Part shown: positions 1-64,000 of the stretch, piece by piece
Position numbering within the stretch: position 1 is the stretch's first letter
Layout: each line of letters starts with the position of its first letter
Assembly: GCF_014204915.1 (NCBI RefSeq)
Contig: NZ_JACHMH010000001.1
Span: 7,403,501-7,467,500, forward strand
From: Crossiella cryophila
Lineage (GTDB): Bacteria; Actinomycetota; Actinomycetes; Mycobacteriales; Pseudonocardiaceae
DNA: 64,000 nucleotides
Reading direction: 5' to 3'
Position numbers and translations under genes: made by a program
The notes under the pieces: generated by a model
The model's database searches: none
What the model was told of the DNA's origin: nothing
Seen by the model: the letters and a program-made list of their open reading frames with translations, nothing else

Positions 1-3000
1 CGGATCTCCTCGGCGGCCAGCTGTTCGCCGAGTGCGTCCAGGGCCTCGGGCACACCGCAGACCACCACCGAGCGCGGGCTGTTCAGCGCGGCCAGGTGCA
101 GGTGCTCACCCAGTCGCGGCAGCACCTCCTCGGCGGACAGGGCCACCGACATCATGCCGCCGGAGCCACCCATCCGCCGCCGGATCGCCTGGCTGCGCAA
201 GGCAACCACGCGAGCGCCGTCCTGGAGTGAGAGCGCACCGGAGACCACCGCGGCGGCGATCTCGCCCTGGGAGTGGCCGAGCACCGCGTCCGGTCGCACA
301 CCGTAGGACTGCCACAGCGCGGCCAGGGAGACCATCACCGCGAACGAGGCGGGTTGCACCACGTCCACGAGTTCCAGGCTGGGCGCGTCCGCCGCGCCGC
401 GGACCAGGTCCAGCAGGGAGAAGTCGATGAACGGGTCGAGCGCGGCCGCGCATTCGGCCATCCGGGCGGCGAAGACCGGCGACTCGTCCAGCAGTTTCGC
501 GCCCATGCCGAGCCACTGCGCGCCCTGGCCGGGGAAGACGAACAGGGTGCGGCCGTCAATGTCGGCCACCCCGCTGACCACGCCTGGCGCGGACTCGCCG
601 TCGGCCAGCGCACGCACCAGGTCCTCGTGCCCGTCCGCGCCGGTGATCAGCACCGCGCGGTGGTCGAAGGTGGAGCGGCTGGTCACCAGCGAGTAGCCGA
701 GGTCAAGCGCGGATTCGTCCACTGTGGACAGTTGTTCGGCCTGGCCGCGCAACGCGTTCTCGCTCTTGGCCGCCAGCACCAGCGGCACGGCGGCCGGTGG
801 GGTCACCGGCACGGTGGCGGGTGTGGGCGGGGTGTCGTCCTGTTCCAGGATGACGTGCGCGTTGGTGCCGCTGATGCCGAAGGAGGACACCGCGGCCCGG
901 CGCGGCCGGTCCCCGCGCGTCCACTCGACCGGTTCGGCCAGCGGGGTGACCGCGCTGGCACTCCAGTCCACGTGCGTGGACAGCGTGTCCACGTGCAGGG
1001 TCCTGGGCAGCTGCCCATACCGCATCGCCATGATCATCTTGATCACGCCGGCGACACCGGCCGCGGACTGGCTGTGCCCGATGTTGGACTTGATCGAACC
1101 CAGCCAGAGCGGCTGCTCTGGCGAGCGCTCCAGGCCGTAGGTCCGTTGCAGGGCCTGGGCTTCGATCGGGTCACCGAGTGCGGTGCCGGTGCCGTGCGCC
1201 TCGACCACGTCCACGTCGTTGGCGGTCAGTCGGGCGTTGGCCAGGGCCTGCCGGATGACGCGTTCCTGGGACGGGCCGTTGGGGGCGGTGAGGCCGTTGG
1301 AGGCGCCGTCGGAGTTGATCGCCGAGCCCTTGATCACCGCGAGCACCGGGCGGCCTTCACGGCGGGCGTCGGAAAGTCGTTGCAGCACAAGCATGCCGAT
1401 GCCCTCGGCGAGCACCATGCCGTCGGCCTCGTCGGAGAAGGCCTTGGACCGGCCGTCGGCGGCGAGCGCGCGCTGGCGGCTGAAGGCGATCCACGGGCCA
1501 GGGTTGGGCATCACGGTGACGCCACCGGCGACGGCGAGGGTGGTCTCACCGTTGCGGAGTGCCTGTGCGGCAAGGTGAATGGCGACCAGCGAGGAGGAGC
1601 ACGCGGTGTCCACGGTGACCGCGGGGCCTTCCAGGCCGAGCACGTAGGCGACCCGGCCGGAGAGGATGCTCGGGATGGTGCCGGTGACCACCTGGCCGTC
1701 GACCTCTTGGCCTGCTCCGTATTCGGTGTAGCTGGAGCCGACGTAGGTGCCGGTGAGCGTGCCGCGCAACGTCTGCGGGTCGAGTCCGGCCCGCTCGAAC
1801 GCCTCCCAGGTGACCTCCAGGAGCAGGCGCTGCTGCGGGTCCATGCCCAGGGCTTCGCGCGGGGAGATGCCGAAGAAGGCCGGGTCGAAGGCGTCCGGGT
1901 CGGTGAGGAAGCCGCCCTGGGTGGTGTAGGTGGTGGTCGGGTTGTCCGGGTCCGGGTCGTAGATGGCGGCCTCGGGCCAGCCTCGCTCGGGCGGGAAGCC
2001 GGAGATGGCGTCCACGCCGTCGGCGACCAAGCGCCACAGCTGTTCCGGGTCGGCGATGCCACCGGGGTAGCGGCAGCTGAGGCCGACGATGGCGATCGGC
2101 TCGTCGGCGGCGATGCTGGCCACCGGGCCGGTCACGCCGTCCCTCGCCCCGGAGATCTCGGCGCGCACGTACTTGGCGAGCGCCTCGGGGGTGGGGTGGT
2201 CGAAGACCATGGTGTTGGACAGCGGGCGGCCGGTGAGTTTGCCGAGTCGCCTGCGCAGTTCGATCGCACCGAGGGAGTCGAAGCCGAGGTCGCGGAAGGC
2301 GCGGCGCTCGTTCAGCTCAGCCGGGCTGTCGTGGCCGAGGACCGCGGCGGCCTCGGCGCGGACCACGTCGATCAGCACCCGCAGCTGGTCCACTTCGGAC
2401 AGTCGAGCGAGGCGGGCGGTGAGTTCGGTCTCGGTGCCGGACGCGGGTGCGTCGGCGGCGGTCTCGACCAGTCCGGCCAGCAGGGCGCTGGGGCGGCGGG
2501 AGGTGAAGACCTGGAGGTAGGTGACCCAGTCGATGTCGGCGACCATCACCGCGGGCTGGTCACCGGCGAGGGCGCGGCGCAGTTCGGCCAGTGCGGGGCC
2601 GGTGAGCAGCGGGCGCATGCCGTGCCGGGCCAGGCGTTCGCGGGCGGTGTCGTCGGCGGCCAGTCCGGCCTCGGCCCACGGTCCCCAGCCGAGACTGGTG
2701 GCGTGGAGGCCACGCGAGCGCCGGTGTTCGGCGAGCGTGTCCAGGTAGGCGTTGGCCGCGCTGTAGGCGGCCTGGCCGCCGCTGCCCACGACTCCGGCGA
2801 TGGAGCCGAAGAGCACGAACAGGTCCAGGTCGGTCTCGGCGAGCAGGGCGTCCAGGTTGGCCGCGCCGAGCACCTTGGCGGCCATTGAGGCGGCGAGTTC
2901 GGCCGGGTCGGTTTCGACGATCGGGCGCAGTTCACTGACCCCGGCCGCGTGCACCACACCGATCAGCGGGTACTCGGCGGGGACCGCGTCCAGGACGGCG

Positions 3001-6000
3001 GCCAGTGCGTTCCGGTCGGCGGCGTCGCAGGCCCGGAAGTCAACGGTGGCACCAAGTTCGGCCAGTTCGGCTTCGAGCGCGCGGGCGCCGGGGGCGTCCG
3101 GGCCCTTGCGGCTGGTGAGCACCAGGTGCCGGACGCCTGCGGTGGCCAGCCAGCGGGCGACCTCGCCGCCAAGACCGCCGGTGCCGCCGGTGACCAGCAC
3201 GGTCCCGTTGGTGGGCAGTTCCGCGGTCGGCTCAGTGCCTTCGTGCCGGACGAGTCGGCGGCCGAAGGCACCGGCGGCACGCAGTGCGAGCTGGTCCTCC
3301 CCCGGCCATCCGGCGCCCAGCGCCCGGACCAGGTCATCCGGGTCGGCGTCGGCGGCCAGGTCGATCAGACCGCCCCAGCCGGCCGGGAACTCCAGCGCGG
3401 CAGCGCGGCCGTAGCCCCAGACCGTTGCCTGGTCGGGGTTTGGCGGCAGGTCTTCGGTCCCAGTGGACACGGCCTGCCGAGTCACAGTCCACAGTGGAGC
3501 TTCGACTCCGGCCGCCACCAAGGCGCGCAACAGGTTGTGCGTGCCGATCAGCGGCAGGCCGGAGAGTACCCCGGCGACGTCCTGGTCCAGTTCGGCCAGC
3601 CGGGTCGGCAGCGCGGCGTCCAGGGTGAGCTGACGCACCTGCGCGCCATGGCTTTCCAGGGTCGCGGCGATCTCGTCCGCCACGTCCACCAGCAGCCACA
3701 GCCCGGAAAGCTGAGGCACCGCAACGGATCCGAGGGAAGCCCAGTCCGCCCGGTAGCGCAGTTCCGCCGGGCGGGCGACGGGAGTGCTGGCGCGCGGCCA
3801 GAAGAGCTGGTGGTCGAAGGCGTAGGTGGGCAGGTCGAGCACGGTGCGGCCGGGACCGAAGAAGGCGTCCCAGTCCACGTCCACGCCCTGGATGTGCAGG
3901 CGTCCCAGGGCTTCGACCAGGGTGCGTTCTTCTTCGCGCTTGGCGCGCAGGGCGGGCACCGGTTCGATGTCGGTGCTCTCGCCCAGGGTTTCCGCGGCCA
4001 TGGCGCAGAGCACGCTGTCCGGGCCGATCTCCACGTACGCGGCCACGCCGAGGCGGGCGGCGGTGCGGACGGCGTCGGCGAAGCGCACGGTGGCCCTGAC
4101 CTGTCCGGCCCAGTACTCCGGCGCGCACAGTTCGGTGTCCTCAACGAGGTGGCCGGTCACCGTGGAGACGATCGGGATGGTCGGCGGCTGGTAGTCCACT
4201 TCCCCTGCGATGGCAAGGAATTCGGTGAGCATGCCGTCCATGTGCGGGGTGTGGAAGGCGTGGCTGGTGTTGAGCCGCCGGGTCCGCCTGCCCTGTTCGT
4301 CGAAGTGCGCGGCCACCGCGAGGGTGGCTGCCTCGTCGCCGCCAAGCACCACGGAGCGGGGCCCGTTGACGGCGCTGATCACCACGCCGTCGGTGAGCTG
4401 CGGGCGGACCTCCTCCTCGGTGGCCTGCACCGCGACCATGGCGCCGTCCTGGCGCAGGGCCTGCATCAGTCTGCCCCGGGCGACCACCAGCTTGGCGGCG
4501 TCGGCCAGGGAGAACACCCCGGCGACGTGCGCGGCGGCGAGTTCGCCGATGGAGTGGCCGATCAGGAAGTCCGGCCGCACACCCCAGGATTCCAGCAGCC
4601 GGTGCAGCGCGACTTCCAGTGCGAACACGGCGGGCTGGGTCCACTCGGTGCGGTCCAGCAGCTCGGAGTCCGCGGCGAACATCACCTCGGCCAGCGGCCG
4701 GTCCAGGTGCGGATCGACCGCGGCGAAGACCTCGTCCAGCGCGGTGGCGAAGACCGGGAACCGTTGGCGCAGTTCGGCTCCCATGCCGGGACGCTGGCTG
4801 CCCTGGCCGGTGAACAACGCGGCCAGGCGCAGGCTCGGGCTGGCCTCGCCGGTGGCCACGGCCGGGCTGGGACCGCCGTCGGCGAGCGCGGTCAGCGCCT
4901 TGCGCAGGGCGGCCGGGTCGGCGGCGGTGAGCACCGCGCGGTGCTCGAACCGGGACCGGGTGGCCGCCAGGGAGTACGCGAGGTCGGTGAGCCGGGTGGT
5001 CTCGGTGACTCGCGAAGTGAGCCGGGATGCCTGACGGCGCAACGCGGTGGCACTGCGTGCGGACAGCAGCACCGGCGCGATGATCTCCGGTTCGGCCTCG
5101 ATCTCCCGGGCGACGGGTGCGGGCGGGGCCTCCAGGATCACGTGCGCGTTGGTGCCGCTGAACCCGAAGGAGGACACCGCTGCCCGCCGTGGGCGATCGG
5201 CTTCCGGCCACACCGTGGGTTCGGCCAGCAGGGACAGTGCGCCCTCGGCCCAGTCCACGTGCGAGGACGGGGTGTCCACGTGCAGGGTCTTGGGCACCTG
5301 GCCGTGCCGCATCGCGAGGACCATCTTGATGATCCCGGCGACGCCGGCGGCGGCCTGGGTGTGCCCGATGTTGGACTTCACTGAGCCGAGCAGCACCGGT
5401 TCGGTGCGGTCCTGGCCGTAGGTGGCCAGCAGGGCGCGGGCCTCCACCGGGTCGCCGAGTGCGGTGCCGGTGCCGTGGCCCTCGATCACGTCGACGTCCG
5501 AAGTGGACAGTCCGGCCCCGGCGAGCGCATCGCGGATGACCCGTTGCTGCGCACCGCCGTTGGGGGCGGTGAGGCCGTTGGAGGAGCCGTCGGAGTTGAC
5601 CGCGCTGCCGCGCACCACGGCCAGGATCTGGTGCCCGTTGCGGATGGCGTCGGACTGGCGTTCCAGCACCACGACGCCGACGCCCTCGGCCCAGCTCACG
5701 CCGTCGGCGGAGTCGGAATACGCCTTGCAGCGCCCGTCCTTGGCCAGCCCGCGCTGCCGGGAGAACTCGATGAACGCACCCGGCGTGGCCATCACGGTGA
5801 CGCCACCGGCCAGCGCCAGGGTGCACTCACCGGAGCGCAGGGCCTGCATGGCCCAGTGCATGGCGACCAGCGAGGAGGAGCAGGCCGTGTCCACGGTGAC
5901 CGCGGGGCCTTCCAGGCCGAGTGCGTAGGACACCCGGCCGGAGACGATGCTGCCGGAGGTGCCGGTGCCCGCGTGCCCCTCGAAGTCCGCACCGGCGAGC

Positions 6001-9000
6001 AGTGCGCCGTAGTCGCCGTACATCACACCGGCGAACACGCCGGTCCGGCTGCCGCGCAACCGCCGAGGGTCGATGCCCGCGCGTTCGATGGCCTCCCAGG
6101 AGACCTCCAGCAGCAGGCGCTGCTGGGCGTCGGTGGCCAATGCCTCACGAGGCCCCATGCCGAAGAAGGCCGGGTCGAACTGGCCCGCGTCGCGCAGGAA
6201 GCCGCCGGAGCGGGTGTAGGCGGTGCCGGGGTGGTCGGGGTCCGGGTGGTAGAGGGTGGCCAGGTCCCAGCCGCGGTTGTCCGGGAAGCCGGTGATGGCG
6301 TCCCGGCCCTCGGCGAGCAGGCCCCACAGGTCATCGGGGGAGCTGACGCCGCCGGGGTAGCGGCAGCCCATGCCGACGATGACGATCGGGTCGTCGCTGA
6401 CCGCGCCGTAGGGCACGGCCGAGACGGCGACCGGTCCGGCGACCGAGCCGCTTTCGCGGAGGATGTGTTCGACGAGTTCGCCCAGGTTGGGGTGGTCGAA
6501 CACCAGGGTCGGGGACAGGCGCAGGCCGGTGGCGGCGCTGAGCCGGTTGCGCAGTTCGACCGCGGTGAGCGAGTCGAAGCCGAGTTCGGCCAGTGGGCGG
6601 CCGGGGTCGATGGTGGTGCCGTCGGTGTGGCCGAGGACGGCGGCGATCTGCTGGGACACCAGGTCGGTGGCCTCGCGCTTGCCGAGCACGGCGCGCTGTT
6701 TGGGCCGCTGGCCGCCGAGCGGTCCGGCGGTGACCCGGCGGCGGGTCTGGCCGAGCAGGCCGCGCAGCACCGAGGGCACCTCGGGGGCCGAGCGCAGCAC
6801 GCCGAAATCGAGGCGCACCGGCGCGAGCACCGGTTCCCCGGCGGTGACGGCGAGGTCGAACAGGGCAAGGCCGTCGGACTCGGCCAGCGGCGGGGTGCCG
6901 AGCCTGCGCAGGCGCTGGACCTGTGCGCCACCGAGTTCGGCTGTCATGCCCGCGGTCTCCGCCCACGGTCCCCAGGCCAGGGAGACGCCGGGCAGGCCGA
7001 GGGTGCGGCGGTGCGCGGTGAGCGCGTCCAGGAAGGCGTTGCCCGCGGCGTAGTTGCCCTGTCCCGGCGCGCCGAGCAGGCCGGCCAGGGAGGAGAACAG
7101 CACCAGGGTGGCGGTGTCGCCGATGAGGTCGTGCAGGTGCCAGGCGCCGTCGACCTTGGGCCGCAGCGCGGCGGTGAGCTGCTCGGCGGTGAGGGTGGAG
7201 ATCACGCCGTCGGCGAGCACGCCCGCGGAGTGGCAGACGGCGGTGATCGGGTGCTCGGCCGGAACCTGTTGCAGCGCAGCGAAAAGCGAGTCGCGGTCGG
7301 CGACATCGCAGGCGGCCACGGTGACCAGTGCGCCGAGTTCGGTCAGCTCGGCGACGAGGTTCTCGGCACCTGCGGTGGCGAGTCCGCTGCGGCTGAGCAG
7401 CAGCAGGGACCGCGTGCCGCGGCTGGTGACCAGGTGGCGGGCGAGCACCGCGCCGAGGCCGCTGAGGCCACCGGTGATGACCACGGTGCCGTTCTCGTCC
7501 CAGGCCGCCGGGGCGTCCTCGGCCGGGATCGCCCGTGCCAGTCGGGCGGCCAGGATCTTGTTGTCCCGCAAGGCGAGCTGCGGTTCGGTACCGGCCAGTG
7601 CGGTGCGCACCAGTTCGGCGGAATCGGTGGCGCCGGGGTCGAGGTCGAGCAGCCGGAACCGGCCGGGGTGCTCGGCCTGCGCGGTGCGCACCAGGCCCCA
7701 CACCGCGGCGGCGGCCGGGTCGGTGACCGCGCCGGTCGCGCCCCGGGTGACCACGATCAGCTCAGCGCCGGGGAATCGGCTGTCCTCCAGCCAATCCCGC
7801 AGCCGGGCCAGCGCGGACGCGGTCAGCTCGTGCGCACCGGGTCGCGGCGATTCCTCGGTCCAGGCCTGGTGCAGCACCACCGTGGGCATCTCGCCCTCGG
7901 CCAGGCTGTCCAGGTCGGCGGCGAGGGGCAGGTCAAGGAGTGCGGCCAGGTCGAAGTGGTCCGGGCCGAGCAGGCCGATCCGGGCCGGGGTGGTGGGCTG
8001 TTCGCCGGTTTCGGTCCAGTCCAGGCGGTACAGGTTGCCGGTGGCCACCGGCGCGCTGCCACTCGGCGTGCGCAGTACCACCGCGCCGACCGCGGCGATC
8101 AGCGCGCCGGTGTGGTCGGAGATGGTCAGCGAGATCCGGTCACCGGCGGGCGTCAGCCGCACTCGCGCGGCCGGAGCACCCGCCGCGTGCAGGCGTACAT
8201 CTTCCCAGTGGAACGGCAGACCGCCCTGCACACTGGCGTCGAGTTCGGCCAGGTGCGCGGCGTGCAGTGCGGAGTCCAGCAGCACCGGGTGCAGCCCGAA
8301 CTCGGCCGCGTCACCCGCCACCTCGGCGGGCAGTTCGACCTCGGCGAAGACCTCGGTGCCCAGCTTCCAGGCGGCCCGCAGGCCCTGGAAGGATGGCCCG
8401 TAGTTGACGCCGCCCTCGCCCATGCCCGCGTACAACCCGGACACGTCAACGGGTTCCGCGCCCGCGGGCGGCCACTCGGTCTCGCCCGCGAGCCCGTCCA
8501 GGCCACCGCGTTCCAGGATGGCGGTGGCGTGTTTGGTCCAGGGCAGGTCGTCCTGGTCGTCCGGGCGGGAGTAGACGGCGACCTCGCGCCGCCCGTCCTC
8601 GTCCGGGCCGATCTGCAGCTGGAGCTGCACGCCGCCGTCGCCGGGCAGGCGCAGGGCCGTGGTGGTGGTCAGTTCGCGGATGTTGTCGCAGCCGACCTCG
8701 TCGGCCGCGCGGGTGACCAGTTCGATCAGGGCCGCGCCGGGCAGCACCACGTCGGCGCCGACCCGATGTCCGGCCAGCCAGGGGTGATCGCGTACGGCCA
8801 GCCGCCCGGTGAGCAGCGTGCCCTCGGACCCGGCCAGCGAGACGGTGGCGGCCAGCAGCGGGTGCCGGGCCGCGCTGAGCCCGGCCGAACGCACGCTGCC
8901 GACATCGGCGCGGTAGCCGTCGCGCGGCCAGAACCGCCTGCGCTGGAACGGATAGGTCGGCAGGTCCACCTCGGTGGCGTTGATGCCGTCGAAGTAGGCG

Positions 9001-11621
9001 GCCCAGCGCAGGGCCACGCCGCTGCTGTGCAGCACGGTGAGCGCGGTGGTGATCGCCTCGACCTCGCCGCGGTCCGGCCGCAGCACCGAGGTGATCGCGG
9101 GCGCGGGGTCGGCGGTGGCCAGGCTGCTCTCGGTGAGGGTGCCGATGGTGGTGTCCGGGCCCAGGTCCAGGAAGGCGCGGACGCCGTGCTCGTGCAGCCA
9201 GGACACCGCGTCGGCGAAGCGCACGGTGGCCCGGATCTGCCCGGCCCAGTACTCGGCACTGGTCAGTTCGGCCACGGTGGCCTGCGCGCCGGTGACCGTG
9301 GAGACCACCGGGATTCGGGGCGGCTGCGGGGAAAGGCCCTCGACCACGCGCTGGAACTCCGCCACGGCGGGGTCCATGTGCGGGGAGTGGAAGGCGTGCG
9401 AGACGTGCAGGCGGCGGGTGCGCCTGCCCTGTTCGGCGAAGGTGGCGGCGATCTCGGTGACCGCGTCCTCGTCGCCGGAGAGCACCACGTGCCGCGGCCC
9501 GTTCACCGCGGCCAGGGTCAGCTGCGCTTCGCGTCCGGCCAGCAGCGGGCGGACCTCGGCCTCGGTGGCGTCCACCGCGACCATCGCGCCCCCGGCGGGC
9601 AGCGCCTGCATCAGCCGCGCGCGGGCGGCGACCAGGGTGGCGGCCTCGGTCAGCGAGAACACCCCGGCCACGTGGGCAGCGGCGATCTCGCCGACGGAGT
9701 GCCCGGCCAGGAAGTCCGGGCTGACGCCCCAGGACTCCAGGAGCCGGAACAGGGCCACCTCGACCGCGAAGATCGCGGGCTGGGCGAATCCGGTGCGGGA
9801 CAGCAGTTCCGCGTCCTCACCCCAGACGATCTCGCGCAGCGGGGTGTCCAGCAGCGGGTCGAATTCGGCCAGCACCGCGTCAAAAGTCTCGGCGAACACG
9901 GGGAAGCGGCTGTGCAGTTCCCGGCCCATGGCCAGTCGCTGCGAGCCCTGCCCGGCGAAGAGCACGGCCAGCTTCGGCCGCTCGTGCACGACACTGCCGA
10001 CCGCGGCGCCCTCGGCCAGCTCGGCCAGTCCGGCGCGGGCGGCCTCGATGTCCGCCACCACCAGTGCGGCGCGGTGCTCGAACGGCGAACGCGACACCGC
10101 CAGGGAGTAGGCCAGGTCGGTGGTGCTCAGCCCGGGTTCGGAATCCAGGCGGGCCACCAGGTTCGCGGCCTGCGCACGCAGCGCGTCCGCGGTGCGACCG
10201 GCCACCAGCAGTGGCACCGGCCAGGTCTTGGGATCGGGCTTGGGTTCCGGCGCGGGCTCGGTGGCCTGCTCCTCCTCCGGCTCCAGCTCCAGGATCACGT
10301 GCGCGTTGGTGCCGCTGAGCCCGAAGGAGGACACGCCCGCGCGGCGCGGTTCCCCGGTCTCCGGCCACGGGGTGGCCTCGGTGAGCAGCTCCACCCGGCC
10401 GACGGTCCAGTCCACCTGGTCGGTGGGCCTGCGCACGTGCAACGTCTGCGGGGCCAGGCCGTGCCGCATGGCCTGCACCATCTTGATCACACCGGCCACG
10501 CCGGCGGCGGACTGGGTGTGGCCGAGGTTGGACTTGATCGACCCCAGCAGCAGCGGACGGTCGCGGTCCCGGCCGTAGACGGCCAGCAGCGCCTCGGCCT
10601 CCACCGGGTCGCCCAGTGGGGTGCCGGTGCCGTGCGCCTCCACCACGTCGACCTGGCGCGGGGCCAGCCGCGCGTCCTGCAGCGCGGCCTCGATGACGCG
10701 TTGCTGGGACGGACCGTTCGGGGCGGTCAGTCCGTTGGACGCGCCGTCGGAGTTCACCGCCGAACCGCTGACCACCGCGAGGATCCGGTGGCCGTTGCGG
10801 CGGGCGTCGGAAAGGCGTTCCAGCATGAGCACGCCGACGCCCTCGGACCAGCCGGTGCCGTCGGCGTCGTCGGAGAAGGACCGGCAGTAGCCGTCGGCGG
10901 CCAGCCCGCCCTGCTTGTTGAACTCGGTGATGGTGCCGGGACTGGACATCACCGTCACACCGCCGGCCAGCGCCAGCGAGCACTCCCCCGCGCGCAGTGC
11001 CCTGGCCGCCAGGTGCAGCGTGACCAGGGAGGTCGAACACGCGGTGTCCACGGTCAGCGTCGGGCCGACCAGTCCGAAGACATAGGCCAGCCGTCCACTC
11101 AGGACACTGGAGGTGGTGCCGGTGAGCGCGTACCCGCCGACGTTGTCGCGCGGGCCGAGCCGGTAGTCCTGCGGGATGGCGCCGACGAACACCCCGGTGC
11201 TGGATCCCTTGAGGGTGAGCGGATCCAGCCCGGAGCGTTCCATCGCTTCCCAGGACACCTCCAGCAGCAACCGCTGCTGGGGGTCCATGGCCAGCGCCTC
11301 ACGCGGGGAGATGCCGAAGAACTCCGGATCGAACATCGGTGCGTCGTAGAGGAAGCCGCCGGAGATGGGCGAGGCGGAACCGCCCTCGTCCAGGTACCAG
11401 CCGCGATCGGCCGGGAGGCTGCCGACCCCGTCGGACGCTGACTCGACCAGTCGCCACAGATCCTCGGGAGAGGTGATGTCGCCGGGGTAGCGACACGCCA
11501 TCCCGATGATGGCGATCGGTTCGTGGGAGGCCGCCTCAAGCTCGTGCAGGCGCCGCCGGGTCCGTTGCAGGTCGGCGCTGGCACGCTTGAGGTAGTCGCG
11601 GAGTTTCTGTTCGTTGTCCAT
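1..11621 (-). CDS. Modular type I polyketide synthase, three modules seen, C-terminus beyond the left edge
   Basis: The frame is open from the ATG at 11621 to base 1 (about 3,873 residues) and continues outside. It begins MDNEQKLRDYLKRASADL, a coiled-coil docking helix, so it takes a chain from another PKS protein rather than loading a starter. Module 1: KS (TACSTS near residue 194), AT with GHSVGE and HAFH (malonyl-CoA type), DH with H-x3-A-x4-P near 952 and HPVLLD near 1112, KR with TGGLSGLG, LxD (B-type) and the catalytic NYAAGN, then ACP. Module 2: KS (TACSSS), malonyl AT (GHSIGE, HAFH), no DH, KR with catalytic Tyr but neither LDD nor the A-type Trp, ACP (LGFDSL). Module 3: KS (TACSSS) and an AT with GHSQGE, typical of methylmalonyl-CoA, cut by the edge. 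No ER is seen. It starts 31 bp after the P450-like gene and is probably co-transcribed with it. Predicted segment: one CH=CH unit, one hydroxyl unit, then a methyl-branched unit. Confidence 0.95.
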   Translation of the reverse strand, partial: MDNEQKLRDYLKRASADLQRTRRRLHELEAASHEPIAIIGMACRYPGDITSPEDLWRLVESASDGVGSLPADRGWYLDEGGSASPISGGFLYDAPMFDPEFFGISPREALAMDPQQRLLLEVSWEAMERSGLDPLTLKGSSTGVFVGAIPQDYRLGPRDNVGGYALTGTTSSVLSGRLAYVFGLVGPTLTVDTACSTSLVTLHLAARALRAGECSLALAGGVTVMSSPGTITEFNKQGGLAADGYCRSFSDDADGTGWSEGVGVLMLERLSDARRNGHRILAVVSGSAVNSDGASNGLTAPNGPSQQRVIEAALQDARLAPRQVDVVEAHGTGTPLGDPVEAEALLAVYGRDRDRPLLLGSIKSNLGHTQSAAGVAGVIKMVQAMRHGLAPQTLHVRRPTDQVDWTVGRVELLTEATPWPETGEPRRAGVSSFGLSGTNAHVILELEPEEEQATEPAPEPKPDPKTWPVPLLVAGRTADALRAQAANLVARLDSEPGLSTTDLAYSLAVSRSPFEHRAALVVADIEAARAGLAELAEGAAVGSVVHERPKLAVLFAGQGSQRLAMGRELHSRFPVFAETFDAVLAEFDPLLDTPLREIVWGEDAELLSRTGFAQPAIFAVEVALFRLLESWGVSPDFLAGHSVGEIAAAHVAGVFSLTEAATLVAARARLMQALPAGGAMVAVDATEAEVRPLLAGREAQLTLAAVNGPRHVVLSGDEDAVTEIAATFAEQGRRTRRLHVSHAFHSPHMDPAVAEFQRVVEGLSPQPPRIPVVSTVTGAQATVAELTSAEYWAGQIRATVRFADAVSWLHEHGVRAFLDLGPDTTIGTLTESSLATADPAPAITSVLRPDRGEVEAITTALTVLHSSGVALRWAAYFDGINATEVDLPTYPFQRRRFWPRDGYRADVGSVRSAGLSAARHPLLAATVSLAGSEGTLLTGRLAVRDHPWLAGHRVGADVVLPGAALIELVTRAADEVGCDNIRELTTTTALRLPGDGGVQLQLQIGPDEDGRREVAVYSRPDDQDDLPWTKHATAILERGGLDGLAGETEWPPAGAEPVDVSGLYAGMGEGGVNYGPSFQGLRAAWKLGTEVFAEVELPAEVAGDAAEFGLHPVLLDSALHAAHLAELDASVQGGLPFHWEDVRLHAAGAPAARVRLTPAGDRISLTISDHTGALIAAVGAVVLRTPSGSAPVATGNLYRLDWTETGEQPTTPARIGLLGPDHFDLAALLDLPLAADLDSLAEGEMPTVVLHQAWTEESPRPGAHELTASALARLRDWLEDSRFPGAELIVVTRGATGAVTDPAAAAVWGLVRTAQAEHPGRFRLLDLDPGATDSAELVRTALAGTEPQLALRDNKILAARLARAIPAEDAPAAWDENGTVVITGGLSGLGAVLARHLVTSRGTRSLLLLSRSGLATAGAENLVAELTELGALVTVAACDVADRDSLFAALQQVPAEHPITAVCHSAGVLADGVISTLTAEQLTAALRPKVDGAWHLHDLIGDTATLVLFSSLAGLLGAPGQGNYAAGNAFLDALTAHRRTLGLPGVSLAWGPWAETAGMTAELGGAQVQRLRRLGTPPLAESDGLALFDLAVTAGEPVLAPVRLDFGVLRSAPEVPSVLRGLLGQTRRRVTAGPLGGQRPKQRAVLGKREATDLVSQQIAAVLGHTDGTTIDPGRPLAELGFDSLTAVELRNRLSAATGLRLSPTLVFDHPNLGELVEHILRESGSVAGPVAVSAVPYGAVSDDPIVIVGMGCRYPGGVSSPDDLWGLLAEGRDAITGFPDNRGWDLATLYHPDPDHPGTAYTRSGGFLRDAGQFDPAFFGMGPREALATDAQQRLLLEVSWEAIERAGIDPRRLRGSRTGVFAGVMYGDYGALLAGADFEGHAGTGTSGSIVSGRVSYALGLEGPAVTVDTACSSSLVAMHWAMQALRSGECTLALAGGVTVMATPGAFIEFSRQRGLAKDGRCKAYSDSADGVSWAEGVGVVVLERQSDAIRNGHQILAVVRGSAVNSDGSSNGLTAPNGGAQQRVIRDALAGAGLSTSDVDVIEGHGTGTALGDPVEARALLATYGQDRTEPVLLGSVKSNIGHTQAAAGVAGIIKMVLAMRHGQVPKTLHVDTPSSHVDWAEGALSLLAEPTVWPEADRPRRAAVSSFGFSGTNAHVILEAPPAPVAREIEAEPEIIAPVLLSARSATALRRQASRLTSRVTETTRLTDLAYSLAATRSRFEHRAVLTAADPAALRKALTALADGGPSPAVATGEASPSLRLAALFTGQGSQRPGMGAELRQRFPVFATALDEVFAAVDPHLDRPLAEVMFAADSELLDRTEWTQPAVFALEVALHRLLESWGVRPDFLIGHSIGELAAAHVAGVFSLADAAKLVVARGRLMQALRQDGAMVAVQATEEEVRPQLTDGVVISAVNGPRSVVLGGDEAATLAVAAHFDEQGRRTRRLNTSHAFHTPHMDGMLTEFLAIAGEVDYQPPTIPIVSTVTGHLVEDTELCAPEYWAGQVRATVRFADAVRTAARLGVAAYVEIGPDSVLCAMAAETLGESTDIEPVPALRAKREEERTLVEALGRLHIQGVDVDWDAFFGPGRTVLDLPTYAFDHQLFWPRASTPVARPAELRYRADWASLGSVAVPQLSGLWLLVDVADEIAATLESHGAQVRQLTLDAALPTRLAELDQDVAGVLSGLPLIGTHNLLRALVAAGVEAPLWTVTRQAVSTGTEDLPPNPDQATVWGYGRAAALEFPAGWGGLIDLAADADPDDLVRALGAGWPGEDQLALRAAGAFGRRLVRHEGTEPTAELPTNGTVLVTGGTGGLGGEVARWLATAGVRHLVLTSRKGPDAPGARALEAELAELGATVDFRACDAADRNALAAVLDAVPAEYPLIGVVHAAGVSELRPIVETDPAELAASMAAKVLGAANLDALLAETDLDLFVLFGSIAGVVGSGGQAAYSAANAYLDTLAEHRRSRGLHATSLGWGPWAEAGLAADDTARERLARHGMRPLLTGPALAELRRALAGDQPAVMVADIDWVTYLQVFTSRRPSALLAGLVETAADAPASGTETELTARLARLSEVDQLRVLIDVVRAEAAAVLGHDSPAELNERRAFRDLGFDSLGAIELRRRLGKLTGRPLSNTMVFDHPTPEALAKYVRAEISGARDGVTGPVASIAADEPIAIVGLSCRYPGGIADPEQLWRLVADGVDAISGFPPERGWPEAAIYDPDPDNPTTTYTTQGGFLTDPDAFDPAFFGISPREALGMDPQQRLLLEVTWEAFERAGLDPQTLRGTLTGTYVGSSYTEYGAGQEVDGQVVTGTIPSILSGRVAYVLGLEGPAVTVDTACSSSLVAIHLAAQALRNGETTLAVAGGVTVMPNPGPWIAFSRQRALAADGRSKAFSDEADGMVLAEGIGMLVLQRLSDARREGRPVLAVIKGSAINSDGASNGLTAPNGPSQERVIRQALANARLTANDVDVVEAHGTGTALGDPIEAQALQRTYGLERSPEQPLWLGSIKSNIGHSQSAAGVAGVIKMIMAMRYGQLPRTLHVDTLSTHVDWSASAVTPLAEPVEWTRGDRPRRAAVSSFGISGTNAHVILEQDDTPPTPATVPVTPPAAVPLVLAAKSENALRGQAEQLSTVDESALDLGYSLVTSRSTFDHRAVLITGADGHEDLVRALADGESAPGVVSGVADIDGRTLFVFPGQGAQWLGMGAKLLDESPVFAARMAECAAALDPFIDFSLLDLVRGAADAPSLELVDVVQPASFAVMVSLAALWQSYGVRPDAVLGHSQGEIAAAVVSGALSLQDGARVVALRSQAIRRRMGGSGGMMSVALSAEEVLPRLGEHLHLAALNSPRSVVVCGVPEALDALGEQLAAEEI

Positions 11622-11652
11622 CGGCACCTGGTGTTGTCGGGGACTCGGTGAG

Positions 11653-12831
11653 CTACCAGGCCACGGGCAGCGAATCGACGCTCACGGCGAACCGATCGTC
11701 GTCCGCGCCCACGCCCAGCACCTCTTGTAGCTCCGCGTCGAGTCGCAAGGTCGGAATCCGGGTGAACAAGGTGGTGAAGATGACGTCCAGCTCCATCCGC
11801 ACCAGCGGAGCCCCGACGCAGTGCCACGCCCCGTGCGCGAACGTCAGGTGCTGATTGGGATTTCGCCGGAGGTCGATCCGCTCGGCGTCCGGGAACGCGC
11901 TGGGGTCGAAGTTGCCGACACCGAAGTCCGGCAACACGAGGTCGCCGCCGCGAATGGTCTCCCCGGCGATCTCGATGTCCTCCTGCGCGTAGTGCGGCAG
12001 CCACAGACCGCCGACGTTGTTGGTGCGCAGCAGTTCCTCGATGGCGGTGGCCATCAGCTCCGGCTTGCTCATCAGTTCCTCGCGGAGGTCCGGACGAGTG
12101 AGCAGGCGCAGTGTTCCGTTCACCACGGCGGCCGAGGTGCTGCCGTGTCCGGCGAAGATCAGCATGATCGCCAGCGAGGCGAGGTTCCAGTCATCCACCC
12201 GGTCGGACAGCGCCGAGAGGAAGTCATCGCCGGGATTTCGGCGTTTCTCCGCGGCCAGCTCGGCCAGGAAGGACAACGCCGCCATCCGTTCTTCCTCGGT
12301 GGCGTCCATGCGGTGCATGACATCAAGCAGTTCGAGCAGTTTGGCCCTGGCGTCAACGGGCACGCCGATCAGCTCGAACAGCACCAGTCCTGGCACCGGC
12401 ATGGCGAACTCGGCACGGAGGTCTACCGGGTGACCCGCGCTGAGCATCCGATCGATCGCCTCGTCGACCACGGCCTGCACCCGGGGCCGCAGCGTCACCA
12501 TTCGCTTGCGCGAGAAGTAGGGCGCCACCAGCCCGCGGACCTCGGCGTGGACCTCCCTCGGGTCCATGTCACCGACTTCGGTCGCGGCCATTTCCAGCAT
12601 GGAGTTGTCATAAACCCGGGGCGCGTTGCGCGGATCCGGGTGCGTGCGGCCAATCCTTCTGTCCACGAGCAGCGCACGGATTTCCTCGAACCCCAGCACC
12701 AACCAGGCATCGTCGCCGGTGGACGTGCGAACCCGCCACAGCGGCTTCTCCGCCAGCATGGCGAGCATGACCGGGTTGTCGGTCAGTGCGGGGACACGGA
12801 GGGATTCCAGGTCAACTGGCTGCTTTGACAA
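11653..12831 (-). CDS. Cytochrome P450-like protein with altered I-helix and heme-loop motifs
   Basis: 392 residues from a TTG start preceded by GAAGAAAGG; a GTG at 12876 is an alternative. The P450 fold is evident: EELLR (ExxR) near residue 265 and FAHGAWHCVG near 336, where the heme-ligand Cys is kept but the usual His/Arg two residues before it is Trp. The I-helix reads AGHGSTS instead of AG-x-[D/E]-T-T, so the proton-relay acid is missing and the first Thr is Ser. In macrolide clusters, P450-like proteins of the EryCII/DesVIII family act as non-catalytic partners of desosamine-type glycosyltransferases, but those lack the Cys. This one could be that partner for the transferase at 15099-16379 or an unusual monooxygenase. 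It sits 31 bp upstream of the PKS gene. Confidence 0.85.
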   Translation of the reverse strand: MSKQPVDLESLRVPALTDNPVMLAMLAEKPLWRVRTSTGDDAWLVLGFEEIRALLVDRRIGRTHPDPRNAPRVYDNSMLEMAATEVGDMDPREVHAEVRGLVAPYFSRKRMVTLRPRVQAVVDEAIDRMLSAGHPVDLRAEFAMPVPGLVLFELIGVPVDARAKLLELLDVMHRMDATEEERMAALSFLAELAAEKRRNPGDDFLSALSDRVDDWNLASLAIMLIFAGHGSTSAAVVNGTLRLLTRPDLREELMSKPELMATAIEELLRTNNVGGLWLPHYAQEDIEIAGETIRGGDLVLPDFGVGNFDPSAFPDAERIDLRRNPNQHLTFAHGAWHCVGAPLVRMELDVIFTTLFTRIPTLRLDAELQEVLGVGADDDRFAVSVDSLPVAW

Positions 12832-12895
12832 GGTGAAACCTTTCTTCCCGGGGCGGTTGCTCTGGGACCGGTACACCGAGTCTCACGTAGCTGCG

Positions 12896-12911
12896 AAGGG
12901 GAAATCCTTAG
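12896..12911. promoter_or_regulatory. Candidate PAS-LuxR (PimM-type) operator upstream of the P450-PKS operon
   Basis: AAGGGGAAATCCTTAG matches the published PimM palindrome CTVGGGAWWTCCCBAG at 13 of 16 positions by eye. It lies 65-80 bp before the chosen start of the P450-like gene, in the 198-bp gap behind the aminotransferase. A PAS-LuxR regulator is encoded at 31666-32352. The assignment is by motif similarity only. Confidence 0.5.
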
Positions 12912-13029
12912 TGTCCAGGGGGGAAAGTTGGTTCGTTCGGGGTACACGGCACACCGCCGGGGCAGGGTAGGGCGCCGCCCCGGCGGTGTGCCGGATGAGC
13001 CAGGTCCGGGCGAGAACCTGGCGGGTCTT

Positions 13030-14193
13030 TCAGGAGGTGGTCACCGGCGCGAGCGCGGCCACGCTGGCCTTGACCGAGTCCACCACCACGGCCACGTCGT
13101 CATCGGAGATGGACTGGTGCAGTGGCAGCAGGATGGTGGTCTCCGCGGCCAGTTCGGTGCCGGGCAGGTCGGCGTCCACCGCGCCGTAGATCGGCACCCG
13201 GTGCAGTGGCGGGTAGCGGAAGGTGGTGTACACGCCGGCCGCGAGGAGGTCGGCGGCGATGCGGTCGCGCAGCGCGGTCTCGCACTGGATCCAGTAGAAG
13301 TAGCCGGAACTGCGGTGTCCGGCGGGCAGCGGCGGCGGGGTGCGCACGCCCGGCACGTCGGCCAGCAGCCGGTCGTAGGCGGCGGCGATCTCCAGCCTGC
13401 GCTCGACGAACCCGGGCAGCTTGGCCAGCTGCACGCTGCCCAGCGCACCGGTGATGTCGTTGCCCATGATCCGGCGGCCGAACTCCTCGATCTCCAGGTC
13501 CCACCAGCGCTGGGCGCGGGCCTTGGACTTGACGAACCCGCTGGCCGACTTGCCCAGCCCGAAGTAGGCCAGCCGCTTGGCCCTGGCCGCCACCTCGGGG
13601 TCACGGGCGTAGAACATGCCACCGTCGCCGGTGACCAGGATCTTCATCGCGTCGAAGCTCCACACCGCGATGTCGCCGAAGGTCCCGCAGGCCCGACCGT
13701 CCACAGTGGAGGCCACCGCGCAGGCGGCGTCCTCGATCAGCGTGATGTCGCGCTCCCGGCACAGCTTGGCGACCGCCTCGATATCGCCGGGCTGGCCGCC
13801 GAAGTGCAGGGTGAGCACCGCCTTGGTGGCCGGGGTCAGCGCCGCGGCGATGTGCTCGGCGCTGGGGTTCATCGTGTGCGGGTCCACATCGCAGAACACC
13901 GGCCGGGCGCCGGAAGCGGCGACCGCGTTGCCCGCGGCGACGAAGTGGGCCGAGGGCAGCACCACGTCGTCACCGGGCCCCAGCCCGAGCAGTTCGATGG
14001 CCAGGAACAGCCCGGAGGTGGCGCTGTTGATGTGGAAGACCTGCTCGGCAGGCACGTCGAGGTGCGCGGCGAACGCGGCCTCGAAGGCCGCCGCCCGCGC
14101 CCCATACCCGAGCCAGTTGCTCTCGAACACCTCCGCGACCGCCGCGGCCTCCTCCGCCCCAAGCGAAGGCTGGAACACATTGATCTTGGCCAT
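13030..14193 (-). CDS. PLP-dependent sugar aminotransferase (DegT/DnrJ/EryC1 family)
   Basis: 387 residues from ATG 14193, preceded by GGGAGGGG at 5 nt. Fold-type I sugar aminotransferase: it would transfer an amino group from Glu to a keto-deoxyhexose nucleotide. Visible features are the PLP-binding stretch with INSATSG near residue 54, the Asp of LIEDAACAV near 160 and the PLP lysine in SFDAMKILVTGDGG near 190. The family includes DesI, SpnR (4-amination), DesV/TylB (3-amination) and NysDII (GDP-sugar), and the sequence alone does not let me choose. The neighbouring N,N-dimethyltransferase says the new amine is then dimethylated. Repeat cluster A separates it from that gene. The supply of dTDP- or GDP-hexose is not fully in view. 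Confidence 0.9.
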   Translation of the reverse strand: MAKINVFQPSLGAEEAAAVAEVFESNWLGYGARAAAFEAAFAAHLDVPAEQVFHINSATSGLFLAIELLGLGPGDDVVLPSAHFVAAGNAVAASGARPVFCDVDPHTMNPSAEHIAAALTPATKAVLTLHFGGQPGDIEAVAKLCRERDITLIEDAACAVASTVDGRACGTFGDIAVWSFDAMKILVTGDGGMFYARDPEVAARAKRLAYFGLGKSASGFVKSKARAQRWWDLEIEEFGRRIMGNDITGALGSVQLAKLPGFVERRLEIAAAYDRLLADVPGVRTPPPLPAGHRSSGYFYWIQCETALRDRIAADLLAAGVYTTFRYPPLHRVPIYGAVDADLPGTELAAETTILLPLHQSISDDDVAVVVDSVKASVAALAPVTTS

Positions 14194-14231
14194 CAAATCC
14201 CCTCCCTACCTAGACGGTCCCCACCCACCGA

Positions 14232-14354
14232 GTGTTGGCCGTTCTCGTACGCCACGTTGGCCGAACTTGTACGCCGTTTTGGCCGTTCTGGTACGCCTGC
14301 GCTGGACCGGGGCGTACCAGAACGGCCAACACTGTGTACGACAACGGCCAACAC
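14232..14354. repeat. Intergenic 20-bp repeat cluster A (three forward, two inverted copies)
   Basis: Five copies of the unit GTGTTGGCCGTTNTNGTACG fill the gap between the methyltransferase stop and the aminotransferase start. Plus orientation: 14232-14251, 14253-14273, 14276-14295. Inverted: 14313-14332, 14334-14354. The third forward and first inverted copies pair over 20 bp with one mismatch across a 17-nt loop, and the other copies can pair outside them, giving a long nested hairpin. Units are separated by only 1-2 bp within each orientation. It lies downstream of one minus-strand gene and just upstream of the next. Confidence 0.9.
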
Positions 14355-14369
14355 GCCGGTGGGGTGGGG

Positions 14370-15095
14370 TCAGTTCGGCGCGGTCGCGACGAACAGGCCC
14401 CGGCCGGTCGGGGGGCCTGGGTGGTACTGGACGTTCAGGCCCGCGGACTCGAAGGCGTCGGTGTACTCGCTGATGTGGAACAGCGACAGCACGTCCAGCT
14501 CGGTGAAGCTCTCCACGCCGGTGTGGTCGGCCACCGTGTAGTGGATGGTCATCCGGCTGGTGTTGCCGTCCTTGACGGTGTGCGAGACGCGGGTGATGGC
14601 CTGCTCGCTGTCCTGGTAGGCCGAGGCGGCGAAGTAGCCGGGCAGGAAGGTCTCCGGCGTCCACCACGGCTCGACGATGACCACGCCGCCGGGGTTGAGG
14701 TGCGCGGCCATCCGGCTCAGCACCGTCTTCAGCTCACCAACCGAGGTCGGATAGGCGATGCTGTAACACATGCAGGTGATCGCGTCGTAGCGCTTGCCGA
14801 GGTCGAACTCGCGCATGTCCGCCTCGACGATGTCCGCCGCGGGCAGCTTGGTCCTGGCCACCTCGCACATGCCGGCGGACAGCTCGACGCCGTCGGCCAC
14901 CTCGAAGTGCTGGGCCATGGTGACCAGGTGGTTGCCGGTGCCACAGGCCACGTCCAGCACCGAGCTGGCGCCCGGCTTCAACGTCTTGATCCTGGTCGCC
15001 AGCATCTCGGCCTCGGCGCCCCAGTCCTTGCCGTTGCGGGTGCCGTAGACCACGTCGTAGATCGCTGCCTGGCGGTGTCCGTACTCGGTGCCCAT
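14370..15095 (-). CDS. dTDP-aminosugar N,N-dimethyltransferase (DesVI/EryCVI/TylM1 type)
   Basis: 241 residues. SAM-dependent class I methyltransferase: VLDVACGTGNH is motif I, followed by the acidic DGVELS and the motif VVIVEPWWTPETF, which is characteristic of the DesVI/TylM1 sugar N-methyltransferases, as are RVSHTVKDGN and the C-terminal GRGLFVA. The family adds two methyl groups to the amine of a 3- or 4-amino-6-deoxyhexose nucleotide before glycosyl transfer. Start ATG 15095 has GGAGAG upstream and follows the glycosyltransferase stop by 3 bp, so the two are translationally coupled. Repeat cluster A follows its stop directly. Confidence 0.93.
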   Translation of the reverse strand: MGTEYGHRQAAIYDVVYGTRNGKDWGAEAEMLATRIKTLKPGASSVLDVACGTGNHLVTMAQHFEVADGVELSAGMCEVARTKLPAADIVEADMREFDLGKRYDAITCMCYSIAYPTSVGELKTVLSRMAAHLNPGGVVIVEPWWTPETFLPGYFAASAYQDSEQAITRVSHTVKDGNTSRMTIHYTVADHTGVESFTELDVLSLFHISEYTDAFESAGLNVQYHPGPPTGRGLFVATAPN

Positions 15096-15098
15096 AGG

Positions 15099-16379
15099 TC
15101 ATCTCTCCGTGTCAGCTCGTCCGGGCGCCCCGCCGCCCTGGTGCGCGCGAACGCGCTCGGTCAGCAGTGGGATCAGTTCAGCGGGGTAAGGCAGGGTGTC
15201 CAGCTCCTGCCGGAAGCGGGCCGCGCCCTCGCGGAACCCCGGTTCGGTGAGCAGCCGGGACAAGGCCGCCTTGGCCTTCTCCGGGGTGAAGTCCTCGGCG
15301 GCGAGCACCAGCCCGTTGCCGGTGGCGGCCACCCCGCGCGCCACGTTGTGCTCACCCCAGTTGGGCACCGGGCAGAGCAGCTGCGGCACCTCGTGCACGC
15401 CCGCGGTCATCACCGATCCCTCGCCGGCGTGGTTGATGATCACCGCGCAGGTGGGCAGGATCTGACTCAGCGGCACGTAGTCGATGATCCGCAGGTTCTC
15501 CGGCGGGTTCTCGATCGGCTTGGTCTTGTCCAGCGTGACCACCAGCTCGATGTCCAGCTCGCACAGCGTGCGCACGGTGTCCTCGAAGCTGGATCCGCTG
15601 ACGTGGAACAACAACCGGCCACGCCCGGAGGTGCCGAAGGTCATCACCACCCGCGGCCGCGGCGGCGGGGTGGTCGCCCATTCCTGGGTGACCGCGCCAC
15701 CGTTGTAGGGGGCCCAGCGCATCGGCAGGTAGTCGATGTCGGTGGGGATCCGCCAGCCGGCCGGCCGCTGGTCGATGCTGGACTGGCCGAGGATCTGGGT
15801 CTCGCTGAACTCCAGGCCGTAGGGCTCCAGCATCGGGGCCATCATCCAGTCCAGCGAGCCCTCGATGATCATGTCGTCGGTGGGCTCGCGGCGGGAGTAA
15901 CGCTCCCACAGCCAGCCCACGTTGTCCTGGCCCCACAGCAGCCGGGCGTGCGGGATGCCGGTGGCCTCGGCGGCCACCGCGGCCTGGATACAGAGCGGGT
16001 CCCACAGCACCAAGTCCGGCTTCCAGTCCCGGCACAGCGCCACCAGCTCAGGCAGATCGGGCGTGTGCAAGGACAACGCGCCGACCAGGGTCAGCCACGC
16101 CTTGTGCCACGGCTCGTCCTCCTCGCCGCGGATGGCCAGGTCGTTGTCCAGGTCCTCCAGGTCGTGCAGGTTGGCGTTGAACTCCAGCATGGCCTGCATG
16201 CGCTCGTTGTCGCAGGAGCCGAAGGCGATCGCGGGCAGGCCGCTCTGGCCGACCTCGTGCGCCATCGACGGGTGCACCGCCACCCGCACCTCGTGGCACT
16301 GGGCCTGCAACGACCAGGCCAGCGGCACCATCGGGTAGACGTGCGCCGCAGCCGGGAAGCTGACGAAAAGTACCCGCAC
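15099..16379 (-). CDS. Macrolide-type GT1 glycosyltransferase (DesVII/EryCIII/TylM2-like)
   Basis: 426 residues, GTG start 16379 with GGAG 7 nt upstream. GT-B fold enzyme transferring an activated deoxysugar to the macrolide aglycone. The N-terminus MRVLFVSFPAAAHVYPMVPL and the following AWSL and HEVRVA match antibiotic glycosyltransferases, and the C-terminal nucleotide-sugar segment shows INHAGEGSVMTAGVHEVPQ and CPVPNWGEHNVARGV. This group commonly needs a P450-like activator protein, and the gene at 11653-12831 is the only candidate in the window. Its position next to the N-dimethyltransferase suggests it handles the dimethylaminosugar. Confidence 0.92.
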   Translation of the reverse strand: MRVLFVSFPAAAHVYPMVPLAWSLQAQCHEVRVAVHPSMAHEVGQSGLPAIAFGSCDNERMQAMLEFNANLHDLEDLDNDLAIRGEEDEPWHKAWLTLVGALSLHTPDLPELVALCRDWKPDLVLWDPLCIQAAVAAEATGIPHARLLWGQDNVGWLWERYSRREPTDDMIIEGSLDWMMAPMLEPYGLEFSETQILGQSSIDQRPAGWRIPTDIDYLPMRWAPYNGGAVTQEWATTPPPRPRVVMTFGTSGRGRLLFHVSGSSFEDTVRTLCELDIELVVTLDKTKPIENPPENLRIIDYVPLSQILPTCAVIINHAGEGSVMTAGVHEVPQLLCPVPNWGEHNVARGVAATGNGLVLAAEDFTPEKAKAALSRLLTEPGFREGAARFRQELDTLPYPAELIPLLTERVRAHQGGGAPGRADTER

Positions 16380-16403
16380 AGCCGAACTCCGTCCTAAGTA
16401 GAC

Positions 16404-17390
16404 TTACCAGGCCCATGCCTCGGGCCCCGGTCCGCCGTTGCCGACGGGCGGGAAGATCAGTTCCAGCTCTTCCAGCAATGGCGCTGGCAGTTCCAGCTCC
16501 ATCGCGTTGAGCGCGCCGATCAACTGCTCGGCGGTGCGCGGTCCGATCACCGGGGCGGTCACCCCCGGCTGGTTCATCACCCAGGCCATGCCGACCTCGG
16601 CCGGGTCCAGCCCGTGGCTCTCGCACAGCTTCTCGTAGCGGGCGATGGCGTCCCCGTGCTTGGGCATGGCCACCTGCGCCCGGCCCTGCGCGGTCTTGAC
16701 CGCCGAGCCCTCGGCCATCTTGCGCAGCGCGCCGGAGAGCAGCCCGCCGTGCAGTGGCGACCAGGGCAGCACGGCCAGTCCGTACTTCTGCGCGGCCGGG
16801 ATCAGCTCCAGCTCCACCGCCCTGGTGACCAGGTTGTACACACAGCTTTCCGCGACCAGACCGAGGAAATTCCGTTCCCTGGCACTGGCCTGCGCCTCCA
16901 CCAGGTGCCACCCGGCGAAGTTGGACGACCCGACGTAGCGGATTTTCCCTTGCGCCACCAGGTGTTCCATCGCCTGCCACACCTCCTCCCATGGCGCGGA
17001 CCGGTCGATGTGGTGCATGAACAGCACGTCGATCCAGTCGGTGCGCAGCCGCTTGAGGGAGGCTTCGCAGGAGGCGATGATGTTGCGCGCGGACAGCCCG
17101 GAGTCGTTGGGCAGGTCGGTCATCGGGTTGCCGACCTTGGTGGAGAGCACCACCTTCTCCCGGCGCAGCCCGCCGAGCGCGAAGTAGTCGCCGAGCAGCT
17201 CCTCGGTGTAGCCCTTGTGCTTCTGCCAGCCGTAGAGGTTGGCGGTGTCGAGGAAGTTGACCCCGCGCTCCAGCGCCAGGTCGAGCAGCTCCACCGCTTC
17301 CTGCTCGGTGGTGCGCACGCCGAGGTTGAGCGTGCCGAAGCAGATCGGGCTGACCCGCAACGCGGTCCGCCCCAGGGTGGTGTACTCCAT
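16404..17390 (-). CDS. Aldo/keto reductase, NDP-deoxyhexose 2,3-reductase type (EryBII/TylCII-like)
   Basis: 328 residues, ATG 17390 with GAGGAG 7 nt upstream. NADPH-dependent TIM-barrel reductase. Catalytic Asp and Tyr are in FLDTANLYGW near residues 46-54, Lys in STKVG near 84 and His in FMHHIDRS near 124; the C-terminal cofactor-binding part has VIGPRTAEQL. The opening MEYTTLGRTALRVSPICFGT resembles the EryBII/TylCII/AveBVIII group, which completes C-2 deoxygenation by reducing the product of the 2,3-dehydratase encoded at 19604. The general aldo/keto reductase fold is certain and the sugar substrate is inferred from context. Confidence 0.85.
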   Translation of the reverse strand: MEYTTLGRTALRVSPICFGTLNLGVRTTEQEAVELLDLALERGVNFLDTANLYGWQKHKGYTEELLGDYFALGGLRREKVVLSTKVGNPMTDLPNDSGLSARNIIASCEASLKRLRTDWIDVLFMHHIDRSAPWEEVWQAMEHLVAQGKIRYVGSSNFAGWHLVEAQASARERNFLGLVAESCVYNLVTRAVELELIPAAQKYGLAVLPWSPLHGGLLSGALRKMAEGSAVKTAQGRAQVAMPKHGDAIARYEKLCESHGLDPAEVGMAWVMNQPGVTAPVIGPRTAEQLIGALNAMELELPAPLLEELELIFPPVGNGGPGPEAWAW

Positions 17391-17413
17391 CGCTGGTCTC
17401 CTCGGCCGGGCGA

Positions 17414-18826
17414 TCAGTGGGGGGACCGCAGGGCCTGCGGCGCCGGTTCCAGTTCGCCGTTGACCAGTTCCATGATCAGGTCGGCGCCACGCTCCCGCCC
17501 ACCGGCGGCCTGCTGGACCGCGGCAATGCGCTCCGCGGCCTGCCGGAAGGAGGGCTCGGTGAGCACCCTGGTCAGCTTCGCGGCGATGTCCTCGGGTTCG
17601 ATCAGGTGCGGCCGGTTGACCGTCAGGCTCAGCCCGAAGGACTCCCCGCGCCGCGCGATGTCATGGCAGTCGGCGAACATCGGCCGGGTCACCATCGGCT
17701 TGCCGAAGTACAGACTCTCGTGGAACCCATTGCTACCCGCATGCGTGAAGAACACCTTCACACTAGGGTGCGCCAACACATCAAACTGCGAAGGCAACCA
17801 GGACTCCACCCGCAAGTTGGGCGGCAACTCCGCAGCGGGCGGCAACAACTCATGCCGCTCCTTGGGCAAGTTCCACAACACATGGTGGCGACCGTTCAGC
17901 TTCCTCGCCACCTCCACAATCCCGGCAACCTCATCCCGGCTGAGCCGCTGCAACGTCCCCAACCCGATGTACACCACCGAATCGTGCGCATCCAGCCACT
18001 CACTCACCGGATTCGCCCCCGGCGCCTCCGGCAACGGCGGCACCATGGCCCCCGTCAACCGCAACCCCTCCGGCCGAGGAAACGGAAAGTCCACCTCCGC
18101 CACCGAGAACGCCATCACGAACTTGGACTCGGTGACCTGTCCGTCCGCCCGGGTGTCCTCCCGCCGGATCCCCGCCTCCTGCTGGAGTTTCACGTACTCC
18201 GTCAGGTGCGGCCGCATCTTCTTGCCCATGTACATGGCCAACGTCCGCAACCCGAAGAACAAGTTCTGCAACTTCTGCAGCGGGTTCATCGGGAACGGCA
18301 ACCCCGTGTTGGGCCGAGGGAAGTGCTTCGGCAGGTGCGACTTGGCCATCAACGGCACCCACGACGCGTACGAGTGACTGGGCAGGAACGGCAACGTGGC
18401 CACAAACGGAATCTTCCGCGCGATGGCGAGAGCATGCGCGAACCCACTGGCGCTCTCGATCACCATCAACGCCGGCTTCAGCTCATCCACCGCGGCCGTA
18501 AGCCGCCGATACTCCTCAGCCATCAACTTAGGCTGCATGACCATCTGCAAAGATTCCCGATGCGAAACAAACTTGGACCGACTCGCGAACCGCGAGTAAG
18601 CCGCATCATCCATAGTCGACAGCGACAACTCCGGCGGCCCAGCCCCCAACGAGACGAACTTCAGCCCCCGCCCCTCGATCTGCTCCCGCCGAGTCTCATC
18701 AGTCGCGTACCAGACCTCCGGCACCCCCCGGTCGACCAACTCACCGGCCAGCACCAGCATCGGGTTGAGCAACCCACTCTCCGGCCTGCTCACGAACAGG
18801 ATCGGCCGCCGGTCGTCCGCACTCAT
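17414..18826 (-). CDS. Second GT1-family glycosyltransferase (UGT/MGT-like)
   Basis: 470 residues from ATG 18826 with GGAAGG about 9 nt upstream. GT-B transferase with the C-terminal donor-site motif FFTHAGSNGFHESLYFGKP followed by MVTRPMFADCHDIARR. It is clearly different from the DesVII-like enzyme and lacks its hallmark segments, so a second sugar or a different acceptor position (or self-resistance glycosylation, as in the MGT family) is likely. Codon use changes inside the gene: up to about 17720 it looks like its neighbours, while from there to the start Leu is often TTG and third-base G is preferred. The gap upstream is the repeat-rich 18827-19603 region. Confidence 0.88.
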   Translation of the reverse strand: MSADDRRPILFVSRPESGLLNPMLVLAGELVDRGVPEVWYATDETRREQIEGRGLKFVSLGAGPPELSLSTMDDAAYSRFASRSKFVSHRESLQMVMQPKLMAEEYRRLTAAVDELKPALMVIESASGFAHALAIARKIPFVATLPFLPSHSYASWVPLMAKSHLPKHFPRPNTGLPFPMNPLQKLQNLFFGLRTLAMYMGKKMRPHLTEYVKLQQEAGIRREDTRADGQVTESKFVMAFSVAEVDFPFPRPEGLRLTGAMVPPLPEAPGANPVSEWLDAHDSVVYIGLGTLQRLSRDEVAGIVEVARKLNGRHHVLWNLPKERHELLPPAAELPPNLRVESWLPSQFDVLAHPSVKVFFTHAGSNGFHESLYFGKPMVTRPMFADCHDIARRGESFGLSLTVNRPHLIEPEDIAAKLTRVLTEPSFRQAAERIAAVQQAAGGRERGADLIMELVNGELEPAPQALRSPH

Positions 18827-18912
18827 CCCCAGCACCTTCCGGAAGACAACACAGGTACCTTTCTCACACACCCCGCACCCGGTTTTCCCCAGTAACCACC
18901 CCCCTGACCCGA

Positions 18913-19183
18913 GTGTTTGCCAGCTCGGGACGCCACGTGGGCGGTTGTGGCCAGGCGGGGAGCCAGGCGAAGCCCAGAGGCGGACACCCAGGCAGCTCCA
19001 GGCGACCCACGTGCGACAACGGCCAACACGGCGTACAAGAACGGCCAACACACCGTCCCATTCCGGCCAACACACCGTCCACAACGGCCAACACACCGAC
19101 GAGGGGTTCACCCCACCGGCGTGTTGGCCGTTGTCGTACGGTGTGTTGGCCGTTGTTGTACGGGTTGTTGGCCGTTGTGGGCG
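18913..19183. repeat. Intergenic 20-bp repeat cluster B (inverted copies first, then forward)
   Basis: A degenerate forward copy at 18913-18932 is followed by inverted copies at 19011-19029, 19032-19051, 19054-19073 and 19076-19094 and forward copies at 19121-19140, 19143-19162 and 19164-19183. The order (inverted then forward) is opposite to clusters A and C. GGCCAACAC is kept in all four inverted copies, while the outer half varies. The fourth inverted and first forward copies can pair around a 26-nt loop. Confidence 0.9.
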
Positions 19184-19280
19184 GGCGGAGCCCGGAGCGG
19201 TGAGCGTTGGGGGCAAGCGGGCGAAGCCCGGGAACGCTGCGGCTAGGCGGTTCCCACAAGCCGCGACCGGGCGAAGCCCG
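19182..19280. repeat. Three GCGAAGC-class mini-hairpins
   Basis: CGGGCGGAGCCCG (19182-19194), CGGGCGAAGCCCG (19218-19230) and CGGGCGAAGCCCG (19268-19280) each form a 5-bp stem with a GGA or GAA triloop. The core GCGAAGC is a DNA hairpin known to be exceptionally stable for its size. A degenerate relative is at 18964-18975. They lie between repeat cluster B and the inverted repeat. Confidence 0.7.
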
Positions 19281-19319
19281 AACACCAACAGACGGGGTGG
19301 CTTTTCAAACATCTCCCGA

Positions 19320-19470
19320 GCGGTTCCCCATCCCCGTCAGCCTGGAGAGGACACACCGCATCCCGGGTGCGCAGACCGCAACCCGCCGCAGCCCTAGCCT
19401 CTCAACCGCAACGGTCTGTGCGCCCGGGATGTGGTTTGGTATCGGAAGGCTGACGGGGATGGGGAACCGC
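19320..19470. repeat. 151-bp interrupted inverted repeat, MITE-like
   Basis: The outer arms 19320-19343 and 19447-19470 are 24-bp perfect reverse complements. Inner arms 19355-19378 and 19412-19435 pair with about three mismatches, separated from the outer arms by unmatched 11-nt stretches. The centre (19379-19411) is unpaired. No gene is inside and no transposase is nearby. No obvious target-site duplication was seen. Confidence 0.85.
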
Positions 19471-19603
19471 ACACGAGCACTGCTCTCTGCCCTTGACTTT
19501 GAACCTCCCCCCATCCTTTGATTCCTGCCCGTCCGGCGAGGACGCCCTTGATCTTGATCTTCCGCTCGTGCCCCACAACACCCAACCCGCCAACCAAAGA
19601 ACC

Positions 19604-21043
19604 TCAGCGCAAGCCGCGAAGACAGGCGAACAGACTCCGAGCCTCAACGTTCACATACCGACTGTGCTGCAACAACCCATTGATCTGGTGCAAGGTCAAC
19701 CACCGATAATCCGGCAGCCCCTCCCCCCCAAAATCCTCCGGCACCTCCACGATCACATACCGATTCCGCGCATGATAGAACCGCCCACCCTCCTCCGACA
19801 GCACCGTGTCAAATAGCACCCGCCGAGGATCGGCCTTCAGCACATAATCCAAAAACGGCGGCTGAGCATGCTCCATCCCCAGCTTCGTATAAGTATCCGG
19901 ACTGCACTGCACAGTGGAAGCCAGCTCCACCACATCCAGATACCCCGGCTCAACCCGGGCGTTCACCAGCGCGTGCAGCACCCCGTCCACGTTCTTCACC
20001 AGCAACGCCACCATCCCCAGCCCATGCGGCTGGATCAACGGCTGCGTCCACCCCGACACCTCACGGCTGTTCGTCTTGACCCGCACCGCCACCACGCTGA
20101 AGTACGCGCCGCTCTCGTGCTGGATCTCATGACTCGTCCGCCGCCAGTGTTCCACCGCGTGCAACGGAATCAGCTCAGTGCTCAGCTGCGTCTCGGAATG
20201 CCGGGACGTGATCCAGCTCAGCACCTCCGCGGGCGAGAACATGCTGCCTGCAAAGGGATCACACGAGCGGGCGATCGCGGAGGCCAGGCCGTCGCCGACC
20301 CTGTCGTTGCCGCCCTCGAAGCCGGAAGGCATGCAGGACAACACAGTCCGCGCGTCCATGTTCACGAAGTCGTCCTCGGCCAGCAGCTGGTTGAGCTGGC
20401 CGAGGGTCACCCAGGCGAAGTCGTCGAGGACCTCGACCTCCTCGTCCACCTCCACGATCATGTTCCGGTTCCGCTTGCGGTAGAACCAGGATCCCTGCTC
20501 GGACTGCAGGACATCGGCCAGCACGCGGTGGCGGGCGAAGTCGCGGAAGTAGTCGAGATACGGCACTGACGCGCCGCCGTGTGCCTTGGTGTAGTTGCTC
20601 CTGGTGGCCTGCACGGTCGGGGACAGCTGCACGCCATTGACGTTGCCCGGCTCGGCTTTCGCCTGCATCAGGCAGTGCAGCACCCCGTCGATCTCCTTGA
20701 CCAGGATGCCCAGGATGCCGATCTCGGGCTGGTTGATGATCGGCTGGGTCCAGGTCGGGATCGGGCCGGAGTTGGTCTCCACCTTCAATCCGCACACGCT
20801 GAAGAACCGGCCGGTGTCATGGCCGAGGTCGCCACTGTCGGGGTTGAACGCCCAGCGGTCCATCTCGTCGAAGGCGATCAGTTCGACCTCATGGGTCTGC
20901 ACCAGACCGCGTTCGTACACCCAGTCACGCACATCGGTCGGCGAGGAAGCGGTACCCGCCACCTCACCGGCCGAGCGCGCCAGCCGATGGCGCAGGATCT
21001 GGTCTGGCTTGCGGAGTGCCGGGGTCCCGGTTCCACTGCTCAT
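19604..21043 (-). CDS. NDP-hexose 2,3-dehydratase (EryBVI/TylCVI/SpnO family)
   Basis: 479 residues from ATG 21043, chosen because GAGGAG lies 5 nt upstream; ATG 21061 is in frame. The protein is two tandem homologous halves, as in the family: WTQPIINQPEIGILGILVK / VDEEVEV in the first half echo WTQPLIQPHGLGMVALLVK / VEVPEDF in the second, and FAWVTLGQLNQLL echoes YRWLTLHQINGLL. The enzyme removes the C-2 hydroxyl of dTDP-4-keto-6-deoxyglucose, the first step to 2-deoxysugars, and works with the reductase at 16404. The codon style shifts near 20240, with the C-terminal half richer in TTG and other G-ending codons. Confidence 0.92.
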   Translation of the reverse strand: MSSGTGTPALRKPDQILRHRLARSAGEVAGTASSPTDVRDWVYERGLVQTHEVELIAFDEMDRWAFNPDSGDLGHDTGRFFSVCGLKVETNSGPIPTWTQPIINQPEIGILGILVKEIDGVLHCLMQAKAEPGNVNGVQLSPTVQATRSNYTKAHGGASVPYLDYFRDFARHRVLADVLQSEQGSWFYRKRNRNMIVEVDEEVEVLDDFAWVTLGQLNQLLAEDDFVNMDARTVLSCMPSGFEGGNDRVGDGLASAIARSCDPFAGSMFSPAEVLSWITSRHSETQLSTELIPLHAVEHWRRTSHEIQHESGAYFSVVAVRVKTNSREVSGWTQPLIQPHGLGMVALLVKNVDGVLHALVNARVEPGYLDVVELASTVQCSPDTYTKLGMEHAQPPFLDYVLKADPRRVLFDTVLSEEGGRFYHARNRYVIVEVPEDFGGEGLPDYRWLTLHQINGLLQHSRYVNVEARSLFACLRGLR

Positions 21044-21097
21044 AACGGCTCCTCGCGCCATCGGCTGCTTCCTACTGCCGTTGGTACACGTGCGGGT

Positions 21098-21113
21098 GTA
21101 GGGACTTCCCCAG
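21098..21113. promoter_or_regulatory. Candidate PAS-LuxR operator upstream of the 2,3-dehydratase
   Basis: GTAGGGACTTCCCCAG matches CTVGGGAWWTCCCBAG at 14 of 16 positions. It lies 55-70 bp before the dehydratase start, inside the short gap after the asparagine-synthase-like gene, so the sugar genes may have their own promoter here. Confidence 0.55.
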
Positions 21114-21136
21114 AGTTCCCCGCACGGGCCCGGTGA

Positions 21137-22984
21137 TCAGCCCAGATCAAGCCTTGGGCGGTAGATGTCGAGCCAGGTGGCCACGTCGATGGCGCGGTCC
21201 AGGTTCTCCCGCACCACCTCCGGCATGCCGACCGGATCCATCGCCACCGTCTCCTCCATCCACTTCCGGTTCATGATCGAGAACACCGGGTGGTTGTCGG
21301 CGGCGAGGAACTCCTTGGCCATCCGCTGCAACTCCGCGGCGTAGCGCGGATCCTGGGTGGCCGGGTACGGGCTCTTGACCCGCTCGGCCACGCTGGCGGG
21401 CAGCAGCGGGCCGGTGGCCGCGCGCAGCAGGCTCTTCTCCCGGCCGTCGAAGGTCATCATCTCCCACGGCACGTTGTAGACGTACTCGACCAGCCGGTGG
21501 TCGCAGAAGGGCACCCGCACCTCCAGGCCCACCGCCATGCTGATCCGGTCCTTGCGGTCCAGCAGCAACGGCAGGAACCGGGTCAGGTGCAGGTACTTGA
21601 GCACCCGGGTGGCGTGCTCCTCGTCGGACTCGCCCTCGAGCCGGTCCACCTCGGCGATGGCGACCTGGTACTGGTCCTGGATGTAGGTCTCCATGTCCAG
21701 CGCCGCGGACAGGTCGTCGTTGAGGACCTCGTCGACCTCGGCCTCCTCCAGCATCTCCACCAGCGGCACCATCCACGGGAAGATCTCGGCCTCGCGGATG
21801 GCCGGCACGTGGAACCACGGGTAGCCGGCGAAGACCTCGTCCGCGCCCTCACCGGAGAGCGCGACGGTGGAGCGTTCCTTGATCGCCTTGAACAGCAGGT
21901 ACAGCGAGACGTCCACATCGGCGATGCCGATCGGGAAACCGCGGGCGGCCACCACCGAGGAGCGGGTCTCCGCATCCAGCATGGCGTCCGGGGACAGCAC
22001 GATGGCCTGGTGCTCGGAGTTGACGTGCTCGGCCACGGCCTGGGCGTAGGGCGCGTCCGGGGTGCCGCGCATGGTGTCGGCCTGGAAGTTCTCGGTCAGC
22101 CCGGTGAAGTCCACGGTGAAGCTGCGGGCCCGCTCGCCCTGCCCGGCCAGTTCGCGCGCGGCCACCGCGGTCAGCGAGCTGGAGTCCAGCCCGCCGGAGA
22201 GCAGCACGCACCGCGGCACGTCGGCCACCAGCTGGTCGCGGGTGATCTCGCTGATCAGGTCGTGGATCTCGGCGATGGTGGTCTCGAGATCCGCGGTGTG
22301 CTCGCGCGGGGTGAGCCGCCAGTAGATCCGCTCGCGCTGCCCGTCCCGGTCGAACTCGACCAGACCGCCCGGCCGGACCTCGTGCATCCCGGTCCACACA
22401 CCGTGTCCCGGCGTCTTGCAGGCGCCGAACATCTCGCGCAGGCCCACCAGGTTCAGCACCGCCTCGGCGTCGGGGTGCGCCAGGATCGCCCTGGGCTCGG
22501 AGCCGAAGAGCACCCCGTCCTGGGTCGGGTAGAAGTACAGCGGCTTGATGCCCAGCCGGTCGCGGATGAGGACCAGCTTGTCCACCCGGCCGTCCCAGAT
22601 CGCGAAGGCGTACATGCCATGCAGCTTCTCGGCGAAGTCGGTGCCCCACTCGAGGTAGCCGCGCAGCACCACCTCGGTGTCGCTGGTGGTGCCGAACTCG
22701 TGGCCGAGCGCGCGTAACTCCTCGCGCAGCACGGCGAAGTTGTAGACCTCGCCGCTGTAGGTCAGCGCGATCTCACCCTCGGGGGTCTCCAGCGTCATCG
22801 GCTGCACGCCACCGGCCAGGTCGATGATCGCCAGCCGGCGGTGGCCGAGCGCGACGTGCTCGCGCACCCACACGCCGCCGTCGTCGGGTCCGCGGCACCA
22901 CATCGTGTCGGTCATGGCGTCCAGGACCGCCCGGTCCTGGTTCAGGTCACGGTTGAACGCGAGCCAACCGGTAATTCCGCACAT
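21137..22984 (-). CDS. Asparagine-synthase-like glutamine amidotransferase
   Basis: 615 residues beginning MCGITGW, so the N-terminal nucleophile Cys2 of class II (Ntn) glutaminases is present. The second domain has the ATP pyrophosphatase loop LLSGGLDSSS near residue 250 and SGEGADEVFAGY near 370. Full length for AsnB. It would adenylate a carboxylate and convert it to an amide with ammonia from glutamine. Position between a sugar gene and the cluster regulators, and an operator-like site 211 bp upstream, make a role in antibiotic tailoring (amidation of a carboxyl on starter, side chain or finished polyketide) more likely than amino acid supply; this is inference. Confidence 0.9.
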   Translation of the reverse strand: MCGITGWLAFNRDLNQDRAVLDAMTDTMWCRGPDDGGVWVREHVALGHRRLAIIDLAGGVQPMTLETPEGEIALTYSGEVYNFAVLREELRALGHEFGTTSDTEVVLRGYLEWGTDFAEKLHGMYAFAIWDGRVDKLVLIRDRLGIKPLYFYPTQDGVLFGSEPRAILAHPDAEAVLNLVGLREMFGACKTPGHGVWTGMHEVRPGGLVEFDRDGQRERIYWRLTPREHTADLETTIAEIHDLISEITRDQLVADVPRCVLLSGGLDSSSLTAVAARELAGQGERARSFTVDFTGLTENFQADTMRGTPDAPYAQAVAEHVNSEHQAIVLSPDAMLDAETRSSVVAARGFPIGIADVDVSLYLLFKAIKERSTVALSGEGADEVFAGYPWFHVPAIREAEIFPWMVPLVEMLEEAEVDEVLNDDLSAALDMETYIQDQYQVAIAEVDRLEGESDEEHATRVLKYLHLTRFLPLLLDRKDRISMAVGLEVRVPFCDHRLVEYVYNVPWEMMTFDGREKSLLRAATGPLLPASVAERVKSPYPATQDPRYAAELQRMAKEFLAADNHPVFSIMNRKWMEETVAMDPVGMPEVVRENLDRAIDVATWLDIYRPRLDLG

Positions 22985-23294
22985 GCGGGGGCCTCCACCA
23001 CGCTCGGAAACAGAGTCAAACCATTCGGTCGAATGGAATCGGCGGTGATTCCGGCAAGGACGGCGGGCCCGAACCGGCAGAACACCGCTCGCTGCGCCGC
23101 CGGTCGGCGTTCCGGCAGCTCAGAGAGCGCTCACAGCGCACACCACCGACCGGATGCCGGCGGCTGCATCAGCTGCGTTGTTACCCGGACCGAGGTAGGG
23201 ACTTCACCAGTGTTGGCGCGGCGGTGCCGACCGGAGGAAGTGCGTGCCGCGCAAGGCATCCCGACCGACCGTTCGGTCGGTAGGGATGCGTGGG
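22985..23294. other. 310-bp gap upstream of the asparagine-synthase-like gene
   Basis: No gene is supported. It should hold the promoter of the amidotransferase gene, because the LAL regulator upstream ends at 23295. The only recognisable element is the operator-like site at 23195-23210. Confidence 0.6.
23195..23210. promoter_or_regulatory. Candidate PAS-LuxR operator upstream of the amidotransferase gene
   Basis: GTAGGGACTTCACCAG matches CTVGGGAWWTCCCBAG at 13 of 16 positions and is identical except for one base to the site at 21098-21113. Its distance of 211 bp from the start codon would need a long 5' leader. Confidence 0.45.
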
Positions 23295-26132
23295 TCAGGT
23301 TGATCGACTGCCGCCGGTGCCCGCCGGGGCCCGCAGCGCTTCGGCCAGCTGGACCCGGCGCTCGATGCCCAGTTTGCGGTACGAGCTGGTCAAATGCTTC
23401 TCCACGGCCCGCCTGCTGATCTCCAGCCGACTGGCGATCTCGTGGTTGCCCAGACCTCGCGCGGCCAGCTCGGCCACGGTGGCCTCGGTGGGGGTCAACC
23501 GGGTGGCCGGGGCCGGAACCACCGGGCTGTCAAGGGAAACGGCGCTCTGGCTGGTACTCGCCATCATGCCCTCCTCGGCCCCGCCGCGGCCCTCCATCAA
23601 CTGCTCGGCGAGCTGCCCCGCCTGGGCCAGCACCCGCTCTCCCTCGGCGGGCGAGGTTTTCTGAATGCGCTTTCCCAACCGTTTCAGCGTCCAGGCCAAT
23701 TCGGTCTTGTTACCGGCCTGCCGGAACAGTTCGGCGGCCTGGCGGAGATGTTCGACGCCGCGCGCGCCGGGGGTGAGAATGCCGAGCAGATGGCTGCCGC
23801 GGGCGATTCCGTTGGGCGATCCCCAGGCCAGCGCGCGCCGCTGGTGTTCCTCGGCCAGCGCCATGGCCTCGGCGTGCTGGCCGACCCGGTGGTGCAGGGC
23901 GGCGGCCATGCACTGCCAGGGCAGCACGGCCTGGTTGCGCCAGCCCGCCCGGTCGAGCAGGTTGCCGCCGTCGAGGATCTGGGCCAGCGCGGCCTCGTGG
24001 TCGCCCGCGGATTCGGCCAGCATGGCGCGCATGGTGCGGCGCAGCGCGTACATCCGCAGGTCGGTCTCGGAGCCGGTGATCTCCAGCGCGCGCCGGGCCA
24101 GGTCCACATCGCGGGTCACCATGGCCACCGCGCCAAGGGCCACCGCGGAGGAGACGATCATCTCCTGGGTGTCCCCGCCGACCAGGTCCACCGCGTGCAG
24201 CGCGGCCTCCTTGGCCCTGGCCACCTGGCCGCGGCCGAGCAGGGCCAGGCTGCACTGGGCCTGCACCAGGGACTGGAAGGCGGCCGGGGAGGGCTGGCGG
24301 GCGTGTGCGAGCACCGCGTCCAGCCAGGAGCCGGCGGCATCGCCCTGATCGGCGGCCAGCAGCACCGCGGGCAGGATCTGCATGAAGGAGCCGATCTGCA
24401 CCGAGTTGGCAGGCACCCTGGCCACGATCTGGCGGGCCATCCTGGCCACCTCGGTGCTGGGCACCTCCCCGGTCAGCGTGACCGCCTCCAGCAGCACCAC
24501 CCGCAGTTCCTGCTCGGCCGGGCAGGCGCGGCCCGCGTCGAAACCCAGTTCGCGCAACCGCTCCCCCGCGGTGGCCACCAGTTTCCGGTCCGGCATGCCT
24601 GCCTGCCGCCAGCGGGCTTCCAGCCGCAGTGCGACGTCGAGGTCGTGCCCGCTGAGCCCGTCGGTGGGGCCGATCTTGTCCCGGACGTCCTTGAGCAGCG
24701 CGGCCAGCTGCGGGTCGTAGCCGGAGACGCGCAGCGGCATCCAGGACAGCGCCTCGGCCCGGCTGCGGTGATCCGGCAGCAGCCGGGCGGCCTGCACCAG
24801 GTGCTGTTTGGCCGCGGCGGGCCAGGCGTCGAGTTCGGTGGCGGCCAGCTCCACCAGCAGTTCGGCCCGGCGGCCGTCCTCCGGCGGGGAGTCCAGCAGC
24901 GCGCGCCGGAAGTAGCGCACCGCGATCTCCGGGGCGCCGCGCCTGCGGGCGGAGACCGCGGCGGCCTTGAGCAGATCCAGGCCGCGCCGGTCGTGCATGC
25001 CGTCGACCTGCACCAGCTGGGCGGCGACCTCCTCGGGTCCGGCCCCGCATTCGGCCAGGTGGTCGGCTGCCGCGCGGTGCAGCCGGGAACTCTCCGCGGA
25101 GCCGATGAACTCCGAGACCACCTTGGTCAGCGCCGCGGTGGGCACCACCCGGCCGTCGATCTCATCCAGCGCGCCGCCGACCCGGCGCAGCACGCTCTTG
25201 GCGGTGCGGCATTCGGTCGGGGTCAGCTCGCTGAGCCGGGCCAGCAGCAGTTCGGTGGCCTGCTCGGCCAGGATCACGGTGGCGATGGCGAAGGCGGAGA
25301 CCACCCGGTCCCGGCGCAGCAACGCGCGCAACTGCTCCCGCCGCAACGCCCCTGACAGCTCGCGCACCCTGGGCACCTCGGTGAACTGCCCGCGCAAACG
25401 TTGGTGCACGGCCCGGTCCAGCAGGGCCAGCAGCGCCTTGGGCGAACCACCGGTGACCTCGTGGCACACCTCGGCGAAGGCCGGATCGCAGTCCGGGCCG
25501 AACCGCTGGGCCACCAGGGCGGCGGTGGTGTCCGCGGTGAAGGCCCGCGCTTCCAGGCGGTAGCCGGTGACGTCGAGGATCTCCTGGATCAGCAGCGCGC
25601 GTTCGCTCACCGCGTCCGGGGTGGTCACCGCGACCAGCAGCCGGGCGCCGTGCAGCCGGGAGGCCAGGAAGGCCAGCGCGCGCAGCGATGCCTCGTCCAC
25701 CCAGTGCAGGTCGTCGATGACGACCACCACGGTCTGGGTGGCGCTGAGCCGTTTGAGGGTGGCGTGCAGGCCGTGCACGAAGCAGCCGAGTGAGCCGGGA
25801 CCGAACTCGCTGGTCTGGTCCAGGCCACCACCCTCCAGGATGGCGGCCAGCATGCCGCGCGGGGTGTCCTCGGCCTCGACCCCGCCGTAGACCAGCGGGG
25901 TGACCAGCTGGCGGACCACGCCGATGGGCAGGTCCCGTTCGGACTCCGCGCCGCTGGCCCGCAGCACCAGCGCGCCCTCGGCCGCGGCCAGCTCGACCAG
26001 TGCCCTGGCCAGTGCGGTGCGCCCGGCGCCTGCCGGGCCGCCGATGTGCAGCAGCGCGCCGCGCCCGGAGGCCACCTCGCGCACCGCCTCGCGCATCTGC
26101 CGGAGTTCGGAACCGCGCTCCCGCAACGTCAT
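23295..26132 (-). CDS. LAL-family (large ATP-binding LuxR) transcriptional regulator 1
   Basis: 945 residues, ATG 26132 immediately after the TGA of the second LAL gene. N-terminal P-loop GGPAGAGRTALARAL near residues 31-45 and Walker B-like VVVVIDDLHWVDE near 135; the middle is helical, TPR-like; the C-terminus carries a LuxR helix-turn-helix (LTPTEATVAELAARGLGNHE, then IASRLEISRRAVEKHL) near residues 877-925. LAL proteins are pathway-specific activators, often in sets of two or three in macrolide and polyene clusters. The tandem arrangement with no gap indicates co-expression with the next gene. Confidence 0.95.
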   Translation of the reverse strand: MTLRERGSELRQMREAVREVASGRGALLHIGGPAGAGRTALARALVELAAAEGALVLRASGAESERDLPIGVVRQLVTPLVYGGVEAEDTPRGMLAAILEGGGLDQTSEFGPGSLGCFVHGLHATLKRLSATQTVVVVIDDLHWVDEASLRALAFLASRLHGARLLVAVTTPDAVSERALLIQEILDVTGYRLEARAFTADTTAALVAQRFGPDCDPAFAEVCHEVTGGSPKALLALLDRAVHQRLRGQFTEVPRVRELSGALRREQLRALLRRDRVVSAFAIATVILAEQATELLLARLSELTPTECRTAKSVLRRVGGALDEIDGRVVPTAALTKVVSEFIGSAESSRLHRAAADHLAECGAGPEEVAAQLVQVDGMHDRRGLDLLKAAAVSARRRGAPEIAVRYFRRALLDSPPEDGRRAELLVELAATELDAWPAAAKQHLVQAARLLPDHRSRAEALSWMPLRVSGYDPQLAALLKDVRDKIGPTDGLSGHDLDVALRLEARWRQAGMPDRKLVATAGERLRELGFDAGRACPAEQELRVVLLEAVTLTGEVPSTEVARMARQIVARVPANSVQIGSFMQILPAVLLAADQGDAAGSWLDAVLAHARQPSPAAFQSLVQAQCSLALLGRGQVARAKEAALHAVDLVGGDTQEMIVSSAVALGAVAMVTRDVDLARRALEITGSETDLRMYALRRTMRAMLAESAGDHEAALAQILDGGNLLDRAGWRNQAVLPWQCMAAALHHRVGQHAEAMALAEEHQRRALAWGSPNGIARGSHLLGILTPGARGVEHLRQAAELFRQAGNKTELAWTLKRLGKRIQKTSPAEGERVLAQAGQLAEQLMEGRGGAEEGMMASTSQSAVSLDSPVVPAPATRLTPTEATVAELAARGLGNHEIASRLEISRRAVEKHLTSSYRKLGIERRVQLAEALRAPAGTGGSRST

Positions 26133-28736
26133 TCAGCACCCGCCCGTGGTCGGTCCCACCCTGCCGAGCAACTCGTCCCGCCCGCGCACGCCCAGCTTGC
26201 GATAGACCTTGGTCAGCCGCAGCTCGATCGTTCGCCTGGTGACGCCAAGGCGCGCCGCGGCCTCGCCGTTGGCCAGCCCGCCGACCACCAGGCGCACCAC
26301 CTCGAGTTCCACCGGGGTCAGCGCGGCGAGCACGTCCAGCGGCAGTCCGGCGGGCACGGGTGCGGCCACCGGTTCGGGCCGGGGCGGCGGTGGCTGGTCC
26401 GGCAGGTCGGGGATGTCCACGCCGATGGCCCGGAACCCGGCCAGCGAACGCTCCTCCGGGATGTCCAGCGCCTCCCCGCAGCCCCAGCGCTCCAGCACCG
26501 CGTTCTCCTCGGCCCGCAACGCCATCGCGCGGTCGGTGTCGCCGAGCAGCTGGTGGGCCAGGGAGGCGCCGAAGCGCCAGGGCAGCAGCACCGGGTTGCG
26601 CCAGCCGCGGCTGAGCAGCACCCGCCCGCATTCCTCGAAGAGCACCAGCGCCCGTTCGGGCTGCCCGGCGACCAGGCGGACCTCGGCGCGGGCGTAGAGC
26701 AGCAGGCTCCAGCCAACGCCCCGGTCGGCCAGTTGCGCGTCCGGCCGCCCGGCCAGTTTCCGCGCGGCGTCGACCTGGCCGCTGCGGATCAGCGCCATGA
26801 TCTCGGCCGAGGTGACCCTGGAGGCCAGCGCCGGATGCCAGGAGGTCAGCGGCAGTTCGCGTTTGGCCGCCTCGATCACCGCGAGGGCCTGTTCGGGGTC
26901 GCCGCGGCGCAGGATGATCCCGGACTGGCCGAGCATGGCCTGGGCCGCCGCCGCCCGCGCGCCCCGCCTGCGGGCGTCGTGGGCGAGCGTCTCGTACCCG
27001 GCCGCGGACTCCTCCACCGCGTCCGCGCACAGCAGCGCCCGCGCGGCGGCGAAGCGGCACATCAGCGGCGCGCCGTCGCCCTCGGCCAGCACCAGCCTGG
27101 CCAGTTCCAGCACACGCGGCCGGTCCTCGGCCCTGGTGGCCAGCTGCCAGGCCAGCACCGCGGCCTCGGCCGCGTCCACCGGGGTGCGCGCGGGCGAGGG
27201 CAGCACGGTGGCCGGGGTCTCCAGGTCGGGTCCGGCCTCGTCCTGGGCCAGCCAGCCCAGCGCGCCCAGCGGGGAGAGTTCGGTGGCGGTGCGGGTGCCC
27301 GCGGACTCGCGGTAGGCATCGGAGACCAGGCGCCGGGTGGTTTCCGCGTCGCCGCGGGAGAGCAGCAGGTCGGCGGCCTCGACCACCGAGTCCCAGGAGC
27401 CCGCGCCGTTGTGCAGCACCAGGACCTCGCGCAGCCTGCCGTCGCTGGCCTCTGGCTGGTCCACCACTTCCAGGCAGGCCAGCCGGATCAGCAGCCGGGA
27501 GCGCACCGGATCGGTCATCGGCTCGCGCAGCGCCCGGCGCAACGCGGTGATCGCCGCGTCCCGCTTGCCCTCGCGCAGCAGACAGGTGGCCGCGGCCGCG
27601 AAGACCTCGCCTGCCCACTGCTGCCCGGCCACCGGCACACCACCGAGCAACTCGGCGACTGTGAGCGCTCCCATTTCGAGAACCCGCCCGAGTTCGGCCG
27701 CCCGCATGCTCAGGGCGGCCCGGTCCGCGGCGTCCCGGCCGGCGAAGGCGTCCACCGCGAAGCCGGGGCAGGCCAGCCGGGGCGCGGTGGTGCCGACCAC
27801 CAGTCCGGCCCCGCTCAGCGCGCCGAGCGCGTCCAGCGCGCCCGCCCGTTCCAGCGCGGTGACCATGGCCAGGCCGAACCGCCCGCCACCGGCGGCCATG
27901 GTGCGCAGCAACGCGGCCGCCTCCAGCGGCAGGGTGCGCACCACCCTGGCGACCCGTCCGGTCCAGTCCGCCCGCGCGACCTCGTACACCTCGGTCAGCC
28001 GGGCCGGGATCAAGGGCAGATCAGCGGCGTTGAAGTGAGCGGCCACCGCGGCGAGTACCGCGGGCCTGCCCATCGAGGCCTGGGTGGCCGCCCTGGCCAC
28101 CTCCTCCTCCACCGGTTTGCCGGTCAGCCCGGCCAGCAGTTCCCTGGCCTCCGGCACGGCCAGCGCACGCAGCCTGAGCTGGGTGGGCACACCGGCGGGG
28201 GTGGCCGAGCAGTCCGCGCCCACCACCCGCACCAGCGGGCCGTGCGCGGAGCCCAGCAGCATGATCGGGTAGTCCCGCACCTGCTGGGCCATCTCGGCGA
28301 ACCAGCGCAACGACCAGCGGTCGGCCCAGTGCAGGTCGTCCACGGCGATCAGCAGTGGCCGCCGGGCCGCCAGCGCGGTGAACTCCCGGCACAGCAACGC
28401 GTTGAGGTCGGTCGGATTGGGCGCCTGCTCGCAGGAGACAGCCAGGTCCGCGATCCGCCCCGGGGGGAGCAGATCAGAGAGCAGCCGGGTCACCACCGAA
28501 TACGGAATGGCCGATTCGGAGGGGGCACAGGGCGCGAAGGACACGCCAACGCCCAGTGACTGCGCCCGCGACACGGTGTGCCGCAACACGAACGACCGGC
28601 CCGAACCTATCGGGCCGCTGACACCCACGATCTGGGACTGACCCTCACCCAACCCCTCGACCAGTTCATCCAGCACACCAACTACCGACGTGTCACGTGC
28701 TGACTCGTCCCCGACGACGAGGTGGACAAGGCTCAT
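26133..28736 (-). CDS. LAL-family (large ATP-binding LuxR) transcriptional regulator 2
   Basis: 867 residues from ATG 28736 (MSLVHLVVGDESARD), preferred over upstream starts because translation further up is unlike the family. P-loop GPIGSGRSFVLRH near residue 40, Walker B-like LLIAVDDLHWADR near 130, and the C-terminal HTH LTPVELEVVRLVVGGLANGE then AAARLGVTRRTIELRL. First gene of the two-LAL transcript, divergent from the GDP-mannose dehydratase gene. It most likely activates the polyketide cluster. Confidence 0.94.
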   Translation of the reverse strand: MSLVHLVVGDESARDTSVVGVLDELVEGLGEGQSQIVGVSGPIGSGRSFVLRHTVSRAQSLGVGVSFAPCAPSESAIPYSVVTRLLSDLLPPGRIADLAVSCEQAPNPTDLNALLCREFTALAARRPLLIAVDDLHWADRWSLRWFAEMAQQVRDYPIMLLGSAHGPLVRVVGADCSATPAGVPTQLRLRALAVPEARELLAGLTGKPVEEEVARAATQASMGRPAVLAAVAAHFNAADLPLIPARLTEVYEVARADWTGRVARVVRTLPLEAAALLRTMAAGGGRFGLAMVTALERAGALDALGALSGAGLVVGTTAPRLACPGFAVDAFAGRDAADRAALSMRAAELGRVLEMGALTVAELLGGVPVAGQQWAGEVFAAAATCLLREGKRDAAITALRRALREPMTDPVRSRLLIRLACLEVVDQPEASDGRLREVLVLHNGAGSWDSVVEAADLLLSRGDAETTRRLVSDAYRESAGTRTATELSPLGALGWLAQDEAGPDLETPATVLPSPARTPVDAAEAAVLAWQLATRAEDRPRVLELARLVLAEGDGAPLMCRFAAARALLCADAVEESAAGYETLAHDARRRGARAAAAQAMLGQSGIILRRGDPEQALAVIEAAKRELPLTSWHPALASRVTSAEIMALIRSGQVDAARKLAGRPDAQLADRGVGWSLLLYARAEVRLVAGQPERALVLFEECGRVLLSRGWRNPVLLPWRFGASLAHQLLGDTDRAMALRAEENAVLERWGCGEALDIPEERSLAGFRAIGVDIPDLPDQPPPPRPEPVAAPVPAGLPLDVLAALTPVELEVVRLVVGGLANGEAAARLGVTRRTIELRLTKVYRKLGVRGRDELLGRVGPTTGGC

Positions 28737-29254
28737 GACGACCCCTATCCGGGTTCTCCAACCGACAGAAGGCAAGCCCCACCCAGCTCCAGCCACTATT
28801 CGTGACCGGCGGCCGACACATCCGCATCCCTTGAACCCGCTGCCCTTACTACGGTTTGGAGTTCGCACTCTCCATGACCGCCCAGCCCCGGAAAAGCCCC
28901 ATATCAAGTATGTTGAAGGCGTTCCTGGGGTTCTCCACAAAATTTGAGCTTAACTTGATCCTGGGTGTCTGGTCGTTTCATGGTGGCCATCGCCACGTTA
29001 CCCACTCAACGGGTGAGTTACTGACGAGTTCTCGCCATCCGTGACCACCTTCCCACGCGACGCACGGCCCGGTGACAACCCGACACCGCGCCGTGCGTCG
29101 CCCCGCCCGGACCAGCCCGTTCAAGATCGACAAGGGCCCATCATCTAGACGTTTCCTTGTGCTGGTGCGGTTTCACTGGGGCGAAGAGCGGGTGAGTCAT
29201 CCTGTAGTTGGTCCACTCGCGACACCGCACTTGCACCGGCATCAAGGAGACCAT
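28737..29254. other. 518-bp divergent intergenic region (LAL genes / GDP-mannose dehydratase)
   Basis: No gene is supported. It must contain the promoters of both divergent units. A relatively AT-rich stretch (about 28895-28960) includes CTGGGGTTCTCCACAA at 28925-28940, 12 of 16 matches to the PAS-LuxR box, a weak candidate. AAGGAG at 29243-29248 is the ribosome binding site for the GTG start at 29255. Confidence 0.5.
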
Positions 29255-30286
29255 GTGCGTAGGCGAGCGCTGATCACTGGAATCACGGGACAGGATGGCT
29301 CCTACCTGGCCGAACACCTCCTCGAGCAGGGGTACCAGGTCTGGGGGCTCATCCGCGGGCAGGCCAACCCACGCAAGTCGCGGGTGAGCAGGCTGGTCAA
29401 GGATCTGTCCTTTGTGGACGGAGACCTGCTGGATCAGGGCAGCCTGATCTCGGCGGTGGACATGGTCCAGCCGGACGAGGTCTACAACCTGGGCGCGATC
29501 TCCTTCGTGCCGCTGTCCTGGCAGCAGGCGGAACTGACCACCGAGGTCAACGGCATGGGCGTGCTGCGCATGCTGGAGGCCATCCGGCTGGTCTGCGGCC
29601 TGGACAAGTCCAGGGCTGGCGGCAACGACACCATCCGCTTCTACCAGGCATCCTCCTCGGAGATGTTCGGCATGGTGGCCGAGACCCCGCAGCGGGAGAC
29701 CACCATCTTCCACCCCCGCAGCCCGTACGGCGTGGCCAAGACCTACGGCCACTTCATCACCAAGAACTACCGCGAGTCCTTCGGCATGTACGGGGTCTCC
29801 GGCATCCTGTTCAACCACGAGTCCCCGCGCCGTGGCGCCGAGTTCGTGACCCGCAAGATCTCCCTCGCGGTCGCCCAGATCAAGCTGGGCCTGCAGAAGG
29901 AGCTGCGCCTCGGCAACCTGGACGCGGTCCGCGACTGGGGCTTCGCCGGGGACTACGTGCGGGCCATGCACCTGATGCTGCAGCAGGAGGAGCCCACCGA
30001 CTACGTCATCGGCACCGGCCGGATGCACTCGGTGCGCGACGCCGTGCGGATCGCCTTCGAGGCCGTGGACCTGGACTGGCGGGACTACGTGGTGATCGAC
30101 CCCGAGCTGGTGCGCCCGGCCGAGGTCGAGACGCTCTGCGCGGACGCGAGCCGGGCCAAGCTGGAGCTGGGCTGGACGCCGAACGTGGACTTCACCGAGC
30201 TGATGAACATGATGGTGGAGTCGGACCTGCGCGAGGTCACCCGCACCAACCAGATCGAGGAACTGCTGCCCGCGGGCGGCTGGTAG
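29255..30286 (+). CDS. GDP-mannose 4,6-dehydratase
   Basis: 343 residues from GTG 29255 with AAGGAG at a good distance. Extended short-chain dehydrogenase: Rossmann motif GITGQDGSYLAE at the N-terminus, SSSEMFG, catalytic Tyr and Lys in YGVAKTYGHFITKNYRE, and the family signatures FNHESPRRG and LGNLDAVRDWGFAGDYV. It makes GDP-4-keto-6-deoxymannose, precursor of mycosamine in polyenes, perosamine, rhamnose or fucose. It is the only plus-strand gene of the polyketide region. In polyene clusters this enzyme (NysDIII/AmphDIII) starts mycosamine synthesis; here the other sugar genes look dTDP-type, so a second sugar is possible. Confidence 0.95.
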   Translation: MRRRALITGITGQDGSYLAEHLLEQGYQVWGLIRGQANPRKSRVSRLVKDLSFVDGDLLDQGSLISAVDMVQPDEVYNLGAISFVPLSWQQAELTTEVNGMGVLRMLEAIRLVCGLDKSRAGGNDTIRFYQASSSEMFGMVAETPQRETTIFHPRSPYGVAKTYGHFITKNYRESFGMYGVSGILFNHESPRRGAEFVTRKISLAVAQIKLGLQKELRLGNLDAVRDWGFAGDYVRAMHLMLQQEEPTDYVIGTGRMHSVRDAVRIAFEAVDLDWRDYVVIDPELVRPAEVETLCADASRAKLELGWTPNVDFTELMNMMVESDLREVTRTNQIEELLPAGGW

Positions 30287-30397
30287 GCGCTACCCAGACG
30301 GCAACGCGCCGGTCCGCGATCCCGCGGCCGGCGCGTTCCCATGTCCGGAGCGGCCCGGCCCAACCAGCTCGGCGCTCAACCAGCTGGGCGCACGAAA

Positions 30398-30428
30398 AGG
30401 CCGGTACGACGGGAGGTCGTACCGGCCT
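30398..30428. terminator. Hairpin terminator between convergent genes
   Basis: Perfect 13-bp stem 30398-30410 / 30416-30428 (AGGCCGGTACGAC and its complement) with a GGGAG loop. Read on the minus strand the stem is followed by TTTT, so it should end the small DUF5988-like gene's transcript, and it can also stop the GDP-mannose dehydratase transcript from the other side. Confidence 0.85.
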
Positions 30429-30443
30429 GGGGAAGCGCGAGGG

Positions 30444-30650
30444 TCACTCGGCGATCTTCGTCCGTCCGCACCAGTTGTAGACGGGGAGGTTTTCCTCGCC
30501 AACGCTCTGGTTCTGCCCGTGATAGGCGAAGTGCTCGTAGCCGGCGCCGAAGGCGACCTTGATTTTCTGATCGAGCCGGTCCACATTGCGGACCGGTTCG
30601 ATGAGGGACAGTTCGGCCGGTCCACCGGACAAGAAGATTCGGGTGCTCAT
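30444..30650 (-). CDS. Small DUF5988-like protein
   Basis: 68 residues from ATG 30650, with AGGAGG 7 nt upstream. Reads MSTRIFLSGGP near the start and ends YNWCGRTKIAE; the central GYEHFAYHG is shared with small actinobacterial proteins of the DUF5988 type that are common in and near polyketide and peptide antibiotic clusters. Function unknown. It lacks the conserved tryptophans of MbtH proteins. It has its own strong ribosome site and a terminator directly behind, downstream of the thioesterase gene. Confidence 0.75.
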   Translation of the reverse strand: MSTRIFLSGGPAELSLIEPVRNVDRLDQKIKVAFGAGYEHFAYHGQNQSVGEENLPVYNWCGRTKIAE

Positions 30651-30765
30651 CTCGTTTCCTCCTCTGGGCTGGCTCAACTATGCGACCTAAATCACCAGGA
30701 AAACCGTTGAAGGATCCAGAGCCAGGCTCCGTGGCGACATTCCGCCGCGGTCCGACCTGCCGGAG

Positions 30766-31533
30766 TCAGACCGTGCTGCGGGTGGCGCCGAGTGCGCGGC
30801 TGATCTCCGCCTGCACCGCGGCCTGGTGCTCGGTGAGGAAGAAGTGCCCGCCCGGATACACCTTGATCCGGCATTCGCCGTCGGTGTGCCCGCGCCAGGC
30901 CTCGGCCTCGGGAATCGTGGTCTTGGGATCGTTGTCCCCGGTGAGGACGGTGATCGGGCAGTTCAGCTTGCGCCCGGGTTGTGCCCGGTAGGTCTCGATG
31001 GCGCGGTAGTCGTTGCGCAGCGCGGGCAGGCTCATCCGGAGGATCTCCTCATCGGCGAGCACGGCTCCGTCAGTGCCGTTCAGGGTGGCCATCTCGGCGA
31101 TGATCGCGTCGTCACCGCGCCGGTGGGTGCTCTCCTCGCGAACCGAGGAGGGCGCCCGGCGCCCGGAGGCGATCAGTTCGAGCGGGGGTCGCCCGCCGTC
31201 CTGCTCAAGCCGCCAGGCGAGTTCGAAGCCGATGGTGGCGCCCATGCTGTGCCCGAACAGCACGGTCGGCTTCGGGGTGAGCGCGGCCAGTTCGGCCGCG
31301 ATGTGTTCGGCGAGCTTCTCGATATCGGCGATTCCCGGATCACGGAGCCGATCCTGCCTGCCGGGGTACTGAATCGCGACCACATCCACCGCCGGCGCGA
31401 GGTTTCGCGAAACCGGGTAGTAGAAGCTGGCCGATCCGCCGGCGTGCGGCAAGCACACCAGCCGGGTGGTGCTGGCCGCCGAGGGATGGAAGCGCCTAAT
31501 CCACTGCGTTGTCTCGGTGTCGGCTATCGCCAC
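30766..31533 (-). CDS. Type II (editing) thioesterase
   Basis: 255 residues from GTG 31533. Alpha/beta hydrolase of the GrsT/TylO/NysE group: LVCLPHAGGSASFYYP, the nucleophile elbow LFGHSMGATIGFELA near residue 93, YPGRQDRL, and the catalytic His in YPGGHFFL near the C-terminus. These enzymes remove stalled or wrong acyl groups from the carrier proteins of modular synthases. It lies 132 bp behind the PAS-LuxR gene and ahead of the DUF5988-like gene on the same strand. Confidence 0.95.
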   Translation of the reverse strand: MAIADTETTQWIRRFHPSAASTTRLVCLPHAGGSASFYYPVSRNLAPAVDVVAIQYPGRQDRLRDPGIADIEKLAEHIAAELAALTPKPTVLFGHSMGATIGFELAWRLEQDGGRPPLELIASGRRAPSSVREESTHRRGDDAIIAEMATLNGTDGAVLADEEILRMSLPALRNDYRAIETYRAQPGRKLNCPITVLTGDNDPKTTIPEAEAWRGHTDGECRIKVYPGGHFFLTEHQAAVQAEISRALGATRSTV

Positions 31534-31665
31534 GGGCGTAGTTCCCTTCCTCAGACCCCACCATGACGATGACGGCCCGGCTGCCCGCCGTGTCATCATC
31601 GCACGCATTCATTGCTGAACTACGCAGAGCTGTTAATGTCACGCACACTCGGAGTGACTTGAGTT

Positions 31666-32352
31666 TTACTTGACATAGGCGGGGAGCACCCGGGGCGGCC
31701 ACGAGCCGACGCCGAAGAGTCCCATTGAATACGCTTTCGAAACCAGCGCCGGACGGTTCTTCGCCTTCAACCGGCGCAACAGCGTCGTAACGTGGTATTC
31801 AACTCCGCCGCGGCTCAGGTGCAGCATCGAAGCCAGCTGCACGGTGGAAACACCCGCCGCGACACCCTCCAGAATCCGGGCGTCCATGTCGGTCAGGAGC
31901 TTGCGTCCCGATGACAGCATGTGACCGGTGCGGTCGGTCTGCTCCGGCCGCACGATGACCATGATGCGCTGGACCTTGCCGCCCTCACCGACCACGGCCA
32001 CGCCGGTCAGCTCACCGCTGAAGTCCGGCTCGCCACTGCGCAGACCAGCGATTTGGCTGGAAAAGCGCCCCTTCTGTCCGTCCAGGAGCCGACCCAGTCC
32101 CTGCACGACGCTCTCGCGCACGCTGGGGTGGAGCAGTTCCGCGAACGTTCGCCCGCAGGCATCGGCAGCAGACCTGCCGAAGAGCCTAAGAAGCCTCGAA
32201 TTTGCCTCAGTCACTCGCAGTGACGAATCCAGTGTCGCCACACAGATGCCCGACTGGTCGAAGAGAGATCGAACCAGTTCCTGTGCGTCGTCCACCTTCC
32301 GTACCGCGCTAACCGAATCATGCATTGCCGCCGCTGCCACGTCCACACTCAT
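31666..32352 (-). CDS. PAS-LuxR transcriptional regulator (PimM/AmphRIV type)
   Basis: 228 residues from ATG 32352. N-terminal PAS fold (about 25-130: LFDQSGICVATLDSSLRVTE, NSRLLRLFGRSAADACGRTF) and a C-terminal LuxR helix-turn-helix (about 155-210: ILEGVAAGVSTVQLASMLHL, then SRGGVEYHVTTLLRRLKAKN). This two-domain layout and length match PimM, the activator of polyene clusters, whose operator is CTVGGGAWWTCCCBAG; several similar sites lie upstream of cluster genes here. It likely activates the PKS and sugar transcripts. A long 700-bp region precedes it. Confidence 0.93.
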   Translation of the reverse strand: MSVDVAAAAMHDSVSAVRKVDDAQELVRSLFDQSGICVATLDSSLRVTEANSRLLRLFGRSAADACGRTFAELLHPSVRESVVQGLGRLLDGQKGRFSSQIAGLRSGEPDFSGELTGVAVVGEGGKVQRIMVIVRPEQTDRTGHMLSSGRKLLTDMDARILEGVAAGVSTVQLASMLHLSRGGVEYHVTTLLRRLKAKNRPALVSKAYSMGLFGVGSWPPRVLPAYVK

Positions 32353-33051
32353 CGGATGACCAGTCCTCCCGTTTAGAGATTGTGATCGAGCCCCCCCAAG
32401 GCACGTTCACCCAGTTGGGTTCCTCAACGGAATTGATCGTCTGGGTATGGCCCAAGACCTGTCAACGCGAGACCAACAGCCTGTCTTAAGACTGTGGTCC
32501 TCCGCACCTACAGGTTCGGACCGTGCGGACCCCCGCGCTGACCGGCGGAAATGCGGTGCGGTGGCCGCACCCAGACACCCGCACCCGCCCCATTCAGGCG
32601 AAACTGTCACCGTAGGCAATTGGCGATTACCGGGAGTCACCCTCAAATCAATCTCAAGTTTGGCAGATGACGGCCATTGTTATACGGAGAACTACATTTC
32701 TTGTCATCCAGCCCGAGAGTCACGCCATCAACACGTGTAGACGAAGCATGGCGTACTCCGATCCGGGTAAATCCCTGACTGGTGCCATGACATCGAGCCT
32801 CTCGATTCAACGGTTGCCTGCCGAACTTCGTGGGTAGGTTCGATGGCGATTTCCCGACTGCGCCCGAGGAGTGGCCATGGACCCGCGGAACCACACGCCG
32901 GGCGCCGTCCAGCGCGCCCACCAGGCAGGTGTCCTCCGCCGGGCCACAACGGCTGTCCTCCGGGAGGACTACACCGCGGCCGGGACCGGGCCAGGACACA
33001 GCTCGGCCGCCGCGACCGGAACCTGTCGCGGCGGCCGAGGTCCGGGCCGGC
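32353..33051. other. 699-bp gap upstream of the PAS-LuxR gene
   Basis: No gene can be supported; short frames on both strands have no recognisable features or ribosome sites. The 32640-32760 part is noticeably AT-rich and may be the regulator's distal control region. A 10-bp palindrome GTCTTAAGAC is at 32483-32492. The right end carries the fucosidase terminator. Confidence 0.5.
33003..33038. terminator. Hairpin terminator of the fucosidase gene
   Basis: Perfect 14-bp GC-rich stem 33003-33016 / 33025-33038 with an 8-nt loop, 14 bp past the fucosidase stop codon on the minus strand. No clear U-tract, as is usual in actinomycetes. Confidence 0.8.
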
Positions 33052-35514
33052 TCAGCGTCCCCGCACCACCACTTCGGCCAGCGACAACGGATCGGTGGCC
33101 GAGGCGAGCTGCACCCGCACGTGCCGCCCGGCCTTGCCAGCCATGCCGATCGCGGTCGGCCGCCCGGCCATTCCCGGCTGGTGCACCGCGGTGACCCCCG
33201 GAGTGGCCAGGGCGTCACGCAGTGCGTCCGCGGTGATCGGCGTGTCCGAGACCAACACCCAGTAGTCGGAAAGTCGTCGCGCACAGCAATCAGTGCGGTT
33301 CCAGATCTCGATGGTCTCGATGGCCACCGGCCTGCCGAGGTCCACCTGCCACCACGCCTGGTTCGCGGGTTCGGCGGTGTGCGAGGTGGAGTTGTCCCGG
33401 AGGTAGTCACCCGCGGTGTTGCCGTCCACCGCCCGCTCCGGCACCCCGCCCCAGGCCAGGCTGACCTGACTGGCGGCCTTGCCCCTGGCCTGGTTCGGCA
33501 GCACCACCCGCACCTGACCGGCCAGCTCCAGCTCCCTGGCCACCCCGGTCACCACCGCCGTCACCTCTTGTATTGCAGGTGTGGCCTCGGCGGGCACGGT
33601 CACCGGCACCAGCACGGTGCGGGTCTGCCCCGGCGCCAGCCCGGTGAAGGGCACGGCCGCGCCGACCGACCATTCGGTAGGGGCGCGTAATCCGACCGTG
33701 CCGCTGACCGCCCTGGACCGCAGGTTGGTCACCCGCACCGGGACCTCGATCCGGCTGCCGGTCTCCACCTGCGTGGGCGGTTCGGCCCAGCCGACCACCC
33801 GGTCGGTAGGCGCCACCAGCCCGCTCAGTCGTGCGCCCAGCTCCTGGCCCTGGTGCGCGGGTTCGGCCCGCGCGATGGTCACCGGCGTGACCTGCCGCCC
33901 CCGCACGGTGAACGGCCCGATCGCGCCACCGAGCAACTCTGCCCCGGTCAGCACCCGGCTCTGCTCCCCCACGCTGACCCGGTACCGGCTGTCCGGTTCG
34001 GCGGTCCCCCGCAACGTCAAGGAAACAGAGCCGGACCGCTCGCCGCTCAGGTGCGCGGTCTGCCGCACGCCGGTCTGCCGGGTGCTGGGGTAACTGCCCT
34101 GGTCGGCATAGCTGTTGCCGCGCTCGAAATCGTCCTCGCCCAGCACCCAGGCGCCGTCCCGGCCGGCCCGCACCGTGTTCGCCGGGATGATCCGCAGCTC
34201 CCCGGCCAGCTCCACCCTGAGCACCGGCAGCACCTTGTCCTTGGGCGCGGCGGGCAACCGCACCACCAGGTCCTCGCCGTCCTGCCGCCAGTCCAGCCTG
34301 CCCGCGCCGTCCTCGCTGACCCGGCGCACCCGGGTGGCCAGGCCGGGCAGCCGCAGCTCACCGGTACTCGGCCACTGCGTGACGTGCAGGAACAGGTCGT
34401 TCCCCTTCGCCGTGACCTCGCCCCAGGGCTGCCCGCCGAACCGGGTCGCCGAGGCGCCCAGCACCGCGCCGGGGTGGCTGCCCAGCCAGGACCCGATGCC
34501 ACGCAGCACGTCCGCCTCGAACTCCACCACCGAACCGTCCCCGCGCGGACCGATGTTGAGCAGGTAGTTCCCGCCCCTGGCCCGCACGCTGGTCAGCCCG
34601 ACCACCAGGTCGCGGATCTTGCCGGGCAGGTCCTCCCGCCGCTGCCAGCTCCGGTAACCCCAGGTCTCGTGGTAGATCGAGGCCGGGGTCTGCCAGGTGC
34701 CGTCCAGTGGCACAGTCGGGATCTCGTTGTCCCCGAGCGTGCGGAAGTCGCCGGTGTTGTTCCAGATCCGGCTGTTGATCACCGCCCGCGGCCGCAGTTC
34801 ACGCACGATCCCGGCGAATCGCCTGCTCTGCGCCACGGTCGGCGCGGACATGTCGAACCAGACCTCGGCGATCTCGCCGTAGTCGGTCATCAGCTCGCGC
34901 AGCTGGGCCTCGATCACCGGCTCCATCGCGGCCGGGATCGGGTTGTTGTTGCCGCCGTCGAAGCTGTGCCCCTGGTGCCAGTCGACCAGCGAGAAGTACA
35001 CGCCGAAGCCGAGTCCCTGGGCCCGGCATGCCTCGCCGAGCAGTTTGAGCGGGTCCTTCTTATATGGGGTCGCGTCGACCACGTTGTAACCGGTGGTGGC
35101 GGTGCCGAACATGGCGAAGCCGTCGTGGTGCTTGCTGGTGATCACCACGTACTTCATGCCCGCCTGCTTGGCCAGCGCGCAGATCCCCGCCGGGTCGAAC
35201 CTGGCCGGCTGGAAGCGGGCGGCCACCTCGCGGTACTCGGGCTCGGAGATGTTCGCCCACATCTGGATCTGCTCGCTGTAGCCGCTGGTCACCGGCTGCC
35301 CGCGCCAGACCCCGCCGAGTTCGGAGTAGACCCCCCAGTGGATGAACAGCCCGAACTGCAGCCGCTGCCAGGCCGCCAGTTCCGGGTCGGGGCTCAGTTC
35401 CACCACGCCGGGGATGCCGCGCACCGGCCTCTGTTGTTCCGCCGCACCTGCCGCCCCGGTCAGGCTCAGGCCCAGTAACAGGGCGAGCAGCAGGCAGCAC
35501 GATCTCCGCATCAT
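33052..35514 (-). CDS. Secreted GH29 alpha-L-fucosidase with NEW3 and discoidin domains
   Basis: 820 residues from ATG 35514, GAGGAG 6 nt upstream. Sec signal peptide (MMRRSCCLLLALLLGL, then an AGA cleavage region). GH29 catalytic domain about 45-370: FGLFIHWGVYS, VVITSKHHDGFAMF, EVWFDMSAP with the likely nucleophile Asp near 219. A beta-sandwich region (about 370-560) is followed by an NPCBM-associated NEW3 type domain (about 570-690) and a C-terminal F5/8 type C domain (about 700-820, WWQVDLGRPVAIETIEIWNR). It would release terminal alpha-L-fucose outside the cell. It sits at the edge of the polyketide cluster, but nothing shows that it belongs to it. Confidence 0.92.
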   Translation of the reverse strand: MMRRSCCLLLALLLGLSLTGAAGAAEQQRPVRGIPGVVELSPDPELAAWQRLQFGLFIHWGVYSELGGVWRGQPVTSGYSEQIQMWANISEPEYREVAARFQPARFDPAGICALAKQAGMKYVVITSKHHDGFAMFGTATTGYNVVDATPYKKDPLKLLGEACRAQGLGFGVYFSLVDWHQGHSFDGGNNNPIPAAMEPVIEAQLRELMTDYGEIAEVWFDMSAPTVAQSRRFAGIVRELRPRAVINSRIWNNTGDFRTLGDNEIPTVPLDGTWQTPASIYHETWGYRSWQRREDLPGKIRDLVVGLTSVRARGGNYLLNIGPRGDGSVVEFEADVLRGIGSWLGSHPGAVLGASATRFGGQPWGEVTAKGNDLFLHVTQWPSTGELRLPGLATRVRRVSEDGAGRLDWRQDGEDLVVRLPAAPKDKVLPVLRVELAGELRIIPANTVRAGRDGAWVLGEDDFERGNSYADQGSYPSTRQTGVRQTAHLSGERSGSVSLTLRGTAEPDSRYRVSVGEQSRVLTGAELLGGAIGPFTVRGRQVTPVTIARAEPAHQGQELGARLSGLVAPTDRVVGWAEPPTQVETGSRIEVPVRVTNLRSRAVSGTVGLRAPTEWSVGAAVPFTGLAPGQTRTVLVPVTVPAEATPAIQEVTAVVTGVARELELAGQVRVVLPNQARGKAASQVSLAWGGVPERAVDGNTAGDYLRDNSTSHTAEPANQAWWQVDLGRPVAIETIEIWNRTDCCARRLSDYWVLVSDTPITADALRDALATPGVTAVHQPGMAGRPTAIGMAGKAGRHVRVQLASATDPLSLAEVVVRGR

Positions 35515-35648
35515 CGGGTTCTCCTCGTTGAGCACCGGCGCGACGTCGCCAAAGCCGAAGTGATCACCTGTCGGGACTACCAGGAAAGACCCCAGCCGTC
35601 ACTCGATAGGTTGATCAAGTTGTGTTGGCAAGCAGTAGGGGGCAGGCA

Positions 35649-36479
35649 GTGCCGGTGCGGGCGCGAGTGCGGTCGATGGTCGAATCCGCGAGGTTCCAGA
35701 AGGTGATCACCGCCGTGATCCTGGTGAACGCCATCGTGCTCGGCTGCGAGACCTCGCCGACCTTGGTCGCCGAGTACGGCGAGTGGTTACACCTGATCGA
35801 CCGCGCGGTGCTGGCCATCTTCGTGCTGGAGCTGTCCGCCCGGCTCTGGGCACACGGCCCGGCGTTCTTCCGCGATCCGTGGAACTGGTTCGACAGCATC
35901 ATCATCGTGATCGCGCTGCTGCCCACCTCCGGCGCCTTCTCGGTGCTGCGGGCGCTGCGCATCCTGCGTGCCCTGCGCCTGATCTCGGTGGTGCCCAGCA
36001 TGCGCCGGGTGGTCTCCGCGCTGCTCAGCGCCCTGCCCGGGATGGCCTCCATCGGCGCGCTGATCGCACTGGTGCTCTACGTCTCGGCGGTGATGGCCAC
36101 CAAGCTCTTCCGCGAGGTCTCCCCCGAGTACTTCGCCGACCTCGGCGACTCGCTGTTCACCCTGTTCCAGGTGATGACCGGCGAGGCATGGTCGGAGGTG
36201 GCCCGCGGGGTGATGCGGGAACGTCCACTGGCCTGGATCTTCTTCGTCAGCTACATCGTGATCACCTCCTTCACCGTGCTGAACCTGTTCATCGCGGTCG
36301 CGGTCAGCGCGATGGAGGCCCAGCCGTCAGAGAAAGAGGAGCAGGAGAAGGTCTCCGACACCGCCGCGGTGCTCGCCGAACTCCGCGAACTCCGCGCCGA
36401 GGTCCGTGCCCTGCGCGACCCGGACAGCGCGAACCGGCCGCCGGTGTCCACAGTGGACTCCGGCGACCGGTCGCGGTGA
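35649..36479 (+). CDS. Voltage-gated cation channel, NaChBac/BacNav-like
   Basis: 276 residues from GTG 35649 (purine-rich GGGGG upstream; GTG 35622 also possible). Six-transmembrane single-repeat channel subunit forming tetramers in the membrane: S1-S3 hydrophobic segments, S4 voltage sensor RALRILRALRLISVVPSMRR near 100-120, pore loop with filter TGEAWSE near 177-183, S6 FTVLNLFIAVAVSAM, and a charged C-terminal coiled coil (about 230-258) as in BacNav channels. Known sodium channels read TLESWAS or TLESWSM; the Gly and the extra Glu here make ion preference uncertain. Convergent with the fasciclin gene. Confidence 0.9.
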   Translation: MPVRARVRSMVESARFQKVITAVILVNAIVLGCETSPTLVAEYGEWLHLIDRAVLAIFVLELSARLWAHGPAFFRDPWNWFDSIIIVIALLPTSGAFSVLRALRILRALRLISVVPSMRRVVSALLSALPGMASIGALIALVLYVSAVMATKLFREVSPEYFADLGDSLFTLFQVMTGEAWSEVARGVMRERPLAWIFFVSYIVITSFTVLNLFIAVAVSAMEAQPSEKEEQEKVSDTAAVLAELRELRAEVRALRDPDSANRPPVSTVDSGDRSR

Positions 36480-36489
36480 GAACCGGTCC

Positions 36490-37143
36490 TTACTTGGGCA
36501 GCAGGACCGAGTCGATCAGGTAGACGGTGGCGTTGGCGGTGTGCACGCCACCGCAGATCACGTTGGCGTCATTGACCTTCAGCGCGTTGCCGGAGCCGGT
36601 GACCTTGACCATGCCGGTCTGCACGGTCTTCTGGTCGCCCGCGATCTTGTCCGGCGCGATCTGGCCCGGCACCACGTGGTAGGTCAGGATCTTGGTCAGC
36701 AGCGCGTCATCGGTCTTGAGCTTCTCGATGGTGGCCGCGTCGATCTTGGCGAAGGCGGAGTCGACCGGCGCGAACACGGTGAACTCACTGCCGTTCAACG
36801 TCGAGACCAGGTTGACCTTCGGGTTCAGCTTGCCGGAGACCGCCGCGACCAGCGTCTTGAGCAGCGGGTTGTTGCTGGCGGCCACCGCGACCGGGTCGGC
36901 GGACATGCCTGCCACCGAGCCGGGACCCTGCGGAACCTGCTGGGCGTAACCGGCACAGCCGGAGCCGACCAGGTCACGGGCCGGATCGGCCATCGCGGCC
37001 GAGGTGGGGGCGGCGCTGGAGGTGGCCGCGGCCGAGGTGGTGCCGGAACTGGCCGCCTGGTCACCGGAGCCACAGGCAGCGGCGGACAGGGCCAGGGAGG
37101 CGACGCCCAGGGCGATGGCGGTGTGGCGGATGCCGCGGTTCAT
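36490..37143 (-). CDS. Fasciclin (FAS1) domain lipoprotein
   Basis: 217 residues from ATG 37143, AGGAG 10 nt upstream. Signal peptide with lipobox LSAAAC, then a Ser/Thr/Ala-rich linker and one FAS1 domain (about 85-217) with [14 protein letters not shown] and [15 protein letters not shown]. Related to mycobacterial MPT70/MPT83 surface proteins; probable role in adhesion or cell-surface interactions. Convergent with the channel gene; stops are about 10 bp apart. Confidence 0.92.
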
Positions 37144-37309
37144 GACTGGCTGACTCCTGTGGTCTCGGATGCCTGCCCCGGCAAGGGCTTCATCCACGCG
37201 GTGTGTCCAGAGTGGACTCTCCGGACTCGAACGCCTCTTGTTCGTCCGCGGTTCGCCCTCGGATCGACCAACCGAGAGCCTGTGACCACTTCGTTACATT
37301 CCGTACTGC

Positions 37310-37660
37310 TCAGTCACCCTGCGCCCAGGCCGCCACCGGCAGCGACAGGTACACCCCGAAGTCCTCAAGTCCGGTGGCCGCCGCGAGGTCGGCGTGCAGC
37401 CGGTCCACCCGGTCCTGGCGATCGGCGGCCCGGCTCTCGAACCACTTGGACCGCACCTCGATCACCACGTCCAGCCCACCGCGGTCGAGGGGTCCGAAGG
37501 CCCGGAACCGGATGTCCACATCCCCCGGCTGCAGATCCCCGTCGTAGGGCTCCTCCGGGCAGGCCACGGCCAGCGACACCAGGTGCGGCAGCACCGAGCC
37601 GAGTTCACGCAACACCGGTTCGCCGATCTCCGGCGCGTAAGTGACTTCCACAAGCGGCAC
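37310..37660 (-). CDS. Small conserved protein, possibly tautomerase-fold
   Basis: 116 residues from GTG 37660. After processing it would begin with Pro (MPLVEVTYAPE), as in the tautomerase superfamily, and the central PYDGDLQPGDVDIRF and VVIEVRSKW are likely conserved positions in actinobacterial homologues. I do not recognise a studied relative. Stand-alone on the minus strand, divergent from the ABC transporter genes. Confidence 0.6.
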   Translation of the reverse strand: MPLVEVTYAPEIGEPVLRELGSVLPHLVSLAVACPEEPYDGDLQPGDVDIRFRAFGPLDRGGLDVVIEVRSKWFESRAADRQDRVDRLHADLAAATGLEDFGVYLSLPVAAWAQGD

Positions 37661-37768
37661 CCGGCCACCCTAGTTGTCCCCCCACGGGGTCGGCCGCCGA
37701 GTTTTTTCACACCACTTCGCCTCGCCGGGCCGCCACGAGCCCTCCGCCGGATCCGCCGTCGGCTACCC

Positions 37769-38554
37769 ATGGAAACCATGAGGTACGACAACCCACCCGC
37801 CCTGGCCCTGCGCGGACTGGTCAAGCAGTTCGGCGACTCGGTCGCGGTGGCCGGGATCGACCTGGCCGTGGCCACCGGCACCTTCCACGGCCTGGTCGGT
37901 CCCAACGGCGCGGGCAAGACCACCACCCTGTCCATGGCCGTCGGCCTGCTGCGGCCGAGCGCGGGCACCGCCACCGTCGGCGGGGTGGACGTCTGGCGGG
38001 ACCCGGTGGCGGCGAAGCGGCGGATCGGCATGCTGCCCGAGTCCACCCACCTGTTCGACCGGCTCACCGGGCCGGAACTGTTGACCTACAACGGTGTGTT
38101 GCGCGGCCTGGCCCCGGACCTGGTCCGGGCCCGCTCCGCCCAGTTGATCGAGGTGCTCGGCCTTGGCGAGGCCGGGCGCAAGCTGGTCGTGGACTACTCC
38201 ACCGGCATGAAGAAGAAGATCGGCCTGGCCTGCGCGCTGCTGCACACCCCGACCCTGCTCGTGCTGGACGAACCCTTCGAGGCGGTCGACCCGGTCTCCG
38301 CCGGGACCATCCGCGAACTGCTGCGCCGCTACCTCGACGGCGGCGGCACGGTGATCTTCTCCACCCACGTGATGGAGGTCGCCGAGCAGCTCTGCGACCG
38401 GGTCACCATCATCGGCCGCGGCCGGGTGCTGGCCAACGGCACCCTGGACCAGGTCCGCGGCGGACGGCCGCTGCACGAGGTGTTCGTCAACCTGGTCGGC
38501 GGCCCCCGGGGTGGAACGGAGGCGCTGTCGTGGCTTGGCGATTCCTCGCGCTGA
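37769..38554 (+). CDS. ABC transporter ATP-binding protein
   Basis: 261 residues from ATG 37769 (ATG 37778 possible). Walker A GPNGAGKTT near residue 50, signature YSTGMKKKI near 145, Walker B LLVLDEPFEAVDP, and the H-loop STHVMEV. ABC-2-type exporter nucleotide-binding subunit. Overlaps the permease gene by 25 bp, so the two form one transporter. Substrate unknown. Confidence 0.93.
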   Translation: METMRYDNPPALALRGLVKQFGDSVAVAGIDLAVATGTFHGLVGPNGAGKTTTLSMAVGLLRPSAGTATVGGVDVWRDPVAAKRRIGMLPESTHLFDRLTGPELLTYNGVLRGLAPDLVRARSAQLIEVLGLGEAGRKLVVDYSTGMKKKIGLACALLHTPTLLVLDEPFEAVDPVSAGTIRELLRRYLDGGGTVIFSTHVMEVAEQLCDRVTIIGRGRVLANGTLDQVRGGRPLHEVFVNLVGGPRGGTEALSWLGDSSR

Positions 38555-40083
38555 GGTGGCGGGTGCTGCGCAACACCTGCGCCGCGGGCTCCGGCGGACG
38601 GGTCCTCGCGCTGGTCCTCGGCGTGGTCTTCGGCCTTTTCCTTGGCGGACAAGGGTTTGTGCTGCTCGCCAACGCGGGTGACGGGACCGCCGAGGACGCG
38701 CTGTCGCGCACCGCGCTGATCGGGACCGTGATCACCGCGCTGTGGCTGCTCGGTCCGCTGCTCCACGGCACCGACGACACCCTGCAACCGGCCAGGTTCG
38801 CCCTGCTGCCGCTGACCCGCCGCCAGCTGACCACCGGCTTCCTGATCGCCGCGCTGGTCAGCGTGCCCGCGCTGGCCACGCTGGTGGCCACCAGCGGCAC
38901 GATCGTCGCGGCAGGCGCGCACGGGAGCTTCCCGGCACTGGTGGCGGTGCTCGGCTTGCTGCTCGGCCTGGCCGTCTGCCTGATCGGCAGCCGGGTGCTC
39001 AGCGCCGCCTTCGCCCGCCTGCTCGGCAACCGCCGGGCCCGCGACCTGGCCACCGCGGTGGTGTTCCTGCTCGGCGTCGGCGCCTGGCTGGCCTGGACCA
39101 CCCTGTCCGGCAGGCTGTTCACCGGTACCTGGGCGGGCTGGCTGCCCGGCGCCCAGGTGCTGGCCTGGACCCCCCTCGCGGCCCCGTACTCCGCCTGGCA
39201 GGCGGCGGCCAACGGCGAAGTCCTCGCGGCACTGGCGAAACTGGGCGTCGGCCTGGGCACCGTGCTGCTGCTGGCCTGGTGCTGGGGGCGGCTGCTGACC
39301 TCCACCATGACCGCGGCCCGCGCCTCGGATCCGTCCAGGCTCCGGGCCGTGCCGGGTGAGCTGATCCCACGCTGGCTGATCCCGAGTGGCCCTGGCGGCG
39401 CCGTACTGGCCAGGCTGCTGCGGATGTGGTTGCGCGACAACAGGTTCCGCTTCGCGCTGATCAGCAGCCTGGTCCTGCCGTTCGCCCTGGCCTTCGCCTG
39501 GCGGTCCGCCCCGGTCGAGCTGATCACCGCGATCGCGGGCAGCGCGGCGGCACTGAGCCTGGTCAGCACCTTCGGTTACGACGGGCCCGCCTACGCAACG
39601 CACCTGCTCGCCGCCGTGCCCGCCAGGGTCGACCTGCGGGCCCGGCTGGCGGCCAACGCCATGGTCGGCGTGCCGCTGGTGGCGGTGACCGCGGTGGCCC
39701 TCGGCCTGTTCCGCGCGGACAACACGGCCATCCTGCCCGCGCTGGGCGCCGGGGTCGCCGCCTACGGTTGCGCCGCCGGGCTGTGCGCGCTCCTGGCCGC
39801 CACCACCCCCTTCGTGCCCGCGCCCCCGGACAAGCCGTTCGCCTCCCCGCCCGGCGGCCAGGTCAAGCCCGCGCTGGTCGCCTACGGCGGACTGCTGGGC
39901 GGCCTGGCCCTGGGCGCACCGGTGCTCGCCGTGGCCCTCCTGGTCCCCGCGGGCGCCTGGCTGGCACTGCCGCTGGGACTGGGGTGGGCGGCGGTGGCGG
40001 CCGAGTCCGGGGTGCTCCTGGGTGCCCGGCGGGTGGATCGGTGTGGCCCGGAGATCCTGCTGGCGGTCACCCCCGGCCGGTGA
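38530..40083 (+). CDS. ABC transporter permease
   Basis: 517 residues from GTG 38530. Highly hydrophobic with about twelve probable membrane helices in two halves separated by a basic loop near 265-310. Partner of the ATPase just upstream with which it overlaps. The family (large ABC-2 type permeases of actinobacteria) has no firm substrate. Its stop is 3 bp from the convergent kinase gene. Confidence 0.85.
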   Translation: MAWRFLALRWRVLRNTCAAGSGGRVLALVLGVVFGLFLGGQGFVLLANAGDGTAEDALSRTALIGTVITALWLLGPLLHGTDDTLQPARFALLPLTRRQLTTGFLIAALVSVPALATLVATSGTIVAAGAHGSFPALVAVLGLLLGLAVCLIGSRVLSAAFARLLGNRRARDLATAVVFLLGVGAWLAWTTLSGRLFTGTWAGWLPGAQVLAWTPLAAPYSAWQAAANGEVLAALAKLGVGLGTVLLLAWCWGRLLTSTMTAARASDPSRLRAVPGELIPRWLIPSGPGGAVLARLLRMWLRDNRFRFALISSLVLPFALAFAWRSAPVELITAIAGSAAALSLVSTFGYDGPAYATHLLAAVPARVDLRARLAANAMVGVPLVAVTAVALGLFRADNTAILPALGAGVAAYGCAAGLCALLAATTPFVPAPPDKPFASPPGGQVKPALVAYGGLLGGLALGAPVLAVALLVPAGAWLALPLGLGWAAVAAESGVLLGARRVDRCGPEILLAVTPGR

Positions 40084-40086
40084 GCC

Positions 40087-41244
40087 TCAGAGCGCCCACA
40101 GCGCGGCGGCGAGGTCCTCGGCCCTGGTCACCGCGATCCGCGGCGTGTCCACCAGGGCCGCGTCGATCACCGCCGCCAGCGCCGCCGGGATGGTGGCGTC
40201 CCGCTCGCGGATGGGCACCACCGGATCGGTCAGCACCACCAGCACCGGGTCCTCCCCCGGTGGGAAGGTGCGCGGGGAGGCGCCGGTCAGCATCCAGTAC
40301 AGGGAGGCCGCGGCGGCCCACACGTCGACCTCGGGTTTGGCGTACTTGTAGTCGACGATCTGCGGGCGGGGCAGGAACGCGACACTGCCACCGAGGGCGC
40401 CGGTACGGGTGTGACCGGACAGCCCGGCCCGGTCAAAGGCTTTGGCCAGGCCGAAATCGGCGAGTTTGGCGATCGGGTCGTCGTCCGGTCCGGTGAGGAA
40501 GATGTTGTGCGGCTTGACATCCCGGTGCACCAGCCCCACCCCCGGCGCACTGCCCCCGTCGGCGAGCCCGACCCACGGGATGGGCGCCTGATGGGCATAG
40601 GTCAGCGCCTCCAGCACCTGCAGGGTGATCGAGACGGCCTCCGCGACCGGGAGCGGGCCGCGCCGGGCCACCAGGTCGGCCACACTGCCGCCCGCGCAGT
40701 AGCCGGTGGCCAGCACGAAGGCCGAACCGCCCGCACCGGCGCCGCGGAACTCCAGCACGTTGGGGTGGTCCAGCGCCCGGGTGTTCTCGATCTCGCGCAG
40801 GAAGGCGTTGCGCGCCTTGGGATCCACCGCGTCCTCGCCCCACAGGGTCTTGATCGCGACCAGGTCGCCGTCGGCCAGGTCCCTGGCCAGGTGCACCACG
40901 CCCTGGCTGCCCTGACCGAGCTTGCGTACCAGCTCGTAGCCGCTGAGCCCGACCGAGAACCGCAGCACGGTGGCGCCGACGCTGATCTCATCGCCGTGCA
41001 GCAGCCGCACCTCCCCGGTGACCGGCTCGCCGTTGACCCTGGTTCCGTTGCGGCTGCCCAGATCCCGCAGTCGCGCCTCTGGCGGGTCGATCTCCAGCAC
41101 GCAGTGCCTGCGGGAGACCCGCTTGTCGCCGTTGCCCAGGCGCAGGTCGCAGTCAAGCGAACGGCCGATGACGCAGCTGGCTGGTTCGCGGAAGACCTTG
41201 TCCCGCACCAGGTCGTCCGCGGAGAGGGTGACGGTGCTGCGCAT
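40087..41244 (-). CDS. FHA-domain serine/threonine protein kinase
   Basis: 385 residues from ATG 41244. N-terminal FHA domain (about 8-90: VIGRSLDCDLRL, VSRRHCVLEI, LGSRNGTRVNG), which binds phosphothreonine peptides, then a Hanks-type kinase (about 98-380): glycine loop LGQGSQGVVHLA, Lys in VAIKTLW, HRD in LVHRDVKPHNIFL, DFG in LADFGLAKAF. No membrane segment, so cytosolic. Third gene of a tight three-gene set; it starts one base after the TPR gene ends. FHA before kinase is a less common order. Confidence 0.93.
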   Translation of the reverse strand: MRSTVTLSADDLVRDKVFREPASCVIGRSLDCDLRLGNGDKRVSRRHCVLEIDPPEARLRDLGSRNGTRVNGEPVTGEVRLLHGDEISVGATVLRFSVGLSGYELVRKLGQGSQGVVHLARDLADGDLVAIKTLWGEDAVDPKARNAFLREIENTRALDHPNVLEFRGAGAGGSAFVLATGYCAGGSVADLVARRGPLPVAEAVSITLQVLEALTYAHQAPIPWVGLADGGSAPGVGLVHRDVKPHNIFLTGPDDDPIAKLADFGLAKAFDRAGLSGHTRTGALGGSVAFLPRPQIVDYKYAKPEVDVWAAAASLYWMLTGASPRTFPPGEDPVLVVLTDPVVPIRERDATIPAALAAVIDAALVDTPRIAVTRAEDLAAALWAL

Positions 41245-41245
41245 G

Positions 41246-42151
41246 TCAGCCGCGGTCCCGGACGTCCTCGTACACCCGGTAGGCCAAGGCGGCCTCCTCG
41301 GCGCGCCCCAGTTCCTTGAGCGCGTGCGCCCGGTTGTAGTAGTTCTCCGGCACATCCGGCCCGTCGCTGAGCGCGATCTCGATCGCGGCCAGCGCCTCGG
41401 CGTGCCGCCCGAGCCGGATCAGTGCCGCGCCGAGCACGCCGTGGGCCTGCGCGCGCAGGTGCTCGGTGCGGCCGGCGGCCTGCCCGGCCGCGTCCAGCCG
41501 GATGGCCCCTTCGGCGCAGGCCAGCGCGGTCTCGGCCTGGTCCAGATCGATCAGCGTGCCCGCCTTGTCGATCAGTGCGCCCAGGAAACGCGGCTGGACC
41601 CGCAGCGCGCGATCGTAACTACGCACGGCCCGTTCGGGCTGGTTGGACAGCCGGTACACCCCGCCCTGGTCGTGCAGTGCCCGCGCGTTGTGCGGGTCGA
41701 GCCGGACCGCCTGCTCCAGCGCGGCCACCGCGTCGCCGTACCGCCCCAGCTCCCGCAACATGAGCCCGCGCTGGTGTCGCGCGCCGGGGTGACCGGAATG
41801 CTGTCCGAGCACCTGGTCGAACACGGCCAGCGCCTCGGCGTACTGCCCAGCCTCGACCAGCGCCAGACCCTGTTCGTGCAGTTCGGCCACGGCGGCCTTG
41901 GGCCTGCTCCAGACCTCCGGCCGCCGCGCGCCGTCGGCGAGCTTGCCCCCGCACTCGGCACAGCGCGGTCCGCGTAACAGCCCGCCCCGCCCGGCCAGGC
42001 AGCGATCGCAGTAGTTCTGATGGCAGTCCTGGCAGATCCGGAAGCTGATCGCGAAGTGCTCGGGGTCGGCGCGGGCCACCGGGTTGCCGCCGGGCGCCTT
42101 GGACACCGAGATCATCCGCTGGCAGCCCCAGCCGAAACAGACCAGCAGCAC
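41246..42151 (-). CDS. TPR protein with N-terminal zinc-binding cysteines
   Basis: 301 residues from GTG 42151, with AGGGA upstream. The N-terminus has paired cysteines (CFGWGCQR, CQDCHQNYCDRC, CAECGG) likely to bind zinc, followed by tetratricopeptide repeats from about 85 to 295 (for example EQGLALVEAGQYAEALAVFD). A scaffold or adaptor is likely. It lies between two kinase genes, 15 bp from the upstream WD40 kinase and 1 bp from the FHA kinase, so the three probably act together. Confidence 0.85.
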   Translation of the reverse strand: MLLVCFGWGCQRMISVSKAPGGNPVARADPEHFAISFRICQDCHQNYCDRCLAGRGGLLRGPRCAECGGKLADGARRPEVWSRPKAAVAELHEQGLALVEAGQYAEALAVFDQVLGQHSGHPGARHQRGLMLRELGRYGDAVAALEQAVRLDPHNARALHDQGGVYRLSNQPERAVRSYDRALRVQPRFLGALIDKAGTLIDLDQAETALACAEGAIRLDAAGQAAGRTEHLRAQAHGVLGAALIRLGRHAEALAAIEIALSDGPDVPENYYNRAHALKELGRAEEAALAYRVYEDVRDRG

Positions 42152-42166
42152 AGGCAGTCCCTTCGC

Positions 42167-45100
42167 TCAGCCCCCGGCGGCGGCGAAGTCATAATCCCAG
42201 TCCAGCTCCCACACCCGCAGCGTTTTGCGCCCACCCGAGACGATCACGGTCCGCCCGTCCGCGCTCACCTGCACCGATGCCACCGGTTCGGGATGCCCCG
42301 CCAGCACCCACAGGCAGCGCCCCGTCGCCGGATCCCACACCCGCACACTGTGATCGGCCGAGGCGGAGAACAGGAATCGCCCGTGCGCGGCCAATGCGGT
42401 GATCGCCCCCGTGTGCCCCTCCAGGGACCGGATCCCCCGCTGTGCGCCCACCTCCCACACCCACAGCGACCCGTCCTCGGCCCCGGAGTACCCGGTCAGC
42501 CCGTCCGCACTGATCGCCAACGCGCTCACCCGCGCGTTGTGCGCCGCCAGCATCCCCAGGTACTCCCCGGTCGGCGGCTCCCACACGAACGCGGTCCGGG
42601 TGGGCCCGCTCACCAACCCGATCCGCCCATCCCCGCTCACCGCGAACGCACTGCTCCGCCCGATCGCACCCCCGACCACCTTCACCAGCCGCCGCGCTGC
42701 CGGGTCCCAGACCCACAGCATCCCCGCATCGTCCTGGGCGAAGACCCGACGACCGTCCGGACCGAAGCTCACCCGCAGGATCTGCTGGGACGGCCGCCCC
42801 AGCACCCGCCCGCGCCGCCACCGCCCCGGTTCCCACACCCGCAGGGTCCGATCCTGCCCAGCCGACACCACCCGCCCGTCCGCGTCAACCGCCACCGCGC
42901 GCACCCCACCCCGATGCCCGCTGAACTCCCGGATCCGTTCCCCGGTAACGAGATCCCACACCCGGACCTTCCCGTCCCCGGACCCGGTGACCGCCAACCG
43001 TCCGGCCGGATCCAGCGCCAGCCCCGTCACCGTCTCCCCATGCCCCGCCAGCCGGTGCACCCGCTCCCCACCAGCCGGCTCCCACACCTCGACCGCGAGC
43101 GAGTCGACGAACACCACCAGCCCCCCATCGGCCCGCAACACACTCCGTTCCCCCGCGAACTCCCGCACCTGCCGCGCCCCCAGCAACCCACTGGCCCGCC
43201 CCTGCCGACCCAGCCGCGCCCACCGCGTCAACAACTCCGGATTCCGTTGGTAGCCAGGCACATCCAGCGCCGCCCGCAACTCCACGGCCGCCGCCGCCCA
43301 CCGCTGTTCCGCCACCAGTCGATCCGCCAGCGCCACCGCCGAGGCGACCGCGTCCGCCCCATCGGTCAACGCCACCGCGGGCAACGGCCGCGGATAACTC
43401 CACGGCGCCAACGGTCCACCCGGCGGCAGTTCCCACCGCCGCACCAGCCGCCCGTTACCCCCGGAGTAGGCCACCCGCCCGTCCGCGCTCAGCGCCAGCG
43501 CCGAGGTCCACCCCGCATCGCCCCAGGTCCGCACACAGCGTCCAGCCACCAGGTCGAACACCCGCAACCCGACGGAGTCCGTCACCACCGCCCGCGCCCC
43601 GTCCGCGCTGACCGCGGCCGTCCCGGCCCACCCGTCCCCCCGAACCAGCGTGCGCACCCGCTCCCCATTGCCCGTCCGCCACACCGACACCTCACCGGCC
43701 CCGGCCACCAGCGCGATCCGCCCGTCCACGCTGAAGGACACCTGCCCGCCGCCCACCCCGAACGACCGGGTCAACAGCCCGCTGTCCAACTCCCACAACC
43801 GGATCCGCCGGGTCCGCTGATGCCACCGCACCACCAGCCCGTCCAGGCTGATCACCACCGCCACGCCGTGGTGCTCGCCCGGACTGGCCTGCTCCAGCAC
43901 GTGCAGCAGTTCCCCCGCCGCGGACCACAGCAGCACCGCACCGTCCATGCCCGTGGTGACCACCCGCAGGCCATCCGGACTCACCGCGATCCCACTCACC
44001 CGCCCGGAATGCGCCACCCACCGCCAGGACTGCCCCCGCAGGTCCCAGACCAGCACCGACCCGTCAACACCACCGGCAGCCAGCACCGCACCGTCCGCGC
44101 TCAACCCGATCGACGCGACACCCCGCGCGAGCCCGGCCAGCCGATGCCGCACCGCACCGGTGCGCGCGTCCCACACCCGCACCGAACCACCGTCGGCCAC
44201 CGATACCTGATTCCATTCCCGCCCACCGGAAGCCAGCACCAGCCCGTCGGCGCTCAACGCGACGGCACTGACGTCATCGTCCTGCCCACCCAGTATCAGC
44301 GGCTCTCCTGGCGCAGCCAACTCCCCGGCCCGCCCCAGCGCGGCCACCACCTCAGCCGCCCCCGGCTCCCGCCGCACCGCCTCCCCCAACAGCTCCCGCG
44401 CCCGCCCGGCATCCCCCCGCTCCAGATGCACCAGCCCCAGCAAGTACTCCCGCCCCGCCCGGTCACTGGCCGCCACCTCAGCCAGCACCCCGTCATCGGT
44501 CACCCGCCCCGCCCGCCACCGGTACAACCCCCGGTTGTACACCGCGTGCGGATGCCGCGGATCAGCCCGCAAAGCCTGCTCCCACAACCCTTCCGCCCGC
44601 TCACCCCGCCCAAGGTCCACCATGGACAGTGCCTGATTGGACAACCCATCGGCCAGCAGGGTCGCCGCGCTCGGCGTCACCCGCGGATAGACCCCGACCT
44701 CATCCCCATACACCCCAACAAGTTCCGCCGCGATCTCGGCCATCCGATCCGGCCGGCCGCCCGGCTCCACCCGGAAGCACCGCCGCAGCAACCGCACCAA
44801 ACCCGTTGGCATGACCGGCAAATCCCCAGCCCCACCAGCCAGGTAAGCCTCGAACGCCTCCCCCGCCGCCTGCCCGAAGCGAGTCGGCGGCCGACCGGTG
44901 AACAGTTCCAGCACGGTCACCGCCCAGGACCACACATCCGTCGCCCCGGTCAGGCGCAGCTCCGCACCCGCCGCCGCCCGCGCCTGCTCCGGCGAGCAGT
45001 AGGCGGGCGTCAACCCACCGCAACTCACCAGCCCACTCCCGCCGGTCGCGGCCCCCTCCCCCGCCGCCGCCCTGGCCTTGGCCAACCCGAAATCCGTGAC

Positions 45101-45571
45101 CTTGACCGTGCCGTCCAGTCCCAGCAACACGTTGGCGGGCTTGACATCCTGATGCACCAGCCCGGACTCGTGCGCGTGCGCCAACCCCCAGGCCGCCTGG
45201 ATCGCGACGTCCAGCAACCGCCCCAGCCCGTCCCGGTAGATCACCCGATTCCGCACCGCGGTGGCCAGATCGCCGCCGTCCACCCACTCCGCGAACACCC
45301 TGGGCACCCCGCCCAGCCGCCGCACGTACACACAGCCAACGGTGTTCGGATGCGCGCCGAGCCCCACCCAGGACTCGGCCTCCGCCTCGAACCCGCGCAC
45401 CCCCGACGCCGCGGCCAGCAACTCCCGCCGCGGCGCCTTCACCGCCAGATCGATCTGCCAGCCGAGGTGCCGAACCCGGTACACCAGGCCCATGCCGCCG
45501 GTCCGGATCACCGACAGAACCTCATACAGGTCAAGGACAACCTGCCCCGGCCGCCACCGCTCATCCCCCAT
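42167..45571 (-). CDS. Serine/threonine kinase fused to TPR-like and WD40 repeats
   Basis: 1,134 residues from ATG 45571. Kinase domain about 12-285: RTGGMGLVYRVRH, Lys in LAVKAPRR, LVHQDVKPANVLL and VTDFGLAKA. The HRD arginine is Gln, so it is a non-RD kinase with the catalytic Asp kept. Helical TPR-like part about 310-430, then about 14 WD40 blades to the C-terminus (repeated pattern DGSVLVWDL, DGAVLLWS, DHSVRVWDP), enough for two propellers. Cytosolic; first gene of the kinase/TPR/kinase operon. The minus strand is G-rich with many TTG and GTG codons compared with most neighbours. Confidence 0.92.
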   Translation of the reverse strand: MGDERWRPGQVVLDLYEVLSVIRTGGMGLVYRVRHLGWQIDLAVKAPRRELLAAASGVRGFEAEAESWVGLGAHPNTVGCVYVRRLGGVPRVFAEWVDGGDLATAVRNRVIYRDGLGRLLDVAIQAAWGLAHAHESGLVHQDVKPANVLLGLDGTVKVTDFGLAKARAAAGEGAATGGSGLVSCGGLTPAYCSPEQARAAAGAELRLTGATDVWSWAVTVLELFTGRPPTRFGQAAGEAFEAYLAGGAGDLPVMPTGLVRLLRRCFRVEPGGRPDRMAEIAAELVGVYGDEVGVYPRVTPSAATLLADGLSNQALSMVDLGRGERAEGLWEQALRADPRHPHAVYNRGLYRWRAGRVTDDGVLAEVAASDRAGREYLLGLVHLERGDAGRARELLGEAVRREPGAAEVVAALGRAGELAAPGEPLILGGQDDDVSAVALSADGLVLASGGREWNQVSVADGGSVRVWDARTGAVRHRLAGLARGVASIGLSADGAVLAAGGVDGSVLVWDLRGQSWRWVAHSGRVSGIAVSPDGLRVVTTGMDGAVLLWSAAGELLHVLEQASPGEHHGVAVVISLDGLVVRWHQRTRRIRLWELDSGLLTRSFGVGGGQVSFSVDGRIALVAGAGEVSVWRTGNGERVRTLVRGDGWAGTAAVSADGARAVVTDSVGLRVFDLVAGRCVRTWGDAGWTSALALSADGRVAYSGGNGRLVRRWELPPGGPLAPWSYPRPLPAVALTDGADAVASAVALADRLVAEQRWAAAAVELRAALDVPGYQRNPELLTRWARLGRQGRASGLLGARQVREFAGERSVLRADGGLVVFVDSLAVEVWEPAGGERVHRLAGHGETVTGLALDPAGRLAVTGSGDGKVRVWDLVTGERIREFSGHRGGVRAVAVDADGRVVSAGQDRTLRVWEPGRWRRGRVLGRPSQQILRVSFGPDGRRVFAQDDAGMLWVWDPAARRLVKVVGGAIGRSSAFAVSGDGRIGLVSGPTRTAFVWEPPTGEYLGMLAAHNARVSALAISADGLTGYSGAEDGSLWVWEVGAQRGIRSLEGHTGAITALAAHGRFLFSASADHSVRVWDPATGRCLWVLAGHPEPVASVQVSADGRTVIVSGGRKTLRVWELDWDYDFAAAGG

Positions 45572-45581
45572 GCCGGGGACG

Positions 45582-46505
45582 CTACACCGGGCGGTCCCCC
45601 GCGATGGCCACCCGCTCGGCCACCCTGGCGTGCGGGTGGTAGTCGTTGACCGCGTAGTGCTGGGTGGCCCGGTTGTCCCAGAACGCCACCGAATCCGGCT
45701 GCCAGCGGAAGCGGACCTGGCACTCGGGCACGTGCGCCTGGGTGAACAGGTAACGCAGCAGGCGGTCGCTCTCCTGGCGGGGCAGACCGACGATGTGGGT
45801 GGTGAACGCCTGGTTGACGAACAGCGTGCGGCGGCCCGTTTCCGGGTGCCTGCGGACCACGGGGTGCGTCACCGGCGGGAACTGCTCCTGGTGGCGGGCA
45901 AGGAGTTCGGGGTCGGTGAAGCGGGCGAAGCCGGGCAGGTAGTCGTGCTCGGCCCGCAGTCCCTCGATCCGTTCCTGGACCGCCACCGGCAGGTTGTCGT
46001 AGGCGGCGGCCATGTCCGCCCACATCGTGTCCCCGCCGATCGGCGGCACGGTGATCAGCCGCAATACCGAGCCCAGCGCCGGATTCGGCCGGAAGGTGAC
46101 GTCGGTGTGCCAGATGTTCTCCAGCCCCGGCATGCCGGCGCCGCGCGCGAACCGGGTCACCTCGGCGGTGTCGCCCTGCGGGATGAACGGGTTGGTCTCC
46201 AGCTCACCCCAGTGCGCGGCGAAGTCCCGCTGCTGCCCAGGGGTGATCCGCTGCTCGCGGAAGAACAGCACCTTCCACTCCAGCAACGCCCGGTTCAGTT
46301 CCTCCCGCAACGCCGGAGTCAACGGCACAGCCAGGTCAACGCCCTGGATCTCGGCGCCGATCACCCGGCCCAGCGGCCGCAGGGCGAAGAGTTCGTAGGG
46401 TCGTTCCTCGACGCCGTCGGGCAGACGGCGGAGTTGCCGGGGGCCTTCGAGGATGCCGTCGGCGGGGGTGCTGGCGGCGCGCAACATCGGCACATGCGTG
46501 GTCAT
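45582..46505 (-). CDS. TauD/TfdA-family Fe(II)/2-oxoglutarate dioxygenase
   Basis: 307 residues from ATG 46505. Iron ligands HTD in IWHTDVTFR near residue 140 and the distal His in NRATQHYAVNDY near 283, with the 2-oxoglutarate-binding Arg in ARVAERV close to the end. Family members oxidise sulfonates, alkyl sulfates or aryloxyacetates. Substrate not predictable. It stands alone, 10 bp from the kinase gene start region. Confidence 0.92.
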   Translation of the reverse strand: MTTHVPMLRAASTPADGILEGPRQLRRLPDGVEERPYELFALRPLGRVIGAEIQGVDLAVPLTPALREELNRALLEWKVLFFREQRITPGQQRDFAAHWGELETNPFIPQGDTAEVTRFARGAGMPGLENIWHTDVTFRPNPALGSVLRLITVPPIGGDTMWADMAAAYDNLPVAVQERIEGLRAEHDYLPGFARFTDPELLARHQEQFPPVTHPVVRRHPETGRRTLFVNQAFTTHIVGLPRQESDRLLRYLFTQAHVPECQVRFRWQPDSVAFWDNRATQHYAVNDYHPHARVAERVAIAGDRPV

Positions 46506-46724
46506 GACAGAGTCCTTGGGATCGAGCGGCTGCGGACGCGAACTGACGCGTTACGCGGGCGGCGATCCCAGCCGGCCACGGCGAACCAGCAGCGCGGCGG
46601 TCCGGACGCCACACCAGCGGGACCACGCACAGGGCGCGCCCGCGTTCCGCTCGACTGCCATGCCCTGATGATCCGGCCTGGTCACGGATTGGGCAAGGGC
46701 TCCCAGCATCCGGGAGCCCCCGGG

Positions 46725-47120
46725 CTACCTGTCAATGCCGGCGGCGTACTGCGCCACCCCGTTGCCGAAGGACCAGTCCAGCAGCTCGTTCTCGGTCAGG
46801 TTCACCAGCACGTTCCGCGGTTCCGTGCCCGCGTACTCCTGGGCCAGCTCGGCGATCCGCCGGTACAGCGCCTGCTTCAACTCCGCCGACCGCCCCGCCC
46901 GCAACGTGATGGCGATGAACACGATCCCGTCATCCTTCTGCATACCAAGGAAATTGTCGTACCGCAGCGTGCTGCTGACCCCGTCGTGGCTCACCAGCAC
47001 CTGGAACCGGTCATCCGGTGGGACACCGATGGTCTCGACCAGGGCGTCCTGCACGGCGTTGCCGAGGGCTTCCAGGCGGGACTGGTCGGCGTGCAGGGCG
47101 TCGATGCGAACGAAGGGCAT
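46725..47120 (-). CDS. Tautomerase-superfamily protein (4-OT/MSAD-like)
   Basis: 131 residues from ATG 47120. After Met removal the N-terminus is Pro (MPFVRIDALHADQ), the catalytic base of the superfamily, and the length fits two fused beta-alpha-beta units as in malonate semialdehyde decarboxylase-like proteins. It follows the TetR gene by 1 bp on the same strand and is likely its regulated partner. Confidence 0.85.
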   Translation of the reverse strand: MPFVRIDALHADQSRLEALGNAVQDALVETIGVPPDDRFQVLVSHDGVSSTLRYDNFLGMQKDDGIVFIAITLRAGRSAELKQALYRRIAELAQEYAGTEPRNVLVNLTENELLDWSFGNGVAQYAAGIDR

Positions 47121-47121
47121 G

Positions 47122-47733
47122 TCAGGACTTTCCTTCCGGGTCGGTGGTGGCCGCCGCCGGGTTCTTGGCGGCGGCGAGCAGGGCGAGGATGCCGTCCATG
47201 GCGCGGGCGTGCACCTGCGCGGAGCCCTCGGCGCGGGCCAGCACATAACCGCCCTGCACCACGGCGACCAGCGCGGTGGCGGTGGCGGCCGGGTCCGGGA
47301 TGGTGAGTTCGCCGGTCCGCACGCCCTCGGCGAGCAGGCTGGACAGGCGGGTGGTGACCCAGGCGAACGTCTCCTCCACCGGGCGGCGCAGGGCCGGGTC
47401 GGCCATCACCTCCGGGTCCTGGGTGAGGCGGCCGACCGGGCAGCCCTTGAGCACCTCGCGTTCGCGGCGCAGGTACGCGGTGATGCGGGCGAGCACGGTG
47501 CCGCGCGCGGTGAACTCGGCGTTGGCACGCTCGCGCATATCCTCGGCGCTGCGGGTGATCGCGGCCAGGGCCAGCTCGGGTTTGCCGGAGAAGTGGTGGT
47601 ACATGCTGCCCTGGCCGGCGCCGGAGCGCTCCTGGATGGCCTTCGGGCTGGTGCCGACGTACCCGCGCTCCCACAGCAGCTCGCGCGTGCTCTCGATGAG
47701 CTTCTCCCTGGTGTCCACCCACTGACCATACAT
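47122..47733 (-). CDS. TetR-family repressor
   Basis: 203 residues from ATG 47733 (MYGQWVDTREKLIESTRELL); GTG 47787 or the GTG at VDTREK are alternatives. N-terminal TetR helix-turn-helix: GYVGTSPKAIQERSGAGQGS followed by MYHHFSGKPEL. A C-terminal ligand domain with LKGCPVGRLTQDPEV resembles the TetR_C group around YxaF/LmrA. A 16-bp palindrome overlaps its start codon, so autorepression together with the tautomerase gene is likely. Confidence 0.92.
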   Translation of the reverse strand: MYGQWVDTREKLIESTRELLWERGYVGTSPKAIQERSGAGQGSMYHHFSGKPELALAAITRSAEDMRERANAEFTARGTVLARITAYLRREREVLKGCPVGRLTQDPEVMADPALRRPVEETFAWVTTRLSSLLAEGVRTGELTIPDPAATATALVAVVQGGYVLARAEGSAQVHARAMDGILALLAAAKNPAAATTDPEGKS

Positions 47734-47744
47734 ACTAGTAGGTA
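47729..47744. promoter_or_regulatory. Putative TetR operator
   Basis: TACATACTAGTAGGTA is a palindrome with 14 of 16 self-complementary positions centred on CTAG. It covers the ATG of the TetR gene. Being inside the start region, it either blocks transcription over the promoter of a leaderless transcript or shows that translation begins further down. Confidence 0.65.
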
Positions 47745-47760
47745 CAGGCACAAGTTGCTG

Positions 47761-47838
47761 GAGAGCGCTCTCGGGCAGCCGGGTCACTGGCGTTGACTTG
47801 CCGGAAACTTGCGCTTTACGCTCGAAGAGAGCGCTCTC
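47761..47838 (+). promoter_or_regulatory. Promoter flanked by two LacI-type palindromes
   Basis: Identical 12-bp palindromes GAGAGCGCTCTC lie at 47761-47772 and 47827-47838, 66 bp centre to centre. Between them TTGACT (47793-47798), a 17-bp spacer and TTACGC (47816-47821) make a plausible promoter for the secreted discoidin protein. The palindrome resembles LacI-family sites such as the CebR box TGGGAGCGCTCCCA. No LacI-family gene is in the window. Confidence 0.65.
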
Positions 47839-47872
47839 TCACCGTCTGCGTCCCCCGACCTCAGGTGGATCG

Positions 47873-50086
47873 ATGAGCCCTGCGTCAGCTCTCCGGCTGC
47901 GCCGAATCGCCGTGCTCGCCGCGGCCCTCGGCCTGGCCCCCCTGCTCAGTCCGATCGCCGCCCCGGCCGCCAGCGCGGCCGCCTGCGGCACCGAGAACCT
48001 CGCGCTCAACCGCCCGGCGAGCAGCTCCTCCACCGAGAACGGCGGCACCCTGCCGGCCGCGGCGGTGGACGGCGATCCCGGCACCCGCTGGTCCAGCGCG
48101 TTCAGCGATCCGCAGTGGCTGCGGATCGACCTGGGCGGCCCGAAACAGCTCTGCCGGGTCACGCTGAACTGGGAAACCGCGCATGCCAAGGCATTCCAGG
48201 TCCAGGTCTCCGACGACGCGGCCGACTGGCGCGACTTGCACACCGCCACCGACAGCGCGGGCGGCGTGCAGCAGCTCGACGTGGCCGGGACCGGGCGGTA
48301 CCTGCGGGTGCACGGCACCCAGCGGGCCACCGGGTACGGCTATTCGCTGTGGGAGGTCGGCGCGTACGCGGTCACCGACGGCAGTGACCCGGTGCTGCCG
48401 CCGACCGATCCGCGCAACCCGGACTTCGGTCCGAACGTGCTCGTCGTCGACCCACGATCGTCCACTGTGGACACCCAGAACCGGTTGAACGCCATCGCCA
48501 GGGAACAGCGGACCAACCAGTTCGGGCCGCAGCGGCACGCGGTGTTGTTCAAGCCGGGCAACTACAACGCCGATGTGGATCTCCGCTTCTACACCCAGGT
48601 GGCCGGACTCGGCCTGCACCCCGACGACGTGAACATCAACGGGCACGTGCGGGTGGAGGCGGACTGGTTGCAGCAGGGCGAGGACCCGAACAACCTGGGC
48701 AACGCCACCCAGAACTTCTGGCGGTCCGCGGAGAACATGTCGGTGACGTTGCCGCCAAACACCATCGAGCGCTGGGCGGTGGCACAGGCCGCGCCATACC
48801 GGCGGATGCACGTGCGCGGACAGCTGCACCTGTGGAACGGGCACGACGGCTGGGCCAGCGGCGGCTGGATCTCGGACAGCAAGATCGACGGCGTGGTGGT
48901 CTCCGGGTCCCAGCAACAGTTCATGACCCGCAACACCCAACTCGTGGACGGCTGGGCCGGGTCGGTGTGGAACATGGTCTTCGTCGGTTCCACCGGCACG
49001 CCACCGCCGAACTTCCCCAACCCCTCGCACACCGTGCTGCCCACCACCCCGGTGATCCGGGAGAAGCCGTTCCTGCACGTGGACGCCGCGGGCAACTACG
49101 GCGTGTTCGTGCCTTCCTTGCGGCACAACGCTTCCGGCACCAGCTGGGCCAGTGGCACCACCGCCGGATCCTCGATCTCGCTGAGCCAGTTCTACCTGGT
49201 CAAGCCGGGCACCCCGGCGGCCACCATCAACGCCGCGCTCAGCCAGGGCAGGCACCTGCTGTTCACCCCCGGCGTGCACCGGATCGACGACACCATCCGG
49301 GTCACCCGCCCCAACACCGTGCTGCTCGGGCTGGGACTGGCCACCGTCATCCCCACCACCGGCAAGGCGGCCATCGCGGTGTCCGATGTGGACGGTGTGA
49401 AGCTGGCGGGGCTGCTGGTGGACGCGGGCCCGGTGAACTCGCCGGTGCTGGTCGAACTCGGTGAGGCGGGGTCCAGCCGGGACCACGCGGCCAATCCGGT
49501 GTCCGTGCACGACCTGTTCCTGCGGGTGGGTGGCGCGGGACCGGGGAAGGCGACGGTGAGCCTGCGGGTCAACAGCCACGACACGATCATCGACCACGTC
49601 TGGGCCTGGCGCGGTGATCACGGCGACGGCGTGGGCTGGACGGTGAACACCGGCGCGAACGGGGTGGTGGTCAACGGCGCCGACGTCACCGCCTATGGCC
49701 TCTTCGCCGAGCACTACCAGCAGTACAACGTGCTGTGGAACGGCGAGAACGGCCGCACCTACATGTTCCAGAACGAACTGCCCTACGATCCGCCGGACCA
49801 GGCGTCCTGGATGAACGGCGGGACCCAGGGCTGGGCGGCGTACAAGGTGGCCGATTCGGTGAACCGGCACGAGGGCTGGGGCCTGGGCAGCTACTGCTTC
49901 AACAACGTCAACCCGAGTGTGGTCACCGCGAACTCCTTCGAGGTACCGCGAAAACCGGGCGTGCGCATGCACAACCTGGCCGCGGTGTCCCTGGGCGGGG
50001 TAGGCACGATCAGCAACATCATCAACAACGTCGGCGGCCCAGCCAACACCACCACCCAAGTCCGCTACCTAAACGAATACCCATAA
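47873..50086 (+). CDS. Secreted discoidin (F5/8 type C) protein with beta-helix domain
   Basis: 737 residues from ATG 47873. Signal peptide (LRRIAVLAAALGLAPLL, cleavage near ASAAA). F5/8 type C/CBM32 domain about 35-170 (LALNRPASSSSTENG, WLRIDLGGPKQLCRVTL), then a long domain about 195-737 with repeating turns that looks like a right-handed beta-helix (for example FKPGNYNADVDLRFYTQVAG, LLFTPGVHRIDDTIRVTRPN). Such proteins are often labelled by their discoidin domain only; a polysaccharide-acting role related to GH55-like beta-helix enzymes is possible but not shown. The promoter carries LacI-type operators, fitting sugar-dependent expression. Confidence 0.85.
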   Translation: MSPASALRLRRIAVLAAALGLAPLLSPIAAPAASAAACGTENLALNRPASSSSTENGGTLPAAAVDGDPGTRWSSAFSDPQWLRIDLGGPKQLCRVTLNWETAHAKAFQVQVSDDAADWRDLHTATDSAGGVQQLDVAGTGRYLRVHGTQRATGYGYSLWEVGAYAVTDGSDPVLPPTDPRNPDFGPNVLVVDPRSSTVDTQNRLNAIAREQRTNQFGPQRHAVLFKPGNYNADVDLRFYTQVAGLGLHPDDVNINGHVRVEADWLQQGEDPNNLGNATQNFWRSAENMSVTLPPNTIERWAVAQAAPYRRMHVRGQLHLWNGHDGWASGGWISDSKIDGVVVSGSQQQFMTRNTQLVDGWAGSVWNMVFVGSTGTPPPNFPNPSHTVLPTTPVIREKPFLHVDAAGNYGVFVPSLRHNASGTSWASGTTAGSSISLSQFYLVKPGTPAATINAALSQGRHLLFTPGVHRIDDTIRVTRPNTVLLGLGLATVIPTTGKAAIAVSDVDGVKLAGLLVDAGPVNSPVLVELGEAGSSRDHAANPVSVHDLFLRVGGAGPGKATVSLRVNSHDTIIDHVWAWRGDHGDGVGWTVNTGANGVVVNGADVTAYGLFAEHYQQYNVLWNGENGRTYMFQNELPYDPPDQASWMNGGTQGWAAYKVADSVNRHEGWGLGSYCFNNVNPSVVTANSFEVPRKPGVRMHNLAAVSLGGVGTISNIINNVGGPANTTTQVRYLNEYP

Positions 50087-50095
50087 CCCCCCGGC

Positions 50096-50259
50096 GTGTT
50101 GGCCGTTCTCGTACGCAGTGTTGGCCGTTGTCGTACACAGTCTTGGCTGAACTGGTACGCCATCCGGCCAACACACCGACCACAACGGCCAACACACCGT
50201 CCAGTTCGGCCAACACACCGTCCGGAACGGCCAACACGCCGTACGAGAACGGCCAACAC
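50096..50259. repeat. Intergenic 20-bp repeat cluster C (three forward, five inverted copies)
   Basis: Forward copies at 50096-50115, 50118-50137 and 50140-50159; inverted copies at about 50160-50174, 50177-50195, 50198-50216, 50219-50237 and 50240-50259. The whole gap between two convergent genes is repeat: it begins 9 bp after one stop codon and ends 4 bp before the other. The outermost pair (first forward, last inverted) is perfectly complementary over 20 bp, so a single long hairpin can form, in the position of a bidirectional terminator. Confidence 0.92.
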
Positions 50260-50263
50260 GGTG

Positions 50264-50752
50264 TTAGGCGGGGAGTGCGGCTTCGATGGCGGCGATCACG
50301 GCGGCGTCTTCCGGGGTGGTGGTTGGGCGGAAGCGTGCGACCGCCTTGCCTGCGGGGTCGAGCAGGAACTTCTCGAAGTTCCACTGGATGTCGCCGGCCT
50401 CGCCTGCGGCGTCGGCGGTGGTGACCAGTTCGGTGTAGAGCGGGTGTCGGCCCGGCCCGTTGACCTCGACCTTGGCCATCATCGGGAAGGTGACCCCGTA
50501 GCTGGTCGAGCAGAAGGTCTGGATCTCCTCCGCGCTGCCCGGCTCCTGGCCGCCGAACTGGTTGCACGGGAAGCCGACCACGGCGAACCCGCGTTCGGCG
50601 TAGCGCTCGTGGATGGCCTCCAGGCCCAGGTACTGGTTAGTCAGGCCGCACTTGGAGGCGACGTTGACGATCAGCACGGCCTTGCCGCTCAGCTCGCCAA
50701 GGGTGGTGGGCTCGCCGGTGAGGGTCTGCAGCGGGATGTCGTACAGGGTCAC
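50264..50752 (-). CDS. Glutathione peroxidase-family thiol peroxidase
   Basis: 162 residues from GTG 50752, the usual length. Peroxidatic Cys in NVASKCGLTNQY near residue 35, then FPCNQFGGQEPG with Gln and the resolving-type Cys region, and the Trp-Asn of IQWNFEKFLLD. Cys replaces selenocysteine, so it is probably a thioredoxin-dependent peroxidase as in most bacteria. Its 3' end meets repeat cluster C. Confidence 0.95.
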   Translation of the reverse strand: MTLYDIPLQTLTGEPTTLGELSGKAVLIVNVASKCGLTNQYLGLEAIHERYAERGFAVVGFPCNQFGGQEPGSAEEIQTFCSTSYGVTFPMMAKVEVNGPGRHPLYTELVTTADAAGEAGDIQWNFEKFLLDPAGKAVARFRPTTTPEDAAVIAAIEAALPA

Positions 50753-50769
50753 GCGGTCCACGCTAGCCG

Positions 50770-50812
50770 CCCGGTCCGCCACCACCCGGTTCGGGGGTGG
50801 TGGCGGACCGGG
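50770..50812. terminator. Strong hairpin terminator
   Basis: Perfect 18-bp GC-rich stem 50770-50787 / 50795-50812 with a 7-nt loop, 6 bp past the stop codon of the lipoprotein gene on the minus strand and just upstream of the glutathione peroxidase start. Confidence 0.9.
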
Positions 50813-50818
50813 TGTGGA

Positions 50819-51292
50819 TCACTTGCGGCAGTCGGTCAGCTTCTGCTTGGCCTCGGTGAGCGCCTTGGCACTCTCGTTGGCCTTGGTGCGGGCCGCCTCG
50901 GCCTTCTCGCGGGCCTCCATGGCCTCCACGATCAGCCCGGTGGCCTTGGCCATCAGGTCGGCCGACTTGGCCGCGGCCTCGGCGGAGTCGGCGGCCTGCG
51001 CCGCACCGCCCTTGGCCGCCTTCTCGTGCAGTTCCTTGGCCTTGGCGCTGGCCTTGTCGGCCTCGGCGTTGGCGGTGTCCTTGGCCTTGTTGACCTCGGC
51101 GAGCTTGCCCTCCGCGGTCTTGGCCGGGGCCTCGGCCTCGGTCTGCGCCTTCTCCGCGGCGGTGACGGCGGTCTGCTGCTGATCGCAGTTGGCCGCGCCC
51201 CCGGCCGCACCGCCGGTGCAACCGGCGGCGAGCAACGCGCCACCCAGGGTGAGCGCGAGCAGGGCAAGACGGGTGGAAGACATCATGTTCAC
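50819..51292 (-). CDS. Coiled-coil lipoprotein 1
   Basis: 157 residues (GTG 51292; ATG 51286 possible). Signal peptide with lipobox LLAAGC, so a membrane-anchored lipoprotein. The mature part is Ala/Lys/Glu-rich with heptad character over about 40-150, flanked by one Cys near the start (NCDQQQ) and one at the end (DCRK), which could form a disulfide. I know no function. It is a paralogue of the next gene with the same signal peptide core, NCDQQQ, KGGAAQAAD and C-terminal motif. Confidence 0.85.
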   Translation of the reverse strand: MNMMSSTRLALLALTLGGALLAAGCTGGAAGGAANCDQQQTAVTAAEKAQTEAEAPAKTAEGKLAEVNKAKDTANAEADKASAKAKELHEKAAKGGAAQAADSAEAAAKSADLMAKATGLIVEAMEAREKAEAARTKANESAKALTEAKQKLTDCRK

Positions 51293-51440
51293 TCTGTTTC
51301 TGCTGTGGTGCGCGCCGGAACTACTCCCCCAGGGTCAATCGCGCGCCGACCTCCCCTGACCTGCGCACCCTAACCGGGGGTGGCGCGGGCCAGGCACCAT
51401 TTTTCGCGGTTGTGCAGGTGTTGTGGAGGTGATGTGCACA

Positions 51441-51923
51441 TCATTTGCGGCAGTCGGCCAGCTTCTGTTTGGCCTCCTCGAGGGCCTTGAGCGGACCCTC
51501 GATCTTGCGCTTCTCCTGGACGATCTTGAGCCGGGCGTCGATGGAGTCCGGCAGCGACTTGACCGACTTGGCCGACAGGTCGGCGGCCTTGGCGAGGGCC
51601 TCCGCGGCGTCGGCGGCCTGGGCCGCGCCGCCCTTCTTTGCCTTCTCCTGCAATGCCTTGGCGTGCTCGTCGGCCTTGGCGATCTCCTTGTCGAGGTCGG
51701 CCTTGGCCTTCTCCATCTCGGCGAGCTTGGCCTCGGCGGCCTTGACCGGGCCGTCGACCGCGGCCACTGCCTTCTCCGCCGCGGTCAGGGCGGACTGCTG
51801 CTGGTCACAGTTGCCCAGGGTCGGGGCCGGGCCCGCGGGGGCATCGCCGCCGGTACAGCCCGCGGCGAGCAGGGCGCCGCCCAGGGTGAGGGCGGCCAGG
51901 GCGAGGCGGGTGTTGGACATCAT
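51441..51923 (-). CDS. Coiled-coil lipoprotein 2
   Basis: 160 residues from ATG 51923. Lipobox LLAAGC, helical charged body with KGGAAQAADAAEALAKAADL and the same flanking cysteines (NCDQQQ and DCRK). Duplicate of the neighbour at 50819, separated by a 148-bp spacer, so the pair arose by tandem duplication and has diverged in the second half. Unknown function, probably at the cell envelope. Confidence 0.85.
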   Translation of the reverse strand: MMSNTRLALAALTLGGALLAAGCTGGDAPAGPAPTLGNCDQQQSALTAAEKAVAAVDGPVKAAEAKLAEMEKAKADLDKEIAKADEHAKALQEKAKKGGAAQAADAAEALAKAADLSAKSVKSLPDSIDARLKIVQEKRKIEGPLKALEEAKQKLADCRK

Positions 51924-52093
51924 GGGCTCTCAGTTCTACGTCGGTGCGCGCCGGCGTCACATCCCCCCGGTGCGATCACGGCGCCCACCGCTCCGGATCC
52001 GCGCACCCTATTGGGAATCAGTGCTGGCCAGGCACGGTATTCAGCCAGGAACGAAGGGGTGCCGGACGTGATGTGCGCCGCCGGTGTCCCTCG

Positions 52094-52516
52094 TCACTCC
52101 GGTAACGCCACCGTCTGCCGGAGCTGGCGGGCGCCGCGGGCGGTGTCCAGGTACTCGCGCACCCGGTGGATGAGTCCATTGTGGACCTCGAAGACCAGGC
52201 AGTAGTCGTTGGCGTAGTGGGTTCCGTCGGCCAGGGTGGCGGTCATGGTCTCCTCGACGATCACCGTCTCGCCCGCGGTGTGGAAGCCGCGGAAGGTGAC
52301 CTGGACGTCGCTGGTGAACAGGCGCGGGAAGTCCACGGCCAGGAAGTGCGCGATCTGGTCGCGGCCGATCATGTGGTTGGTGATGTCCAGGGCGAGGGCG
52401 GTGGCGTTTCCGGCCGGGGCAAGCCATTCCGCGTCGGGGGTGAAGACCGCGGCGATCCGCTCCGGGTCGCGGGTGCTGAAGGTCGCCCATGCCTGCTGGA
52501 TGATGTCGGCGCTCAT
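52094..52516 (-). CDS. SnoaL/NTF2-like protein
   Basis: 140 residues. The cone-shaped NTF2 fold is suggested by WATFSTRDPERIAAVFTPDA, the IGRDQIAHFL segment and the final strands YCLVFEVHNGLIHRVREYLD. Family members act as cyclases, hydroxylases, isomerases or binding proteins. It is 10 bp downstream of the oxidoreductase gene and last in the lanthipeptide operon, so a tailoring or helper role is possible; it may also be unrelated. Confidence 0.8.
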   Translation of the reverse strand: MSADIIQQAWATFSTRDPERIAAVFTPDAEWLAPAGNATALALDITNHMIGRDQIAHFLAVDFPRLFTSDVQVTFRGFHTAGETVIVEETMTATLADGTHYANDYCLVFEVHNGLIHRVREYLDTARGARQLRQTVALPE

Positions 52517-52526
52517 GCCGCCGAGG

Positions 52527-53522
52527 CTAGGGATGTCCGGCGGGGGTTGGCTGGCGAGATTCCGGCATGGTCACCCTGGCCAGGATGTCGGTGAGGTCGC
52601 GCAGGGCGGCGTCGCGGTCCTCGGTCATCCGGACCCCGGCGGTGTTGAGCACGACCTCGTCGACCCCGGCCTCCCGATAGCGGCGCAGGCCGGTGGCGAT
52701 CTCCGGGGCCGAGCCGGTGAGCACCACGTCCGCCTCGACCAGGGCGCGGGCGCTGAGGCCGGGCTGGGCGGGGTGCACGCGCAGCCCGGCCCGGCGGAGC
52801 ATGTCGATGTAGTGCGGGGCGGAGAGGTGTTCGCGGGTCGCGTTCAGGGCGACCAGGTGCGGATCGCGGCCGTAGCGGCGGACCGCGACGTGCACCACCG
52901 CGACGATCCTCGGCGTGGGGCGCCCGGCTTTGGCCGCGCCGGCCTCGAGTTCCGGGCGCAGCACGGTGCGGATGTAGTCCGGCGGGGTCATCCAGGTGAT
53001 CGCGGCGTCGGCGAGTTCCCCGGCCAGCCGGGCGGCGGCCGGCCGCAGCACGCCGAGGCCGAGTTCGACCGGCGGGTGTTCGAGCGGGGGCAGGGCGCCG
53101 TGCATGCGGTACTCGCCGCCCTGGTGGTTGACCACCTCACCGGCGAGCAGGCCGCGCAGGATGGTGAGGTAGTCGGCGATGGCGGTGAGCGGGCTGGGAT
53201 AAGGCTTGCCGTGTAAGGACTCCACGAGTTCCGGGGTGCCCGCGCCGATGCCCAGTACGGGGCTGTGGCCGGTGAGCGCGGCCAGGGAGCGGGCGTGCAG
53301 GGCGGCCTCGTAGGGGTGGCGCAGGGCGGTCAGGGTGACGCTGGTGCCCACCGGTGTGGCCAGGCCCGCGCCGGCCAGGTAGGCGAAGCCCTGGTGGGTT
53401 TCCAGGCCGAGGGACTGGCCCTGCCACAGCCGGTGCGCGGCGGTGTCGTGGACGAGTTGGGCGAACGGGGTGAGGTCGGCCGGACTGGCTGGCATCACCG
53501 GGACGAAGATCGAGGTTTTCAC
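52527..53522 (-). CDS. Luciferase-like (LLM) F420- or flavin-dependent oxidoreductase
   Basis: 331 residues from GTG 53522, overlapping the exporter stop (GTGA), which fixes the start. TIM-barrel luciferase-like family: GQSLGLETHQGFAYLAGAGL, VTLTALRHPYEAALHARSLA, LGIGAGTPELVESLHGKPY and the C-terminal YREAGVDEVVLNTAG. Within lanthipeptide loci, members of this superfamily (LanJC in class V lexapeptide) reduce dehydroalanine to D-alanine with F420H2. Here it is coupled to class I genes, so it may reduce or oxidise residues of the peptide. Cofactor not decided by sequence. Confidence 0.85.
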   Translation of the reverse strand: MKTSIFVPVMPASPADLTPFAQLVHDTAAHRLWQGQSLGLETHQGFAYLAGAGLATPVGTSVTLTALRHPYEAALHARSLAALTGHSPVLGIGAGTPELVESLHGKPYPSPLTAIADYLTILRGLLAGEVVNHQGGEYRMHGALPPLEHPPVELGLGVLRPAAARLAGELADAAITWMTPPDYIRTVLRPELEAGAAKAGRPTPRIVAVVHVAVRRYGRDPHLVALNATREHLSAPHYIDMLRRAGLRVHPAQPGLSARALVEADVVLTGSAPEIATGLRRYREAGVDEVVLNTAGVRMTEDRDAALRDLTDILARVTMPESRQPTPAGHP

Positions 53523-55315
53523 GTGTGCTCCGGCTGGTATCCGGCGGCCTGCAGGTTGAACAGGTAGGCGTAGTGGCCGCCGAGGCGCATCAGTTCGGCG
53601 TGCGTGCCCTGTTCGACCAGTTTGCCGCCCTCGATGACGATGATCTTGTCGGCGATCCGGACGGTGGAGAACCGGTGCGCCACCAGCAGGCTGGTGGAGC
53701 TGTCCGCGATGCTGCGGAAGCGTTGGAAGATCTCGGTTTCCGCTTCGGCGTCGATGGAGGCGGTGGGTTCGTCCAGCACCACGATCGGCGCGGCCCGCAT
53801 GAACGCCCGAGCCAGGGCGACCTTCTGCCACTGGCCGCCGGAGAGCTGGTGGCCGTTCTCGAAGTGGCGGCCCAGCATGGCGTCGTAGCCGTCCGGCAGC
53901 GTGTCCACAATGGAGTCCGCACCACTGGCCTCGGCGGCCCGGCGGACGCGTGCGGTGTCGGCGCGGTGTTCGATCTGGCCGAAGCCGATGTTGTCCCGCA
54001 CCGGGAGTTCGTACTTGATGTAGTCCTGGAAGATGACCCCCAGGTTGCGGCGCAACTCCTCCAGGTCATATTCCTCGATCGGCACGCCCTCCAGGAGGAT
54101 CTGGCCGCCGGTGGGTTCGTAGAGCCGGGTGAGCAGTTTGACCAGGGTGGTCTTGCCCGCGCCGTTCTGGCCGACCAGGGCCACGCAGTTCCCGGCAGGC
54201 AGGGTGAAGCTGACCCGGTCCAGGACCTGGTCCTCGGTGCCGGGGTAGGTGAAGCTGACGTCCCGGAACTCGATGCCCTGGCGCAGTTTCGCCGGGAAGG
54301 CACGGTTGCCGCCGCGGATCTGCCGCTCGGGCAGGTCGAACAGCTCGAACAGGTTGCTCACGAACAGCTTGTTCTCGAACAGGTTTGCCACGCCCACCAG
54401 CAGGCTGTGCCCGGATGCCTGCACGATCCCGATCGCCTGGAGGTACCCGGCCAGCTCGCCGAGTCGACCAGTCTCCATTGTGGACAGCATCGCGAACACC
54501 AGGGCACCGGCCGAGATCAGCACGCTGAGCAGTCCGAACACGCCGAGGGACACCGACTGGCGGCGGGTCAGGTCGCGGTCCACCTTGAGGAAACGGCGCA
54601 CCTGGTCCCGGTAGGCGCCGATGAGGTGCTCGCCGAGCTGGAAGAGCCGGACCTCCTTGAAGGAGTGGTCCGTGGTGGTCAGGTACTGCAGGTAGAAGAG
54701 TCGGCGACGGTCGGCGGCCCGGCCGTACTCGATCTCGTACATCTTCTTGCCGTACCACATCTGCGCGATCGCGGACGGGATCGGCGAGAGCAGGATGAGC
54801 ACCGCGACCCAGAAGTTCCAGGAAAACAGCACCGCGGACACGGACAGGATGGTGATCAGTTCGCGGGCGAAGCCGAGGGTGTCGGTGAAGAGCTGGTGGA
54901 TGCGTGATCCGCTGCTCTCCTGGAAGGCCCGCTGCAACTTGTCGTAGGAATCAGCACTCTCGTAGTCCTGCAGGTCCATCCTGGTGCCCTTGCGCATCAC
55001 CTCCTCGCCGACCGCGGTGGACAGGTGCAGGCGCAGCACCGAGTCCAGATAGCCGTGCCACACCCCGAGCAGGTGCGCGAACACGGACACGGCCAGGATC
55101 AGCAGGCCCACCGCGAGCACCGCCGAGCCGTGCTCGCCCACACCGCCGGCGGTGATCGCGTCGGCCACGGTCTGCACCGCGCTGGCGGTGAGTTGCAACT
55201 GCACCGCGGGCACCACCGACACCGCGACGGTGACCACGATCAGCGCCAGCACCCGCAAGGGACTGAGGTCCCACAGCATCTTGGCGATCCGCAGCCAGTG
55301 GTTCTTGGAGTTCAT
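53519..55315 (-). CDS. lanT: Lanthipeptide ABC exporter (LanT, no peptidase domain)
   Basis: 598 residues from ATG 55315, overlapping the LanB stop (ATGA). Half-transporter: six membrane helices in about 1-330, then ATPase with Walker A LVGQNGAGKTT near 385, signature QLSGGQWQKVALARA, and Walker B VVLDEPTASID. There is no N-terminal C39 peptidase, as expected for class I systems, so leader removal needs another protease, and no LanP is seen nearby. It probably exports the modified peptide. An immunity role is less likely because ABC immunity proteins are usually split. Confidence 0.9.
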   Translation of the reverse strand: MNSKNHWLRIAKMLWDLSPLRVLALIVVTVAVSVVPAVQLQLTASAVQTVADAITAGGVGEHGSAVLAVGLLILAVSVFAHLLGVWHGYLDSVLRLHLSTAVGEEVMRKGTRMDLQDYESADSYDKLQRAFQESSGSRIHQLFTDTLGFARELITILSVSAVLFSWNFWVAVLILLSPIPSAIAQMWYGKKMYEIEYGRAADRRRLFYLQYLTTTDHSFKEVRLFQLGEHLIGAYRDQVRRFLKVDRDLTRRQSVSLGVFGLLSVLISAGALVFAMLSTMETGRLGELAGYLQAIGIVQASGHSLLVGVANLFENKLFVSNLFELFDLPERQIRGGNRAFPAKLRQGIEFRDVSFTYPGTEDQVLDRVSFTLPAGNCVALVGQNGAGKTTLVKLLTRLYEPTGGQILLEGVPIEEYDLEELRRNLGVIFQDYIKYELPVRDNIGFGQIEHRADTARVRRAAEASGADSIVDTLPDGYDAMLGRHFENGHQLSGGQWQKVALARAFMRAAPIVVLDEPTASIDAEAETEIFQRFRSIADSSTSLLVAHRFSTVRIADKIIVIEGGKLVEQGTHAELMRLGGHYAYLFNLQAAGYQPEHT

Positions 55316-58300
55316 GCCTTGGCCTCCGGTGCGGGTCGGCCGCCGATGGCGCGCAAAGCCTGCCGCCACACGGCGTAGAGGTGCGATTCCCGGCGCAGGT
55401 CGATCGGCAGCAGCCGGTTGATCTGCATGTGCGCCAGGCTGCCCAGCACGCTGGACTCGGCGCCCCACAGCACGCCCACGGCCGCGGCCTCGCGCACCGC
55501 GTGCGCGGCGGCGGCGACCGCTTCCTGTTGCGGGGCCAGGATCTCGTTGATCATCTCGTGGTGCGCGCGGCCCTGTTCGTGCGGGCGGTAGTCCCAGGGC
55601 ACGAGCAGTTCGGTGAGGTAGGCCCGCTGTTGCTGGAACTCGGTGCGGGCCGCCTCGGCGTCCGCGCCACCGCTGTTGGGCAGCAGTTCCATCCGTTCCC
55701 GCGGGGTCAGACCCCATTGCCGGTACAGGGTGTCCACCGCGGCGATGGCGGCGAACTCCGGCCGGATGCCGTCCTTGTCGTTGTGCAGCAAGGTGACCAG
55801 ATCGGCGGTGACATCGCTGTTGGCGGCGAAGAGCGGTTCGACGGTGTCGAAGACGGGCGGGCCGCCGTAGCGTTCGATCTCCGGGGTGTAGCCGGCGATG
55901 GCGGTGTCGAAGGCCAGGCCCTCCTCGGCCAGCTGTCCACTCCAGACAGTCAGGTACCAGAGGAGTTGCGGCGCCACTTCGGGATCGGCCGCACGGAAGC
56001 GCAGTCGCAGGTGCGGGCGCGGGTCCATGTAGCGGATGTAGAACCAGCGGTCGATCAGCCCCTGCTCACGCAGCATCGCGACCAGTTCGCGCAGCCGGGT
56101 GGCGATGACCTCGTCCTGCTGGGTGATGCCCGCGTACAGCTTGAGGAAGGTCCACTGCCCGCCGGGCAGGTGCTGCCGGATGATCTCGGGGGCGGCCGCG
56201 GTGGGTGCGGTCAGGGTGACCTCGCTGCGCGCGGTGTCCGCGCTGTTCCTGGCGATCAACGGGACGACGATCTCCTCCAGGTAGGCCGCGCCCTCGGCAT
56301 CGCGCAGCCACTGCTGGTCGAAGGCGGGCAGCATCTCGTGCACGGTCACCGGTTCCGGACCGCGGTTCAGCTCGGTGGCCAGCTCGTCCAGGCACATCGG
56401 GTGGTCCAGGTCGAGCAGCAGCCGGTTGTCCGCCTCCACCAGGTACACGTGCCGCGGCACCCGCCAGCGCTCCCGCCAGGCCCGTACTTCGGCCGGGAAG
56501 TCCTTGCCCGGCAGGGAGGTCAGGTTCCACTGGGCGGGCCGGAGCACGACCTTGCCGCGAGTGACCCTGGGCAGGAAGGGCATGGTTTCCAGTGGGCCCC
56601 AGCGGAATCCGCAGGGCATGGCGTAGCCGTCGTTGGAGACCTCCAGCACGAACCGGGCCACGTTGGGCGCCACGTGCGGGCTGAGCATGTGGTTCTGGGA
56701 GACCACGACCTGCTTGCCCAATCGCCTGGACCACAGGAAGAACCGGTCCTCGTTGGCGCCGACGCACAGGTCGGCCAGGTCGATCACCCGCTCCGGCGGC
56801 ACCGAGGGCGTGGTGTTCACCGGCACCTCGTACCCGCGCAGCAGCGGACGCAGGGCCACGTTGGCCGCGCGGCCGTGGTTGGGCAGGTAGCACAGTTCGG
56901 CGTAGACGACCTCGGGGCTGAGTTCCTCCTCGCGCCGGGCGTAGCCGCGCAGCCGGTCCACCGCGTCCTCGCCGAGCAGGTCGAAGAACCGGCCGGAGGT
57001 GCGGCCGCCGAAGGCCAGACCCTCCTGCCGCAGCACCGCCCGCCACTCACCGCTGTCTACCGACCGGTCGGTAGAGATCTGTGCGAAGACGTCCAGGGCC
57101 GGGTACAGCGCCAGCGGCGGGGCGTCCTCCGGTGGGGCGAAGCGGTTGAGCCACTCGTCGGTCAGCTCGATCTCGTGGTCACCGGCGCACCAGGCCTGCA
57201 CGGCGAACTCGGTGAGCACCTTGTCGAAGTCCTGTTGCCAGGGCTCCTGGACGTTGTGCGGCAACGGATATCCACGCGGCGGCTCGGTGTAGGTCGGCGG
57301 CGCGTCCAGGCCGTGTTCGGGGCTGAGCAGTTCCAGCACCGGCACCAGCGCGAGCAGCCCGTACCGCTCGGTGAAGGCGTCCCGGTACTGGGCCAGGTGG
57401 TGGTTGTGCCCCGGCAGCGCGGCGGACAGCCGCATCAGGCAGTCCACCGCCTCGGCCACCGCCTCGCCGACCGCGCCGGAGAGGCGGGTCCGCGGCAGGT
57501 CCAGGGTGGCGTCGAGCTGGTAGGTCGGGCCGGTGTGCTCGGGGGTGAGCGCGCGCTGGGCGGCGGTCAGTTCGGCCAGCGCGGCCGGGTCGGGTTCGGT
57601 GGCGGCGCGGTGGGCGAGGTTGATCACCTCGCGCAGCGCCTCGGCGGCCTCACCGGCGGCCTCGATCCCGGCGAGTTGTTTGGCCAGCTGGGCTTCGGGC
57701 TGGGCCACGGTCAGCGGCGGGCGCAGGTCGCTGGTGAGGAAGTTGAGCGTGCGCAGCTCCTCGACCAGGCCGCTCACCCTGGCCGGGTCGACGCCGGGGA
57801 ACTCCTCGGCCAGTCCGGCGAGCAGCTGGGCCAGCGGGATCGGGGTGGCGGCCAGTCTGGTCACCGCCAGCGCCGCGGTGGTGGCCCGGACCCGGACCGC
57901 GCGGTTGTCGTTGTGGCCGTAGATGTCGGCATAGGGCAGCACGAGCCGGTCGCCGCTGCGGTGCACGCTGGAGTTGAGCACCACCCGCAGGTGCGGGCGC
58001 AGCTGCTCGTCGGACTCCAGTTGTTTGATCAGGGTGAGCAGCCAGGCCATGTCGGCGCGGATCCGGTTGTCCCGCAAAGCCGACTCGCCAAGGCAGGCGG
58101 TGGTTTCCGGGCCGAACTCGCCGACGGCCACGCCGGAGAACGCGCCGAAGGGGGTGGGCCGGGTGGTCATCCGGATCAGGTAGCGCAGCAGCCGGGAGTG
58201 CAGCCGCCGGGCGCGTTTGCCAGCCGGGGCGGACTCCCCCGCCCGGTCGAGCGCGTCCACCAGATCGCCGCTGGCGATCGTCAGCGCCCGGCGCACCGCG

Positions 58301-58464
58301 GGCTGGGCGGCCAGGGCGTGCAGGCGTTGCCGGACTTCGGCTCGGGCCTGTTCCGGGTCCTCGGTGCTGGTGGCGAGCAGGTCCTGGAACACCCCGGCGG
58401 GCAGCGCGGGGGCGCGCAGCAGGAAGAAGTCGGCTGGTTCGTAGCGTGGCCCGGCCATGCTCAC
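55312..58464 (-). CDS. lanB: Class I lanthipeptide dehydratase LanB, full length
   Basis: 1,050 residues (GTG 58464 overlapping the LanC stop, or ATG 58458). Both parts of class I LanB are present: the glutamylation domain (about 1-770: RYEPADFFLLRAPALP, TRPTPFGAFSGVAVGEFGP, MPCGFRWGPLETMPFLPRV) and the SpaB C-terminal elimination domain (about 790-1040: WTFLKLYAGITQQDEVIA, DRWFYIRYMDPRPHLRLRF, IAGYTPEIERYGG). It activates Ser/Thr of the precursor with glutamyl-tRNA and eliminates glutamate to give Dha/Dhb. Central enzyme of the locus, next to LanC, as in nisin-like clusters. Confidence 0.95.
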   Translation of the reverse strand: MSMAGPRYEPADFFLLRAPALPAGVFQDLLATSTEDPEQARAEVRQRLHALAAQPAVRRALTIASGDLVDALDRAGESAPAGKRARRLHSRLLRYLIRMTTRPTPFGAFSGVAVGEFGPETTACLGESALRDNRIRADMAWLLTLIKQLESDEQLRPHLRVVLNSSVHRSGDRLVLPYADIYGHNDNRAVRVRATTAALAVTRLAATPIPLAQLLAGLAEEFPGVDPARVSGLVEELRTLNFLTSDLRPPLTVAQPEAQLAKQLAGIEAAGEAAEALREVINLAHRAATEPDPAALAELTAAQRALTPEHTGPTYQLDATLDLPRTRLSGAVGEAVAEAVDCLMRLSAALPGHNHHLAQYRDAFTERYGLLALVPVLELLSPEHGLDAPPTYTEPPRGYPLPHNVQEPWQQDFDKVLTEFAVQAWCAGDHEIELTDEWLNRFAPPEDAPPLALYPALDVFAQISTDRSVDSGEWRAVLRQEGLAFGGRTSGRFFDLLGEDAVDRLRGYARREEELSPEVVYAELCYLPNHGRAANVALRPLLRGYEVPVNTTPSVPPERVIDLADLCVGANEDRFFLWSRRLGKQVVVSQNHMLSPHVAPNVARFVLEVSNDGYAMPCGFRWGPLETMPFLPRVTRGKVVLRPAQWNLTSLPGKDFPAEVRAWRERWRVPRHVYLVEADNRLLLDLDHPMCLDELATELNRGPEPVTVHEMLPAFDQQWLRDAEGAAYLEEIVVPLIARNSADTARSEVTLTAPTAAAPEIIRQHLPGGQWTFLKLYAGITQQDEVIATRLRELVAMLREQGLIDRWFYIRYMDPRPHLRLRFRAADPEVAPQLLWYLTVWSGQLAEEGLAFDTAIAGYTPEIERYGGPPVFDTVEPLFAANSDVTADLVTLLHNDKDGIRPEFAAIAAVDTLYRQWGLTPRERMELLPNSGGADAEAARTEFQQQRAYLTELLVPWDYRPHEQGRAHHEMINEILAPQQEAVAAAAHAVREAAAVGVLWGAESSVLGSLAHMQINRLLPIDLRRESHLYAVWRQALRAIGGRPAPEAKA

Positions 58465-59858
58465 CGGACCAGGAAGGCGGTCAGCCAGGACGGCCGGACC
58501 GGGCTGACCGCGGCCAGCAGGGTCAGCGCCACCCCGGTCGAGCCGGTGAGCAGCGCGGGGCTGTCCACGAACACACCCGGCTCCTCCTCGTCCCGGAAGA
58601 CCAGCGGGTTGGCCGGATCGGCGAACCCGAGCAGTTCGGTCAGCAGGCGTGCCGTGTGCTCGCGGGCCAGTGCGCTGCCCGCGGCGGCGAACTCCTGGCA
58701 GATGGCCAGCAGCCCGGCCACGCCGTGGCAGAAGGTCGGCGAGAGCACCGGTTCGGCCTCGCTGCGCCGCAGCACGCCCTCGAATGCCTCCATCGCGGCG
58801 GTGCGCAGCTGGTCATCGCCCAGGGCGTCGGCCACCGCGAGCAGGGACACGGCCACGCCGGCGGTGCCGTAGCACCAGGCGATCTGGTCGTGCGGGTTGC
58901 TCGGCCGGACCTCCTCGCCGGTGGCGGCGACCGGGATCTCGGTGGCCCACACCGGTCCGTGCGGATCGGCGCGGCGCACCGCCAGCAGCCAGTCGGTCAT
59001 CCGCCGGATGGCCTCCTCCTGACCTGGCCTGCGCAGTCCGCGCTGCCAGGCCACGGCCAGTGCGGCGACCGCGCCGGGCACACCGTGCGCCATGCCGAGG
59101 TTGAGGTAGCCGCCGGGGAAGTCCCGCGGGTCGCGGCCCAGTGGCGCGCAGAGTTCGGGGGCGATCAGCCAGCGGCGGGTCAGGGTGAGGTCGCGGGGCG
59201 GGGCGCTGAGCCAGATCAGGTAGTCCAGCAGCTTGTCCGCGGCGGCGTGCAGGGCCTGGTCGGGTTCGGCGATCGAGCACAGGTAGGCCAGCGTGCCGGC
59301 CGCGCCGCTGATCATGTCGTAGTCGGAGTCGCTGACCGCGCGCTCGACCATGGGCAGGTCCAGGTCGGCGATCTGGGCGGCGAACTGGTCGTGCAGCCTG
59401 CCAAGGCTGGGCCCGAACCGCGGCTCGGCCTCAACACAGCCCGCCACGCACAGCGCGAGGCCGCCAGTGCCCGAGAACACCCCCGGCGCGAGCAGCGGCT
59501 GGGCCTGGGTGCCGGCCACCGCCTCCCGGATGAAGGCGAAACCGGCGCTGAGCGAGCGCGCGCTCTCTACCTCATTGGGGGCGGCCGCCGAAGCGTGCAC
59601 ATGGAGTAATGCGATTCCGGCGTGCCCATACCCGAAGCTGGGGAAGTACCATTCCATCGGATGCTTCGTCTGCTCGGTGAATCGCATTACATGATCGATG
59701 ACCGTGGCGGAATCCGCTGTTCTCCGCGCAACCTCGCAGGCGACTTCCCGGGCTTTGGCCGCAAGCGCGCCCGGAACAACTCCATGCCAGGCGGCGACGG
59801 AATCATCGGCCACCAATACCAGGTTGGGAGCGGAACCCCGCTCCGATTCTGCGCGCAC
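58461..59858 (-). CDS. lanC: Lanthipeptide cyclase LanC
   Basis: 465 residues from GTG 59858, chosen for AGGGG 6 nt upstream; upstream in-frame starts would run into the hairpin. Double-barrel LanC with all zinc ligands: Cys in IAWCYGTAGV and Cys-His in SPTFCHGVAGLL, plus the acid/base His in NLGMAHGVPG. It closes thioether rings by adding Cys thiols to Dha/Dhb. It is the first gene after the precursor and overlaps LanB by 4 bp. Confidence 0.95.
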   Translation of the reverse strand: MRAESERGSAPNLVLVADDSVAAWHGVVPGALAAKAREVACEVARRTADSATVIDHVMRFTEQTKHPMEWYFPSFGYGHAGIALLHVHASAAAPNEVESARSLSAGFAFIREAVAGTQAQPLLAPGVFSGTGGLALCVAGCVEAEPRFGPSLGRLHDQFAAQIADLDLPMVERAVSDSDYDMISGAAGTLAYLCSIAEPDQALHAAADKLLDYLIWLSAPPRDLTLTRRWLIAPELCAPLGRDPRDFPGGYLNLGMAHGVPGAVAALAVAWQRGLRRPGQEEAIRRMTDWLLAVRRADPHGPVWATEIPVAATGEEVRPSNPHDQIAWCYGTAGVAVSLLAVADALGDDQLRTAAMEAFEGVLRRSEAEPVLSPTFCHGVAGLLAICQEFAAAGSALAREHTARLLTELLGFADPANPLVFRDEEEPGVFVDSPALLTGSTGVALTLLAAVSPVRPSWLTAFLVR

Positions 59859-59921
59859 AACAACCCCTGTTCGTCGGCTTTCCAACCGCCCGGCGCACGG
59901 GCAGGATGCGGTAGGTTGAGC

Positions 59922-59962
59922 GGCGGGTGCTGCCGGGTCGTCGACACCCGGCAGCACCCGCC
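59922..59962. terminator. Hairpin between precursor and LanC, probable partial terminator
   Basis: Perfect 17-bp stem 59922-59938 / 59946-59962 with a 7-nt loop, 24 bp past the precursor stop and 64 bp before LanC. Such a hairpin between precursor and enzyme genes usually lets the precursor be made in excess while part of the transcripts read through. Confidence 0.85.
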
Positions 59963-59986
59963 TTCAGCCCGTTGAGCTGCGCTTAT

Positions 59987-60166
59987 TTAGCGCTTCGGAC
60001 AACCGGCGGTGCAGGCGCCCTGGGTGCACTGGCAGGTGAACCTCGAGCAGAGCGGGGTCCGGGTGCAGGCCAGTCGGGTGATCACACTGGTAATCGACAG
60101 CGGCTGGGCCTGGCCATTGGCCGCGGCCGGAGTGCTGACCCTGGCATCCAGATCAAAGGCATCCAT
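59987..60166 (-). CDS. lanA: Class I lanthipeptide precursor peptide LanA
   Basis: 59 residues from ATG 60166, preceded by AAAGGTGA; an upstream GTG (60178) would overlap that site. The leader carries FDLD at residues 4-7, the LanB recognition box of class I leaders, then a short Ala/Gln-rich stretch to about residue 23 (GQAQPL). The core region (about 24-59) begins SITSVITRLAC, similar to the ITS start of nisin, and has Cys at 34, 40, 45, 47, 52 and 56. Each Cys has a Ser/Thr three or four residues earlier (30, 37, 41, 44, 48, 53), including a nisin ring-B-like TPxC. Up to six rings are possible. The exact cleavage site is not determined. It ends in basic PKR. Confidence 0.9.
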   Translation of the reverse strand: MDAFDLDARVSTPAAANGQAQPLSITSVITRLACTRTPLCSRFTCQCTQGACTAGCPKR

Positions 60167-60382
60167 TGGATACTTCACCTTTCCATCAGTTCTCCGGTCA
60201 GTCGACCGGATGACATTCCTGGCGCGAATGTCTCGCGCTCACTTCGGACCCTAGGCGGGGCCGCGTACACAGCGCTGTCACAGGATTGCGGTGACCCGCT
60301 GACCACGTCTTACTGTGAGTAGTGCCTTCCCCAGTACCCGCACGCTAGGGTGTCCTCATCCTGTGCTAATTGGGGGTTTGAC
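60167..60382. promoter_or_regulatory. Divergent promoter region of lanA and the SARP regulator
   Basis: 216 bp separate the two start codons. It contains the inverted repeat CCGGTC-N4-GACCGG (60194-60209) in the lanA leader, a 10-bp palindrome ACAGCGCTGT (60269-60278) and GTCAC-N9-GTGAC (60277-60295). On the minus strand TAGGGT near 60247-60252 could be the lanA -10. GGGGG at 60372-60376 is the ribosome site of the SARP GTG start. Which element the SARP binds is not shown. Confidence 0.5.
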
Positions 60383-62245
60383 GTGCCCGAACGCGACAAC
60401 AGGCTTTACTGCGAGGTACTCGGTGCGCTGGCCGCACGCCGCGGTCCGGTGGACATCGAGCTGGGCTGGTCCCGGCAACAGGCGGTGCTCGCGGTCCTGC
60501 TCACCCGGATGAACCAGCCGGTGCCCGTTGAGGCACTGGTGGAGGCGGTGTGGGCGGATTCGCCGCCACAGGGCGCGCGCAACACGGTGCAGACCAACAT
60601 CAGCCGGTTGCGCCGCGCACTGCGGCCCGCCGGCGCCACGCACGACCGGGACGCGGTGGTGCTGCGCACCGACGCTGGCTACCTGCTGCGCGGCGCGCCA
60701 GACCAGCTGGACGCGCTGGTCTTCGAGCAGGAACTCGACGCCGCCCAGGAACACCAGCGGGCCGGACGGCTGGCCGCGGCCACCGAGTCGGTCAGCTCGG
60801 CGCTGGGCCGCTGGCGCGGTGAGCCGTTCAGCGGCCTGGACAGCCCATACCTGCACGCACACCGGCTGCGATTACGGGAGTCCCGCCTGCTCGCCCAGGA
60901 ACTGTCCGCGGCGCTGTCACTGGACCGCGGTGAGCACCGCTCGGTGGTGGCCGAGCTGACCGCGCTGGTGACCCGCAACCCGCTGCGGGAACGGTTGCGG
61001 GAGTTGCTGATGCTCGCGCTGTACCGCTCGGGCAGGCAGGCCGAGGCGCTGGGCGTGTTCCAGGAGGCCCGCACCGCACTGGCCGACCAGCTCGGCATCG
61101 ATCCCGGCCCCGCGTTGCGCGGCCTGCACCAGCGCATCCTGACCCGCGATCCGGAACTGTCCGCGCCACCGCGCCGGGCCTGCCCGCCGGTGGTGATCAC
61201 CCCGGCGGTGGCGGTGGAGCAGCTGCCTGCCGATCCGCTCTCCTGCACCGGCCGGGACGCCGAACTGCGGCGGCTCACCGGTTCCGCGGCCGAGGCGGAG
61301 ATCCACGTGCTGGACGGGATGCCCGGCATCGGCAAGACCACCCTGGCCGTGCGCGCCGCCCGGCTGCTCGCGCCCGACTACCCGGACGGCACGATCTTCC
61401 TGCGGCTCAACGCTTTCGCCGCCGGTCAGGAACCGCTGTCCGCGCACGCCGCGCTGGGTGGCCTGCTGGAGGCGGCCGGGTTGCCCGCCGCGGCCATGCC
61501 GGACACCGAGCACGGGCGGTCCGCGCTGTGGCGGGAGTCGTTGCGGGACAAGCGAATGCTGCTGGTGCTGGATGACGCGGCCGGGCACGAGCAGGTCCGG
61601 CCGCTGTTGCCGGGCCCTGGCCGCTGCCGGGTGCTGATCACCAGCAGGCGGCGGCTGAGCGCGCTGGAAGGGGTGCGGTCGCTGGAGCTGAACCCGCTGC
61701 CGCTGGAACAGGCCGCCCGGCTGTTCCAACAGCTGACAGGTCCGCGCGAGCAACCGGCCGATCCGGCCGCGACCCGGCAGCTGGTGTCGTTGTGCGGCGG
61801 GCTGCCGCTGGCGATCACCCTGCTGGCCGGGCGGGTGCGCCACCACCCGCGCTGGACCGACCGCTACCTGGCCGATCTGCTGTCCTCGGCGCGGACCCGG
61901 CTCAGCGAGCTGCACGCGGAGAACGTCACGCTCACCGCCGCCTTCGACCGGTCCTACCGCGGCCTGCCGGCCGAGGCGCGGCGGTTGTTCCGCTGCCTTG
62001 GCCTGTCCGCGGGCGTCGAGGTGGACCTGCCGACCACCTCGGTGCTGGCCGGATTGAGCCCGGCGGAGACCCGGCACGGGCTGGAACTGCTGTACGACAA
62101 CCATTTGCTCACCGAGTCCGCGCCCGGCCGGTACCTGCTGCACGACCTGGTCAAGGAGTACGCGCGCACCCTGGCCGAGCTGGAGGACCCGACCCTGGAG
62201 GCCGAGTTCCACCGATGTCCCGGCCTGACCCAGCGCGCCGGCTGA
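60383..62245 (+). CDS. SARP/AfsR-type regulator with NB-ARC ATPase
   Basis: 620 residues from GTG 60383. OmpR-like winged-helix DNA-binding domain (about 10-95: RNTVQTNISRLRRALR), bacterial transcriptional activation domain (about 100-245, LHQRILTRDPEL at its end), then NB-ARC with P-loop LDGMPGIGKTTLAVRAA near 312, kinase-2 MLLVLDDAAGHEQV and GLPLAI. It is divergent from the lanthipeptide operon, whose likely activator it is. Compared with AfsR it lacks the long C-terminal TPR part. Confidence 0.93.
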   Translation: MPERDNRLYCEVLGALAARRGPVDIELGWSRQQAVLAVLLTRMNQPVPVEALVEAVWADSPPQGARNTVQTNISRLRRALRPAGATHDRDAVVLRTDAGYLLRGAPDQLDALVFEQELDAAQEHQRAGRLAAATESVSSALGRWRGEPFSGLDSPYLHAHRLRLRESRLLAQELSAALSLDRGEHRSVVAELTALVTRNPLRERLRELLMLALYRSGRQAEALGVFQEARTALADQLGIDPGPALRGLHQRILTRDPELSAPPRRACPPVVITPAVAVEQLPADPLSCTGRDAELRRLTGSAAEAEIHVLDGMPGIGKTTLAVRAARLLAPDYPDGTIFLRLNAFAAGQEPLSAHAALGGLLEAAGLPAAAMPDTEHGRSALWRESLRDKRMLLVLDDAAGHEQVRPLLPGPGRCRVLITSRRRLSALEGVRSLELNPLPLEQAARLFQQLTGPREQPADPAATRQLVSLCGGLPLAITLLAGRVRHHPRWTDRYLADLLSSARTRLSELHAENVTLTAAFDRSYRGLPAEARRLFRCLGLSAGVEVDLPTTSVLAGLSPAETRHGLELLYDNHLLTESAPGRYLLHDLVKEYARTLAELEDPTLEAEFHRCPGLTQRAG

Positions 62246-62249
62246 GCCG

Positions 62250-63122
62250 CTAGGCGTCCCGGCACAGGTCCAGACGTTCGGGCAGGGGCCGGAAACCGGC
62301 CGAGGTGTAGGTGGCGACCGCGCCGGCGTTGGCGGTCGGGGTGCACACGATCGCGCTGCTGGAGCCCAGTCCACGCAGTGCGCTCGCCGCGGCGAGACTG
62401 ATAGCGGTGCCGTGACCGCGACCGCGATGGTCCCGGTGCACCCCCATCGGCTCCAGCACCCCCGGCCTGCCCGGCCCCGCCGCCCACACCGTCACCGCCG
62501 CCACCGCGGTGTCCTGGTCGTCCCAGGCGACCAGGCACCGCGCGTCGGCGTAGGGCAGTCCGGACGCCATCCCGTGCCAGCGCTCCTCGGTGAACCTGGC
62601 GCTGTCGAAGGCGGACCGGAGCACGGCGGCCTGGATGTGCGCCCGCTCCGGCCCGATCACCTCGATCCGCAGGCCCGGCCGCGGCTCCGGCACCGGCTCG
62701 GCGAGGTCGCGGTGCAACGGCGTCCACGGCTCGTCGGCCTGCCAGCCGCCGGCGGAGAGCAGGTCGTGGACCAGTGGGGCGGTGGGTGCTTCGAGGCAGA
62801 CCTTGCCCGCTGGCAGCACACCGCGCGCCGGGTCGGTCAGGTCGGCGACGAGTTGTCGCGCCAGCTCCGCGTCCCGTTGCGCCGTCGGCGCGATGGTCAG
62901 CCGCAGCAACTCGGGCCCGTCCAACAGTCCGACGGCGAGCAGGTGCCCGTCCCGGCGCCAGGTCCGCACCGCCGCGGCCGTGGCCTCGGCGCCGAGCCGC
63001 CAGTACCAGCCCAGGTCGCCGGGGTGCAGTTGCATCGGCGCGCCCTCGTACTGCCAGTCCCGCAACGCGTGCACGGCCTCGCTCAGCCCGTCGAGGTCCG
63101 GCCTGCCCAGCACGATCGCCAT
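62250..63122 (-). CDS. GNAT-family acetyltransferase, two tandem domains
   Basis: 290 residues from ATG 63122; the GGGGG directly before the ATG is too close for a good ribosome site, so a GTG slightly upstream is possible. The acetyl-CoA site is in the C-terminal half (VLEPMGVHRDHRGRGHGTAI near 225, then the NAGAVATYTSAGF segment), and the N-terminal half looks like a degenerate copy. Substrate unknown. Convergent with the SARP gene, stop codons 5 bp apart. Confidence 0.85.
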   Translation of the reverse strand: MAIVLGRPDLDGLSEAVHALRDWQYEGAPMQLHPGDLGWYWRLGAEATAAAVRTWRRDGHLLAVGLLDGPELLRLTIAPTAQRDAELARQLVADLTDPARGVLPAGKVCLEAPTAPLVHDLLSAGGWQADEPWTPLHRDLAEPVPEPRPGLRIEVIGPERAHIQAAVLRSAFDSARFTEERWHGMASGLPYADARCLVAWDDQDTAVAAVTVWAAGPGRPGVLEPMGVHRDHRGRGHGTAISLAAASALRGLGSSSAIVCTPTANAGAVATYTSAGFRPLPERLDLCRDA

Positions 63123-63129
63123 CCCCCGA

Positions 63130-64000
63130 TCAGACACCACCGGACCGACTGTCCGCACCCGATTTCCGGCCGGCCTGGCCGGTACGCGGCCGCGCGCGGG
63201 TGGTGCGGGCCAGGTAGGCGATGCCGTCGAACTCCGCACCCAGCCGCACGGCCACGGTCTCCTTCTTCAACGCGGGCCAGAACCCGATCACCGACCCATA
63301 GGCCCGCATCCGCTGCTTCCCGTCCAGCCACTCCCGCACCACCGGATCGGCCCCCGCGCCCCGCAGATCCACCAAATGATCACCCCCAGCCTGCGCGAGC
63401 TGCCATTCCAGGGTGCCGGCCTCGGCCGGATCCAGCTCGAACTCGGCCAACTCACTGGTCCCCAGCTTCATGGCCTGGAACCCACCCTCATTGGTCACCA
63501 ACGCGAGCGCGTAGTAACCATCCCCCAGCCAATCCCGCAGCTCAGCACCGAGCGCGGCCTCCTTGCTGGACCGGGTGGCCGCGGCCAGATGCCCGTTGTG
63601 CGCCCACACCATCGCCCGAGCATCGGGCTCGGCCAGAATCCGCCGCAACGCCTCGGCCATGGTCCGATCCCGCAGGTGCCCCCCGGCCTGTCCCAGCGTC
63701 GGCAAGGTCCGGATCTCCGCGGCCCGATCCACCGCCCAGCCATGCCATTCCGCCTCCCGCCACCCGTCATCGTCGGCAGGATGCGCGGCCAGCCAAGCCA
63801 CCGTCTCCGCCACCACCGCCCGCGCCGCGAGCACCTCGGACTGGGCGGCCCCCGGCCGCACCCCGGGGATCTTCCGCCACAGCTGCCGGAAGGTCTCGCT
63901 GATGATCCGCCCCACGCTGAGCTTGGTGAACTCCACCCGCAACGCCTTGACCGCCTGCCGGAACGCGATGGCCCGGTCACTGTCCACTGTGTCCAGATAC
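63130..64000 (-). CDS. Erythromycin esterase-family protein, 5' end beyond the right edge
   Basis: At least 290 residues; the frame is open to the last base and the family is near 400 residues, so the start is missing. Motifs of the EreA/succinoglycan-esterase superfamily are seen: LRDRTMAEALRRI and AMVWAHNGHLAAA, the latter with the conserved His. Members hydrolyse ester or lactone bonds, including macrolide rings in EreA/EreB, but most actinobacterial homologues are uncharacterised. It is far from the PKS genes, so a link to macrolide resistance is unproven. Confidence 0.88.
   Translation of the reverse strand, partial: YLDTVDSDRAIAFRQAVKALRVEFTKLSVGRIISETFRQLWRKIPGVRPGAAQSEVLAARAVVAETVAWLAAHPADDDGWREAEWHGWAVDRAAEIRTLPTLGQAGGHLRDRTMAEALRRILAEPDARAMVWAHNGHLAAATRSSKEAALGAELRDWLGDGYYALALVTNEGGFQAMKLGTSELAEFELDPAEAGTLEWQLAQAGGDHLVDLRGAGADPVVREWLDGKQRMRAYGSVIGFWPALKKETVAVRLGAEFDGIAYLARTTRARPRTGQAGRKSGADSRSGGV

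What the first reader, a model, noticed from the sequence alone, without database searches (positions are those of the whole stretch)
52094..60166. Class I lanthipeptide locus with a six-Cys precursor and a coupled luciferase-like oxidoreductase
Full-length LanB, LanC and a peptidase-less LanT are coupled by 4-bp overlaps to an LLM-family oxidoreductase and an NTF2-like protein. The LanA core has six Cys, each with a Ser/Thr at the proper distance, and an ITS start plus a TPxC motif as in nisin, but its C-terminal part (TCQCTQGACTAGCPKR) matches no lantibiotic I can recall. F420-dependent LLM reductases that make D-Ala are documented in class V loci; in a class I locus this would be an unusual pairing. 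A new, heavily bridged and possibly D-residue-containing lanthipeptide is predicted.
Basis: partly seen in the sequence, partly recalled or inferred. Interest (0 to 1): 0.82.

Follow-up and report, generated by a model that had tools for sequence, protein, structure and literature searches.

The report
Class I lanthipeptide with LanJC-type reductase
This actinomycete carries a small gene cluster for a heavily bridged, nisin-like peptide together with a reductase that probably turns some of its residues into mirror-image amino acids, a trait known from other classes of such peptides.

Summary
The locus is real: a class I lanthipeptide cluster (SARP regulator, LanA, LanC, full-length LanB, LanT, LLM reductase) in a Crossiella-type genome. 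The block is kept in 10 of 10 loci found in 5 genus genomes; LanC-LanB-LanT-LLM recurs in 17 Streptomyces loci. The LLM is of LanJC type: it branches with LLMs of class II, class V and daptide-like loci, apart from generic LLMs (100/100), and its model is closest to F420 enzymes; the genome encodes F420 synthesis. Published LanJC enzymes reduce Dha/Dhb to D-Ala/D-Abu. Best reading: LanB and LanC make six thioether rings and the LLM reduces one or more unringed dehydro-residues. Ser24, the only invariant Ser/Thr without a Cys in reach, is a candidate target or a leader-cleavage mark. Corrections: the NTF2-like gene does not overlap the LLM and is in 4 of 10 loci; LanJC is known beyond class V. 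Of 394 Actinomycetes genomes (88 with LanB, 24 with a LanJC-like LLM), only this one showed both side by side. Chemistry is untested.

The parts
59987..60166 (-). lanA precursor, 59 aa, FDLD leader; core assumed to begin at Ile25 (59990-60094)
   Evidence: NF038155 31.2 bits over cut-off 20; a relative in 10 of 10 Crossiella loci; ATG with GAAAGG upstream
58461..59858 (-). lanC cyclase, 465 aa (start inferred)
   Evidence: PF05147 143 bits; WCYG and CHG invariant in 10 sequences; their role as zinc ligands is recalled from NisC
55312..58464 (-). lanB dehydratase, 1050 aa, full length
   Evidence: PF04738 545 bits and PF14028 175 bits; PDB relatives 9g04, 5ehk and NisB 4wd9
53519..55315 (-). 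lanT ABC exporter without a peptidase domain, 598 aa
   Evidence: PF00005 118 bits, PF00664 below its cut-off, no peptidase family among 5 hits
52527..53522 (-). LLM-family reductase of LanJC type, 331 aa
   Evidence: PF00296; best NCBIfam hit TIGR03564 with 132.8 bits, below its cut-off 234.25; place in tree; AlphaFold2 pLDDT 95.4 and F420-enzyme neighbours
52094..52516 (-). SnoaL_2/NTF2-like protein, 140 aa; doubtful member
   Evidence: PF12680 56.1 bits; 10-nt gap after the LLM; present in 4 of 10 loci
60350..62245 (+). SARP/AfsR-type regulator, divergent from lanA
   Evidence: BTAD, Trans_reg_C, NB-ARC; next to lanA in 10 of 10 Crossiella loci
63130..64000 (-). erythromycin-esterase-like gene, cut by the window end; possible accessory gene
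   Evidence: PF05139; homologues at 13 of 13 Streptomyces clade-1 loci and 4 of 10 Crossiella loci, this one included

Best explanation
A class I lanthipeptide cluster in which LanB dehydrates Ser/Thr of the LanA core, LanC closes six (methyl)lanthionine rings (most likely T6-C10, T11 or T13-C16, S17-C21, T20-C23, T24-C28, T29-C32 in core numbering), and the LLM protein, a LanJC-type F420H2-dependent reductase, reduces one or more left-over Dha/Dhb residues to D-Ala or D-Abu; LanT exports the product and a protease not found in the locus removes the leader. Shown by sequence: genes, families, conserved linkage, predicted F420-type fold, an F420 synthesis gene in the genome. Inferred: the reduction, the ring pattern, and which residue is reduced (candidates T2, S3, T11 or T13, or Ser24 of the precursor, just before the assumed core).
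Against: No mass or chiral data. The TIGR03564 score is below its curated cut-off, as for 6 of 6 other LanJC-like LLMs scanned. The 53 rows were gathered by score with a profile of the Crossiella LLMs, so their split from generic LLMs is partly a matter of choice. Foldseek's own list is mixed: ranks 1-7 F420 enzymes, rank 8 an alkanesulfonate monooxygenase; in the second look rank 15 and the first flavin monooxygenase differ by only 0.7 in Z. No report of a D-residue in a native class I lanthipeptide was seen in the searches listed. The sequence does not fix the residue that would be reduced. In all, 10 of the 27 non-Crossiella LanB loci lack the LLM, so class I synthesis does not need it.
Confidence: 0.75

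Rival explanations
1. The LLM protein is an F420H2-dependent reductase of something other than an internal Dha/Dhb, for example of an N-terminal 2-oxoacyl group formed from an exposed Dha/Dhb, so that the peptide gets a hydroxyacyl cap.
For: Ser24 and Thr26 lie at the assumed N-terminus and column 24 is Ser in 21 of 21 precursors; N-terminal lactate made by a short-chain dehydrogenase is reported for class I (PMC7268733, section 8).
Against: LanJC relatives with tested function reduce Dha/Dhb (PMC11162475, PMC8498797, passages); the cleavage site is unknown.
Confidence: 0.1
2. The LLM protein is a flavin monooxygenase that oxidises a side chain or a thioether sulphur.
Against: Best NCBIfam hits are F420 families; nearest folds are F420 enzymes; the branch holds LLMs of class V and class II loci.
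Confidence: 0.05
3. The LLM gene is a neighbour without a part in maturation, and the product is a plain class I lanthipeptide.
For: The NTF2-like gene shows that neighbours can be casual (4 of 10 loci); 10 of 27 non-Crossiella LanB loci have no LLM.
Against: Overlap with lanT in the window and presence right after LanT in 27 loci of two bacterial families.
Confidence: 0.07

Closest known systems
LanJC reductases: LxmJ (lexapeptide, class V), MatR1/MatR2 (massatide), the birimositide LLM (class II)
   Same: LLM superfamily, F420 type by predicted fold, encoded beside lanthipeptide synthesis genes; window LLM 38-55% identical to 12 LLMs of class V loci, 51% to that of its own genome's class V locus
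   Different: The partners here are LanB and LanC of class I; the LxmJ, MatR and birimositide sequences were not at hand
FDLD-family class I lanthipeptides (NCBIfam NF038155)
   Same: Leader matches the model over its cut-off
   Different: Six-Cys core with a possible interlocked pair in SRFTCQC; no match in solved structures at E up to 10; in 297 genomes of its family a precursor match occurs in the 5 of the genus and one weak match elsewhere
Nisin (core recalled, from no call)
   Same: ITS start, TPxC ring, TCxC pair like nisin rings D/E; LanB related to NisB
   Different: Core differs after ring B; no LanJ in the nisin locus (recalled); LtnJA was added to NisBTC by engineering (PMC10373908, passage)

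Membership tests
Class I lanthipeptide cluster | LanB with glutamylation and elimination domains | tested here: met
   PF04738 and PF14028, both full length
Class I lanthipeptide cluster | Separate LanC cyclase with Cys, Cys, His zinc motifs | tested here: met
   PF05147; C329, C377, H378 invariant in 10; motif role recalled
Class I lanthipeptide cluster | Precursor with FNLD-like leader and Ser/Thr/Cys core | tested here: met
   NF038155; ring pairing
Class I lanthipeptide cluster | Thioether rings in the product | not testable with these tools
   needs mass spectrometry
LanJC reductase | LLM fold of F420-dependent type | tested here: met
   pLDDT 95.4; ranks 1-15 of the second look are F420 enzymes; Foldseek's list mixed from rank 8. 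Cofactor itself not tested
LanJC reductase | Groups with LLMs of lanthipeptide and daptide-like loci rather than general LLMs | tested here: met
   100/100 branch, 53 rows against 9; rows chosen by profile score
LanJC reductase | Groups with the LxmJ, MatR or birimositide LLM sequences | not tested
   named sequences not held; LLMs of class V and class II loci used instead
LanJC reductase | F420H2-dependent reduction of Dha/Dhb to a D-residue | not testable with these tools
   needs an enzyme assay
TIGR03564 F420 LLM subfamily | score over the curated cut-off 234.25 | tested here: not met
   132.8 bits

The most novel reading that the evidence does not exclude
A native class I lanthipeptide family, spread over Crossiella and Streptomyces, carries D-Ala/D-Abu made by a LanJC reductase, and the invariant Ser24 before the ring region is the conserved reduced residue; a second class I family (S. 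noursei type, 2 Cys and 7 Ser/Thr in the assumed core) would then be rich in D-residues.
Probability: 0.35. Interest if true: 0.65.

Novelty: new variant of a known kind. Interest (0 to 1): 0.5.

Why it matters
It would place natural D-amino acids, reported for lanthipeptides of other classes, in the nisin-like class I, and it gives 27 related loci (21 aligned six- to seven-Cys precursors) in which the target rule of a useful enzyme can be read and tested. The survey of Walker and others (PMC7268733, section 8) said in 2020 that LanJA- and LanJB-type enzymes in class I loci suggest D-residues there, but that these had been observed only in class II.

Tried and rejected
NTF2-like protein as a partner: rejected as a general part (4 of 10 loci). 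Two separate origins of class I LanJC: the tree splits 23 and 4 rows, but one clade is not rejected (p-AU 0.248). Solved-structure match for LanA: none at E up to 10. Erythromycin-esterase-like partner: 3 papers listed, passages of one opened (PMC8939145: a graspetide locus, function unclear). Literature on class I with LanJC, LLM, luciferase-like enzymes or D-residues; FDLD leader and Crossiella. I opened passages of 12 papers (and section 8 of PMC7268733); the rest I saw as listings only. Among these I saw no report of a D-residue or of a LanJC test in a native class I lanthipeptide. Subscription papers (such as the 2024 JACS study of MaeJC and WmnJC, known to me only from passages of the review PMC13348032) and the Walker supplements were not readable, so earlier notice of this pairing is not excluded. 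A published Crossiella class I locus (PMC9415966, passages) has Amycolatopsis marina as closest match; I could not relate it to this one. CofD (PF01933) was too unspecific to show F420 synthesis (in 10 of 14 controls), so CofH was used (over cut-off in 3 of 14 controls).

Limits: one search scored 5 and one search scored 3 candidates per genome, so misses are possible; the fetched stretches were 12.5 to 19.9 kb. The 9 unsettled LanJC-like loci are L127, L132 (near a contig end, M16 peptidase only), L133 and L137 (LanKC only by the look of the N-terminus), L134, L136, L138, L141, L144. The class V marks are homologues of proteins of L087 and L101, whose lyases match HopA1 in Pfam; the L087 kinase had no Pfam hit, that of L101 matched APH. 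The 5 Crossiella loci (L047-L051) repeat loci already held and were not counted again. Three generic LLM rows (L083, L085, L086) were dropped before the tree and over-long reading frames cut to 345 residues. L145, L147, L148 and L149 have long branches and unsure places there. Of the 10 LanB loci without LLM some are short (L072 4960 bases, L075 12179, L076 14433).

Full report
Observation. Pfam and NCBIfam scans confirm LanC, full-length LanB, an ABC exporter without a peptidase domain, an LLM protein and an FDLD-family precursor on the minus strand. The joins LanC/LanB, LanB/LanT and LanT/LLM are four-base overlaps; the NTF2-like gene follows after a 10-nt gap. A divergent SARP regulator lies upstream of lanA. 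The window lies in a 10.06 Mb single-contig genome; contigs of two genus mates (G002, G003) have the lengths of Crossiella records found, from which I take the genus.

Core peptide. With Ile25 as first residue (an assumption), the core has 6 Cys and 9 Ser/Thr. All Cys can be paired with separate Ser/Thr at distance 3-5 in 2 ways, at distance 3-7 in 4 ways; 19 and 232 of 5000 shuffled cores allow any such pairing. Rings S17-C21 and T20-C23 would interlock, as nisin rings D/E do (recalled). Three Ser/Thr remain free.

Conservation. The precursor search over 5 genus genomes, the own one included, gave 10 loci with E below 1e-13, at least one in each; the next match had E 0.06. All 10 keep SARP, LanA, LanC, LanB, LanT and LLM in order; the NTF2-like gene is in 4 of 10. 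Over 297 genomes of the family, 6 had a precursor match: the 5 of the genus and one weak match at E 8.4e-4. A LanB-profile scan of genome contigs gave 32 loci: 5 Crossiella repeats and 27 others. Of the 27, 17, all Streptomyces, have the LLM right after LanT; 10 have none, some of these short. lanA was found in 15 of the 17, not in L053 and L054.

Precursor family. In 21 aligned precursors (10 Crossiella, 11 Streptomyces; 18 distinct rows) six columns always hold Ser/Thr: 24, 30, 35, 44, 48, 53 of the window peptide; Cys columns 34, 45, 47, 52 are invariant. Five of the six Ser/Thr precede a Cys at ring distance. Ser24 does not (next Cys ten residues on). It is either a leader-cleavage mark or the conserved target of the reductase. 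Four more Streptomyces loci have a different precursor with 2 Cys and 7 Ser/Thr in the assumed core.

The LLM protein. In the own genome three LLMs score 639, 628 and 379 bits with the family profile, the next 53. The third lies beside a HopA1-type lyase and a flavoprotein gene, which with the neighbouring peptidase and precursor-like genes I read as a class V locus. In 394 class-wide genomes 24, the own one included, have such an LLM at E up to 1e-60. Of 24 loci fetched from the 23 others, 10 hold homologues of the class V kinase and lyase, 3 LanM, 2 a LanKC N-domain, 9 are unsettled, and none shows a LanB hit. LanB is in 88 of the 394. So the LanB-LanJC pairing is rare in the class but steady in this lineage. 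The tree puts 53 LanJC-like LLMs apart from 9 generic ones at 100/100; 23 class I rows form a clade (100/98), the four S. noursei-type rows lie elsewhere, but a single class I clade is not rejected (p-AU 0.248). The window LLM is 38-55% identical to 12 LLMs of class V loci and 54-57% to 5 of the Streptomyces class I clade.

Mechanism and literature. Passages read: LxmJ reduces Dha to D-Ala in lexapeptide (PMC8498797); deletion of MatR1 leaves Dhb in place of D-Abu, and MatR1 and MatR2 are called LanJC (PMC11162475); birimositide gave the name LanJC in class II (PMC7268733; section 8 read: D-residues in class I only suggested then); a LanKC/LanJC pair occurs in a daptide locus (PMC10036551); LtnJA has been combined with NisBTC by engineering (PMC10373908). 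Hence the most likely step here is reduction of left-over Dha/Dhb in a class I peptide. The residue and the reduction itself remain untested.

Noticed in passing
window 63130-64000; L052-L063, L071, L068: An erythromycin-esterase-like gene follows the LLM in 13 of 13 Streptomyces clade-1 loci, lies beyond the SARP gene in 4 of 10 Crossiella loci, and follows LanT in Saccharothrix L068, where no LLM was found (PF05139 for L060, L037, L068 and the window). Role unknown.
   Followed up: partly
L052, L056, L057, L059, L060, L062, L063, L071, about 3.4-7.9 kb: A lasso peptide gene set (Asn synthase, PqqD, Transglut_core3, ABC exporter; Pfam for L060) lies just upstream of lanA in 8 of 13 Streptomyces clade-1 loci by tblastn; some of the other 5 have little upstream sequence.
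   Followed up: partly
L064-L067: Second class I plus LLM family in Streptomyces: very similar precursors with 2 Cys and 7 Ser/Thr in the assumed core; two further genes of L064 (a likely response regulator and methyltransferase, named by eye) recur downstream in 4 of 4.
   Followed up: partly
L044 (G000:C1:6436000-6455900): The same genome carries a second copy of the cluster with a diverged precursor that lacks the last ring Cys.
   Followed up: yes
L087 (G000:C1:5116500-5136400): A likely class V lanthipeptide locus with its own LanJC-type LLM in the same genome.
   Followed up: partly
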